From: Tachypleus tridentatus
Taxonomy: Eukaryota; Arthropoda; Merostomata; Xiphosura; Limulidae
Assembly (NCBI RefSeq): GCF_004210375.1
Contig: NW_027467782.1
Coordinates: 24,903,276 to 24,967,275 of the forward strand
DNA length: 64,000 nucleotides
Direction of reading: 5' to 3'
Shown here: positions 1 to 64,000 of the stretch, one piece after another
Numbering within the stretch: position 1 is the stretch's first letter
How the letters are laid out: every line of letters begins with the position of its first letter
Notes under the pieces: model-generated
Databases searched by the model: none
The model's input: the letters and a program-made list of their open reading frames with translations, nothing else
What the model was told of the DNA's origin: nothing
Translations under genes and position numbers: made by a program

Positions 1-1445
1 ATATTTACAAAATTTTGCACACTTTCGGTTAACATCATAAATAATATTTTTTTAGTGAAGTAGTTTTAGTAAAATAAAATAAAGATTTGTCCACGTTTAT
101 ATTAACCAACCTCATAACCACCAAAACAAAATCAAATTATATTAACCAACCTCATAACCACAAAACAAAATCAAATTATATTAACCAAATAACCACCAAA
201 ACAAAATCAAATTATATTAACCAACCTCATACCCAAAATCAAATTATATTCTAACCACCAAAACAAATCAATCTAAACTACCCTTTTCTGATTTTCGAAT
301 GACTCTAAATTGTAACACAAAACTACATTCTTTTACCCTAAGTAGTTTTAAGGTCCTAACAGTGTACATCTATTTGTAATTAAAAATTTATTTTTTTATA
401 TGCTCTTTGAATCCTGTCTAACTATTATCTGTGTCACTCAAGGCACATACAGCTCACGTTACAGTACTGAATCACATTAACTACAAGATACTTGCACGTG
501 TGGCTTGTGAAACATTTTTATTATATTATTATTATTTTCTTTACATAATCTATTCTTAACTAATCTAAAAAGAGATCCACATTTTTACATTTTGATTACT
601 TTTAATAATAATAAATAAAGAAGAAACAAGACAAATATGAAATAATGTACTTTATCTTCTTTTTTCTTGCTGTAGATTGTTGAGAACACTTTATACTACT
701 GTTTTTACACTAATGGTAGTAATGCATTAAATAATTTTCATTTAATTAAATAACGGACCAAAGAACATATACTGATAATATGTAAAAAGCAGATAATTTC
801 TCCTAACACTCAATTTTTCTACCTTTCTACCTATGCAACAAAAGCTGTTGCAAATCTGTCCAAGCTAGCCATTAAATTTCCCATGAGAAAGAAGATTGTT
901 CTCTGAGTAAAACTAATGTTTATTTTTTCAGAATACAACATTATACAATACATCATTTGATAGATCAAAACCTTGACTTTCTGTTGGTTATAAATAATAT
1001 ATAAATAAATCTAAGAGAGAATAATCACCAAAACCTGAAAGAAAGGATATGACAGCTTGATGTGGCAGGAATGGGGTCTGATTTTTTATTTATAGCTTTG
1101 TAGCCAAACAAAATTGAAGGCTATAAAATTATGGTTAGTCTGAGCAATGACAATTTTATTCTGAGTAATTTAAGTTTAATTTTGTACTTTTTGAAAGGGT
1201 GGTGAATAAAATAGGGAAGACAAGATACCTAAAGTAAATATGTCGTGTTATACTAAGAGAAATTCAGGAAGTTTTTTTAAAATATGACCTCGTAGAATTA
1301 AAAACTTATAAAGATACGAATCATTAGCTAAAATTTTAAGCTTTTCTAAATAATATAACATAAAAGAAAAATAGTTTAATAAAAGTTTAAATGTAAGACA
1401 CTAAACGATACCTTGGGTGAGAAGATTAGTTAACCAAAGACTTTT
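1..1445. repeat. Diverged direct duplication, copy 1
   Basis: This stretch matches 8035-9465 in the same order and orientation over many blocks. Examples are 'aaaataaagatttgtcca', 'ccctaagtag' against 'tcctaagtag', the region around 'atgacagc', 'tctgagcaatga', and 'gtaagacactaaa' near the end. Indels are frequent, and the 40-bp minisatellite at 95-280 is present only here. No coding potential is visible. It could be an old segmental duplication inside the gene A intron or two copies of an unrecognised transposon. Confidence 0.6.
95..280. repeat. Minisatellite, ~40-bp unit, about 4.5 copies
   Basis: A unit beginning 'attatattaaccaacctca' and ending in 'accaaaacaaaatcaa' repeats head to tail. 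Later copies are shortened by internal deletions. It sits inside duplication copy 1. Confidence 0.85.
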
Positions 1446-1973
1446 AAAAATGCTGGTCTTTCATTTTTGATTTGTTTATGAATTTTGTGGAAAACTATCC
1501 AAGGGCTTTACACGCATAGCTGTCTCCAATTCTGAAGTATAAGACTAAAAGGAAGGTAGCTAAGGAACAGCCAGTGAGATTTGATAGTTACACTTATTGC
1601 ACCCACAAGCCCCACAGAACACACATTTGCAGTAATGAAACACAGATAATAAAATCTTAGATTCACAGTTTGAGCACATTAATCACTTGGCTGCACCAAA
1701 CTAATGGTCCATTATGAAAGATTTTACAAAAGCTCCAGATAAAAGAATAATGTGCAGCAGTATAAAATATGAATGTAAATAACAAAAACATGATATGAGT
1801 ATACACATACTTATCTATTCATTTTCTCAAAGTGTAATAGACATATAAAACTTTGTTAGCTAGTCTAATTTATAATGCAAAAATACACTACAGTTCTACA
1901 AAACACCTTTATCCAATACATACATACAAGTTTCATATTTTAAAAACCCTTTCAACTCTACAGTTTATCTTAC

Positions 1974-2153
1974 CTGTGAGTTCACCATTTTTCCACAATG
2001 ATTTAATAGAACTTCACTCAGAGATTCAATCAACTTCTTGGGAACAGAAAAGTTTCTACTTTTAAGGTAGCTCATCAGGTAAGTAAATGTGTCAACAATT
2101 GCAACTCCAAGTTTTTCAGTTGTAAGTTGATACAAACCATACCTATCTAAAAT
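1974..2153 (-). CDS. Gene A internal exon (unidentified helical protein)
   Basis: On the minus strand a good acceptor (ctttcag) precedes 180 nt with no stop, followed by a good donor (CACAG|GTAAGA). It encodes 60 residues, phase 0 on both sides, beginning ILDRYGLYQLTTEKLG and ending HCGKMVNSQ. The amphipathic pattern (VAIVDTFTYLMSYL, KKLIESLSEVLL) suggests paired alpha helices of the HEAT/ARM kind, which matches the other gene A exons. Assignment to the same gene rests on strand, position and character; connecting exons are missing, so this could be a separate gene. The gene would continue beyond the left edge of the window. I do not recognise the family. Confidence 0.75.
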
Positions 2154-2904
2154 CTGAAAGAATCAACTAGTTCACATACATTTAAAGACTCACAGAAATG
2201 GTTAAGTGAAATGAAATGTAAATGATAAACCTTAACTTTAAAAACTGTACTAGTGATAAAGTATTTTCTTTTCATAAGCCATTGTGCCAATATCTTATAA
2301 AAATAATTCAAAATAAAGAATCTGTAAAGTTTATTTTTCTTTTTTGTCATACTCTTTTCCTTTATATATAAACTCTCAGATCTAAAGTTTGCAATAGTTA
2401 ATTTATTTGAAACCTACAACTAGCTAGTAGACAAGCAAAAAAAAGTTATAAAATAAAAAATTATTGTAGTTTACTTTCTGTAAATGTAAACATTTTATTG
2501 CCTGAAAAAAGACCAAAATAAAACCTGTGTGTTAGCCCCGAAACACACTTTCAAAATTCAAATTTAATTCTGAATTTCTTTATGGTTTGGTATCAAACAC
2601 TTTCAGAATACTTAGAACTAATTTTACTTTGTTTTGTTCCTACGTTTGATCAGTTTAACAATTATGCAACTAGCTTAAGACATATAGCTACTTTAAAAAC
2701 AAATGTTTTCTTCATGAACACATTGGAAACAAATTATAACAGAAGTTCTTGGAAGGTTTCTGACTTGTTTGAATGAATAACTACATACTATTCTGAATAA
2801 AGAAAAATAAACCAGTTCTACTTATAAACAATCTCAAATGTGGGAGGTAAAGAAAAAAAATTATTTTTCTAGGTTACACTGAAGGTAGTAATTATCTTCC
2901 TTAG
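2154..2904. other. Intron sequence, nothing recognised
   Basis: AT-rich sequence with many stops in all frames and no splice-bounded open stretch that I can see. The reading frames at 2147-2350 and 2582-2776 look like chance frames. Confidence 0.5.
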
Positions 2905-5700
2905 TTGGTTGGTTGGTTGATTTGGTGTTTTATGGCACAAAGCAGCTGGGCTATCTGTGCTAAACATCCAGTAAAAAGATAAAATTAAAGTAAAATAAAA
3001 GAAAATTAAGGTAAAAAAAAAAAACAAAGTAAAAAAACCATAAACCAATGTTTACATCTAGTCTAAAGCATTAAAACAAAACTACAGTAATACAAGTTGT
3101 AGAGGACTTTCTGCAGCATAACTGTAATTATCATAACTCGCTAGGAAGATTAAAAGAGATAAGTACGAAAACCATCATCAGTCACCTGTAGCTGGCCTTT
3201 CCAGTCTTGGTTCCAAGTTATTTGATGTTATAGCTATTTTCAAAAAGTAAAGTAATTAAAGTTTTAAAGGAAGTATAGCAAAATTTTAATAGTAACTTGC
3301 CAGGATGACTAACAGGTAGTTCAAACAGCAGCGTTAGTCACCTAAGTAGACCTTTCCAGTCCTATTTGAGTTACTTGACTTTACAGTCATTTTCTAATTT
3401 CAAATCAAACTAGATAGACTGTGATTCTCCAAAGGGATTCTCATCAAAGAAGGTCTAAAGAAACTTAAATGGCATTAGAAAGATTGATGGCCTTTAAAAA
3501 ACTAAAAACATTTCCAAGGTGGACAATGTCATTATGGACAAACCTTAGGACAGAATATGGTGAAAATGGCACCATCGTTGATAGTCATAACGATGGCAAG
3601 AAAGTAAAATGTGGTATACAGTGACCTGAGTATCACACAGACAACATAATGGTGTATCAGTTCCAGATAAATGAAAACAATGAGTTAAAAACTGTGACCA
3701 ATGCATAGTCTAGTTAGAACAACTTCCTCCTTCCGATCCTTACGGTAACAAGGACAGCCAAAGTCTAATACAGGGTTGTATTTGGAAAAGCATGTTTTGC
3801 ATTGCTCACTCCAAATTGACTGCGAGATGGCACAGAGCCAAGCCTTGAATACAGGACCATAGTCCATGTATCAGACAGGCACAGCGGTGATAGTGCCAGA
3901 GCAAATAGACTTAGCTGCAGTGTCGGCAAGCTAGCTCCCATGAATACCAATATGGCCCAGTATCCAGAAAAACTGAATAGAAGTAGATGATAAAGAGAAA
4001 TGGGCCAGTCAGTTGTGAATATTGGTGACAACAGGGTGTGAACCAATGTGAAGCGATTCTAGGCCAGAACTAAGCGAGTCAGTATAAATCATGCAGTTTG
4101 AGTACTGCTTAGCTTCTATGTGATCCAGGGCAAGAGAAATGGCATACAGTTCAGTAGTAAACACAGAAGCTGTAGAGGGATTTTACGTGCAACCATGGTA
4201 GAGTCCACACAGTCACCTGATTTTGAACCATCTGTATAAACAGGAATGGAAAGATGGTTCAAAAGATGTTCAGCAAATAACAAACAGTATTTCCAATCAG
4301 GAGTGTCTACTTTTCTCAGATAGCTTTAAGATAATTCACAATTGGGGATGGTAATAAACCATGGTGGGATGGGCTGACCAGTGGATACAGCAATGTTATC
4401 CAACGACAGACCCAATTCATCCAACTATGACTGGATATGAAGGCTAAAAGGAGCAATGGCATACCGTCTGGTCTGAAAAAGCATGAGCCAACGAGGAAAG
4501 AAAACACAACCCTAGATGGGATGCTTTGGTTAGGAACAAAGTTTCAAAGCATATAGTAAAGACAGTTGTAAATGGCAGAGGTGCAAAAAAAGTTCATGAG
4601 ACTATGTACAAGCTCTGAACTGGGGAAGTACAGAAACCCCCAGTGCAGAGCTGAAGTCCTTAATGATGAATAGTGTCCAGCATCTTTAAGGCCAATGGTC
4701 TGGCAGAGCCATAGACCAGTGATTCATAGTCGAGGTGGCCAAGCATGTCCAAGTGTGTTAAGATTCGAATTCCCATCACATCAAACATGCTCACCCTTTC
4801 AGCCATGGGGGCATTATAATGTGACATTCAATCACACTATTTGTGGGTAAAAGAGGAGCCCATGAGTTGGCAGTGGGTGGTGATGACTAGCTGCCTTCCC
4901 TCTAGTCTTACACTGCTAAATTAGGGACAGCTAGCACAGGTAGCCCTCGAGTAGCTTTGCACGAAATTCAAAAACAAGCAAACCATAGTCGAGTGTCGGT
5001 CAAATAAGAGCACGATATATCTTTAGCATAGAACATCGATCCACTCCACAAGTGATGGAAGAGAGGACAAGGAGGATGTTCAGTGCTCTTGTACATTTGA
5101 CCTGTAGCTGCTTGATATGTGGTATAAAGGTCAGCTTACGGTCAAAGATAAGCCCCAAGAATTTAGTCTCAAAGACCTCAGGCAGCACAACTTCACCGCA
5201 ATGGAGTTCAGGATGAGGACGAATACCCCATTGGTGGCAGAATTGCATGCAAACTGTTTTAGTGAGAGAGAAGGTAAAGCCCTTTGCTGTGGTCCACTTC
5301 AGTAAACAATTGAGAGCAGTTTGTAGCTGCCGCTCAATATACCTCATGTTCAATAACTGGCATGAGATGTGAAAGTCGTCGATATAGAGCGTGTTTGCAA
5401 TAGTGAGAGGGAGTTGTTCAGTGATGGCATTAATTTTTATACTGAAAAGTGTGACATTCAGAACACAGCCCCAAGAGACTCCAAGTTTCTACAGAAAAAA
5501 TGGTAAAGTGTTGAACCCACATGAACTTGGAATTGCCTGACCATTAACAAATTTTAATAAATGTGGACAAATGGCCACGTAACCCATATCTATGCTGTCT
5601 CACAAAATGCCATATCTCCATGTTGTATTATAAGCCTTCTCAATGTCAAAGAATATTGATACAAGATGTTTGAGAAAGGCTTTTCTAACTGAAGTATGGA
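2905..5700 (-). mobile_element. RNase H-bearing LINE, copy A, 5'-truncated
   Basis: A Jockey/I-group non-LTR retrotransposon in reverse orientation. Reading down from 5353, a reverse transcriptase C-terminal part is visible (LKWTTAKGFTFSLTKTVC, then FLGLIFDRKLTFIPHIKQLQ), with RNase H signals near 4200-3870 (FFWILGHIGIHGS, LADTAAK). The 3' end at about 2905 is a short CCAA-rich tail, seen on the plus strand as ttggttggttgattt. Several frameshifts and stops make it dead. It is homologous to copies B and C at 15.8-20.9 kb. The SINE at 4735-4983 interrupts it; the endonuclease and ORF1 parts are missing, so it is 5'-truncated near 5700. Confidence 0.85.
4735..4983 (+). mobile_element. tRNA-derived SINE inserted in LINE copy A
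   Basis: It carries the family body (ttcagccatgggggcattat, tggtggtgatgactagctgc) and an A/C-rich tail. The tRNA-like head is shortened and lacks most of the anticodon region. A perfect 10-bp target-site duplication, catagtcgag, flanks it at 4725-4734 and 4984-4993. The empty site in LINE copy C near 18380 confirms the insertion. Confidence 0.9.
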
Positions 5701-6285
5701 TATACACATAAAAAACTTACAAAAAAAAAATTAAAACACTAAGACATTTCTTTAATTCATTTTAATTATTTATCTAAAAAGATTAATTTTTCTTGTTTGA
5801 ATGTGTTACTGATAACACAGACTTCTATGATACTTTCATTAACCTTTTGATCTGGAATGTATAAACTACCGAAAAGTTGTTTATCAAGAATACAATTAAA
5901 GTTACAGGCAATGAAGTTTGTGTTTTAAGCAGAAATAATTTGAAGCACAAACATCAAATGAATGAACATGAAAAACCTATATTCATATAACTTACACTAG
6001 AGAAAATGAAGCTTTTATTTTTTCAAAGCTAGCTAATGTAAGTATTGTGTATTACACAAAGAAGAGCATTTATTAGGTCATTTTATATGAAATGGCTTAT
6101 TTTCACTTAGTAGAACAGTGACTGTGATTAGAATAAGCTGAATACAGTAACTTGACTGTATGCTATTTGATACTACTGAGAGTGCTGTGTTTTACATTTG
6201 CCTGTCATGTCAAGTTGTATTATAATTGTTTTGTATTTCTTTGGAACCCTACACAAGATGATTTCTTCAAAAGAACTGAAACTAC

Positions 6286-6432
6286 TTTTTTGATATGAGC
6301 TCAAATTGGCAAAAAAATGCAGTCAAGGTTGCTAAAACATCAATTTGGCACTGGAACAAGGGAATACTTCTCAAACTACTATTCGTTCTGGTAATAGGAA
6401 CCTCGAGAATAAACACTGAGGAAGGCTTCAAT
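6286..6432 (-). pseudogene. Possible decayed exon of gene A
   Basis: A strong acceptor-like tract (cttcattcacaacag) is followed on the minus strand by a frame starting IEAFLSVYSRGSYYQNE. Two in-frame TAG codons follow, and then another frame opens (IDVLATLTAFFCQFELISKK) to a possible donor AAAAAA|GTAG. The protein-like character in two successive frames suggests a degraded exon. With no homologue to compare, it may be chance. Confidence 0.25.
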
Positions 6433-6474
6433 CTGTTGTGAATGAAGAAACAGTAAGAGCTACTGCATAAGCTA

Positions 6475-6908
6475 GCTACATGACAGTTCATAAGCATAGC
6501 TAACCCACACATGACAGTTCATATTAAGTGCTACTGCAGCTAGCCCACACATGACAGTTCATATTAAGTGCTACTGCATAAGCTAGACCCACACATGACA
6601 GTTCATATTAAGTGCTACTGCATAAGCTAGCCCACACATGACAGTTCATATTAAGTGCTACTGCATAAGCTAGCCACACATGACAGTTCATACATATTTA
6701 GTGCTACTGCATAAGCTAGTCCACGCATGACAGTTCATATTAAGTGCTACTGCATAAGCTAGCCCACACATGACAGTTCATATTAAGTGCTACTGCATAA
6801 GCTAGCCCACACATGACAGTTCATATTAAGTACTACTGCATAAGCTAGCCCACACATGACAGTTCATATTAAGTGCTACTGCATAAGCTTGCCCACACAT
6901 GACAGTTC
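6475..6908. repeat. Minisatellite, 43-bp unit, about 10 copies
   Basis: Head-to-tail copies of a unit containing 'catgacagttcatattaagt' and 'gctactgcataagctagccc'. Copies differ by a few substitutions and small indels. Confidence 0.95.
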
Positions 6909-6919
6909 AGGCACTTTCA

Positions 6920-8034
6920 GTAGACTGAGAAGTTTCCAGTGCAACTGTTTCTCATCACCTGGCTGCAATCAGAAAGTTAAAAATTTGGGCAAAGAGGTAC
7001 CACATGAACTGATAGAAGAGCAGAAAACTGGTTAGGAACAAGAGGGAGTCATTCTTAAAGCAAAGCATTACCTATGACAAGAAGTGGATCCTATATGGAA
7101 AAAAAAAACCTATGCAGAAAATATAGCATACTTTGATTATTGAAACTGGTGTTTGTAAAAAATATGGAGTTTTAATTTTTACATATACAGTCAACCATTT
7201 CAAATGAAACAAACTACTACAAAGCAGGCATCAACAAAACCACTGTAATAACTGAATGTCAAAAAAGATTATTGTACTATTAAAACTTTAACTGTACTAA
7301 ATAGATGTGACATAGAGCACATCATACTAAGAGGACATAGAAAATACCATAGTGTTAAGAAGATACCAACAAAACCACCATCCTCAGTGTAAAAAAACAA
7401 GCATCCTCAATAATCATCAACAAGTACCCTGAAGTATCAGTATTCCCAGAAGAAAACTGTGGTAACACAACATCAACATGAACACTGTACTAATATAGCA
7501 ACATAAAAATCATTGTACTGACAATGCATAAACAAGGATACAATAATTAACAATATACTAGAATAACTGTAGTGTACAGGTTAATATGTTCACTGTACTA
7601 ATATGTATTAACAAGATCAATATGCTGAAACAACAGCCAAAAGATATCTAAGGTAACAGAATGCCTACAAAGTCATTATAATAAGAGCACATCATAAAGC
7701 TAGTATACTGTCTGTTCATGATGCAATAGTATACAGGATATTGACAAAAAAAAAAAAGAGAGAGAGAGAGAAAAATATTACTACACTGACAACACAACTG
7801 TATATATATATATATATATTCAGGGAACCATCAAGCCCAACACAACACCAGAATAACAAAACGTTATGATAACATAAAATAACTAAAAGATCACTGCAAT
7901 AAAAGAACAGATAAAAATCCATTGTACAAGAACATATATAACAACACTGTATTAACTCTCTCAACACAGCCTTGATCTGTATGACTGACCATGTGACCTC
8001 CTTGTGCTTGTTTACAGTCTGTTTAGATTTAATA
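6920..8034. repeat. Degenerate satellite-like tract with GA and TA microsatellites
   Basis: From about 7190 to 7960 the words 'accaacaaaaccac', 'actgtactaa' and 'aacatcaa' recur irregularly, resembling the 53-bp minisatellite at 9.5-10.25 kb. It holds an A/GA run at about 7746-7772 and a TA run at about 7800-7819. The frame at 7716-8048 is not convincing coding sequence. Confidence 0.4.
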
Positions 8035-9465
8035 CTTCTAACTTTCAAAGTGGTATATTTTCAAAAATCTGGCAATGTTTCAGTTAATATTACAAGTCTC
8101 TAACATACAAAGAATCATATTTAATTAAATAAAATAAAGATTTGTCCATATGATAATTTGTTTTGAATAATCTGTGTGAAAAGTTATTTTAATGTTAAAA
8201 TTAAAAATACCTCCTTTGTATATAACCCTAAGACCTCCATAAATACATTTCAAACATTTTTTCAGTAAATCTTGATAGTTTATATGTTATTTTTCTAACC
8301 CAACTCAAAACAGGATTGATTAACTTCACTGACCTTGAAACCACCAAAACAATAAAATAAATTTTAAAAACCCTGAATTACCCTTTCTTCTTTCTAGAAT
8401 GACTTCATATTGCAAGAAGAAACTACACTCATTTATCCTAAGTAGCTCTTAGTTTGTAACACATCTATTTATAATTAAGGTTTATCACCATTTAAACTGC
8501 AACAAACTACTGTCAAGCCATTATAAGATGTAAAATCAAGTCAAGAAACATCCAGCTCACATTACGCTATCGAATTACATTACCCATGAGCTACTACAAC
8601 TAGTACAATAAGCTCAAGTGTCTCGTGAAAAAATTATACTTATTGTTGATTTTACTTTATCTTAACTTAAAAAATATCCTTACTAATTTTTTACATTTTA
8701 GTTGCTTTTATAATTATACACAAAAAATAAACATAAACAAATAAATAAATGAAACACTTGAACAATCTACACTGTTTCTCTTGATTGTTGAAGAGAGTTA
8801 ACCATAACTTTTAATGCTACTTATATTATCGCAATTTATAATTTTTATTTCATTAAATAATGCTACAAACAACATAGACTATAACATGCAAAATTTACAC
8901 ATCACTCAAAAATTTACTAGCTTTCTAGATCTGTGACAAGAGTCATTACAAATTAATCCAAGCTAGTCATTTCTCAATGGAACGTTGGTTATACAGAAGA
9001 AAATATTGTGAAATACATCATTTGATAGAATGAAAACCTTAACTGTCTATTAGTTATAGGTAACATACAGTTAAGCATAAAGAGAACTATGAACACAACT
9101 TGAAAGAGAGGATGTGACAGCAGGAGTCTGACTTTCTATTCAGTAGAAAAAATGTTGAAGACTATATTTAATGTGGTTTATCTGAGCAATGATGATTTTA
9201 GAGAAAGTAGTTTTCATTCAATTTCATACTTCTTCCATGGGTGGTGGATAAAATCTGCCAGCATGTGTCATGTGTGTCACACTAGGAAATATTCAGAATT
9301 TTTTATGATAGTGCCTTGCAAAATTAACAGCTGATTATTTATATGTTATTAAAATATGGTTTATTAACAAAGGTTTTATGCTATTCTAATTGGCATACCA
9401 TAACCATGAAGTTGTTTAATAAAATATTCAAAGTAAGACACTAAAACATTGTGTCATGCTCAGCA
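8035..9465. repeat. Diverged direct duplication, copy 2
   Basis: Counterpart of 1-1445, collinear over about 1.4 kb. It has an extra ~180 bp after 'aaagatttgtcca' where copy 1 has the 40-bp minisatellite. No coding sequence is recognised. Confidence 0.6.
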
Positions 9466-9479
9466 CCCAGTGTGATGGG

Positions 9480-10255
9480 GTTAAAGGAAGAGATAAGACA
9501 ATTGTACTATAACATCAACAAAACTACTGTGCTAAAGGAATACAAACCAGAGCATTACACCAACAAAACAAAAACACCACTATAATAAAGGAATAAATTC
9601 AAGTCTACTATACCAGAATATCAATAACACTACTGTAATAATGGAACAAAAACATGACTACTGTACCAGAACGTCAATAACACTACTATATTAAAGGAAC
9701 AAAACATGACTACTGTACCAGAACATCAGTAACACCACTATACTAAAGGAACAGAAACAAGACTATTGTACTAGAACACCCATAACACCACTGTATTAAA
9801 AAACATAAACAAGACTGCTGTACCAGAACATTAATAACACCCCTGCTCTAGAGGAACAGAAACAATAGTATATCAGAATATCAATAACATCACTGTACCT
9901 AAAGGACAGAAACAAGACTACTATACCAGAAACTCAATAACACCACTATACTAACTAAACAGAAACAGGACTAATGTACCAGAACATCAATAATGCCACT
10001 GTACCTAAGGAACAGAAACAGGACTAATGTACCAAAACATCAATAATGCCAGTGTACCTAAGGAACAGAAACAGGACTAATGTACCAGAACATCAATAAT
10101 GCCACTGTACCTAAGGAACAGAAACAAGACTAATGTACCAGAACATCAATAATGCCACTGTACCTAAGGAACAGAAACAAGACTAATGTACTAGAACATC
10201 AGTAAACACCACTGTAGCTAAAGAACAAAAACAAGACTAATGTACCAGAACATTG
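9480..10255. repeat. Minisatellite, ~53-bp unit, about 14 copies
   Basis: Units contain 'ggaacagaaacaagactaat', 'gtaccagaacatcaataa' and 'ccactgtacctaa'. Right-hand copies (9960-10200) are nearly identical and left-hand copies are more diverged, as expected if recent expansion occurred at the right end. Confidence 0.9.
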
Positions 10256-10559
10256 GTACTAAAGAAATGTTTTTGACTGTACTAAGTCATGAACAGTGTA
10301 ATAATAGCACAGTAACATTTAGTTCTATGTAGGTAATCCAAGTAATTGTTAACAACACACAAACGTACTACATTATCTTACTTAGAAAATTATAGAGGAA
10401 TCCATCAGTAACAACAGAGCATTTTACAATGTGAGGTGCACATAACATGAAACTTATTATTAACATAAACATAATATATTCATTGACCCTCTGGATGGAG
10501 AATGGCAGTTCTTCAGGATGGACATACATGGTTATCAATACCTAGCAGTTTTCGTATTA

Positions 10560-10985
10560 GTAGTAAAGTATTCTATTACCAAAACACTCATCAACCTGTG
10601 CAAAAATTATTTAGCTAAGAAAGAAGCTGCATCATTCAAATGATGCAATGGCCCCTCTAGAGCCCTGATCTCAATCCAACTATGCAGAGCTGGGATTTGA
10701 TAGATCCAAAATAAGATAAATCAAAAGTTACATATAAAGAAACTTTATGGGAGTGTATTAGAGACACTTAGAACAATATCCTAAAAGAAACTTTAATTAA
10801 ATATTTTACACCCATGCATGAAAGATGGGACAACTAGCACTTCCACCAAGTTTCTTTTGTACTGAATATGAAGATTAATACACTTCTGATGTTTCACGTG
10901 TGACCAACTTTCTATTGTTTTGTGAAAGTAACCTGACACCTAATGTTTGACTAACATTTTTGCACAGTACTGTATAGCTGGTAAT
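10560..10985 (+). mobile_element. Tc1-like transposase C-terminal remnant
   Basis: Plus-strand translation shows WPLQSPDLNPTMQSWDLIDP, the third catalytic segment of Tc1-type DDE transposases (normally SPDLNPIEHLW). The catalytic acidic residue is lost. It continues with stops through ETLWECIRDT and ETLIKYFTPMHERW. No intact terminal repeats are seen. A related fragment lies on the minus strand at 40250-40535. Confidence 0.7.
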
Positions 10986-11324
10986 ATAATGCTTGTATCA
11001 GTGCAGGTTTAGAATACAAGTTGTGTATCTTGTGGTCAGTGCTCTTACTTTCTTCAATTTCATGCTATTTCAGAAGCTATACAACTGCTTCAATAAATAA
11101 GGACAAGTACAAATAACTGATAAAATTAAAACTAGGTATAGCTCATTTGATATATAAAACACAATATTATGACCAATGATAATATCAAATTCATTTGTCT
11201 TATTTTCTTTCACATTTTTAATGGCTAATTTAATCATGTGTGAAAAACTGTATGAGAAGATGAGAAAATGATTATGTCATAACTAAAACAATGCAGACAA
11301 AATAAAACTAACTAAAAAAAAAAT

Positions 11325-12375
11325 ACATCATACATTACTATCTTGTCATCAGTTCTGTACTTTTTACTATCTTATCATCAGTTCTGTACTTTTTACTATT
11401 ATCATACATTACTATCTTGTCATCAGTTCTGTACTTTTACTATTATCATACATTACTATCTTGTCATCAGTTCTGTACTTTTTACTATCATCATACATTA
11501 CTATCTTGTCATCAGTTCTGTACTTTTTACTATCATCATACATTACTAACTTATCATCAGTTCTGTACTTTTTACTATCATCATACATTACTATCTTGTC
11601 ATCAGTTCTGTACTTTTTACTGTCATCATACATTACTATCTTGTCATCAGTTCTGTACTTTTTACTATCATCATACATTACTATCTTGTCATCAGTTCTG
11701 TACTTTTTACTATCATCATACATTACTATCTTGTCATCAGTTCTGTACTTTTTACTATTATCATACATTACTATCTTGTCATCAGTTCTGTACTTTTTAC
11801 TATTATCATACATTACTATCTTGTCATCAGTTCTGTACTTTTTACTATTATCATACATTACTATCTTGTCATCAGTTCTGTACTTTTTACTATTATCATA
11901 CATTACTATCTTATCATCAGTTCTGTACTTTTTACTATCATCATACATTACTATCTTGTCATCAGTTCTGTACTTTTTACTATCATCATACATTACTATC
12001 TTGTCATCAGTTCTGTACTTTTTACTATCATCATACATTACTATCTTATCAGTTCTGTACTTTTTACTATCATCATACATTACTATCTTATCAGTTCTGT
12101 ACTTTTTACTATCATCATACATTTCTATCTTATCATCAGTTCTGTACTTTTTACTATTATCATACATTACTATCTTATCATCAGTTCTGTACTTTTTACT
12201 ATTATCATACATTACTATCTTGTCATCAGTTCTGTACTTTTACTATCATCATACATTACTATCTTGTCATCAGTTCTGTACTTTTTACTATTATCATACA
12301 TTACTATCTTGTCATCAGTTCTGTATTTTTTACTATCATCATACATTACTATCTTGTCATCAGTTCTGTACTTTT
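11325..12375. repeat. Minisatellite, 45-bp unit, about 23 copies
   Basis: A 45-bp unit (tactatcttgtcatcagttc, then tgtactttttactatyatca) repeats head to tail. Because 45 is a multiple of three, several frames stay open on both strands. The minus frame over 11412-12212 repeats the 15-mer MYDDSKKYRTDDKIV. Two copies near 12040-12090 lack exactly 3 bp. First and late copies include 44-bp units that break the frame. No splice-flanked exon or promoter is attached, so the long frames are most simply a product of unit length. Confidence 0.95.
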
Positions 12376-12680
12376 TCTGTACTTACTCAAATTTTTCAAG
12401 TTGTTTCTCACTATTATTTATTTTAAAATATATTAACATCTGGTCATTAGTGCTGTGAAAATTCATATTGTTTGTTTCTCAGTGTGTATTATAGACTGTT
12501 AACTATTAAAATATATATTACTATCTTGAAATTAGTTCTGTGCGTTTATTACAGTAACATTTAAAAAGCTATGTATAAATACAATAAAACTGTTCAGTTC
12601 GTAAAAACTGAAGTACCATAAAATCAAAATATAGTTAAAGTAGCACTAATGTACCTAAAACTTACCAAGGCAGTACCTAC

Positions 12681-12851
12681 CTACAGTTAACTGAATAAAT
12701 GACTGGCACAAATGACTAAATGAAACAAGATCTCCAAGTTTTACTGTTCCTAAAATTGAAGCTCATAGTTGAACACAGCTATTATGAAGTTCTCTCAGTT
12801 ATGGGAAAGTTAATAAGCATATCAATTGAGAAAGTAACCACTGCGTGAAGC
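12681..12851 (-). CDS. Gene A internal exon with frame lesions
   Basis: It is bounded by an excellent acceptor (a long T tract, then ctttcag) and a donor (TGTAG|GTAGGT). Phase-2 entry fits the exon just upstream (13187-13013) across a 161-bp intron. It reads LHAVVTFSIDMLINFPITER, then must shift frame to give LHNSCVQL, a TGA, and ASILGTVKLGDLVSFSHL through FIQLTV to exit in phase 1. Two lesions in 171 nt mean either a decaying gene or assembly errors. The hydrophobic, helix-like composition matches the other gene A exons. Confidence 0.6.
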
Positions 12852-13012
12852 CTGAAAGAAAAAAAAAAATTACTGAATGCAAATTCAAATCTTAAAGCTT
12901 TGTCAGGTTTAAATATACATGTGTTACATTGAAGAATAAGGTAAAGTTTACAGAGTACTGATAACAGGATATATTTTGAAATTATAGGTTATAAATTATT
13001 TAGAAACAATAC

Positions 13013-13187
13013 TTTTTTAAAATAGGAATAAGGTGGTTCTTTATAGAAAGAATGAACTGTAGCCTGTTTTCATTCAAAACAGAAATGGAAGAGATGCAGT
13101 TGTTCAGGATGGTTTTCTTTATCAAACCAACCACTAATGTGAGTACATAAAATAACTTTAATACACAGTGATATAACGAGTTCTTAT
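13013..13187 (-). CDS. Gene A internal exon
   Basis: On the minus strand it enters in phase 1 after AATGTCAG and exits in phase 2 at AAAAAA|GTATTG. It encodes about 58 residues without a stop (KNSLYHCVLKLFYVLTLVVG, then NENRLQFILSIKNHLIPILK). The exit phase matches the next exon at 12851. Entry phase does not match the exon at 21506-21460 (exit phase 0), so at least one exon between them is unseen. It appears to be part of a helical-repeat protein. Confidence 0.6.
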
Positions 13188-13189
13188 CT

Positions 13190-15765
13190 GACATTATTTT
13201 GGATGACAAGGACATTTAGAATACTATGAGGTGGTTATGCTTTTCAGTGTTTCTTCTCTGTTTTCACAACAAATTATATTAACAATATTCCAAATTATGA
13301 AATTATAAGGAAATAGTGAAACTGATTTGAGTCATGAAGATGTTATTTCCATTATGATAAATAAAAAACATGAGAGATTAAAACAAATAATACATCAGAA
13401 CCAGCTAAGATTCCCCACAGTTTAAAAGAAGGTAAAAGATCAGATATGCAAGCACTGCTCTTTAACTTTTGATAGTTCAACAGACAGTGGAATGGAAGTT
13501 TGCCAACTTGACACCTATTCTTAAATAAACTGTAAATAGTTACTAAAGAAATTATAGGCTAGTTGGACTTATTTGTGTAGTAGGATAAATTCTAGAGAAG
13601 GAAATCACTCACTTAACAAACTGACATCATATGCAAAAGCAGACATCAATTTTCAAAGGTACTTTTGCCTTATTATATTTATTTTTTGGGAGAGGGTTAC
13701 TTGTTATTAAGACAATGGAAAAGAGTGGATTTAATGCAACTATGTTTACCATAAAGCTTTTGTTAATGTACTCCATCCCTGTAGCTAGGCAATTGGGAAA
13801 AGAAAGATCTCTGTGCAAGGTGGTGGCAGATGAACCCATAGCTTTGCATTTTTTCTTATCTAACTACCCCTTGAGACTGAAGAGAATGATCCTGAATAAG
13901 GAAACTATAGAATCCAGTGAATCATTCTTCATGATTCAGTGGTCACATAAGGGCCATTGAAGGTATGTCTTATGACCTTGTCCCAAAGGCATGAGGGATT
14001 TGAGTGAGGCCCACAATGCCAAAAGAGAAAGAACCATCAGTACCATAAGACAGGAAGGGTGAGCAAGAATCAAACTTCCTGTTTCACAGGCTGAGCACAA
14101 CTAAGATATGTGATGAAAAATATTCAGAGTGACAACACATGGAGTTAAAGCAAGAAGAGATGCCTCTCATCCAATAATAAAGCCTTAGATGTTTCTAAAA
14201 GTTGTGAACTTGGACATCCACAATCCTTGTAAAAAAAATGCCAATTCAGAGTTAGAAATGAGTCACTTTCAAACCTTGGATAATCCAAGAAATGATATAG
14301 ATCAGAAAGATTAATGAATGTACAACAGTTCCCGTTTTCTTCAGCTGAATAAATTGACAGGAATGAAACCCCAGAAGAACTGGTACAACCCTCTCTCTCT
14401 ACCCCTAGATCAACCAAACTCTGACAGCCCTAAAATGAAGTTCTGAAATTTGAGGATAAGCAGGAGACAGAAACACTAGTTTGTGTGCATCTTGCTGGTG
14501 AAGATATGAATTGAATGACTAATTCTGACTCGAGGACATATAGTGCCCATAGATCAATGGTAAGGCTCACCATATATCTAAACATTCTCAGAGAAAACCC
14601 AACAGACCCCAAAGTCATACAACAGTCACTAAATCTGCTGGCAGCATTCCAAACAAGCAGCAGAATCCTTGGATACAGACAGAGCTACTCTGGGCACCAG
14701 TGGACCAAGGGGCTGATGATGGGATCCTTAAATAGGGATGGAGATATGATCCCTTGCAGGACCAAGGAATAGTAAGATGCCTACAATAACATGGGTAGAT
14801 GTAGAAGTAGACAACTGAACCACTGTGCATGCTAAAAATTGTCCATCTGCGAACATGGTGATCCTGACAATCTTTCTAACAACGTTTAGAGGAGTAGTAA
14901 ATAATTTGAGATTATATTTCAGACAAGAGAAATCCTATAGAGTTGTAATATAATCAAGTTAACTACAGACTCCAATCCAGAACTCCACATTTCCAAGCTC
15001 AGAAGTTTTTTTGTTTTGTTTTTTTCAGTTAGAATATGCTTCTACCTGGCAGTTTGTAGACTAATTCAAGTAGTTCAGATAACCATGGTGAACAAGGTAT
15101 AGATGTTCCTTCATATAATTGAGGATTAAACCTCTCTATATGAACCATAATGTCAGTGGGTGAAAAAAAAAAAAAAAAAAAGCATTTGCCGCCAGACCTT
15201 TTAGCATCTAGTAAAATGCAGACTCAAAACATAAAACACTCAATATATCAACTAAAGAAAAGTAGTCAGAAGCAGCTTATCCCAAAGTGGCCTCCTGAGA
15301 AGTCAACAGAATAAATGAAAGGAAGAACATTCAAAATATTTCCAATGACTGCAGTACAGAGAAATCTATTATTACACACTCTGTTAAGAAAAATTGATAA
15401 CATTATCTGAATGAGATGCTTATGTACAATACTAGAATACAATGCATATTGATGCAGGTGGAAAGTGTCACAAGACACAATTTGCCAAGAACAACTAAGT
15501 AGGGTATAAAAGACAAGAGCAAATGAGAAAAATCAGACCAAAGCTAAGATGGGCAAAAGAAGAAACCATGGCAGTTGATTAATAACTGTAATCTGAGAGT
15601 AGATAACTATGTTTTGGAAAATATGTTTCTTACAGTTTTAATAATTTAGACACTTTCTCAGTGTGTCGGTCCTTTAAACAACGTATCCCAGCACATGATG
15701 TCATTTAATCTACTTGAGTATACATGTATAAATACTACATTTTGACCAATAAATACAAAGTAGGT
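13190..15765. other. Unclassified intron sequence, possibly an old retroelement
   Basis: About 2.5 kb without a recognised gene. Base composition at 13.6-15.5 kb is less AT-rich than the flanks and several short frames occur (13631-13960 plus; 14145-14830 minus). None shows a motif I can name. An A run of about 20 lies near 15163-15181. A degraded retroelement is plausible but unproven. Confidence 0.3.
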
Positions 15766-16655
15766 AGGTATTTCATGTTTATTGGCATGAAGCTACTAGG
15801 CTATCTGTGCCAAACAAGATGTAGAATACTACAGTGGTATATGGAAATTAAGGTAAAAATACAAAGAATGTGTAAAATTAAGACCTGCCAGGAAGACTGA
15901 AGCATGAAGTTCAAACTTGCTGTCAGTCACCTGAAGTTGGCCTTTCCAGTCCTGGGTTCAGGTCAAAATAAAATTAAAATGTGTAAAAGATATCATGCTA
16001 AAACAGTATATAGTCCAAGAAAAACCTCAAATTAAGTTAAAAATGCCAATGGTTCTTAAAAATGTAGAAACATGAGTGAGGCAGTCAGTATCAAATATGA
16101 CATTGGCTAATGTCAAGGGCAAACCTACCTTAAAAATATGTTGGAAATGGCATCATCGTTCTTGGTTGTAACAACGGCATGATGATAAAATATGTATGTC
16201 TGTGACCTGAGTGCCACACGGACCACACATTGGTGCATCAGTACCAGATAAAAGGAAGTGGTAAGTTATAAAACTGTGACCTATGCATAGCCTAGTGAAA
16301 ACAACTTCCTCCCTTCGATCTTTACAGAAACAGGATGGCCAAAGAGCTAAAAAAGACTTGATTTCAAAAAGCTTATTATTTCATTGCTCACTCCAGGTTG
16401 ACTGACAATTGGTGTACAGTTGGGTTTTGATAACTGGACCATAGTCCACGTATGGAACAGGTATGGTGGTGACAGAGCCAAAGCAGATGGACTTTGCCAC
16501 TGTCAGCTAGCTCATTCCCATGAATACCAACATGAGCTGGTATCCAAAAAACTGCACAGAGATAGATAATAGGGAGAGATGGGCCAGTTTGTTTTGCATA
16601 TTGATAAGAATAGGATAGTAACTAACATGGAATGATGTCAGGGCCAATAGACAGC

Positions 16656-18742
16656 TGAATGGTTGCTTGGTTGATTTAGTGTTTTATGGCACAAAGCAGA
16701 GAGGCTACCTGCACCAAATGTCCAGTAAAAAGGTAAAAGTAACTTCAGTAAAATTCATAAAAGGAAATTAAGGTAAAACAAAACAAAGTTAAAAAATAAA
16801 TAAATAAATAGCATAAAACCAATGTTTAGATCTAATCTGCAACATCAAGAGAAAAACTACAGTAATTCAAATTGTAATGGACTCGCCAGGAAGACTAACA
16901 GGTAACTACAAAAACCACCGTCAGTCACCTGAAGTTGGCCTTTCCAGTCCTGGTTTCGAGTTACTTAATGTTATGGTCAGTTTCTAATTTCAAATTGAAC
17001 TAAATGAACTGTGATCTTTAAAAGGGAGCCACATTAAAAAGGTGTAAAGTATAAATTAAAAAACTTAAATGGCATTAAAAAGATAAATAGCCTTTAAAAA
17101 ACTAAAAACTTTACCAAGTTGGACAGTGTTACCATTACCAATAACACTGTCTAATGTTACTAACAAACCTTGGGACAGAACATGCTTAAAATAGTGCCGT
17201 CGTTGTACATCATAATGATGACAAGAAAGTAAAAAGTGGCTTATTGTGATCTGAGTTTTACACAAACTACACATTGGTCAATCAGTTCCAGATAAAAGAA
17301 ATCAATGAGTTAAAAAATTGTGACCAAAGCGTAGTCTAGTTAGAACAACTTCCTCCTTCCTATCCTTATGGTAACAAGATGGCCAAAGTCCAATATGGAG
17401 TTTTATTTGGAAAAGCTTGTTTTTGCATTGCTCACTCCAAGTCAACTGCCAACTGGCATGGAGCCAAACCTTGAATACAGGACCCTAGTCCATGTATAAA
17501 ATAGGTACAGTGGTGTGAGTGCCAGAGCAGATAAACTTAGCTGCAGTGTCGGTAAGCTCGTTCCTGCAAATAACATCATGGGCCGGCATCCAAAAAAACT
17601 GGATAGAAGTAGATGTTAAAGAGAAATGGGCCAGTCGGTTTTGAATATTGGTAACAACAGGGTGTGAACCAATGTGAAGCAATTCCATGGCCAGCAGAGA
17701 ACTAAATGAATCAGTATGAATCATGCAGTTCGAGTACTGCTTAGCTTCTATGTGATCCAGGGCAAGAGAAATGGCATACAGTTCAGCAGTGAACATAGAA
17801 GTTGTAGAGGGGATTCTGTGCGTAACCACCAAACCACAACAAACCATGGCAGAGTCCACACAGTCATCTGATTTCGAACTATCTGTATAAATAGGAATGG
17901 AAAGATGGTTCAAAAGGTGTTGAGCAAATAGCAGAGAGTATTTCCAATCAGGTTTGTCTACTTTTCTCAGATGACTTTAAGATAGTTCACAATTGGGGAC
18001 TGCAAGAAGCCATGGTGGGATGGGCTGACCAGCAGATACAGCAATGTTATCCAAGGACAGACCCAATTTATCCAACTGCACCTTGATACAAAGACCAAAA
18101 AGAGCAATGGCAGACTGTTTGGTCTGAAAAAGTATGGCCCATCAAGGAATGAAAACACAACCCCAGGTGGGATGCTTTGGTAAGGAATGAAGTTTCAAAG
18201 CATACAGTAAAGACAACTGCAAATGGCAGAGGTGCAGAGAAGGTTCATGAGACTATGTATAAGCTCTGAACTGGGGAAGTGCAGAAAGCCCCAGTGCAGA
18301 GCTGAAGTCCTTGATGATGAATAGAGTCTAGCACCATTAAGGCCGATGGTCTGGTAGAGCCATAGACCAGTGATCCCTGGTTGAGTTTCGATCGAATAAG
18401 AGCACGATATATCTTTAGCATAGAATGTCAATCCGCTTCCCCAGTGGTGGTAGAGAGGACACAGAGGATGTTCAGTGCTCTTGTACATTTGACCCATAGC
18501 TGCTTGATGTGTGGTATAAAAGTCAGCTTACGGTCAAAGATAAGCCCCGAGAACTTAGTCTCAGAGACCACAGGCAGCACAACTTCACCTATATGGAGTT
18601 GAGGATCAGGGTGAATATCCCATTGACAGCAAAAGTGCATGCAAACGGTTTTGGAGAGAGAGAAGGTAAAGTCCTTTGCTGTGGTCCACTTCAGTGAACA
18701 ATTGAGGGCATTCTGCAGCTGCTGCTCAATATACCTCATGTT
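16656..18742 (-). mobile_element. RNase H-bearing LINE, copy C, nested in copy B
   Basis: A 5'-truncated copy in the same orientation. In order on the minus strand: a reverse transcriptase C-terminal part at 18739-18428 (TAKDFTFSLSKTVC, LIFDRKLTFIPHIKQLW); RNase H at 17913-17485 with IYTDSSKSDD, TAELYAISLALDHIE, IHTDSFSSLLAM and WMPAHDVICRNELTDTAAK; and a terminal zinc-finger-like CSLCKTQITISHFLLSCHHY at 17274. The 3' end at 16656 is the same CCAA-type tail as in copy A. The interrupted host sequence shares ctgaatg/ctgagtg at the two junctions, an imperfect target-site duplication. Confidence 0.9.
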
Positions 18743-19239
18743 CTGAGTGAATCAGTATAGATTGTACAATTCATGTATTGTATAGTTTCAATATGATTCA
18801 GGGCAAGAGAAATGGCATATAATTCAGCAGTGAACACAGAAACTGTAGAGGGGATTCTGTGTGCTACAACTGAACTCAATTAAGGCATCAAAGTCTGAGG
18901 GATGATAATGTATTCCAGGAGTAAGGTACAGAAAGCAAACAGTGATAATATGACCTAAGGAGATATGGATGGCTACAGCCTACAAGGGCGTCTTCAAAAA
19001 CAAGGACTGGGTGAACACATGTTGATCAACCAGCAGTGCTACTTCATGTCCTTGTCCTACATATGACCTGTTATTTTGGTATAAGGAGTATTGTCAAATT
19101 GTGACTGTATTAGTAGGTTTTAAAAATGTTTCCTGTAAAGAAAGACATTTGGGATAATAAAAGTCAGTCAAATCCTTGATGTCATTCTCATTTGGTGGAA
19201 AACCTCAACAGTTCCATTGGATTAGCGTGGCCATTTTTA

Positions 19240-20495
19240 TTTATTTTGGAGGAGAATATGGCACAGAGACCTTCTGCTTGCTACCATGCTTTTTTCTTTA
19301 CTGGGTGTTGGTCGGTCACCCTCTAATGATCCTGCTCTGGATCGAGTAGGCAGGTCAGAGTTTGTAGACACAAGTTCCAGTGATTGAGGACATGAACAAA
19401 TGGGTTTTTTAATTTATGGGGTGTCAAGAGAGGAAAACCAAATGGAAACACCTGGACTTGAACAAGGTGAAGTTTGGCAATGACTGGAAGATGTGGAATG
19501 GACAGATATAGAAGTAGATACTAATTCATTAACTTTGTTGATTTTGTAGGGTACTAGATTAAGGTGTGCTATTAAGGATTCTGTAGGAGACATGGAAAAG
19601 TCTGTCTGGACTCCTGCTGTAGTAGTGGAATGGACTGCAGCAACATAAGTCCAAGATGGAATTGTGAAGAGTAATTTCTAAGCCTCTGGATAAGTAATAT
19701 TGTTAACTGCCTTCAGACGTTGTATTTCTTTCTCTTCCACCCATTTAGGACAAGAAGTGAAATTGGAAGGATGTGGACCATTACAGTTAATACAATGTAG
19801 TTCTAGTTGGCATTCAAAAGCATCATGGTCTTTACCAGCACAAAGGGCACATGTCAAGGAACCATGGTAAGATGTTTTCAAATGACCAAATCGATGAAAA
19901 TGAAAATATCTAACAGGGTTAGGGATATAAGGCTGTACCTTACAATTCAGATATCCTGCCTTCATTTTGGTAGGAGGACGTGATGTTGTAAATGTTAATA
20001 TTAGAACATCTGTCGGCTCCATAATCCTGTATGTATGAGTAAAAATTCAATGAGCAGCTGTAACACCTTGGCTGGTGAAACCTGAGAGGATCTCAGACTC
20101 TGGAATGGTCTTTAAATCCCTCTCAACTATAACTCCTCTGGAAGAATTCAAAGTAGAATGATGAGTCACCTCAATGGGTATATCTCCAAAGGCCTTCGAT
20201 TTCAAGGAGTTTGAAATGTTGTCATGAAGCTGTTTCCACTAAAATGTCCCCAAACCATAAATTTTTTACTGATTTAAGAGAGTCAGCAAGTCCCTCTAAA
20301 CCCTTCTGAATAAAAAATGGAGACATCTGTCCTAAGGGCTTTCCAGTAGAAGAATGTATAATTAAAAATTGCAGGACAGATCCAAGTTGTGAGTTTGACC
20401 ATACAGATCATCAATATGTGGTCGTTTTCCAGTAGTTGGATTTTTCTCTATGCTGTCATGCATGTTCATTTTTTTTATTTGAGGGGTATCCATAA
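19240..20495 (-). pseudogene. LINE copy B ORF1 (Gag-like, zinc knuckles), broken
   Basis: The nucleic-acid-binding ORF1 protein of a Jockey-group LINE. It begins near 20493 (MDTPQIKKMNMHD) and passes through SSTGKPLGQMSPFFIQKGL and LADSLKSVKNLWFGDILVE with frameshifts. It ends with zinc knuckles at 20022-19678: CALCAGKDHDAFEC and CINCNGPHPSNFTSC, preceded by a third one whose first cysteine is changed to tyrosine (YFHFHRFGHLKTS). Such knuckles bind the element's RNA. Stops and frame changes show it is dead. Confidence 0.85.
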
Positions 20496-20940
20496 TAAAA
20501 AAAGAATATTTAGGTGCCCACTGACCCCACCCACCATGGGGCCCTATGAGGGGATGCACTACAGTGCCATGTAAGGTCACTGCAGTGACACCAGGGTTTC
20601 ATGAGCACTATACCTGAACATCAGTATCAGACATAATATCCACTACACTCATGGAGGATGTCCTACATTGGCACTCAGTTGACCCTGGCCCAAACAGACT
20701 AGCCAATTGATCTTGGGGGCCACTTCAAGACTGCCCATCTACAGGAATTCAAGGCCAAAATGGTGTGTTGGAGTTTGACATCTCAACCAGCAGGATCCTC
20801 TCCTCCCCTTCGTGGGTCACCACACACGACAAACACGCAGGTGGATGTTTAGATCCCAGAAGAGGTAAACTGAAAGTACAGAACCTTTTCTAAGAGGTCC
20901 CCTCACCATGCACAGGAATCCACACTGAGGGGCATAAATA

Positions 20941-21459
20941 CCAAGTCATGTGTAATAGCCTAGTAAATAGTTATGTTACGCGGTGGTTGTTATTGTATTG
21001 TAAATCATAAACTGACCAAAGAAATAAAATTTATATTTCAAATAGGACCCATCACTATTATAAGTGTGATAAAATATTTGTTTCAAATGAGTGTGATTTT
21101 TTATGAGATATAAATCTTTACTAATGCAAGGTCATAGGTAGATTCTATAGAAATGTTAATAGAAGGTATTTTATTCTATTTAACAAATAAAACTTCTCTC
21201 TCCCTTCTTTTACTACTTTATGAAATGGTGTTTAAAAGAAATAAACTCCATCATTATCTGTACCTTCACCTAATCCACTTTGTACAAAGCTTCTGGTCAA
21301 AGCTTGTCTCAAGTTACAACAGAATGAGTTCTTATATACAAAACATAAACTGCAAAAAGAATTACTTTAATAAAATAAATAATAATGCAGAGCAGCCCAC
21401 ACACATTTTCTATCTCATACAAAACTACTAAAAAACTTCTATTATTTTAAGGAACTAAC
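20941..21459. other. Intron sequence, nothing recognised
   Basis: AT-rich, no repeat or coding signal I can support. The 92-residue frame at 21153-21431 (plus) is low-complexity and not splice-bounded. Confidence 0.4.
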
Positions 21460-21506
21460 CCTGCAAAGCTTCAAGATGTCCATAATGCAGCAGTGAAGTT
21501 TTAAAA
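21460..21506 (-). CDS. Gene A exon 4
   Basis: A 47-nt exon on the minus strand with acceptor tatgtaaag and donor CAGG|GTTAGT. It enters in phase 1, matching exon 3, and exits in phase 0. Together with the split codon it reads VLKLHCCIMDILKLCR, which continues the hydrophobic helical pattern. Small size and a mediocre acceptor lower confidence. Confidence 0.55.
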
Positions 21507-22058
21507 CTTTACATATAAAGAAAGGAAGCTTTATTAGAAATCAATGGCAAAAAAAGACAATTTTGCATTTTGTGCAATGAACTTGAAAAATACAGTTTTT
21601 CAACTATTTCAGTTAATAACTAAAAACAAGTAACAAAGTTTACTGGTTTGTTACTTATATTCTGACAAACTGTGTTAGTGAATGCAGGAATTTTAACAAA
21701 TATAATTGAACATCACAAATTTGATGGAGGAGGTCAATACAAAACTAATGGTAAGTAATATGGAATTATTTTCAGTTATTCTATCCAGACAAATAAACTT
21801 GAAACCATATTATGTCATTTAAAATTTTATTTTGTATGAAATTTTGGATTAATTATCACAGAAATTTCAAAACATGAGATTAATTTATCCTTGTAAAAAC
21901 ATAAGATATTCAGAGATGGATACGATTAATACTGAAAATATCAGGATATATATACAGGAGACTAACTGCAATGAAACCATTAAGTTACTTCAATATATTC
22001 AATCAAAGAATAATTTCTAAAGCATATCTTAAGAGTGCTTTCCAAGTGAACAACCTAC

Positions 22059-22258
22059 CTAAAGCTAGAATACTTTGATTATCACTAGAAAGAGCTGTCA
22101 CATTCAGGTTTATATCTCCAACATCAGTTTCCATACAATCCTGGTATTTATTTCTCAGTCTTTCCATGACAAAATGTGAGGAAATTCTTCTCTACAATTA
22201 TCAACACATGTTAAAAGAGTTGGAGACACTGGAGCTTGCTTTTCCAGATCTTCGGCAA
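22059..22258 (-). CDS. Gene A exon 3, with a one-base frame lesion
   Basis: It has an acceptor tttacag and a donor TTTAG|GTAGGT. It enters in phase 1, matching exon 2, and reads VAEDLEKQAPVSPTLLTC, then VDNCREEFPH. The frame then stops (TGA) unless one base is added; after that it reads FVMERLRNKYQDC, METDVGDINLNVTALS and ends in phase 1, matching exon 4. Clear protein character before and after the lesion argues for an assembly error or a recent mutation rather than a chance frame. Confidence 0.75.
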
Positions 22259-25200
22259 CTGTAAATTAAAATATACAACTGATCCACAGAGATACAAAAA
22301 AATTAACATATTTGTTTACCAAAGTTTTTTCTGCTTCACCCACACAGAGTGTATTCTGACAAAGCAATCTTAACAGGTTTAGAACTTCCAAGCTGTAAAA
22401 GTTGAAAAATTACACAAACATGTAATAAGTTCTTCATATTATGTGCTTCTTAATTGAAATTTATAGTTTATTATGACACTGGAGGTGTAAAAATAGTTAA
22501 AATACTTCTGATAAAATAACTTCAAACATTTTAATAGAATGACTGAAAACAAATTAATTTAAAATGTGCCCTTCAGAACTGAAGTAATATAGGCAGTTGT
22601 CATAAAATTTATCCTGATGGAAATCACAATAAAAAAAAAATCTAATATATAACTAAACTGTCAATGAGCTACTATTTCTAACAGTTTTAAATCTCACTTT
22701 TTATGTAGTAAGAATAATAAAATTTTGAGAAGGTACTATTTTTTCAAGATGTATGAAGAAATAACATTCAACAAAACAACTTACAAAGGAACTTATAAAG
22801 TTAACATAATTTGAAAATAGTCTTTAAATAAATACTTCTGCAAAAACATTTTAACTAGTCTCCTGATGAACTACAAAGTTACTGACCTATTTATGTTTCT
22901 TGACCTTTTTCTCATAATCCTCTACTGATTAACAAGTGAAATTCAATATTACTGTTTCCAATAATTACCATGTTTTATTATTCCACCAATCAATTAATAG
23001 AAATTTCAATTATATCAGTTATCAGGAAAATAATAATCTAATTAAAATTATTGTTTCCAGTTATTTTACCTATTCAAGTAATCAAAATATTGTCACAAAA
23101 TCTGGCTCTCAGATCCCACAACAAAACATTTTTTTCTGTTCCACTACTGCCAAAAATGTTTTTAAATGTAACTGATTAATGAAGCTCTCGATTGATTAAT
23201 TATCAAATACAAGTAATCACTCAGCTCTAGTGTGAAAGCATGTATGAGAGAATTGAGATCCAGGAAAGAATAGTATGACAGATATTTCCTGTGTACAAGG
23301 GATGTGGTACAAATCTTTCACACAGGAGGAGGCTCTGATAGAGGTAAGAATTTATCTGAATTTCAATTTGTATTAAAAATTTAAACATATATATATAAGA
23401 AATGCCCTCTATCATAACTTTTAAGCTAGAACTCTCGTATCACCTGATGTGAGAAAGCAGAAAATGGAAAATATCAAATGACATGTAATAAGACTATTGA
23501 AATACATCAGTGTTAAGTGATCATAAAGAATACAACAACAAGCACTGGAAGTATGGTGGATTTCACTGAAGTCCTCTGAACTCAATAGTTGGTCCCAAAA
23601 CAATGTACTAGGTTGCATAAAATGCAAAACACCTACAAGTAAGTTTCTTCGAGAGCTGCATCTATGTTGAAGACGAAAACTGTACAAAATATTTATGATG
23701 TACTCTCAGGGCACCATCTTACAAGATAAAAAGATTTTCAAAAGACATGCAAAACTGAGAGTTCAACTGATTGCAATACATCTATATGTTTCCTACTGTT
23801 CTTGAAAACAAATCTGAAATATTAAGTATGAATATAATATTTCACTAATTCAGGTTTGATTGACCCTGAAACTCAGATAAAAGACAGACTTGAACATTCT
23901 TCTTAATTTGTTCCTACACACCTATATCAAAACTAACTTGTAACTGATCTCAAAATTGTCATACTATCCAAAAGCCTAGTTTTAAATTGTGTATTACACA
24001 TTTCAAATGTTTTGTATCTAATGTCAGAGTTTGAAAACATAATTAGATTTATGAATATACTTTAAAATCTTGACAGATCCAATCAAAGTAATTAATAATA
24101 GCCAAATTATGATGCATATGAATTCATACCACTGAAACTAAATGCTAAAACAACCTAATAAAATAGGCATAATAAAATCCTTTTTTACAATTTTAGAAGC
24201 TTTAAATCAACACACAAGTGGCTGTAATTGTGAATATACAACATGTTTCTAAATACAAAAGTACACTGTTAAGTCTAGGATGGTTTTATAACCATAACTT
24301 TTTTATTTTAAAGTTTAGTAAAACCTCTAAATGTTATAAGCACTATTATTCTAAACTTAAAGTTGATTCTGTTCACTAAGAAGAAAGAAAAAGTAGAAAT
24401 GAAAAACAAAATAGTAAATGAATAGTTAAGTCTGATTACATCAGTTGTGGTAAAAGCTGTCACATGTCAAAAGCAACATTCATACTTGAATTTGTTTCAG
24501 GATAAAAAAGTATCAAGACAGCTATTAATCAGCTTCTAAGTATCTTGTATATTCTTCTTTAACAAATATATTAAAAATGTGGAAAAATATATATAGTTCA
24601 AGTGGGTTGGATGATATGAACTTTACATAATTGTGACAACTTTATGTACTAAGTAATCACTTCATAAAGGTCTCCATAAACATATACACATACATTTGAG
24701 AAACTATTTATCTACAACTGTAAAACAAATGTGAATTGCAGGCAATTGCTTATCCCTATAAATGTCGTATCAGGATCATTCTTGAAGAAAAATCTTCAGG
24801 AAACAAGAATAAAAATCTTTCTGATATGACATTCAACACTGCATGGTAGTAGGTGCTGACTAATAAGAATCATCACACTCAGAAACCATTTTCTTTGGGT
24901 TTCCACAGACACCTATCACCTGAGATTATGAAAATTTGTAAAAAAAAAAAAAATTTCCACCACTGGCTGAAAGATAAGACAAACAAACAAGCAGGTAAAT
25001 TAATACAGACTGTATACAACTATCAAGTTCTTCAACAAAAGCTAAAATTTCATTATGTCCAACTATACCATGCAAAAGGCATTACAACAAACAGTTACCC
25101 ATCGAAAACTGTTTATACAAATAAAAAATACAAAAACTTTATGCTTAAAACACAATTCTGGACGAGAAATGACTTGAAACAGATGACACAGTCTGATGTG

Positions 25201-25895
25201 CAACATTTTATCTGTCTTATATTAATGTTAGAATAAAATTATGAAACACATAAAGAGAGATAATTGCCTTAGATGTGTTTTTCTGACAGTACATATACTA
25301 GAAGTGGTGTAATTGTGTGGAAAATTGCAATGGCAGTGAAACTTTTCAACTTCTTGTGACAGCCAGAGTGTACCTGAACATTTCCACTTTGTAATGCTGA
25401 ATCTCCATACTCATGAACAAAAAGCTCTTTGAAGACAATTTAACAATTCAATCTATTTTTATTGTTTGAAATTTATTTAAAAAGAATGAGTTAAAACTTC
25501 TTTCTTCCTTGACTAGACAAATTACCAGATCTCACAACAATGATCATTACATTTACTACCACAATTCTGTACTGACATCAATGAAGCAATATTTTATATT
25601 AAACTCCTACATGAATTAATTAAATTGAACAACTTTATAATATCTTATGCAAAATACCATGTGTCTAATCAAGAACATTAAATTCACATTCGTGAAATTT
25701 TTCCTCCAAATACAGCTGGCTTTTAAGACAAATCAGTAATGTTGGTGTGTCAATATTGTTTCTATTTACATGGAATTATTCTACAACTACCAATTGAAGT
25801 ACTTAATTATAAAAATGTTACTTTGTACAATAAAATTCCATTTTAAACACATAATATTATATATTAATATATGTATGGTTATTTTAAAGTCTTAC
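22259..25895. other. Gene A intron 2, nothing recognised
   Basis: AT-rich sequence between exons 3 and 2. No transposon signature was recognised by eye. The 127-residue plus-strand frame at 24853-25236 is Lys/Asn/Gln-rich, contains an A run, and has no recognisable motif or splice signals. Confidence 0.4.
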
Positions 25896-25990
25896 CTTTC
25901 TTGATGTCAGTAAATATTGTTACTATTAATTTATTCAACATCTTTCGATATTTTACAACCTGCACACCTGTGCTATCTTCTCCTTTTGAA
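25896..25990 (-). CDS. Gene A exon 2
   Basis: A 95-nt exon with a good acceptor (atatttttag) and donor (AAAG|GTAAGA). Phase 2 at entry and phase 1 at exit match exons 1 and 3. It reads SKGEDSTGVQVVKYRKMLNK then LIVTIFTDIKK. A predicted helical segment follows a polar N-terminal stretch. Not recognised as a known family. Confidence 0.8.
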
Positions 25991-28194
25991 CTAAAAATAT
26001 AAAAAATATGTCTAGATATTAAACAAGATATATTCAGCAATGTTTATGATGAATATACACAAGAAATAAAAAAATCTCAAGATCTGATGTTGAACCTATA
26101 ACTGTGTTGGATTTAGTTTTGCTAAACAAATTATCAGTACAAAATCCACATAGATACATTATATGTACAATCATAAACTCACTGCAAGTATCTATTTGAT
26201 AAAGTTAATTTATTAAAGATTAGGTTTCATGATTCTGTTTCTCTTAATATGATGATTTAACTGAGAGGTTTTACTTAAGTTGGGCTGGTGTATTTGATAG
26301 GTAACTTCAATTGGTTAATCCCATGGCTCCAGGCAACATTTTTAGATTATTTTCTGCATATGGTTCAGAGTTGTAATCAAAGCTTAAGTTTATATTTCCT
26401 TAAACTGAAAATGTATTTCCAATACTACTTATCTAAACTCACACTACAGCTATTTGTTGCTTGCTCCGTTCTTCACTTCCCATTTAAATCCACTTGGTGA
26501 TATCTGTCTCATGTCAATTTCTACCAGTGTCAATTCACCCACTATCATAACCAACTTCTTCCAATAATGTTATTACCTTTTCAAGACTGGCCCAATATGC
26601 CGTCTCAAACACCAGCTCTTAGTGGGGGGAGGAAGGGCAGAAGAAGTGAGAGTACAGTTAACTATTATTGAATTTACATTTTCAATTTGAGAAATTAACT
26701 TTCAACACATACCACTTCTCAGATTACAACTGGAATCCCACACTAATAAGATGGACATGCCAGTGAGGGCATTATCCATACAGAAAGCTTCTGCATAGAT
26801 CATGTATGTATTAACAGAGCATTGACACCAAAGTGGAAAAAACCATACTACATCCAGAACAAGTATGTTCTTCACCCAGAACTTAACTCATTTACTGTGG
26901 GTCGAATTTTATGTTTTTTCATCACTACTAGCCAGGGCTCAACCAGATAGTAGATATTTATATACATATGCATGCACACACACATTTATGAATGGTTTCT
27001 AACCTGCAGCCATAGAATGCTATGTTCCAACCTATCACAATCAAAGCATGAAGTGGACAAACCTTCTGCAAAACCTAAAGAATTTCAAAACACTCCAGGT
27101 TTGAAATGAAGCAACCTTGTATGATTTACTCAACCTAAGACAACAGAACTCATAAGGTCTGGAATCAGGAACACTCATCCTCACTCCACAACCATGTGAG
27201 CGAAGTAAATTCCACTTACTCTTGGAATTATGGGAAGGACGTCATGGAACAAACTGTGATCAAACAAGGACCTAAGATGGGACCACATTGCAAAGGGAAT
27301 TACAAGGAAATAATAGTCCCTCTTCCATGAACAAAGTACTAAACCAATATTGATCAAGACAAAAAGTCACGCTCAACCCAACCTGATAGCCAGGTACTAA
27401 ATTTTAATCAATACTACAAGTAGGCTGGTGCCTCTCTTTTTGACATCTAGGAAAATACTTCCAGGAACCTGGGTAAGAGGGCTTTTAAACTTCACCCTCT
27501 TTTCCATAGAGTGGGGGATTCACTCAAACACTCTGGAAGAAAGCCTCTGTCCAATAACCATCCCAATGACTGAAAACTAGGTATGATAAGGATTCCCTAG
27601 CTCCACTAGTAGAATCTGGGAGCCCTTAAAAACAGTGCTCTGGAAACAATGCAATATGGAGCCAAGTGTTCTAAATTTTTAAAAACAAACCAACCCTAGT
27701 TTATTCAATCCAAAAATCAACTATGACAGGCAAGATCCTCTTATGCTTTACTCATGACAGTTCAGCATAATACAATAATATCATACAGTCAGTTTTTAAA
27801 TGGTCTTATGGTATTTCTACAGAGGCTGCTACAATCTAGACAAAGTAATTTGTGTTAGTGCTTGCTATGGTGGAATTAGCTTAGAAACAGCACACTTGAC
27901 TGAGGAACACTTGTCACAGAACAGGATCATCCAAATAATGTGAGATAGTAGTATTTGGTGGCATCTACATACCAGCCTACACAATGTCCCCCAAGGGGCA
28001 ATTCAACAAATACCCAATGGTCAAAAAATGTGACAAAGAAAAGCCAGAATAAGCAGTATAGATCAATGTATGTGCCCACTACACCAAGATAACTGGGGAT
28101 GCATCCCAAGAAACTGAAGAGTTCTAATGAATAAAAAGCCATTGTCTAACACCTCTAAATGCTTCCGTGTGGGCAAAAAAAAAAAAAAACCCTC
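25991..28194. other. Gene A intron 1 (3' part); 26.6-28.2 kb unclassified repeat-like DNA
   Basis: 25991-26570 is plain AT-rich sequence. From about 26570 the composition is more balanced and the minus strand has fragments such as LTQVPGSIFPRCQKERHQPT and LFIRTLQFLGMHPQ, without a long frame. Position next to the DIRS-like remnant suggests it may be more of that element, but no tyrosine-recombinase motif is visible. Confidence 0.3.
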
Positions 28195-28757
28195 AAGGAT
28201 CTCACTGCACATAACTGCAGAAAACCCACTTGTAGAGAAAATATATATGTAAAACGACTCGTTTGGGTTGAGAAAATTTTTTACGTAGAGGAGCGAACAA
28301 CGTTTCGACCTTATTCGGTCATCATCAGATTCACAAAGAAAGAAAGAGGTAACTGACCGATAGCTGACCACATGTTTGAAGCGGGTTGTGTAACTCAGTG
28401 AAGGAATGTTGAGGGTGTGCTCAGATGTTGGATATATTTATTAATATAGGTATAAATGTGTTCCTTTGTATTGGTTTATTTTGGGCTTGACTTGTTGTAC
28501 AAGTAGAGCTTCTTTAATTTTGCATTTGTTTATGTTTGTTTCTTTATTTAATATTTGGGTGTTTTCTATGGTTATGTTGTGTTCATTTGATTTGCAGTGT
28601 TCAAAAAGATGTGAAGGTGACTTTTTGTGTTCTTTGAATCTGGTTTCCATTTATCTACTTGTTTCTCCAACATAGAAGTTGTGGCAGTTATCACATTGTA
28701 TTTTATAAATGATGTTGGTGTTGTGTTTGTCAGTGTAGTTTTTACAAATGGCTAATA
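28195..28757 (-). mobile_element. Penelope-like retroelement, 3' part with GIY-YIG domain
   Basis: The minus strand reads YTDKHNTN, then IIYKIQCDNCHNFYVGETSR, the start of the GIY-YIG endonuclease domain that ends Penelope-like ORFs. One stop (TAG) follows, then METRFKEHKKSPSHLFEHCK, and the frame runs to KINQYKGTHLYLY. The untranslated 3' region follows (28440-28195), with a hammerhead-like motif at 28334-28293. The reverse transcriptase is absent. The left side of the element in this orientation joins the DIRS-like remnant at about 28757, so one interrupted or replaced the other. Confidence 0.85.
28293..28334 (-). ncRNA. Hammerhead-ribozyme-like motif of a Penelope-like element
   Basis: Minus-strand order: GTGAAT (28334-28329), CTGATGA (28328-28322), T (28321), GACC-GAATAA-GGTC (stem II, 28320-28307), GAA (28306-28304), the palindrome ACGT (28303-28300), T (28299), GTTCGC (28298-28293). 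GTGAAT pairs with GTTCGC over six positions, including two G-U pairs, as stem I. The very short self-complementary stem III is like the dimeric type I hammerheads described in Penelope-like elements. The extra T before stem II departs from the canonical core, so activity is uncertain. Related but weaker copies lie near 35413, 41195, 41805/42061 and 45410. Confidence 0.6.
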
Positions 28758-30326
28758 AATAAAATCACTGATCCCCAAAGGCTAATTGTAGAAGGAAATA
28801 AGTCTCAAGGGAAAAGTTAAAAGTGGTTTGAATGGTGGCAAAGTGACAAAATAAAGAATCACATTAATATCCCAGTCCAGAAGGACAGCCCATCATAAAA
28901 TATGATGAATCCAAAATGAATATATCAACAGGGAGAGTGTAGAAGTAAATACTACAGTATTTAGAAAAACAAAAGGTGTGAGATAAAGCTGCTCAATAAC
29001 CAAAAATTGAAGAGACAGAGGATCCCCAATTGAAAAGCCAAGGAAGAGACTTATAAATATGAGGAACAGTAATACAATTAGGTGAAAACTCCTCACCAGG
29101 AAAACATTTCTTTTACAGTGATAAACTTTCAATGAAGGGAAGGTTAACATAAAACAAAAAACAAAGAGGCTGCTCCACTGAAGAGGTTTTATCTGAAAAA
29201 GGATGATGACCCACAAAACGATTGAAATCACCTGGAACATGAGAGACAATGATAAAGATATCTTGAGTATGGGTCCAGAAAAGACCTAACATATGAAAAT
29301 AAATAGATCAAGAATAGATGTCATTTTGATGATTGAGATAAGCAACAACCGTGGAATTGTCAGCATGAATTATTACCAGATGATGGCTGGCAAGATGGAG
29401 AAAATGATCAATGTACAGCTGGATGCTTCAGAGTATTGACACAATAAAGCTTCTTGGCCACAAACCAACCCCCAGAAGGTTCATGCTGATTGACCTACAC
29501 CTCCATTCCCAAAAGGAAACATCCAGGAAAAAATGTAACCCCAAACGAGGAGGAGAAAGCCTGGATACCTTCCAAAGTGTGGGTCCTGTCAAACCATCAG
29601 TACAGATTACTGACTATGGTATAAGAAAAGGTAATATGAGCCCATGCAAGACCACATCCCCAAAGATAGATCCTTAAAAAGCTGTAAAAAATGGAGCAAT
29701 AAGAACATGGTAAATTGATAGCTCCATTAAATAAAGTCAAAGTCGGACTGGGATGTGTGTTGAAAAAACACCCAAATAAATCAGATACTGGGTAGGTTGA
29801 AAGAGAGACTTCTCCAATTTGATTAACCAACTCACTAGAGCTGCCTCCCAGAACAGCTGAAGGGTATGATGGGCAAACTCCTGTTTGAAACAAGCAAACA
29901 GCAACCAGTTATCCATATAATAATAAAAACACATCCCGAAACATGGAGATGATGAGCAAAAGCTCACACCACCTGACAAAAACATATGAGACTGTTGCAA
30001 ACCCAAAAGTTAGATACAAAACTAATATCTCACCCCAAAGATATGGTTGCAATTGCCAACCAACTGGAATATGTAAGTAAGCATTCACAATGTCCATCTT
30101 GATCGCCCATAAACCTGAAGAAAACGCCCACCTGAGGGTTACAAATGAATCCATAGTAAAACCTGGGAGATGGAGAAATTGTTTGAGGCAGAACAAATTT
30201 ATGATAGGCTGCCAGTATCTGGTTCTCTTGGAAACAACACACAATTTGGAATAAATAAACAAGAGAAAGATAATCACAGCTTCAATGGCCTGCTGGGACA
30301 AAGTTTTGAATCACCTCTTGAGGAAA
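28758..30326 (-). mobile_element. DIRS-like retrotransposon remnant (RT and RNase H)
   Basis: The minus strand shows the reverse transcriptase of a DIRS-type element: KRTRYWQPIINLFCLKQFLH, FTMDSFVTLR, LWAIKMDIVNAYLHIPVGWQ, then YMDNWLLFACFKQEFAHHTL (the active-site YxDD is YMDN here). Next comes QPTQYLIYLGVFFNTHPS and, near 29380-29330, an RNase H-like HADNSTVVAYLNHQND. Frameshifts and stops are frequent. Such elements carry a tyrosine recombinase rather than an integrase, and none is identified here. It begins next to a plus-strand CR1-like LINE at about 30327. Confidence 0.8.
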
Positions 30327-32345
30327 GAGTGTAGATTTGTTATATCTGGATTTTCAGAAAGCATTTGACAAAATGCCACATAAAATGGTTGGGAAAACTC
30401 TCTCTATAGGTGTGTGAGATAAGTGAACAAATTATATAGAAGAGTGGCGAGATGGAAGAAAGCAGAAAGTTGTTACAAATAGAGGTCAGCCAAACTGGAT
30501 TAATGTCACAAATGGGTTATCTTGAGGAATTATATAGGAAAGCTTGTATTTGATGATTATGAGATGACCAAGTTATTCAACTTTTCCTTTAGTTTTTTAA
30601 TTAATCAACTTTTGAGCAGAGTTCATCATCTTGAATAGTTGAGAGATAGAAACAAGTTCAAAGAAGATAACTGCATTAATTCTGAACTCATTAACAAGAA
30701 ATAAATAAGACAAATGAATGATAAGGCTTTTAGACTATATGATATTTCCCCAAGGGTTTCGAAAAAGGTTAGGGATTGACCATGTGAGCCACTGCAACTA
30801 TTTCTTTTGTAAATTCTTGAATAATGGGTAGGTGTCAATGGATTGGAAGCTACCTAACTTCCTTCCTCTTTTCAAGAGAGGTAATAAAAATTGTTAAATG
30901 ACTTTGCAAACCATCTTTTATCAGACATTCCAAAATATTTCCCACAACTGATGTAAGACTAACTAGTCTGTGATATTTAGGACAAGATTTTCCTTTAATA
31001 TTGACTATGCAGTACAATTCTAAATATTTTCAAACATTCTTTGAAAAAAATTTGTTTTTGTAGATGAATGTAAGCATGTAGATTTGGATATATCTGAATT
31101 TTTAGTAAGCATCTGACAAGATGCCAAATAAAATACTTGTAAAAAACTATCTTTATACATGTGAGAGAGAAGTGCACAAATTTGATAGGAGAGCAGCAGC
31201 ACAAAAAAAGGCAGAAGGTTGTTACAAATGGAATTTAGACAAACTGGATTAATGTCACAAACATGTTACCTCAGGGCTCAATCTTAGAACCTTTGCTCTC
31301 TTTGATTTACATCAAATTACATAGATGGAGAAATGGTCATTGAATTACTTATTTTTACTTATAACTTTAAAATCTTTGGCATTGCTAACTGTAAAGAGAA
31401 TACTGCTGATTTTGAAATGTGAAATGAATTTAGTGAATTGGACAAATAAATGGCATTGGTTTTAAATTATAATAAGTGCAAGATAGTGCATGTGGGTTAT
31501 CATAACTTGAATTATGATTCAAATTAGAATAACCTTAACCATGTAATAAAGGTGAGGGATACTGATGTAATAGTCTCTTAAACCATCAAAGCAATGTATT
31601 GTTGTTTGTGGTAAGAGAAATAGGATTTTAGGTTTTCAAAATATTGAAGTAAAAAGAGGTTATAATTTCATTGTATAGATTACTGGGTTGGCCACATTTG
31701 GAGTACTGTATTCAACTTTGGGTTCCTCACCTTTAAACTGTTGTAAAGGAGGATCACTAGTGCCTAGAATGGAGGGCATGTCATATGAGTATAGATCAAG
31801 ATCTTTGATATTGTTTTCCCTTGAAAAAAAAAATGAGAGAGAGAGAGAGATTGAGAAGGTAACTGGTTGAGGTGTTTAAGATTGTAAAGGGAACTGGTTG
31901 AGGTGTTTAAGGTTGTAAAGGGAACTGGTTGAGGTGTGTTTAAAGGGAAGAGGTGTTTAAAGGGAACTGGTTGAGGTGTTTAAGAGTAAAGGGAACTGGT
32001 TGAGGTGTTTAGGATTGTAAAGGGAACTGGTTGAGGTGTTTAGGATTGTAAAGGGAATTGATTATGATGATACATCACATTTTTCCATACTTACTGGTGA
32101 GAATTTTGGCAAGGTTGGAGTTATCTTCCACTAAGAATGTTTTATTTTTCTAACAGACCGACTGGGCGTTGGATGTTGTAGAGGTATATTTAAGCAAGTT
32201 TTAACTTGATAACTGCATGAATGATAAGGGCCTAGCTATAAGATTTTTATTCATAAAATTACTTATTTAATATTTTTAGTCTAATTTAGAGGATGAAACA
32301 GCCAAGATGAACCAACAGGTCCCTTGTTGTCCCTAAACATTATGA
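30327..32345 (+). mobile_element. CR1-like LINE, rearranged
   Basis: Plus-strand reverse transcriptase fragments, in coordinate order: VDLLYLDFQKAFDKMPHKMV (30340, a partial duplicate of the region at 31050); DISPRVSKKVRD and MDWKLPNFLPLFKRGNKN (30720-30890); an inverted 120-bp piece at 30890-31010; VDLDISEF and LPQGSILEPLLSLIYI (31070-31310); NYNKCKIVHVGYHN (31460); and VGHIWSTVFNFGF (31690). The C-terminal VEVFKIVKGIDYDDTS precedes 3' UTR sequence ending about 32345. The same 3' end occurs reversed at 40045-40130. Non-functional. Confidence 0.8.
31858..32055. repeat. 31-bp tandem expansion inside LINE coding sequence
   Basis: About six copies of 'gggaactggttgaggtgttt' plus 'aggattgtaaa', some shortened. 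The unit corresponds to the LINE's own VEVFKIVKG-coding segment, so a piece of the element expanded in place. Confidence 0.9.
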
Positions 32346-32636
32346 ATGTTGACTACAAAACAAATCTTTACTTTATTAAATCATCTGATAAGCATCTTTC
32401 AACAGATCTTGCATTCATTTTAACAATATATTCATTTATCAATAATCACTGTAGTAACATTTAATGAAGCACTTAAGCATTAAAAATGTAAATGTTTTTT
32501 CCTAATTAGTAACCAACATTTCTTACAATTATCTTCACTGGTGTTAGTTTAGCCTTCTCTGCTATTAAAAATTATTCAAAACACACCTGAAAAACACTGA
32601 AATATAATACACAAAATCTTATTTTCTTCTACTTAC

Positions 32637-32721
32637 CTGTCAATCTTGAAGCCAGAAAGCTCTGAAAGTTGTTCTGTATTTTTCTCTTCCATGTTTCACT
32701 AATTTGATTTTGTAATTATTT
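32637..32721 (-). CDS. Gene A first coding exon
   Basis: Acceptor atttttatag at 32722 implies an upstream untranslated exon that I did not find. The ATG at 32692-32690 (acATGG context) opens a frame reading MEEKNTEQLSELSGFKID, with the donor GACAG|GTAAGT at 32637. It exits in phase 2, and the completed codon fits exon 2. Gene A as modelled uses this exon, then those at 25990, 22258, 21506, 13187, 12851 and 2153, with some unseen. Intron 1 is 6.6 kb and holds the Penelope, DIRS and CR1-like remnants. The product looks like a cytosolic or nuclear helical-repeat protein; no family is assigned. Confidence 0.7.
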
Positions 32722-33479
32722 CTATAAAAATAAAGAAAATGGATATTAAAAAAATTTAAATGATTACATATTCTTAAATTAATAAAGTTCAGTTTTAAAA
32801 ATAATAAACTACAAACATTTGCAGAAAAAAACAAAGGGCTCTTAATTTAGGAGAAGCATGTTTCACCTGTTATAAAAAGGGTTGTTATGATGAATAAACC
32901 CAGGTAGCTTAACATAGGCATAAATATGTTTTCTCAAGCAAAAGTCATAACTCAGAATATCTTGTAAATATATGACATGCCTGAAAACATACAGCTTGGT
33001 ACAATATTCTGTCAATGCATGATAAGGATAACAGCCTACAGTTGGCAGAATACATGATACAGATGATAACCTAGTTTAGTAGAGTGTATCATATAAATAA
33101 CAACTTGTAGTTTGGTCAAAAACAGTGAGAGTTTAAAAACACAAAATCTCTTGAACATGAGACTTGCATACCAAGAGATTCACGTCTATATGTTTGAAAT
33201 CAATTCCAAACCTTCCCATAAAATGTTCAGAATTGAGAATACTTATCTTTCCTTTATAAAAACATAAAAAAGAAAAAAAAGAACATTTGAAACCTAGATT
33301 ATGTTGAGCTTTTCAATGAAAACCTTGCCATTAGAATTTGTTTAGAACCCAAACCCTAACTTAACATTATATGTCAGATGTATCTCATTCACTATTTTTG
33401 GATTTCCTAACTTTTCCACTGTTCTTTACATATTCCAACTTATCTGTCAGTATAAATTTATGGTATTTAATCATGTATT
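32722..33479. other. Gene A upstream intron, nothing recognised
   Basis: AT-rich sequence between the gene A first coding exon and an antisense LINE. No promoter element can be argued. Confidence 0.4.
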
Positions 33480-33757
33480 TTTACATCATTTCTTTCATAG
33501 GCTCATTCCAAACACTAACCACCCTCTTGGAAAGTAATACTGTCTAAACTGTAAACATCTCCAGTACTGCCAAAATTTTAACTTATGACTGCTTACCTTA
33601 TCGTTTTCACTGTTATACACAAAAACCTTTGATAGATCTATATTGCTGACACCCTTAATAATGTTAAACACCTTAATCAAATCTCCTTCACCTTTCTCCT
33701 ATCCAGAGAAATAAATTTTGAGATTTTCTCCTCACAGAACAATCCACATCCAATATA

Positions 33758-34912
33758 TACTCTTCAAAAAAAGAAACACAAAAGGCAAAATACGAGACAC
33801 ATTGTCAACAAGTTTATTCCGGGTAGTTCTGTATGACATGTGTGAAACTTTGCACATTAACTGCTGAACATCCAAAGTCTGCAAAGGCAAAGTCCATGCT
33901 CACTAGATGAAGTTTAACGTCACTCAACGTCAATAACAAGTATCCCCGTAAGCATCAATAACTGCTTGACATCTCCTGCCCATGGAAGTAATGAGATGAT
34001 GAATCACATCCTGTGGAATGGCTGTCCACTTAGCCTGCAAAGCTGCTGCAAGCTGAGGTAGAGTCTGCAGTTGAGGTTGTCGCCATTGCAGAAGTCGGTC
34101 CAACTCGTCCCAAAGATGTTCGATGGGGCTTAAATGTGGTGATCTGGAGGGCCAGGGAAGAACATTGATGTTGTGGTGTCTCAAGAAGACAGTGGTGAGT
34201 CGGGCTGTGTGAGGAGGGGCGTTGTCATGTTGAAAAATGTCGTTGACATTCACCATAATGGGTTGCACATGGGGCCTAAGAATCTCATAGACGGTTGCAT
34301 ACGGTCTGATCGAAAATCCTACGCAGCCCTGGTATGGTTGAGGCAGTAAACGTCGCAGTGGTGGTCCTGTCCCGAAGGTGACATAACCTGATGTTGCGAT
34401 CTTGTGCGGGCGTGGTCACATGAGATCTGCCAGATCGTGGACAGTCACAAGTTGATCCATGTTGTTGGTGACGATTCCATAGCCTTGTGATGGTGCTTGG
34501 GTGGACATTCACAGCTCTGGCAACATCTGATCGAGATTCGCCTGCTTCCAAGCGACCAATGGCATTGTTGCGTTGTGCTTCAGTCAGTCTTGGCGTAACT
34601 GTATTGCATGTCGGTCGCTTAACACTGAGCTATGGAAACCGAGAACCTGTCACTTTTATAGGATTTTGCACATGTTGCACTTGCAGAACATGCAGATCCT
34701 CAAACAAATTTATTGGACACACATGCATTTTGGCAAAAAATCCGATGTTTTCCTCCGTTTTCAAAGTGCAAAACTTTTATCGTCATTTTGGTCTGACAAT
34801 CAGTGCCTTAACATGTGTTACATCACATACTCTGAGCTTGTAACGTTATTACATATATTTCTCTTTAAAATAACAAAAATAACCCTTTTGCGTTTCTTTT
34901 TTTTGAAGAGTA
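33758..34912 (-). mobile_element. Tc1-like DNA transposon, internally deleted
   Basis: Terminal inverted repeats match closely: 'tactcttcaaaaaaagaaac' at 33758 and its reverse complement (gtttctttttttttgaagagta, one extra T) ending at 34912, each flanked by TA. The interior carries a broken transposase. It is inserted within the antisense CR1-like LINE, whose C-terminal sequence continues on both sides, so it is younger than that LINE. Confidence 0.9.
33930..34615 (-). pseudogene. Tc1-like transposase, central part missing
   Basis: The N-terminal helix-turn-helix region reads TPRLTEAQRNNAIGRLEAGE then ARAVNVHPSTITRLWNRHQQ. The C-terminal catalytic part reads VNDIFQHDNAPPHTARLTTV (second Asp) and PHLSPIEHLWDELDRLLQ (third acidic residue, Glu). 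The two are joined near 34285 in different frames, and roughly the first catalytic segment is missing compared with the ~340-residue family length. It cannot encode an active enzyme but could be mobilised in trans through its intact ends. Confidence 0.85.
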
Positions 34913-35282
34913 TATTATCCTAATAGCATTTCTCTGAACCTTCTCCAACAATTAAATATTTTTGTTCAGGAATGGAGCCCAAAAGTGTGTACAGTATTCT
35001 AAATAAGGCCGTATGAATGATTTATACAATGAAACAATATCTCTTGTCTCATATTCAATATTACTATGGATGCTACCCAAAATCCTATCAGCCCTACTGC
35101 TGGCTACAATACACTATTTAAATGACTTAAGTGATTTTGTGATCACAACAACATCTTTTCCTTCAACCACAGTTTTCAAATTGGAATTATGAAAATCTAC
35201 ATGCATCACCTTAATTATGAATAAACATTATCTGTTATTCATGATGATGTGAAATCCACTAGAAATAAAAATGCATCTCAGA

Positions 35283-35510
35283 ATGGAACACCTTTATTCC
35301 TATACTAATTAATAACCTAACATCCAACTGCAACGCCTCCTACAATTCCATACCATTTATACTCTCGTCCCTAAGATGTGTCCGGTAACAATCAGTTGCA
35401 AACTCTCTTTGTTGACCTGAAGGTGACTCAGGAAGGTCAAAGTGTTGTTCTCTCCTTATCAATAACAGTGCTAATACTCATATCAGCCATTCTGAGACAC
35501 ATTATCTGTC
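35283..35510 (+). mobile_element. Penelope-like element 3'-end fragment
   Basis: It matches the untranslated 3' region seen at 41090 and 41668 (cctttattcctatactaatt; tttatactctcgtccctaag) and ends with a hammerhead-like segment, ctgaaggtgactcaggaagg then tcaaagtgttgttctctcc. Short inverted matches (atctcagaatgg at 35277, ccattctgagac at 35489) lie at its edges. It interrupts the CR1-like LINE. Confidence 0.7.
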
Positions 35511-37145
35511 ATGTTATGACTCAATGCATCAAATTATCTTTCTGTAAGTCTGCAGCATCTTTGGTACAGTTACCCAACCCAAAAATCTTAAAGTTATCTG
35601 TAAATTTTTATTAGTCATTCCACAGTCCATATCATTAATACCAGTCATAAACAGCAGAGGACCCAACACAGAGCCCAGAAGCACACCAGTTGTAACTATC
35701 ACACAGTCAGACCTGAAGCTACTTATTACTATTCTGTGCTTTCTACACTCATGATAGTTTTCTATCCAACTTAATAACATTTTCCTCACATCCACAAACT
35801 TAATTTTTGTAACAAGTCTTTTACAAGGTACCTTATCAAATGCTTTCTGAAAATCAAGTAAGCCAAATTCAAAATTCTTCTTTCATCAGCCCTCACAGTT
35901 ACATCCTCAAATTAGACCAGAAGATTATTTTAATTAAAGGAAAAGTCTTGTTTAACCAAAGTACAAAACAACCTTTCAACGTCCTTAGGTCACCTGTACT
36001 TTATTTTAATCAAAGTTTCAACACCCATACTAACCTTCTTGAGAATACATTTTTACTTCAAGTGGGTTTCTTATCATAATTAAAGATTTTCCCTTACTGA
36101 AGCCATGCTGGCTCTCTGACACTATATCAAACTGCTTTAAGTGATTCTGCAATACATCTTAAATCATCCTTTCAAAAACCTTTCCAACTACTGATGTAAG
36201 ATTAAATGGCCTATAATTGCCTGGACAATGTTCATCACCTCCTTTAAATATTGAACTACTATTAACTAACTTCTAATCTTTTAATACTCTTCCATGACTC
36301 AATGACCTATAAACAAATGTTAGCTAGTATTCACACATAAAAATATCTAAGTTTCTTTAAACTTCTCAGATAAAAGTTGTGTGGTCCAGAGGTTTTATCA
36401 ATTCTTAGGTTTCCCAATTTTTTTCTTACAATTTCAGAACTTAAAATATCTTTTACATCAATATATTCCCCAAACATCAAGTGTTCTAGCTAAAGCATAA
36501 TACCTGTATATTTCTTTGTAACAACTGAAGAACTCATATAATGTAATAAGATTACCACCTCATAATCTTCTTAGTTCAGCCTTTTGCTATAATTTTTTAA
36601 GAGGCCCAATCCCCATCTTCATGTTTTGCTTGTCCATCATATTTCTAAAGAATTCCTTATCCACTGTTTGAGCCAACCCTCATTCACATGTATTACTTGC
36701 CCTTTTAATTTTCTTTTTAACCAACTCTCTTGATTTCTTAGTCCTGTAAGTTCTTACTATTTTCAGTAATTTTAAATTTCATGAATGCATTATGTTTATC
36801 CCTCACACAACCTCTTAAACCTTTACTAAACCACACTGGTTTATTCTGATTCATTGCCCTATTGTTTTCTGTTGTGAATATGCATGTTCTGTAAGCATTT
36901 TTTTTTTCCTAAATGCTTCCCACACATGTTCAAGATCTCCTCCCAACTCTTCATGAACTACAGAAGCCAGATCATGTCTCTTTCTATCAAAATGGATTTT
37001 TCTGATATTTGTAATTGGGGTACTCTTTTCTTAAATTCTACATGAAGTAAAATCCCAAACCTAATAATGCAATGGTCACTTGTACTTAAGCACTCACCAA
37101 ACTCAACTTTTATCATATTCACATCAGATGCTAATATTAAATCTA

Positions 37146-37365
37146 ATACAGGGTGTTCAGAAAGTCACTGTGCAGCTTTGAAAGCAGCAATAACAGCATT
37201 CATTCAGTCTATTTCAAGCCAGCAACTGATAGCAGTGTTTAGAAACAAAATAAGAAGGATCCAGACCTGTATTGATGCCAACGGACATCACTTTCAACAT
37301 TGTTTATAATTGTCATTCATATTTATCTCCTGTATTCTATATTGAAACATCTGTTAATATATAAG
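37146..37365 (+). mobile_element. Small mariner/Tc-like fragment with transposase C-terminus
   Basis: Starting 'gggtgttcagaaagtcactg', it reads on the plus strand AVFRNKIRRIQTCIDANGHH followed by FQHCL and a stop, which resembles the C-terminal end of some mariner-superfamily transposases. It is placed within CR1-like LINE sequence. The right boundary is approximate. Confidence 0.5.
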
Positions 37366-37975
37366 TGCTTTAACACTCTTGTAGTGTTCTGAACAATTTT
37401 CAAAAACCTATCCCCTCACTGTCAAACTGAAAAGTATTTCCAATTAATATCCTTGAAATTAAAATATCTCATAGTAATATCTTTTTTCAGCTATCATTCT
37501 GTTTCATTAAATAATTTCTCATAAAATTCCATATTCTGAATTAGTGGTCTATAACAAATTATAGTTAAAAGACTTTCCCTTTAAATCCACAAACACTCAA
37601 ACCCAGTACTATTTTCTTAATATGTTCTAACTCAACAAGGTGAAATTCACTCCTTCCTTATAGTTATTCCTCCCCTTTTCCAATACTCTATCTCTACTAA
37701 ATAATCCATAACCTGGTATTTCAAAAGAAAAATGTGATAAAAATTGTTCAAATCCAACCAAATCCCAGTGATACCCATAATATCAAAATTCTCAGTTTCC
37801 ACAACTGCTTTGAATCCACCAATTTTATTTCTAACACTTCCAACACTACAGTAGTGACAACTATTTTTAGATGTTAAAACATTAATATTTTATACCTCTT
37901 ATATATGTTTTCTGTCAATTATGTTTCCTATTTTACTAATATCACAGCCTCTACCATTGTTTAAATCGAAGGTTC

Positions 37976-39172
37976 ATAACAGTTAACTGGTGGTCCATGA
38001 AAGGGCTTCAAGGAGTCAGTAAACTGGGGGCAAAAATATTTATTTTATTCCTCCATTATTTTCTGTGTATGTATTTATGTGATTTTTTCTGGGGAGGGGA
38101 TTCATAGCTTTCAAAATTAGATTCTCAAACGGGTCAGTGAAAAAGGTTAAACACTGGTTTTAATTTACCACCACAGTCGAGTTAATAGTACTTGCTAACA
38201 TGCCTTTTCTTAAGTGCATGGATCTGTTAATGTTATTCTTCTTCAACTATAAAACTTCGTTCTATAAAGTAACTATAATAAAGTGTTGACCCCAAATTAA
38301 CTTACTCAGTTAGTCACGCTCCAAATTGTCATTAGTTTTCAGGCTTAAATTAACATGATATAGTGGCAATTCCTGCTGATTGTTTAAAAAAAGAAAGAAG
38401 CACCGTAACACAGAAGATTTAACTTTTCTTCTGCTAAACCGAAGCATAAATACAATGGTCATAAAATGTATACTTTTGTTTTTCAATAATTACTTTAAAT
38501 ACATTTTAAATACTTAATATTTATATTCACACTTTTCATACAACCTTGCCGCCACACAAATAAAAACTTGGACACCTATCAATTAAAAAGTTAACATTCT
38601 TTTACACTTAAATTATTTTAAATTAAATATTTTATTTACATTTGTGTGTTTTTATGTATGAGAATTATACTTAGAGAATTAAAACTATTATAAAACCCAT
38701 TGTACAAAAAGTTGAGTGAGATTTAACTTTCTGAGGAGCTGAGGGCATATGAAACTCATAAAATAATTACCAAAATATAATTTTTATTCATGTGTTTTTG
38801 TTACCATTTCAGTTGTTGCACTTATGATACATAAACTAAAACAAATCTATTGACTGAATGAAAACCAACGTTACATACTGTAACACTATATAACTTCGAA
38901 TCAAAGGTGTAGTTTTGTAAAAATTAATTATACTTCAGGAGCAATTTATAAATCATAAGAAAAACACTCTAAAAAGCAATTAGAAATATAATAAACTTAA
39001 AGGTACTGTACCTATGAATAATGATATAAAGTCAGGGGATTAAGGATGCGCTAACTGACAGCGAAGAATTTTGAACGGCTTATATCGAAATGTATATATA
39101 TGTAGTCACTAAACACTTATGCTACTCAAAGTCAATTTAACAGTTATCAAAATATGTTATTAGAATTATATT
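37976..39172. other. Intergenic or intronic AT-rich DNA
   Basis: No coding, repeat or regulatory feature I can support. It could hold the missing 5' exon of gene A (for example a donor-like CATAG|GTACAG on the minus strand near 39010), but this is weak. Confidence 0.3.
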
Positions 39173-39435
39173 GGCCAGGTGGGTTAAGCCGTTCAACTCG
39201 TCATCTGAGGGTCGCAGTTGGAATCCCACTCGCACCAAACATGCTCGCCCTTTCAGCCGTGGAGGCGTTATAACGTTATGGTTAATTCCACTATTTGTTA
39301 ATAAAAGAGTAGCCCAAGAGTTGACGGTGGGTGGTGATGACTAGCTGTTTTCCCTCTAGTCTTACACTGCTAAAATAAGGACGGCTAGCGCAAATAGCTC
39401 TCGAGTAGCTTTGAGCAAATTTCAAAAACAAAAAC
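39173..39435 (+). mobile_element. tRNA-derived SINE, near full length
   Basis: Head ggccaggtgggttaagccgt, a degraded box B, the body and an A/C tail. A perfect 11-bp target-site duplication, agaattatatt, lies at 39162-39172 and 39436-39446. Confidence 0.92.
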
Positions 39436-40044
39436 AGAATTATATTATGGTTTTATTTTTAATATCTTATAATCAGATGTCTGTGTTTCTTTAATTCTTT
39501 TTGTTTCAGCATTCGTATCAAATATCCGTGTCTTAGTTGTACTATAATTACTATTTCATGTCTTTTAATAGCAAACCCTATTTTAGAAGTACTTATTGTC
39601 AACATTTGTTTCCCGTCATAACGACGCTGGTTGACCCAGTGATAAATTTTTAAGCTCTGGAAACGTTATAAGATTGACAGTCAATCCTTAGTTCTGATTA
39701 TGGATAGTAGGTTGTTGCTGACTGACTTTATTTACACCGACTGAAAATTATAGGCAGGGACAAACAGTTTTGTCATAGATAAAAAATTCAAAATACAAAA
39801 TAGTAGCAAAACTTCCTTAATATTCTGGTTCATAATAAGCAAGATAATTCAATCTTAATTTAATACCACAAGCGCGGTTTTGAAATCCATTAGTGATTCT
39901 CTTATCACTATATTAATTTGCATTTAAAAAACATAAATAATATGCTAAATTCTCAGTAATTAAGAGCAATACCGTCATTTTCTATATGCTGTATAAAATA
40001 AACAACCAACTGCATTTTTATTATAGAACAGTACTGAACAAACA

Positions 40045-40130
40045 TAACAACATAACGTTTAGGAACAACAAGAGACCTTTAGGCTCATCTCGGTTGTCTC
40101 ATCCTCTAAGCCAAACTAAAATTATTTTAA
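40045..40130 (-). mobile_element. CR1-like LINE 3'-end fragment
   Basis: Reverse complement of the LINE 3' end at 32290-32345 (gaggatgaaacagccaagat against gaggatgagacaaccgagat, then cccttgttgt against ctcttgttgt). Similarity appears to extend to about 40240. Confidence 0.65.
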
Positions 40131-40249
40131 AAACTTAAATCCAACCCTTATCATTTGTATATCTGTAAAGCTTTCTTTTAAAAGTGTTAGAACAAAATAA
40201 AGAAATCTGATTTAAGGCTTCTGAAAGTAAATCACAGGTAAAACATCAA

Positions 40250-40535
40250 AATTATATTAATTTTCGTATCCAATACAAAAGAAACTCAGTGGAAGTGCTT
40301 GGGTTCAGCAAACAGTCAATATGCTGTGTATCTCCCTCTGCAGACAATCTTTCAAGCGTTCTTACAATATATTTAATCAAAGTGTCCTTTGAGATTTTAT
40401 TCCAAATGTCTCCAATACAATTACGTAAAATTTCTTTGGAAGTAACTTTTGATTTGTCAAGATTTTGATCTATCAAATCCCAGATGTGCTCAAGTGGATT
40501 GAGATCGGTTAAATGACTGCAACAGCTTCTTTCTA
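40250..40535 (-). mobile_element. Tc1-like transposase C-terminal remnant
   Basis: The minus strand reads LTDLNPLEHIWDLIDQNLDK then EILRNCIGDIWNKISKDTLI and on to a stop, the third catalytic segment (acidic Glu retained) and tail of a Tc1-type transposase. It is homologous to 10560-10985. Confidence 0.75.
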
Positions 40536-40559
40536 AGCTATGTAAAACAGAAATTCACA

Positions 40560-41285
40560 GAAAAATCATCCACACCGGATTATACATTCTCTAGGAATCA
40601 GCGCATGAAGCATAACAAATATTCACCATATTAAGAAACCAAATAACACAGCCACAAAACTATTCTCACTCAATAACATTGTATCCCAAAATACAACAAA
40701 CAACAAAACCTTATACTGCTGCATACCACCTATTCCCAAGATCAGCAAAAAAATGACCAACATTTGGAAAAAACTTATAACAAAACACAACATTCCAGTA
40801 AACACCAAATTTATTCAAAAACCAGGAATAAAAGTAAAGTTCATACTACGTAAAAAATACACTGACAAACTCACCAGCATAATTTATCAAATACAATGTA
40901 ACAACTGCCACGACTTCTGTATTGGAAAAATAAGCAGAAAAACACTGCAAGTCAAATAAACACAACATAACCGTGGAAAACTCCCAAATAGTAAGTCGGG
41001 AAACAAATGCAAAATCAAAGTAGCCCTACTTATACAGCAACTAAAACTAAAATTAAACCAATATAAAGGAAGACATTAATAACTATACTGATTAATAACG
41101 TAACATCCAACTATAACGCCACTACAATCCAATACCCGTTTATACTCTCGTCCCTAAGATATGTCCAGCAACAATCAGTTTCAAACTCTCCTTGTTAAAC
41201 TGAAGATGATCTAAGAAGGTAGAAACGTTGTTCTCTCTTTATCAATAAAAGTGTCAATTTCCATACCAGCCATTCTGAGATATAT
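40560..41285 (+). mobile_element. Penelope-like element, C-terminal ORF and 3' end
   Basis: Plus-strand PPIPKISKKMTNIWKKLITK leads to IIYQIQCNNCHDFCIGKISR, a GIY-YIG-type start in which the usual YVG is CIG, ending at a stop at 40959. The 3' untranslated region follows, with a hammerhead-like segment near 41193 (ctgaagatgatctaagaagg). It is related to 28195-28757. Confidence 0.8.
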
Positions 41286-41530
41286 TATCTGTTATGTATC
41301 GACTCATGCATCAAATTATCTCCCTATAAGTCTGCAGCATCTTTGGTACAGTTACCCAACCCAAAAAGCTTAAAGTTATCTGTAAATATTTACCAGTCAT
41401 AAACAGCAGAGGACCCAGCACAGAGCCCAGAGGCACACCAATTGTAACTATCACACAGTCAGACGTGAAATTATTTATTATTATTCTCTGCTTTTTACAC
41501 TCATGACAGTTTTTTATCCACCTTAATAAG
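41286..41530 (-). mobile_element. CR1-like LINE RT fragment, same junction as at 35.5 kb
   Basis: The minus strand reads WIKNCHECKKQRIIINNFTS and GVPLGSVLGPLLFMTGKYLQ, nearly the same as 35795-35530. The junction with Penelope 3' sequence (catcaaattatct... preceded by the 'ccattctgaga' end) is the same in both places. Confidence 0.8.
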
Positions 41531-42135
41531 AAAACACTGCAAATAAAATAAACACAATACAACCATAAAAAAAAACCAGATACTAAGTAGGGAAACAAAT
41601 ATAAACAAACGCAAAACCAAAGAAGACCTACTTATGCAGCAAATAAAACCAAAATTATACCAATATAAGGGAACACCTTTATTCCTATACTAATTAATAA
41701 CCTAACATTCAACTTCAACAACGCTCCTACAATTCCTTACCTGTTTATACTCTCGTACCTAAGACGTGTTTGGCAACGGTAACTTGCAAACTCTCTCTTT
41801 CTTAGTCTGAAGATGACGTAGGATGGGTGGCCTGTCGTAGCCAGGTGGGTTAAGGCGTTCGGCTCCGAATCTGAGAGTAGCGGGTTCAAATTCCCGTCGC
41901 ATCAAACATGCTCGCCCTTTCAGCCGTGGGGGAATTATAATGTGACGGTCAATTTTACTATTAATTGGTAAAAGACTAGCCCAAGAGTTGGTAGTGGGTG
42001 GTGATGATTAGCTGCCTTTTCTTTAGTCTTACACTGCTAAATTAGGGACGGTTAGCGCCTAGGAAGGTCGAAATGTTGTTCTCTCCCTATTCAAAAAAAG
42101 AAAAAGTGTTAATACTCGTACTAGCCGTTCTGAGA
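41531..42135 (+). mobile_element. Penelope-like element 3' end, split by a SINE
   Basis: 41531 resumes with 'gaaaacactgcaaataaaat', matching the end of the ORF region at 40938. It continues through the 3' untranslated region to ctgaagatgacgtagga at about 41825. After the SINE it resumes at 42059 with aggaaggtcgaaatgttgtt. Confidence 0.75.
41828..42058 (+). mobile_element. tRNA-derived SINE inside a Penelope hammerhead-like motif
   Basis: Head tagccaggtgggttaaggcg, box-B-like gggttcaaattcc, body, and truncated tail. It separates gatgacgtagga from ctaggaaggtcgaaa, with 'taggat/taggaa' as an approximate target-site duplication. The insertion point is the stem-II loop of the motif. Confidence 0.8.
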
Positions 42136-42545
42136 TACAACATCGGACACAGCGTAAATGGTATAAAAAGGAATTATATAAACTTAGAAACACATTTATC
42201 AAACTCTATGAAATATTTATGTCCTTCCTTAAACAGGATTCCCTTCAGAGTAAGTAAAATTACCTAGCGACAAGAAATGTATTTCTATACATTTAAAACA
42301 TTATGTTTCATGTACAACTGGGTACCACCATACGACAAGTTGGTATGGATGTGTTGGCGGTAAATAAACTATAGATTCTACATAGACTTCGCCCATAAAC
42401 AAGGACGTATTTTGTGACAAAAGATTTTGAGATGAGTTGTTTTAATTGCTAATGTTAAATGGAGTCTGATTGCTGCTAAGTTTTGGATTTTCGAGACGTG
42501 AAGTCGTTGAAGAAATCGAAACTATGATAAATGTTATTTTAATCA
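41828..42545 (+). repeat. Long inverted repeat, arm 1
   Basis: It pairs with 45735-46425 in opposite orientation. It includes the SINE, the Penelope tail and about 400 bp of otherwise unknown sequence. A 64-residue chance frame at 42073-42267 differs from its partner at 45984-46178 at only two residues, showing very high identity. Confidence 0.93.
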
Positions 42546-42804
42546 TTTCAAATCGTTAGTATAAAAGCTATATATTTTATTGTTTTTTAATACATTTTAA
42601 TTATAAACCATTCGGATGTGGAACACATTCAAGACACGTACTATTGTCACTTGTATGGAAGTGACTCACTCTGTCCAAAGTGCTGGGAATGGCTCAGCAT
42701 GCAATATGGCCCATGAAGCATTAGTAACAGACCAAACCCTTTTCATTAGTGTGCTATGTTATAGAAAAGAGAGCTATTATAAGTGAGATCAGAAGAGGTT
42801 GATG

Positions 42805-42995
42805 CTAGTCGTCCCTAATTTAACAGTGACAGACTAGAGGAAAGGTAGTTAGTCAACGCTACTCCCGCTAACTCCAAGACTGCTTTTATATCAACGCACA
42901 GTAGGATTGGCTGAAACATTATAACACCCGCACTCCTGAAAGACCAAGCATGTTTGGTGACAGAGGTTCAAACCGAGATTATCAATCGGACGCTT
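42805..42995 (-). mobile_element. Old tRNA-derived SINE
   Basis: Reverse-orientation body: gctagtcgtccctaatttaa, ...acattataacacccgc, gaccaagcatgtttggtgac, then a box-B-like gaggttcaaaccgag. It is more diverged than the other copies. Confidence 0.75.
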
Positions 42996-43148
42996 TAGGC
43001 CTAATTACAGTTATATATAAATATAAATGGTCTCAATTAATTATCTTCTTTTAAATGCACTAAAACTGAGATTTATTCATACTCTAGGTCGATAGCGGCA
43101 TGAAATATATCAATATATTTCTCGCTCAGAGGTCAACAGTAAGTTTAG

Positions 43149-43415
43149 ATGGTCAGGTGGTTAAAACGCACAACTCGTAATCTGAATTAAGGGTCGCGGT
43201 TTCAAATCCACGTCACACCAAACTTGTTCTTCCTTTCAGCCGTGGAAGCTTTATAAAGTGATGGTCAGCACTACTATCTGTTAGTAAAAAATTAGCCCAA
43301 GAGTTGGCGTTGGGTGGTGATGACTAACTGCCTTCCTTCTAGTCTTGCACTGCTAAATTAGGGGCGAGTAGAGCACATAGCCCTCGTGTAGCTTTGCGCA
43401 AAATTCAAAACAAAC
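43149..43415 (+). mobile_element. tRNA-derived SINE
   Basis: Head atggtcaggtggttaaaacg, ggtttcaaatccacgtcaca, full body, tail gctttgcgcaaaattcaaaa. Confidence 0.88.
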
Positions 43416-43429
43416 CAATTAACCTCCCA

Positions 43430-44084
43430 CAAAAGTCACATTCTCATAACTGGAATTTCTCATGGAAAACTACTCTTCAGTGACAAGATGAGAGAAATAA
43501 AATATCCTTGTACGACATAAAGTAGAACTTGAAATATTAAAACTGTCTAACATCATTCAAATAAAACGAACATTTGTATCTATGGTTAATTTTTCTTTGT
43601 ATCTAAGGGTATTAACATATTACAGCTACACTGAAAACTGTTGTTGTGATAAAGACAATAATGTTAAAGTAATTATACGAAATCCAGATTAAAACGTATA
43701 AAGAAGCTTCCCACCCGAATTATTACATTAAAATATAGATTGATTATGATATTTTTAAATTAAATAGATTCCCCTGTAAGCATAACATAGGTTTACCAAT
43801 AAATCTCTCCTCCCCCAAGTCGTTCAGATGTAAATTTGAAGGATTATAAAGCTAAACACCACGTTTCGAAATCCGTAGCGGGCACATAACTGATAGGTCA
43901 ATGTTTATCTTTGTGGTTAAAGACCTCTATTACTATTAGAGTAAAACAACGTTGTATCTTAGGTTACATCTCAAGGAACAACATTATTCCTCAAAACTGC
44001 CGATTTGTTGAAATAAACACTGATTTCATACGACAATGCTAGAGGGCGCTGCATTGGCTTCAAGTACAAAGATTACTTGAAAGC
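43430..44084. promoter_or_regulatory. Possible gene C promoter region
   Basis: No coding sequence. The DNA just upstream of the putative gene C first exon holds a CTCF-like word, 'gctagagggcgctgc', at 44039-44053. Assigning promoter activity is inference from position only. Confidence 0.2.
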
Positions 44085-44191
44085 AATAGAAAAGCAACTG
44101 ATTCGGCTGAACTCGGTTTTGTTGGCTTACAGCTCTTGCATGTTGTTATAAACTGCAGTTTGTCGATACAGACCTCGCAAGTCAGGAAACT
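44085..44191 (+). other. Putative untranslated first exon of gene C
   Basis: Less AT-rich DNA ends in a strong donor, CAGGAAACT|GTAAGTGA, at 44191/44192. The only ATG in this stretch is followed by an early stop. It would splice to the acceptor at 46901. The left edge is arbitrary. It lies between the arms of the long inverted repeat. Confidence 0.35.
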
Positions 44192-44429
44192 GTAAGTGAT
44201 ATTGTTTGTTACAGTAATTCTGCTTACGGTAATGTATGAATAATTTCAAACATACGCTACATTATTTTTAGATCACATTTAATGTTATTTTTTCAACCAA
44301 ATATAGTTATTAATTTCTTTATATAAGAGGAACTTATAAATAGAAATATTGTCTTTCTAAATTGTCAGGTTAAGGAAATTTTGTTTTTCTAAAAACGTAA
44401 CTTGACTTTGGAAAAAGGTTGCCTGCGTA

Positions 44430-44580
44430 TGTTTGTTTTTGTATTTCGCGCAAAGCTACATGAGGGCTATAGGCGCTAGCCGTCCCTAATTTATCAGTGT
44501 AAGACTAGTTGGACTGACCGTACATTGTAACGCCCCCACGGTTGAAAGAGCAAGCATATTTGGTGTGACGGGGATTCGAA
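44430..44580 (-). mobile_element. tRNA-derived SINE, internally deleted
   Basis: Reverse orientation: tttcgcgcaaagctacatga, gctagccgtccctaatttat, then a deletion to gtaacgcccccacggttgaa and ggtgtgacggggattcgaa; the tRNA head is cut off. Confidence 0.85.
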
Positions 44581-45034
44581 TAAATCAAATAAATGACGTT
44601 TATCTGAGCAATAAGAAAACTGATGAATCAAAAGAATATATAGTATGTGTAGCTGATTCATCAGGTGGAAAACGAAGTTTTGTAAGAAATATTAAAAACT
44701 TTGTAATACTAAAAACGTCTTTAATACTGATGTTTCAAAATGTCCATAAATTCCATCGTCTGCGTTAATATCTCAAAGAAAAGTAAATTACAGTAGTTCA
44801 TAATATTAAAATTTCAGGAACCAACATTACATTGAGTAAGATTTCGTATTTAATCGGAAGTTTAGATAAATCAGATTTAAACAATTACAATATAATGGTA
44901 CGTACAATAAAACACGCGGCATACACGTGCTTAATGGATGTCATTGTAAAGAGTAAGTTGTAGACAAAGGCTTAGATACAAGAAGAAACACCGTATCTTT
45001 AAAATAGTAATAAATATCAAATAAAGACACTGAG

Positions 45035-45170
45035 GTTTATTTGAAGTTTAGCACAAAGCAACACAATGGACTATCTGTGTCCTGCCTACCACAGGTATCG
45101 AAACCCAGATTCCAGCGTTGTAAGTTTGCAGCCATACCGTTGTGCCACTGGTGAGCGAAAACACTGAACC
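45035..45170 (-). mobile_element. Second SINE-like family
   Basis: Plus strand 'agcacaaagcaacacaatgg', 'ctaccacaggtatcgaaacc', 'ccgttgtgccactgg'. On the minus strand gggtttcgatacc resembles a tRNA box B. Related copies are at 57800-57872 and 60557-60675. Confidence 0.6.
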
Positions 45171-45292
45171 TCCAGAACTGACTACATCAGAAAGAAGCTG
45201 ATGTTATTACTCAGTGCTATGTGATCATTGAAAATGAAGAGGCTTTCTTCAACAGAAGTAATTCGTGCTGACGAGAAATTCACTTGAAGTAA

Positions 45293-45502
45293 AAATGTAT
45301 CTCAAGACGGCTGGTATAGGTATTAACTGTTATTAAAATAAAGTAGAGACCAACATTTCAACCTTCTTAGGCCATCTGAAACTGTTTTAAATTTATTTTT
45401 TTGTTAACCTGAAGATGGCCTTAGAAGGTTGAAATGTTGCTCTCTACTTTATTTGAACAAAAGTTTTAATACCCATACCAGCTGTCTTGAGATACATTAA
45501 TG
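45293..45502. repeat. Palindrome of two opposed Penelope termini
   Basis: The left arm, 'atgtatctcaagacggctgg' ... 'accaacatttcaaccttctt' ... 'ggccatct', is the imperfect inverse of the right arm, 'agatggccttagaaggttga' ... 'ccagctgtcttgagatacat', with about 35 nt between. Each arm is about 85 bp and contains the hammerhead-like segment of the Penelope 3' end. Confidence 0.85.
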
Positions 45503-45734
45503 TCGATTTGATTTGAAATTAACATTAAAGGATAGTATCATAAAATTAAGATTTATCTGTTTTAAGGGAAAGTCAGTTAATTGGAAGTAGTTGAGAGGAA
45601 AAACAGATATTTTAATATGGAGAAGGAAAATAGTGTTTTAGTCTCATAAAAGATTAGAACGTCAGTAACTGTAGTTTCTATCAAAATTCCCAACTTATGG
45701 TAGTTTACAGACCAAATGGCTCGTATTAAGATAA

Positions 45735-46425
45735 CATTTATCATAGTATCGATTTCTTCTAAAAATTTAAAAATTAGCAGCAGTCAGACTCCATTTAACA
45801 TTAGCAATTAAAACAACTCATCTCAAAACCTTTGTCAAAAATCTGTCCTTGTTTATGGGCGAAGTCTATGTAGAATCTATAGTTTATTTACCGCCAACAC
45901 ATCCATACCAACTTGTCGTATGGTGGTACCCAGTTGTACATGAAACATAATGTTTTAAATGTATAGAAATACATTTCTTGTCGCTAGGTAATTTTACTTA
46001 CTCTGAAGGGAATCCTGTTTAAGGAAGGACATAAATATTTCATAGAGTTTGATAAATGTGTTTCTAAGTTTATATAATTCCTTTTTATACCATTTACGCT
46101 GTGTCCGATGTTGTATCTCAGAACGGCTAGTACGAGTATTAACACTTTTTTTTTTTTTGGATAGGGAGAGAACAACATTTCGACCTTCCTAGGCGCTAGC
46201 CGTCCCTAATTTAGCAGTGTAAGACTAAAGAGAAGGCAGCTAATCATCACCACCCACCATCAACTCATGGGCTACTCTTTTACCAATTAATAATGAAATT
46301 GACCGTCACATTATAATGCCCCCACGGCTGAAAGGGCGAGCATGTTTGATGTGACGGGAATTCGAACCCGCAACCTTCAGATTAAGAGTCGCACGCCTTA
46401 ACGCGCTTGGCCATGCCGGGCCATT
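45735..46425 (-). repeat. Long inverted repeat, arm 2
   Basis: Inverse of 41828-42545. The outer limit coincides with the 5' end of the shared SINE, while in arm 1 the Penelope sequence continues past it. Differences are few, mainly a longer T run near 46147. Confidence 0.93.
46193..46425 (-). mobile_element. tRNA-derived SINE (in inverted repeat arm 2)
   Basis: Reverse orientation, from gctagccgtccctaatttag to the tRNA-like head gccatgccgggcc, with a good box B (gggaattcgaacccgc). Confidence 0.93.
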
Positions 46426-46601
46426 TTCTGTTTTGAATTGTGTATCAGTTATAGGAATCTTGAGGTTAAGAAATGCTATTTGGTTAGTTTTTACCTGTTC
46501 ACAGGTGAACTTAATATTGGGGTGTATCGAGTTAACGTGATTGAAAAAAGTTTTATTTCAAGTGGGTTTCTAGTCATCAAGAATGTGTCCCATATTGTTT
46601 T

Positions 46602-46816
46602 CTCCGTCACACCTAACATACTCGCCCTCTCAGGAGTGGGGCATTATAATTATCGGCTAATCCTACTATTCGTTTGTAAAAGAATAGTCCAAGAGTTGAT
46701 GGTGGATAGTGATAACTACCTGCCTTCTCTCTTTCTTCTCACACTGCTAAAGTAGGGACGACTAGCGCAGATAACGTTCGTGTAGGTTGGCGCGAAATTT
46801 CTAAACAAACAAACAG
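46602..46816 (+). mobile_element. tRNA-derived SINE, headless
   Basis: It begins at ccgtcacacctaacatactc and contains the body and a tail of ctaaacaaacaaac. The tRNA part is absent. Confidence 0.85.
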
Positions 46817-46900
46817 ATATTGTTTATTTTTCGATTTGTTATGATTTAGAGATAAAAGTAAAGAAAAACATATGAACTTAAAAATTCTATTGTTTTTCAG

Positions 46901-47075
46901 GACACTTTTAAAGACACAATTAGTCAACATTTTACCTCAAATACAAACATCAAGATGATATTGTACGTTCTTCGACCATTTGCAAACGCGTCTGTAAGAA
47001 CAGCCCATAACGGAGATTCCCATCTGTCTGAACTTATAATTTTCATATCGGGTCTTTCAAGTATTGTATCATCTG
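46901..47075 (+). CDS. Gene C exon, probable first coding exon
   Basis: A strong acceptor (ctattgtttttcag) and donor (CATCTG|GTAAGT) bound 175 nt without a stop in one frame. The first ATG (46955, acaagATGa context with A at -3) reads MILYVLRPFANASVRTAHNG, then DSHLSELIIFISGLSSIVSS, exiting in phase 1. The frame is also open upstream of the ATG to the splice site (DTFKDTISQHFTSN), but the putative exon 1 has an in-frame stop and no in-frame ATG after it. Following exons on the plus strand were not found. No family recognised. It lies between a SINE and a Tc3-like transposon. Confidence 0.6.
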
Positions 47076-47679
47076 GTAAGTAATAATTGTAATGGATGTT
47101 GTGTGTCAATATATCGAAACTTTCTTCAAACCCAATTCATAGATGTTCCGTAATTCATCATAATGTATCCTACAATGTCTTTGTCAATATTAAAGTCGGA
47201 TGTAGTCTCTGTCTTTCAACAAGGGTCTATCACTTATTATATTGTTGAGACAACGTGTAGCTTGCACCTGACTTTGCAATGTCATTAGCTGACAGCGGGT
47301 CAGCTTGTATCCACTGTTAGAACGGAGTGCAATGCCTCCACCTGATTGGCTACCTGGATACCCTAAATTAAATTACCAAGCCAAACAATTCAAATATGTT
47401 TAGCAGATGTTAGTAAACCTTTTAGGAATGAGGTTGATGTATATACACTGCTGTCCAAAATCTTAAACCTAATGAGCATAAAGAAAAAATTTGCATTTTG
47501 CGTTGTTAGACTCAACCACTTATTTGAGTAGGGCTTCGAAAGATGAAAATAAGAAAAGGAAAAAAAAAAAAAAAAAAACTTTTCTGGCGTTTAACAGCAA
47601 AAATGTGAACACTATGAAATTAACCTAGATACTAGATGGTCAAAAGTTTAAGACCATACCATAAAGAAGTCCTAAACAG

Positions 47680-48790
47680 TATAGGAAATGCCCAGCAAGA
47701 GGTCTAAGTAGTGAGTTGTACGGCCGTCATTTCGAATACCTTCAAACATTCGCTTTGGCATGGTCGATATAAGCGTTTGCAGAAGGCTAGCTGGAATGGT
47801 ATTCTAAGTGATGAAGATGGCTTCACGAAGATCATGCACTGTTTTGAATTGTCGTCCATTTATATAGACTTTCCTTGCCATCCACCCTCAAACATTTTCA
47901 ATTGGGTTCAGTTCGGACGAACACGCTGGATGGTTCAAAAGAGTTACGTTATTCGCAATGAAAAATCCTTTGTTCTGCGGGCATTGTAAATTGCAGCGTT
48001 GTCCTGCTGAAAGAGCCAGTCATTTCCACACAAGTGAGACCTTCAGTCAATAAGGATGCTCTCTCCAATATGCCAATGTAGCCAGCTGCTGTTTGACGCC
48101 CCTGAATAACTTGAAGCTCCACTGTTCCATGGAAGGAGAAACCATCCCAGATCATGATGGAACCTCCTCCACTGTGTCGTGTAGAAAATGTCTCCGGTGG
48201 GATGTCCTTATCGTGCCAGTAACGTTGGAAGCCATCTGGACCATCAAGGTTAAATTTTTTTCTCATCAGAGAACAAAATCTTCTTCCACTTTTCCACGTC
48301 CCATGTTTGGTGCTTCTCAGCAAAGTTTAACCAAGCTGTTTCGTGGTGTAGAAGGAGGCATGGCCTTTTAAGACGTTTATGGTTTTTAAAGCCTTTCTCT
48401 TGTAGATGCCGTCTTATTGTTATTGACAACGCTAAAATCAGGGGTTCGATTTCCCTCGGTGGTTTCAAAGCCCGAGGTGGCTTTGCTATAAAAAAAAAAC
48501 ACTTATTGTTCTTGAGCTACATTCTGCGTGTGTAAGGGCCTTAATCTGGTTCGATGATCAGCTAGTTTCTTGCCTGACAACCCGTCGAATCCTCCTGCTC
48601 AACGCCAGCGAAATTTTCTTGGGCTGAACACTTGAAATTCTCGTTCCGTATCCCTCAGGGTCTTTTAAGAAATTTACAGCATTTTTACTATGCCCAATCT
48701 CACCAGTGATGGCACTTTGAGAGAGACCTGCTTTTGCAGCTCGACAATTCTGCCACGTTCAAACACTGTCAACGTTTTAGTCTTGGTCAT
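47680..48790 (-). pseudogene. Tc3-like transposase, broken
   Basis: Starts at 48790: MTKTKTLTVFERGRIVELQK, then an N-terminal DNA-binding region in shifting frames. The catalytic part follows: [20 protein letters not shown] with DEKK (first acidic segment), [36 protein letters not shown] and [18 protein letters not shown]. The C-terminal third degrades with stops. Interrupted at 48422-48501 by a SINE-like insertion. Confidence 0.88.
48422..48501 (+). mobile_element. Short third SINE-like element in the Tc3 transposase
   Basis: Contains gctaaaatcaggggttcgat (box-B-like ggggttcgatttccc), 'gtggctttgctat' and an A run. A perfect 9-bp target-site duplication, cttattgtt, flanks it at 48413-48421 and 48502-48510. 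A relative lies at 60885-60965, and a poorer one near 58300. Confidence 0.85.
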
Positions 48791-49399
48791 GTTTTTACCC
48801 AATGTAACACAGGAAATATCAGTGGGAGATGTTGACAACGCTAATGCTTGAACACAAATGACTAAATTTCGTTACGTGTTTACCGATTAACGCTTCGTTT
48901 CAGTATTGCCTTAAACTTTAGACCAGCTAGTATTTAGGCTAATTTCATAGTGTCCACATTTTCCCTATTAAATGCTAAAAAAGGTTTTCATTTTTATTTT
49001 CCCTTTTCTTATTTTCATCTTTCAAAGCTCTACTCAAATAAGTGGTTGAATCTATCAATGCAAATTGCATATTTTTCTTTATGTTCATTGGGCTTAAGAT
49101 TTTGGCCAGCAGCGTATATATAAAGGTGTTCGTTTCTTGTTCACTTAAAAATTTACGAATGAAAACTGCATGCATCACAGATTACAATACAATTGTTGAT
49201 ATAACCGTTGTTACAACTCAGAGTTCAAATAAGGCGAAACATAACTGGAAAATGTTTTTATCTGTCACCTAAAAAGTTGTTGCATGCTCACCTAAAAATT
49301 ACTGCCTGATCCTTCAACTATTGTTCACATTTAGTAGTAAATGTTATAAATGGAGAAATATGTAGGTTCTACCACTAGGTGGATTTTATCTCATGTAAA

Positions 49400-49676
49400 G
49401 CCCCGGAATGGTCAGGTGGATTAAGGCGTTCGACTCGTACTCTGAGGGTCGCGGGTTCGAATCCCTGTCACACCAAACATGCTTGCCATTTCAGCCGTGG
49501 GGGCGTTATAAAGTGACGGTAAATCCCACTATTCGTTGGTGAAAGAGTAGCCCAAAACTTTGCGGTGGGTGATGATGACTAGCTGTCTTCTCTCTAGCCT
49601 TACACTGCTAAATTATGGACGGCTAGCACAGATAGCCCTCATTTAGCTTTGCGCGAAATTAAAACAAACAAACAAG
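49400..49676 (+). mobile_element. tRNA-derived SINE, full length
   Basis: Head gccccggaatggtcaggtgg, box B gggttcgaatccctg, full body, tail aaaacaaacaaacaag. A perfect 10-bp target-site duplication, ctcatgtaaa, lies at 49390-49399 and 49677-49686. Confidence 0.95.
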
Positions 49677-49689
49677 CTCATGTAAAAAA

Positions 49690-50500
49690 AAAAATATTTC
49701 TTGAAAGATTCTAAAACCGGCTAGTATCGCACGACGCACGTTGAATGTTAGCATGCCTATCACCACACAGTGTAACTATGGTTAGTCAAGCTGCTGATGT
49801 AGATATTTTCAGGTCCGAGAGTCTGATCTGGTTTTAACTGTTAAAGACAGCAAAAGAAATATTTAAATAATTAAAATGATAATTATTTCATTTTATCTTC
49901 TTTTCCCAGTTTAGCTCGTGTCCCTTCTTCCTGATTTAAGTTCTCCCTCACTACTGAGCGTTAGCAACACTTGAACTTACATAAAAATAATTCCACAAAT
50001 AATAGGTCATGTAATACAAATAAAAATAGTCTGTGCAAGGAAAAAACAATAGGTAAAATTCGAAAAATATTATGCAGTTTATTAAAAGTAAAATGATCTT
50101 CGAAAAAACAAACGATTTCGAGCTATCTACATAAAACTGGAAAACAGTGAAAGGTAAATAACAAAAAATGAAATTAATATTAAGAAATATAAGTCATAGA
50201 TATAAATTAATTACTGTTATCGTATTTATATTGGAACAGTTTCTTGTTCTGAAAAGATTCCTCATTTTATACAAGTATATTGATGTATCTTTTCTTTTTC
50301 ATCAGTCGCTACCAAGTATACAACAGTTTAGTTTATAAGTTGGAACAGTTTGGTACATAAGTAAAAACAGTTTAGTGTATAGGTTAAAACAGTTACAGTT
50401 GCGTAGTGTATAAGCTACAAAAGTTTAGTATATGAGTTCGTTTAGATTCGGTTTATACTTAATGGAGAATGCATTGAAAATAAATGAGACACGTTTTATT
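49690..50500. other. Nothing recognised
   Basis: AT-rich; a loose repetition of 'aacagtttagt...taagt' occurs at 50320-50440. No coding signal. Confidence 0.35.
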
Positions 50501-50502
50501 CT

Positions 50503-50775
50503 ACCATCGATAGGGCGTTAAGGCGTGCGCTTCGTAATCTGAGGGTCGCGGGTTCGCGCCCGAGTTTCGCCAAAACATGCTCGCCCTCCCAGCCGTGTAG
50601 GCGTTATAATGTGACGATCAATCCCACTATTCGTTGGTAAGAGTAGCCTAAGAGTTGGCGGTGGGTGGTGATGACTAGCTGCCTTCCCTCTAGTCTTACA
50701 CTGCTAAATTAGGGACGGCTAGCACAGATAGCCCTCGAGTTGCTTTGTGCGAAATTCCAAAAAACAAACAAACAA
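50503..50775 (+). mobile_element. tRNA-derived SINE
   Basis: Head with a short deletion (cgatagggcgttaaggcgtg), gggttcgcgcccgag, body, tail ccaaaaaacaaacaaacaag. Confidence 0.9.
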
Positions 50776-51732
50776 GCGTTTCGTGTGTCTGTTGGATTTG
50801 TTTTATTGGTTTAAATTTGTTTGTGTCTGACAGAATGTTCTTCATTTTTTGGATGTATTCATTTGTGTTCATTATGATTATAGCGTTTTCTTTATCTGCT
50901 TTTAAAATTTTTATATTTTTGCCTTGTTTTAGGTTTTAATGGAATTAATGTCTCTTTTTGTAGGATTGTTTAACTTTCTGTTTTGTGAAATTATGTAGAT
51001 GGTTTTGTGAGAAAATTCTTTGAAAAAATCGTTTAAGATGTTGTTTTTAGATGTTTCTGGAAAATATAAATTTTTTCTGGGAAGTTTGGCTGTTGGATGT
51101 CAGTAAAATTGTCGAAGTTGTCTTCTTTCTGCTGGTTGTTTTCTGTGGAAAGTATCACAAGTCTCCTGGCTAGGTCTTCTAAACATGTTTTAATTTCTAA
51201 CATTGGAATGTACCTAAAACATAGTGGAGTTTTAGACAAGTAAAAAAAAATAGCGTATTTAAAAATGTAAAATATGCCATATATCTGAAGTCTTATTTTA
51301 CAATACAGTAAAACTACATTTACCAAAATCATAGTGTGTTGTTTTCAATCATAAGACACTTTTAAAGTGACTCTAAAAGCGAAAACTATAAATCTAGTGT
51401 TATAATATAAAAAGATCAATGTTGACACTTCGTCTTGTGGTTATGGCATCACTTCTAGCAGCTCGCCCTCTGACATTAGTGACATGATCATATTATGCTG
51501 CTGATGACATCCTCGTTTTTGGAAGAAACATGGGTTTTCATATTAAGTATTTGAAAAAAAATTGATATTAAATTTGGTTATTACTCCAACTTGTATATTA
51601 ATTAATTTAATTTTGCATATCACATACATATCCATCACCTAATTAATTTATTAATATTTAATTAAAGTATTAGTTAGATATTAATTAAGAATTTGCACTT
51701 CACCATATATTAATCACATTATTAATTAATCT
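50776..51732. other. Unresolved; open minus-strand frame at 51033-51220
   Basis: On the minus strand, after an acceptor-like cactatgttttag, the sequence reads YIPMLEIKTCLEDLARRLVI then LSTENNQQKEDNFDNF to a stop at 51033. The protein-like composition suggests either a host terminal exon or retroelement sequence. I cannot decide. Short inverted and AT-rich tracts (attaattaa words) occur at 51590-51740. Confidence 0.3.
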
Positions 51733-52568
51733 TTAATTAATAAATCTCCCCCAGTAACACCTCAACCACCCTTCCTCCTGGTATGTCCTTTGACAGATAG
51801 TGCATGGCCAGCAAGATCTGCTCACATCTCTGATTCCTGGGCAATGAACATAACTAGTGGATCTATCTGCTATTTTCTTTGCTCTTAGGTGTCCTTGCAC
51901 AGTCAACTCGTGAATTTGTTCCATCAGTTGAGTCCTGTATTCTGTTGTTTTGATTTGCTGCACTTCCCCAGTATAATTTCTCTGTTTGATTTGGTACAGC
52001 AATTCCTTCTAATACTCTGCTCTATAAGTGCTTTACCCATTTGTCTTCAGCTCGATTTTTTCCCATATTTTGTCACAAAGATTGTGCAGTGAAAAGTGTT
52101 TCTTTTACGCTTCCTTCAATTCCTGCAAACCTATATTCGTGATATCACCTTTTGACCTTTGTAAGATCTTCGTGTTATGTTTGCTCTTATTTTCTTGAGT
52201 TCTATTGGTGACTGCCAGTGCTTCTTCCTATATATATATATATATGTTTTTCATACATATAGTCTTTGATAGGTCTGATATTGCACTCCCTTTTCTTTCT
52301 CTATTCTGTTGGTACCATCTCCTTTGTACCAATTTTCTCCCAGGTATTGTCCCAAAGTTTCTGCAATGGAGGGACTTTCATTTATGATTCCTTCAGTTCC
52401 TACATACCTACATTCGGGATGTCCCCTTTTTGACACTTGTAAGGTCTTGGTGTCTTGCTTGCTCTTCTTTTCTTGACCACTAGTGGTGACCACCAATGGT
52501 TCATCAATCTTCTTTCGGTCTAGTATCTGAGTTTCTACTAGCTGGTATGTTTTAAACAATTTGGTCAA
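51733..52568 (-). mobile_element. Gypsy-like LTR-element pol remnant (integrase zinc-binding domain)
   Basis: The minus strand reads LMEQIHELTVQGHLRAKKIA and CWPCTICQRTYQEEG. With the preceding H...H spacing this is the HHCC zinc-binding region of a Ty3/Gypsy-type integrase (one His appears as Cys in YVHCPG). Upstream, 52568-52251 is another open minus frame (SKRGHPECRYVGTEG). Segments 52085-52190 and 52345-52500 are diverged direct repeats of each other. No LTRs or RT seen. Confidence 0.6.
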
Positions 52569-52645
52569 ATGTGGATGTTTTATACTGTTGTCTCCAGGTC
52601 TCCCACATAATATAATGCATTTATCTTTATTTTCTTATGGGTGAT

Positions 52646-52786
52646 GGCTTTCAGCCGTGGAGCCGTTATAATACGACGGTCAATCCCACTATTCGTTAGT
52701 AAAAAGAGTAGCCCAAGAGTTGGCGGTGGGTGGTGATGACTAGCTGCCTTCCCTCTCGTCTTACACCACTAAATTAGGGACGGTTT
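52646..52786 (+). mobile_element. tRNA-derived SINE, body only
   Basis: From gctttcagccgtggagccgt to aattagggacggtt; both ends missing. Confidence 0.85.
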
Positions 52787-52981
52787 TCTATATCCATAAA
52801 ATATTAATTACTAATTTGAAATCATTCTTTCCCCAACTTGTGTGTCTACAATGAAGTTATAATTTATAAAGCTTCTGTAATAAATAATCATTTTCTTTTA
52901 AACAAACATGGATTTTTAAAGCGATAAAACAGACAATTTTTAAATACTCTATAACTTTTTATTTTCTATTTACATAGATTT

Positions 52982-52987
52982 TATTTT
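52982..52987 (-). other. Candidate polyadenylation signal for gene B
   Basis: AATAAA on the minus strand (tttatt on plus), about 220 nt past the gene B stop at 53205. Confidence 0.3.
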
Positions 52988-53204
52988 AATTTTTTTATCG
53001 ATGTGTAGTTTGTGAAAATTTGGGACAAGAAAACATAAATCGAGTTCCACTGTCTCTTATTAGTGAAGAAAATCGTCCGATCATAGAAGTTCTTCTGTTG
53101 TTGTCTTCCATCTGGCTTTCTAATTCAGTTAAACACTTGTCAAAAAATTCTTGTAGATCTAAATATGTTTCAGGGGCTTACTTTTCTCAATTTTTCTTTC
53201 TACT

Positions 53205-53522
53205 CTAGTCCTCTGAACCTTCTGACTCTGATGATTTCCTTTCATGAAACAAATCTCGCAGTTCTTTAAAGTAAAGAGGTCTCTTTGATTTATATTTCGT
53301 AAATTTGTTGTGACGTCTACAATGTGAAGGTACCTTCTTCCTTTCAGTTAACAGAGTTTCCGATATATATGAGAATATTGGTTGATAATAATGAGGCTGT
53401 GTTGATATAAAATATTTGGCATGTGATCCTTCAAGACTCGTGATAATGTTTGTTATTTTACTTGAGGCATTACTATTTTGAATGTCCTTCCTATTGCTAA
53501 AAACATTCGCCTTTGTTTCTTT
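53205..53522 (-). CDS. Gene B exon 6: C-terminal tail
   Basis: 318 nt with acceptor ttgttatttttag, phase 0, ending at TAG (53207-53205). It reads KETKANVFSNRKDIQNSNAS, a Tyr-rich stretch (SHAKYFISTQPHYYQP), a basic segment (CRRHNKFTKYKSKRPLYFKE) and an acidic-serine end, SSESEGSED. The frame is open for 105 codons with no internal stop. After the TAG two more stops occur in frame, then 62 further open codons to about 52998. Confidence 0.75.
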   Translation of the reverse strand, partial: KETKANVFSNRKDIQNSNASSKITNIITSLEGSHAKYFISTQPHYYQPIFSYISETLLTERKKVPSHCRRHNKFTKYKSKRPLYFKELRDLFHERKSSESEGSED

Positions 53523-56500
53523 CTAAAAATAACAAGAATCAGGATAGGTTGATGTTAGTTATCATTATATAGAAATTACATCTTGGAAATTAATACAATG
53601 AAACTACCGATAACTGGGCTATATAAATTTAGTGGATATCAATTAAAATATGTTTTCGAACAACACTTTTATTGAAATATCCAAATTTTGAACAAACTGA
53701 TTGACTCTCTATATTGATTTCTAACAAGTGAAAAGGGAAGGTAATGTTTATCTTATGCATATCGAAATATTTAAAACTTTACTTCGGGGAAAAACTCTGC
53801 AGAAAGTATATGTCTGCAGTACTAAACAGAACAAAATGTAAACAATTACTAACAAGCGTTATTAGAAATTTGAGAATTTCAAAAATAATCAAACTAAAAA
53901 GAAATTGAAATAAAAAAACGTTGGTACTAACAACTATACTTTTGAGAATGATAAATTGCATGATGTATATTTTAATTTAGTTGCTGCAATTATCGAGAAT
54001 TTCACTCTACGTTGTTTTTGTTGGTTTTTTATCAGAAAACTTCAAAACGGACTATCTGTGTCTGCTCACCAAACAATTTTTTCACTTAAAACTAAAACCA
54101 AACACCTTTATACACTTTAACACCAGACTTTTAGAGTTATAAGTCTTCGTTCGTATTACTGGGCTCCACCAGATGTCCTTAATCTATGGGTGCCTTTGTA
54201 TTTAAAATTCGAATATTTTAATATTTGTTTGGAAGCAGTTTAACGTCGAGATGGCGCTGTGAAATTCATCAATATCGATTTGAACGAAAGCGCAAAAAGA
54301 ATACGAACACGACAATTCTGTTCCGATCTAAATCACAAAACTGATTCTAAACAATTCTGGACACACTTGAAAAGATTTACAAATACAGGAACAACAAACA
54401 CAGTATATCCACCACTTGAACTGGATGGAGAAACAGCATACACTAATACAGAAAAAGCCGAGATATTTTAAAAAACACCTAGAAAACACGTTCAAGACAC
54501 ATCATGAACCAGACATGAACAGATACTTCTTTAATACAGTTAACAGCTTTATTGATCACAACAGAAGCATTTTTACACCTAAATTTCCAGTCAACACTAT
54601 TATACACCCAGAAAAAACAAAATACTGGAGCACTCATCAACTGATTAAACATATCACTGTAACAGAAGTCGTAACTGCTATTAACAACACAAAAAACAAA
54701 GCCCCTGGTGAAGATGGTATTCAAGCTATCCTCCTAAAACACGGCACTCAGAGATTATATGAACTCCTAACAGCTTTATTTAATCTATCACTATCAGCAG
54801 GACATATCCCCGTTTCTTGGAAGGAACCAATAATTTTAATGTTCCAGAAAGAAAGAAAGCCAGCGAATAAACCAAACAACTACCGCCCGATTAGCTTAAC
54901 AAGTTGTATTGGCAAAGTGTTAGAGAGGATAATTAGTAATCGTCTGTCAGTTTACTTAGAAGAAAATTCAAAATTACCAGAAATTGAAAACGGATTTTGA
55001 AAGTACCGCCAAACTATAGATCACCTGATTCGACTTACAGAATCAATTACCGACAGCTTCAACAAAAAAGAATGCACTGTAGCTTGCTTTCTCGACATTG
55101 AGAAAGCTTTTGACACAGTGTGGCATAATGGTTTACGTCATAGATTACATGAAATGGCATTACCCCAGGAAACTATTCGCTGGCTGTCCAACTTCCTGGA
55201 AAACAGAATGTGCAAAGTAAATGTGAATGGGGCCCACTCAGGGTCCTTTTCACCCGAAGCAGGAGTCCCGCAGGGAGGGGTTGTTAGCCCAATATTATTT
55301 ATCATGTATGTGAGTAATATGCCTCTGTCGGACCTAAATTTAGGTTTTGCATCTCAGTTCGCTGACGATGTGGCAGTCTGGAAAAGTGCCCCACTCTGTC
55401 AATAGCAGCAACGAACCTACAACCAATTATAAATAACATCGAAGAATACTGCCAGAAATACAGAATCAAAATCAATATTCCGAAAACCCAAGTGATACTA
55501 TTCAGCAGACTGAACAAGCTGAAGAAAGATCCACCAAAGCTCTACATGAATGGATCACTTTTACTGACTGCCACATCTGCTAAATTTCTATATCTAACAT
55601 ACGACTCAAAATTAACGTGGTTACCGCACACTAAAAATATAATGAAACGAATCTGGAAAAGAGCAAACTATGCAAGAAGTCTTTTAGGTAAAAAACCAAG
55701 GAACATCTCCAGGTAATATACTCAAAATCTACAAAACGTACATTAGACCCGTAATAGAATATGCATCACTGGATTAACATAGCACCCACACATTTACAGA
55801 ATCTTCAACGAATACAAAATTCAGTTCTAACTTCGGCATATAAAGTACCACGAAGCACTTCATCCACATTTATGCACAAATATGCAAACATAGACACAAT
55901 ATCTGAAAGACTCTTGCATAATTCTCTAAAATATTTCAATAAGAATTGGCATAAGAATAACTTAATGTGTGATCTCGACAGATACCACTACATGATGTAA
56001 ATAGCCCTAAATACCTCTCCCCTTTTAACATGTATTTAAGAAATGTTACTCAAGCTGGCCACCTTGCACTAGACAATTAAATTTTTTTAAGCTATTTATT
56101 TATTATTTTTATTTTATTTTATTTTTATTACTATTATTGTTACTACAAGTAGTAGTAGCATTTCTCTATGGAGAAAAACAACAAGAAGAAAAATTACAAA
56201 AAAAAAACTTTTCTTGTGCGTCCATGCATGGACTGTGCCCTGAAATGGGCCTGAGTACGATATTATACTTTTTCTCAGGTCCTAAGCTTAAAAAAAAAAA
56301 TCCTTACGTCAGACGCTATCAATGTTCGGGAGGGAGGAAGAGGTCTGATGTACCTGACCCTCCTGGGTATTTAACATCGATACCCTAATACCCACACGGT
56401 GAAACTCAAACACGACAATAACGATGCTTCATAAAAAGTAAAATAAAATACATTTTTAACTCTATGTGGTGCGTAAATGAGTCCAGTGTTTTTAATTAGA

Positions 56501-59500
56501 AAGTTTCTAGCTAGCATAAATGTAAACTTGTTCGATAATTTCTGCTGTTTAAAATCTTGGCATGACGAAAGGGGTGTTTGAACATCAGATAAGACACATC
56601 AAAGTTCTACAGTTATCCAAGCAAAGAAGATTTGGCTAATGCCGGTTTGTTAAACAGCAAAAGAAAATAAGCAAATATACATGTCCCGGCATGGCCAGGT
56701 GGTTAAGGCGCTCGGCTCGTAATCCGAAGGTCGTGAGCTCGAATCCCTGTCACACAAGAGTTGGCGGTGGGTGGTGATGACTAGCTGCCTTCTCTCTTGT
56801 CTTACACTACTAAATTAGCAGTCGTAGTATATGAAGGATGGAAGTCCTCACATTATACATCATACGTATATATGTCTCTCTACTACTAAATGGAATGAGT
56901 GAGAGCCAACTTTACGAGGTAATGACTCATAAACAGAGTCATGCAGTACAAATCTATAGAATAAACATTTATTAAAGGTTTGGAGACGGCTTAAATGGTA
57001 ATGAAGAAAATATTATTATATACAAGTACTAGTCCCCTGGACGGAATTTACGTAAATTCATAATTAATGAAAAGTTATCTAACGACATGAAGAATTGTCT
57101 CCCTTATATGTGACCAGATCAATGAAAACCATGAGATAAAATACTGATAAAACGCCTTCCTTTCCCGTAGCGGGCTTAGAACCATAATTTGAAACAGCTT
57201 CTATCCAAGTGGAACGGTTTTAAAATGGTCATATTAGAAGCATCTTTCATATACTTTCCCAAATGTTAATACAGTAGAAAATATGTAATTTTTACAATTT
57301 TGTTGTTCATACATTTCACTTTATACTTTGAGTACATAGATTAACAAGAATATCAGGTTATACTTTTGTTGCTAAGCGACATGGCATAAAGTTGTTGTTG
57401 TATACCTATAACAAGTCAAGATTCATCCGTAACTGTGTCAATAACTGTGAAAACACATGACTCATAAACAGAGTCAATAGAGTACAACAATTTCGAAAAT
57501 GTTTTGAGATGGCTGCAATGATAAAGAAGAAACCTGTATTATATGTATATATCTACACACAACGTCTCTAGAAGCTGTTATCAAGTATCCATTTAAACCG
57601 ACTACAATTTCCTTCTAAAAAATCGATACCATTAAATTGAAACGTTTCTTATAAGGTGGAAGATTAGAGTGTAAAGTTTATAGCCTTAATACATTATATT
57701 TATAACGGTGTCTAAACTTCATGCAGAACACCAGCATAAAAATGTATAGAAAGTAAGTAAACATATGTGACTGAAGGTATATTACATTCTTGTTATGTTC
57801 GTCTATTTGTGCTCTACCCACCACAGCTATCGATAGCCGGTTTCTAACATTGTAAGTCCCAGACACTCGGTATGAAATGTAATGACATTTCCCGTTATCA
57901 CAATACTTACTTTAGGAAGAGGAAAATTCTGGACTTTTTTGGCCCTCTTCTCTTTTACACTTTTACATTCTCTCTTCTTGTCTCTATTAACAGACTGGTC
58001 TTCATCTTTTTGTGGTACAAGTGAATATTTAATTTTTTTTTCTATCATCTTTATTTGTATGGTCTTCTGTGTTAGCTGATTTTACTGTTTTACATCTACA
58101 ACACTTCCAAATAATGACACTACAAAAGAAAAGCGCTAATAAATAACATGGATGATTTAATTTGACTCTTATTTGTACATCAGTGTTATGTCAATTAAAA
58201 ATTGAATATAATTATAATCTAGAAATAATAATATTTAACAATGACAGCCACAGGGACGTTCTCTCCCAGTGGAACGTCAGTACGTATATGAACATATAAC
58301 ACTAAAATAGGCGGGTTCAGTTCCCCACGGTGGATATGGCAAGTTGACCCCTGCTGCATCTCTTTAAAATAAAGTCAATAAATGTAAACAGGAATAAAAT
58401 GTTACAGCTTAAGAGGGATAATTGAATAATTATTATACTCGCTGATAAAATTCAATTTTAAGACCATATTGAAATAAACTGAAAATCATTAATTAGTTAA
58501 AGAACTTTTTTGAATGAAAATGCCTTTTATATTTATCTCAAGTACTCGAATTGTAATAATTTAGGTTACCCATATTTTACACGTTTCAATTTCAAGTATT
58601 TCTACTGACACGCACAGTACCTTATTGTATTTGCATATAAAAACAGGTTGAAGAATAACATACTTACAAGGAATGTTTTTCATCAGAAGAACTTGTAATA
58701 TTGTAAAAAGTGATCCACAATTTAAGCTTTAAGTGAATCTCCACACTTAAAATACACTTTATTGTAAACTAATGATGCTAATTTCCCCTTATATATATAT
58801 TTCTTTTTAATGCAAGCGTTTGTAACCTTTTGATTATTTATCATTCTAATTAAAATAAAGTAACTAATATTTTTATATTTCTCAGTTCCTTTAAATTCAT
58901 TATTAAGTATATACATACATGGTTCAACTATTAATAACATAGAAATTATATTAAGATCTATTCAATAAAACATAAAAAAACTGTTTTGTTCTTACCTTAA
59001 AAAAATTAACAAAAGTGGTATTCCTACTGCAGCAGTTACCAATGGAATCGTATGTTTTAACATGGATGGTGCTGAAATGGAAAAATACAAGTTAAAAAGA
59101 AAGTTAGTCAAGTGCAATTTGTTTTTGTTATATGATAGTATTGGAGGAGGCTACGTTTCATTTGGTATACTTACAGTGAAAATAACAAGATAACCACAGC
59201 GTTCTGAGTTACTGGAATCGAAGAAGTTCCATTCTTTATTCAAACACGTATAAGTTTAATGCACATGGATAAAACAGTACAGGTAAAGAAGTGTGAAGTA
59301 TCACTTTAGATTTACTTTCTTCCTTGATAATCCAAGTAAAGGTATTTACTTATCATATCTTATGACAACCAAATACACTGACTGTGTTTTCATATCAAAT
59401 CAGGATGATCATTTGATGCGTCACGTGACTGACCACCATTACATCAGATATATATATTTGTAACAAGACAAAAGGCAAAAGTAACGAGTTTTCAGACTTT

Positions 59501-62500
59501 CAAGAATGTATGATTGTCGACACTGACTTACTAGCAATTTGTAAACTGAATACTGTTTATATGTTTCACTATTCAAAGAAATCTGTAATTAGTGTATAAA
59601 TGAACTACAAACGAAAGAGAATATATTAGAAAACTGTCGGTAACAATTCAAAGGTAAAGTACATGGACGGTCTTTTTTGTTGTAAACAAATCTAAAACTC
59701 TGCTCTACTCAACCAGTTTTTATAAAATAGTCAAGATTTAAATAATACAACAACACTAGGAGGAGAAAAATACTTATGACATACAATTACTGGTCCAAAA
59801 AACTTACTTCAGACAACAGAAAAGCTCAAACTGTGAACAGTGAATTAGTGGGAATGATAGACGTGGTTTGGTGAATCATGTTTTACCTAAGTTACTATGA
59901 GTGGTGAAATGGTAAGAGATTTATTATTTAGAATAGAAAATAATGTCCACAATGTACTGGAATATTATAAGAGATCGGGTCTTCACACATTACTACATTT
60001 TTTACCTTCATGAATAAGGGATTGAAGAAATTTAATGGGAAGAAAGAACAACACGCGTCAACACAAACATCGTCACAGTAATATTTTTACATCACGACAT
60101 TTTGTCACCAACCTTTCCACACATATTGTCTCACGTTAAAGGTACGTTTTACGTAATCTTATATGTAGCATAACTTACTTTTCCTTGGAGAAGGAACGTA
60201 TGTTTCTTCCACCGTTCCTGGTTGACTTGGATCTAAGAAAAAAGCTTGAAATGTTTACAATGTTAACTTTGACAATTAAAAATAAAATAATGGATGAAGT
60301 ATATAATAACTAATTTACTGCTTAGTTTGTTCAAAACAGTTTTTCCTTTTTCGATTTATTTAAAAATTATAATTCACAAATACTGATCACATATATAAAC
60401 GCTTTGAAGGAAAGCACAACTTACAACACAGGTTATTTCTCAGTATGAGTCCTTCAGGACATTGGTAGTTTTCACTAGGTTGTACGCATGCTAAAATAAA
60501 GTATAAGATGGTTTGTAGTTAGAGTATTGTTGACATAAGAAATAATATTTTGCACTGTTTGTTTGGAATTTAGCACAACATTACATCATGGCCTATCTAT
60601 GCTCTGTCTATCACGGATATCGAAACCCGGTTTCTAGCATTGGAAGCACGCAGACAGTTTGCTGGGTCACTAGAGAAATTTTTCACCTGATATGACACTT
60701 CAGGCTCATAACAAATTATTAACTACTTTTCTTCGTGAAAGCTCACACATTGGAAATCATGTAAGGTATAAACAAAATCTATCAAATATAGTTGATGGCT
60801 TATCTTGCTCTTTATCTATTGTATCGTAAGTCACAGGAGGTTTCAACTCAATGTATTTTCATAATTAATAATAAATAAGGATTTGCAATGCTAAAGTTAA
60901 GGGTTCGATTTCCCCTCGGTTGAAACAGCGGATATCCCTTTGTAGCTTTGCTGTATGAAAAACGCAAATTTTGGTAATTAAAGGCCCGGCATGGCCAGAT
61001 GTATTAAGGCATTCGACTCGTAATCTGAGGGTCGCAGGTTCGAATCCCCATTACACCAAACATGCTCACCCTTTCAGCCGTGGGGGCATTACAACGTGAC
61101 GGTTAATCCCACTATTCGTTGGTAAAAGAGTAGCCCAAGAGTTGGCGGTGGGTGGTGATGACTAGCTGCCTTCCCTCTGGTCTTACACTGCTAACTTAGG
61201 AACGGATAGCCCTCGTGTAGTTTTGCGCGGAATTCAAAAACAAACAAACAATCGTAATTAAAAATATATATAACATGACTGGACGGAAAATAAAGTGAAG
61301 CGTAAGAAATAACATAAACCAAAAAAATTAAAATCATTTAAGAAATCGTGTGTTTTTTTCTGCTTTACGGAATAGCGAGTAAACAACACGCAGTGCTGCA
61401 TTTATTCTAGAAGTTTGTCTTTTTCATTAATATGTGACGTGTTTGATATAAACTTCCAACAAATGCAGATGCCTACCCAGATCAGAATTAAAGATATGCT
61501 CAGTAACAGATATAGTTAATTAAATAAGCTCTTCAAACTTTCTTATTTCAAATGATAAGAATATATTGTTTCATCGCTTGGATGTGAAAAGTGGCTAAAC
61601 AATGTCTCTGAATACCAGAACTTGGTTGTGTGTTTGTAACAAAAGAAACATTTTTCTGCTATAACACTGTAGCACTTTATAATTTCAGTATTTTCACAGA
61701 CGATTAAAGAAATCATTCAACACTTTTGATTTTTTAAACTTATTTGTTCTATGACTTGTAAAGAAAATAACAATACCTTTCTAATTTCTAACATAAGGTA
61801 ATCTCGTTTTCTCACTTCACGGAATGTCTAATTTCATTAATTGTGTAACGCTATTAATTAAATTTATTCATATCTATGTATGCATTTAGTTATTGTATAT
61901 AATAATAATAAATCAAAAATTATTTCGTAATGATAAATTTATATCTGCAGACAAGTTTGATTTTCAACATTTTAACACCTCAGGCTTAACGCGGAAACAA
62001 TGGCGGTGAGCTGTATGTAGTTAGTTGGAAAGGTGATTTCATGGATTTTGGAACATTAATGTACAATCATTAAATATATATCGAACTTATAACACTATAC
62101 GTAAATTGTAGTAAAAATGGATGGAATCCGATTCATAATATAAAGTGTTTTTTTTTTAACTTCTAAACACTACCAAAATCGATTCTTATAAGCATTTACC
62201 TTCTAAGAAATGAGTGATGAAAATTGGCTTGTGTGCTTTTATCTCCCAGTTTCTTGAGTATTCAATAACGCACTTATACACACCAGTATCAGAAAAATCA
62301 AATTTATAAATCATTAAATCACCCGTGGCTTTGTTTACCCGAATTTTATCATTGTCTGTTGCTATTCCACCGTAGGGGCCAAACCAATAATACTGAAAAA
62401 CATCAATGGTATAACTTTTGATCTCATAGCTGTCAGGGACACACGGAATCACCTGTGGGGCGCCAAGTATAATACTTTCAGGTTTAAGCTTTATGTGTCC

Positions 62501-62566
62501 AGGCATTGCGATTGTTACAGCATATAATGCTGTAAAAATCAATGTTTTCAAAAAGAACTTCACCAT
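53205..62566 (-). CDS. Gene B: single-pass membrane protein with one Ig domain (six exons)
   Basis: Whole-gene entry. Exons at 62566-62200, 60490-60425, 60232-60179, 59071-58996, 58119-57911 and 53522-53205 have GT/AG borders and matching phases. The product is about 362 residues. A signal peptide spans 1 to about 20 (MVKFFLKTLIFTALYAVTIA). An Ig domain follows at about 28-118, with Cys42, Trp61 and the DTGVYKC box ending at Cys99. A Cys-rich segment (123-144) has Cys124, Cys133 and Cys144; then a Pro/Glu linker; a transmembrane helix at about 170-193 (TIPLVTAAVGIPLLLIFLSV); then a basic, then Lys/Glu-rich tail ending SESEGSED. It likely acts at the cell surface. Exon 5 carries one extra A (nine at 58033-58041), which breaks the frame; with eight, exon 6 joins in phase 0. 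The Ig exon loosely recalls sperm-egg Ig proteins such as ZPBP (WxGPxG, then DxGxYxC), but this is a guess. Confidence 0.82.
53523..54246. other. Gene B intron 5, left part
   Basis: AT-rich; a fragment of the second SINE-like family (ggactatctgtgtctgctca) near 54045-54090. Nothing else. Confidence 0.4.
54247..56440 (+). mobile_element. Jockey-like LINE, 5'-truncated, in gene B intron 5
   Basis: Antisense to gene B. The plus-strand ORF2 reverse transcriptase is long and only lightly damaged: KNKAPGEDGIQAILLKHGTQ, NYRPISLTSCIGKVLERIIS, CFLDIEKAFDTVWHNGLRHR, GVPQGGVVSPILFIMYVSNM and FADDVAVW (catalytic Asp pair present). Then thumb and C-terminal sequence (TYDSKLTWLPHTKNIMKRIW; LQRIQNSVLTSAYKVPRSTS) runs to a stop at about 56000. 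Frame breaks lie near 54470, 55000, 55405 and 55715. A 3' UTR with A-rich runs extends to about 56440. Fewer lesions than the other LINEs suggest a younger insertion. Confidence 0.9.
56683..56820 (+). mobile_element. tRNA-derived SINE, internally deleted
   Basis: An intact head (cccggcatggccaggtggtt; gagctcgaatccctgtcaca) jumps straight to the distal body (agagttggcggtgggtggtg) and ends at ctactaaattag. Confidence 0.88.
56821..57910. other. Gene B intron 5, right part
   Basis: The words 'actcataaacagagtca' and 'agtacaa...' recur at 56930-56960 and 57460-57490, hinting at a diverged ~530-bp duplication (followed by 'ggagacggct' and 'gagatggctgcaatg'). A second-family SINE piece is at 57800-57872. 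No exon seen. Confidence 0.4.
57911..58119 (-). CDS. Gene B exon 5: end of helix and cytoplasmic tail, frameshifted
   Basis: 209 nt, acceptor cttttcttttgtag, donor CCTAAA|GTAAGT. It reads SVIIWKCCRCKTVKSANTED, then HTNKDDRKK, where a run of nine A leads to a stop two codons later. One A fewer gives YSLVPQKDEDQSVNRDKKRE and ends exactly in phase 0. Membrane-proximal cysteines (WKCCRC) could be palmitoylated (inference). Confidence 0.8.
58996..59071 (-). CDS. Gene B exon 4: transmembrane segment
   Basis: 76 nt, enters in phase 1, exits in phase 2; acceptor tccatttcag, donor TTAAG|GTAAGA. It reads TPSMLKHTIPLVTAAVGIPL then LLIFL, most of the membrane helix. Confidence 0.82.
60179..60232 (-). 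CDS. Gene B exon 3: juxtamembrane linker
   Basis: 54 nt, phase 1-1, acceptor ttttttcttag, donor GGAAAA|GTAAGT. It reads YPSQPGTVEETYVPSPRK, an extended Pro-rich linker. Confidence 0.78.
60425..60490 (-). CDS. Gene B exon 2: Cys-rich segment
   Basis: 66 nt, phase 1-1, acceptor tttattttag, donor TGTGTT|GTAAGT. It reads ACVQPSENYQCPEGLILRNN then LC. The three cysteines suggest a small disulphide-stabilised stalk. Confidence 0.8.
60557..60675 (-). mobile_element. Second SINE-like family copy
   Basis: Plus strand 'gtttgtttggaatttagcac', 'tctatcacggatatcgaaac', 'tgctgggtcactag'; homologous to 45035-45170. Confidence 0.6.
60885..60965 (+). mobile_element. Third SINE-like family copy
   Basis: Contains 'gctaaagttaagggttcgat', 'ttcccctcggt' and 'gtagctttgctgtatgaaaa'; homologous to 48422-48501. 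Confidence 0.65.
60983..61253 (+). mobile_element. tRNA-derived SINE, full length, in gene B intron 1
   Basis: Head ggcccggcatggccagatgt, box B caggttcgaatcccc, complete body and tail caaaaacaaacaaacaatc. A perfect 9-bp target-site duplication, gtaattaaa, lies at 60974-60982 and 61254-61262. Confidence 0.95.
61263..62199. other. Gene B intron 1, nothing else recognised
   Basis: AT-rich without coding or repeat signal beyond short A/T words. Confidence 0.4.
62200..62566 (-). CDS. Gene B exon 1: signal peptide and Ig domain
   Basis: 367 nt; ATG at 62566, donor AGAAG|GTAAAT at 62200/62199, exit phase 1 as is usual for Ig exons. It encodes residues 1-122. The start is chosen because it begins a clear signal peptide and the minus strand upstream has stops. 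Confidence 0.88.
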
Positions 62567-64000
62567 CTCTATATCTTAAAGTTTGCTCGCAGTAGTAACT
62601 TGAACGTTTTCCAAAATGTCTCCTAATTATCTGTGTTGCTGAGATACTGTTTCATTGTTAATATTATAAATATTGTAAGTACGTAAAAATCACAAACAAT
62701 ATGTTATAAAAGTTACGGAGTTAGGGATTAAACACTAAAAGCTGATAAAAGTTACGAAGTTACGGATTGAACGCTAAAAACTGACAAAGTACAGAAACTA
62801 AAAGGTGTAAAATTTATAATGAGGCTACAGAAAACACAATTCCATTTTTAAACAGCTTTGATTTGAATTTAAAATATACAAATTCAAAAATGTGTGAAAA
62901 AACATCTAATGTTAACGTTATTTTTATTACAAAATAAGGTATTGTTGTTTCACAATAATACTTGGTAAATAATCACAATTATTGTTGTGAAAACAGTTTA
63001 AACAACTCGCCTGGCAGGTAAATTACATATACGAAATTTAAAAAAGTTTCTATTCTTCCCTTAAGTTTCCCCAATTTGATTTAAAATATTAAAAAATAAA
63101 AGCATCATAAACAAACTGTTTACATTCCGGTTGGAACAGAATTACAAGAAAAAGAAATTTATTTATTTTCTCCCATGAAGTTACCTAGGGGGCTGAATAT
63201 AAAAATCGTAAAGTTAATAACGTCACAGGCCTAATGTCAATGTCTTCTTACAAGTATAATTAGTAGTGATCACACTCTATCAGTTCAGAAAACATCTTCA
63301 CCGTAAGATTCGTTGCTGTGACAAACAACTTATATAAATATTATGTTTGGTCGTCGGCAATGGATAGGGCAAAGTATAGTTGATATAATATTGTACATGT
63401 TTGTTTTTGAAAAATTGGTGAGTGCTCACACGAGGTAGACAGAGCACAGAGAGCCGGTTTTGTAACTGTGACTGGAGGTGCAAGCAACCCTGTTAATGCA
63501 ATTATTCAATGAGAGACTGATCGTTCTGTGAGTCAGCCACTTTCTCTTGAAGTTATTCACCTCATGAACAATCTGAACCTGTTCATTCCGAGAAAGATTT
63601 TTATAGCCTTTTTCCACCACAGGATTTTCTCATGTTTCCCTGTACACCTCCTGCAGAGTGAGCTCGGTCTAATATTGCGTATTCAGGTATGATTTCTCAG
63701 GTATGTGATGTTTTATCCCATTTTATGATTTCCTACAATCCTCATCCTTTTTTTGTTGTATGATAGTTCTTAGTTCTTCTTTACCATATTTAGTTTTTCC
63801 ACTTTCTTTGGATATTAGGGTTCATACAAAGCATTTAACTTCATAATTGGTTGAGAGTTCCAGCATGTCTTGCTTCCTGTGTGCTGTGGATAGTTTGTTT
63901 GACGAACCATCAAGTAGCCTATCCGTTGTAAGACTCACAGGTGTTGGAATCTATTTTGCCAATTTGGGAGTACCCCCTGACTTCCAGTGCTTTTAATCCA
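62567..64000. other. Upstream of gene B, nothing certain
   Basis: It would hold the gene B promoter. A short direct repetition, 'ataaaagttacg(g/a)agtta(g/c)gga' then 'taa(c)gctaaaa', occurs at 62705-62790. The minus frame at 63426-63620 has no recognisable motif. Confidence 0.3.

Follow-up and report, generated by a model that had tools for sequence, protein, structure and literature searches.

The locus analysed here is one member of a large six-exon gene family in a horseshoe crab, Tachypleus tridentatus. The copies of this family are found on 12 contigs, within a duplicated unit that measures at least 13 kb. The gene lies on the minus strand of the window (the whole 64,000-nucleotide stretch of DNA that was analysed), with GT/AG at all exon borders and intron phases of 1, 1, 1, 2 and 0 (Table 1). 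This chain had been proposed in a sequence-only reading of the same stretch. Its exons, borders and phases stand, and the model holds for the family when 19 other copies are compared, but the single open frame assumed for the window copy does not, as the exons total 1090 nt and carry a TAA in exon 5. The size of the family (dozens of closely related copies, carried by a dispersed repeat), the decay of most copies and the element nested in intron 5 are absent from that reading.

Table 1. Features of the family member in the window and of the unit around it
Feature	Position in window	Strand	Remarks
Upstream part of duplicated unit	62567..64000	-	continues past window end
Exon 1	62200..62566	-	ATG, signal peptide, Sp38-type Ig domain; 367 nt in 20/20 copies; pN/pS 0.38
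Sp38-type Ig domain in exon 1	about 62443-62255	-	Pfam Sp38, 31.6 bits vs cut-off 23.1
Exon 2	60425..60490	-	short stretch with three Cys, CVQPSENYQCPEGLILRNNLC; 66 nt and AG/GT kept in 20/20 copies
Exon 3	60179..60232	-	linker YPSQPGTVEETYVPSPRK; 54 nt in 18/20 copies
Exon 4	58996..59071	-	predicted transmembrane helix begins; strongest splice sites of the chain; helix hydropathy 2.76
Exon 5	57911..58119	-	helix end, Cys-rich inner edge KCCRCK, basic tail; frame broken here
Nested element in intron 5	54316..56407	+	broken reverse-transcriptase-like frames; missing from many fetched copies
Exon 6	53205..53522	-	105 codons plus TAG, encoding the basic cytoplasmic tail; in the window copy its frame does not continue that of exons 1-5
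Downstream arm	51211..52641	.	in the C10 copy also present inverted, upstream of the gene
Open frame in downstream arm	51736..52008	-	counterpart of the L029 frame matching Integrase_H2C2

Exon chain, copy number and constraint

Splice scoring at a single locus was insufficient as proof of the exon chain: exon 4 alone was set apart by its scores (index 12 of 317 candidate exon-phase combinations), with exon 3 at index 132 and exon 2 at index 316. Copy comparison was used instead, with the window copy set beside 19 others from the same genome; exon 6 was found in 17 of these 20. AG acceptors were present in 20/20 copies for exons 2-5 and in 17/17 for exon 6, and GT donors were likewise found in 20/20 save at exon 4 (13 GT, 7 GC). 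Exon 4 is 76 nt long in 16/20 copies, exon 6 is 318 nt in 15 of the 17 copies that have it and is open to the same stop in 12/17, while exon 5 ranges between 207 and 216 nt in length. Given that the acceptors and most exon lengths are kept in the 19 other copies, the six-exon chain is the gene of the family.

Across the genome, at least 81 copies of exon 1 at 79% identity or more were found on 12 contigs, and 86 Pfam Sp38 matches exceeded the cut-off. Exon 6 gave 145 matches; 108 were carried forward, and 71 pair with an exon 1, 55 of these pairs having no stop flag in either exon. All six exons are open in 3/17 complete copies (L017, L023 and L027 type; 364, 366 and 364 aa), and 16/20 compared copies lack an open frame across the exons that were found. 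The idea that copies with exon 6 only might use a hidden alternative first exon gained no support from the one 3.85 kb stretch compared (L039), where a SINE is the sole homology to the window. No relative was detected by tblastn in viral contigs. The genome also contains coagulogen genes, which identify it as that of a horseshoe crab and agree with the chelicerate origin implied in the sequence-only reading.

Comparison of substitutions between copies indicated constraint on both ends of the gene. The pN/pS ratio was 0.38 for exon 1 (pN<pS in 185/190 pairs) and 0.41 for exon 6 (129/136 pairs), against 0.99-1.22 when the two exons were read in wrong frames. Intron and flank controls covered 0.49-1.53 over 12 segments, with 0.49 reached in one frame, so the exon ratios of about 0.4 show constraint by a modest margin below neutral; the sequence pairs compared are also not independent of one another. 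For exon 2 the ratio was 1.65, on 63 nt, with no constraint seen. Exons 1 and 5 diverge more between copies than the introns do, a pattern not accounted for by simple duplication.

Predicted product and the frame break in exon 5

By its sequence, the product of the family is a predicted single-pass membrane protein, 364-366 aa long in the three open copies. Its parts follow one another as signal peptide, a single Ig domain of Sp38 type, a short Cys stretch, a linker, a transmembrane helix whose inner edge is Cys-rich, and a long basic tail. This is the order given by the sequence-only reading, which is borne out for the family, while the window copy as written lacks most of the tail. The predicted helix, LVTAAVGIPLLLIFLSVII, has a hydropathy of 2.76, and by reading, exon 2 of the window copy encodes three Cys and the inner edge of the membrane segment another three. 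Sp38 was the top Pfam match for exon 1 of the window and ranked first for three spliced products as well (30.3 bits for the 217-aa window product, 28.5 and 26.3 for two 259-aa copies); what had been called a faint ZPBP-like Ig pattern is thus a match above the cut-off. A 30%-identical subfamily scored 19.7 bits on Sp38, below the cut-off, and slightly higher on Ig_3. The 217-aa product, the two 259-aa copies and the frame of exon 6 had no C-terminal domain match in Pfam up to E 10; other matches of the 259-aa copies were weak only (MLANA, E 0.089, in one). NCBIfam gave no match for exons 1 and 6, nor did Rfam and tRNA searches for the window. The AlphaFold model of the exon 1 Ig domain alone was poor (pLDDT 37).

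In the window copy, exon 5 contains a run of nine A (58033-58041) and is without 6 nt that most copies have. Because of the nine A, the sum of the six exons is not a multiple of 3, and the frame therefore stops at the TAA at 58029-58031, giving 217 rather than 362 residues. The 362-residue product predicted earlier from this locus would need one A fewer; it fits the run of eight A found in 11/20 copies. We infer that the window copy reflects either a genuine +1 frameshift or a mistake in the assembly. Slightly short of an even chance, in our estimate, is that the protein at this locus truly ends at 217 aa, with the tail frame and exon 6 unused there. This agrees with the literal sequence, in which TAA follows DDRKKN, an ATTAAA overlaps the stop and an AATAAA lies at 56973, and with two further copies (L012 and L024) that are likewise one base longer in the same run. 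The constraint on exon 6 across the family argues against such an end, as do the eight A of most copies and the resemblance to sequencing error, given that single-base indels in runs of at least four make up 16/27 of the indels between copies.

The duplicated unit and its spread

The unit size of at least 13 kb is the 15.5 kb spanned in the window copy minus the nested element. For two pieces of the upstream part, 37/40 and 31/40 matches lie upstream of an exon 1. A unit end at 62954 was considered and dropped, as the break of L034 at that point reflects a duplication of ~270 bp upstream of exon 1. Within intron 5, homology to other copies jumps from 56407 to 54316 across the nested element, for which RVT_1 scored 21.6 bits, below the cut-off of 29.6. 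On C7, C11 and C6 copies form same-orientation clusters, spaced 49-101 kb from one another, and there are head-to-head pairs 14.8 and 18.5 kb apart; C11 also holds an inverted partial gene copy, and in the C10 copy inverted arms of ~3.1 kb, 94-96% identical, flank the gene.

These arrangements would fit a spread of the unit by segmental duplication, in part as head-to-head inverted pairs, with a minority of intact genes kept by selection. Combined with a product that would act as a cell-surface receptor, most likely on sperm or in the germ line, this is our best explanation, and we give it an even chance. It is rather unlikely that the unit is instead a mobile DNA element of large size, bounded by inverted terminal arms and spreading by transposition, with the Ig gene as a cargo that aids it, for instance in the germ line. 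The dispersal over at least 12 contigs, the flanking arms of the C10 copy and the 3/17 intact full copies among decayed ones are compatible with such an element, as is the integrase-type zinc domain encoded in the arm, where the L029 frame matches Integrase_H2C2 at 37.8 bits (cut-off 25.5; the window counterpart itself was not put to Pfam). However, no common outer boundary was seen among the copies: the window departs at 51211, L030 at 2655 and L035 at 8878, while L036 and L029 match further out. Some clusters are tandem, and apart from H2C2 no transposase or polymerase was found by Pfam in 8-9 of 17 frames (90 aa or more; L029, L032 and L033). The best 40 arm matches, 23 of them downstream of an exon 1, 1 upstream and 16 near none, omit the known upstream arm of C10, and the arm positions are therefore weak evidence against a mobile element.

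Possible function and comparison with known systems

In our best explanation, the protein would be a receptor for adhesion or recognition at the cell surface, located most probably on sperm or another germ-line cell type; its Ig domain would bind a partner outside while the tail stays inside. The sperm-surface adhesion role is putative, the link to sperm coming from the Sp38 name. A rival reading is an Ig receptor from immunity or neural wiring, contactin- or Dscam-like and amplified as in other arthropod recognition families. It would match the many close copies with diverging exons and the nearest solved chains by PDB sequence search, which were contactins and further neural Ig receptors (the matches listed include Robo, NCAM and Dscam). 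However, the products tested have a single Ig domain and matched no further domain up to E 10, and Pfam places Sp38 above I-set and V-set for the family; we consider this reading improbable.

A literature search of titles and abstract openings found no Sp38/ZPBP family of this kind in Limulus, arthropods or invertebrates. We raise as speculation, with a low chance of being right, that the horseshoe crab keeps an amplified set of sperm-type Ig receptors in which selection holds the exons apart while the introns are homogenised; spread over many chromosomes, the set would be a repertoire for gamete recognition or a family in germ-line conflict. If true, finding an amplified membrane-anchored Sp38 form in a chelicerate with external fertilisation would suggest that the domain is an older tool of animals, and the family would be a testable multicopy candidate for gamete recognition. 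What seemed a single odd gene belongs to a repeat, of a kind that gene-finding programs may mask or split.

Among known proteins, Sp38/ZPBP proteins are known from vertebrate sperm and are expressed in the acrosome. The family here resembles ZPBP1/ZPBP2 (Pfam PF07354) in its signal peptide, the N-terminal Sp38 Ig domain over the cut-off and the short Cys stretch that follows. ZPBPs, however, have a C-terminal Cys-rich domain and no membrane anchor or long basic tail, whereas the multicopy family has a predicted membrane helix and long basic tail and matched no C-terminal domain model. IZUMO1, SPACA6 and TMEM81 are sperm membrane proteins that share a single Ig domain, one membrane helix and a cytoplasmic tail; the IZUMO family has a helical domain before an Izumo-type Ig, while here the Ig domain by reading directly follows the signal peptide, and the window protein had no Izumo-Ig match in Pfam up to E 10. 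Contactin and Dscam, nearest among solved structures by sequence, are multi-Ig receptors, unlike the single-Ig family. Within the same genome, an Sp38-like gene at two loci among the Sp38 matches listed (C6:1458073 and C6:3529478) has an Sp38 Ig of 31.2 bits and a first-exon frame that meets GGTAAG right after the Ig, but is only 23% identical over 111 residues and also exceeds the I-set and V-set cut-offs. Finally, ampliconic testis gene families lie in inverted duplications, as in mammalian sex-chromosome amplicons; the many close copies, the head-to-head pairs among them and the mixture of intact and broken genes recall such families, but the present one is spread over at least 12 contigs.

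Six exons across 20 copies

The six exons, with the phases proposed by the sequence-only reading, were found on the minus strand of the window. Taken by themselves in the window, splice scores gave exons 2 and 3 little support; the question of the chain was settled by copies in the window's own genome. From this assembly (2.17 Gb in 205 contigs), in which exon 1 had at least 150 matches among the best candidates scored, we fetched 20 stretches, corresponding to 19 near copies and one 31%-identical relative. In their main blocks, the near copies were ~89-98% identical to the window over introns and flanks, with some pieces lower. In the set of 20 copies formed by the window and its 19 near copies, acceptors were AG throughout (20/20 for exons 2-5 and 17/17 for exon 6, which was located in 17 copies), and donors were GT in all 20, except at exon 4 (13 GT, 7 GC). 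Length was constant for exons 1 and 2 in all copies, for exon 3 in 18 and for exon 4 in 16.

A single product of 362 aa had also been proposed, but the six exons do not form one frame in the window. Exon 5 there has a run of nine A (58033-58041) followed by TAA at 58029-58031, and the literal product is therefore 217 aa; 362 aa would be the outcome of eight A. The run has eight A in 11 of the 20 copies, nine in four, seven in two and five (interrupted) in three; in L009, a nine-A copy, a neighbouring base is changed and length is kept. Overall, 16/20 copies are not open, the window copy among them. An open frame from ATG to stop was detected in three of the 17 copies with all exons located (364, 366 and 364 aa), and 12 of the 17 have exon 6 open as far as the shared stop. 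In a further copy, L020, whose fetched stretch yielded no exon 6, exons 1-5 form an open frame. Of 27 inter-copy indels, 16 involve one base in a run of at least four, so part of the frame breaks may be assembly errors.

Coding constraint and exon divergence

In the true frames of exons 1 and 6, pN/pS was 0.38 and 0.41, with pN below pS in 185/190 and 129/136 non-independent pairs, respectively; the wrong frames gave 0.99 to 1.22. Controls (12 intron or flank segments, three frames each) ranged from 0.49 to 1.53, the lowest lying near the exon values. No constraint was visible for exon 2 (63 nt, pN/pS 1.65).

Between subfamilies, exon blocks tend to diverge more than introns, which runs counter to a simple story. 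For subfamily A vs C, the difference was 0.104 and 0.086 in exon 1 (62566-62200) and 0.073 in exon 5 (58119-57911), compared with 0.031 to 0.071 in exon-free blocks, where upstream flank and SINE gave the top values; the exon 6 blocks (0.067 and 0.076) were barely above the adjoining intron block (0.065). Exon 1 pS was ~0.13 vs an overall difference of 0.028-0.052 in control segments, a divergence that the choice of copies by exon 1 identity could inflate. One possible reading would be that gene conversion has acted on the introns while the exon lineages stayed separate.

Copy number and the duplicated unit

The 81 exon-1 rows taken forward at ≥79% identity, of which 16 are flagged for stop or frame, are spread over 12 contigs, with C19 carrying the largest number. 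The Sp38 profile gave 86 matches over cut-off in this genome and none in 14 control genomes; two of these, on contig C6, belong to another gene, which is 23% identical, scores 31.2 bits for Sp38 and also exceeds the I-set and V-set cut-offs. Pfam Coagulin gave 19 matches (best 100 bits) and likewise 0/14 in controls; coagulogen is not known outside horseshoe crabs, which marks the genome as one of this group. For exon 6, 145 matches were detected and 108 taken forward. Of these, 71 have an exon 1 as partner no more than 20 kb away on the same strand (median distance 6.8 kb), and in 55 of the pairs neither exon is stop-flagged. No exon 1 lies in this range for the other 37 (C8:50525852-50706102 and others), and 33 of them carry no stop flag; the single 3.85 kb stretch upstream of one such copy showed no gene-unit homology, only a SINE. 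A 46%-identical exon 6 relative lies inside a 209-aa open frame at C1:97519281-97519574 and might represent a portion of a low-copy ancestor.

The gene on contig C10 is flanked by inverted arms (~3.1 kb, 94-96% identical), with an arm frame matching Integrase_H2C2 (37.8 bits). On C11, an inverted second copy of the exon 2-6 stretch, with no exon 1 detected in it, lies upstream of the gene. Among the best 40 arm matches, which omit the known upstream arm of C10, 23 are downstream of an exon 1, one is upstream and 16 have none within 20 kb. From the stretch beginning at the window's right end, the 0-0.9 and 2-3 kb pieces lie upstream of an exon 1 in 37/40 and 31/40 matches, respectively, and are part of the unit, so that the shared unit in the window copy is at least 15.5 kb, or 13.4 kb minus the element nested in intron 5. 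Outer ends vary among copies, partly at SINEs; ARAGORN called no tRNA in the SINE-like repeats of the window. For 50050-51150, just beyond the arm, at least 42 matches were listed (40 of 4651 candidates scored), including one on C8 (98% identical); among those listed, only the window's own comes within 40 kb of any of the 81 exon-1 rows. The varying ends and these matches away from exon 1 would favour segmental duplication with inverted pairs rather than a transposon.

Repeats and other features in the window
Feature	Position	Observation
Arm	51211-52641	One such arm in the window
Integrase_H2C2 counterpart	51736-52008	
SINE-like repeats	60977-61252, 56685-56818, 52648-52783	tRNA-like head by reading; some unit borders at such repeats
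Stretch shared with C8	50050-52300	98-99% identical to C8:158247765-158250013, which in the rows compared has no exon 1 nearer than 20 kb
45-bp tandem repeat	11364-12376	22.7 copies, 96% matching; reads open in several frames, both strands
Transposase frame	33930-34415	Pfam DDE_3, 33.3 bits (cut-off 28.6)

Protein layout and comparison with ZPBP

Sp38, the N-terminal Ig domain of zona-pellucida-binding protein (ZPBP), ranked first in Pfam, above cut-off, for window exon 1 (31.6 bits), the 217-aa window product and two copies. In a 30%-identical subfamily, Sp38 scored 19.7, under cut-off, with Ig_3 slightly better; further on at its locus, L028, a stretch resembles the membrane-helix exon (E 0.016). 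PDB sequence searches returned contactins along with other Ig receptors. A membrane helix stands out clearly (hydropathy 2.76), neither the tail piece nor exon 6 matched a Pfam family, and no NCBIfam model matched exon 6. The product layout is thus an Sp38-type Ig domain, a short Cys stretch, the helix and a basic tail.

These data establish the anatomy, copy number and constraint of the family. At the cell surface, its protein would act in adhesion or recognition, presumably presenting the Ig domain outside the cell and keeping the basic tail inside. A germ-line role, suggested solely by the Sp38 family name, is the weakest step of this proposal. ZPBP has a C-terminal domain and is not known to have a membrane anchor. 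The family product, in contrast, gave no C-terminal domain match and does have a predicted anchor and, because of these two differences, is by its predicted layout not ZPBP.
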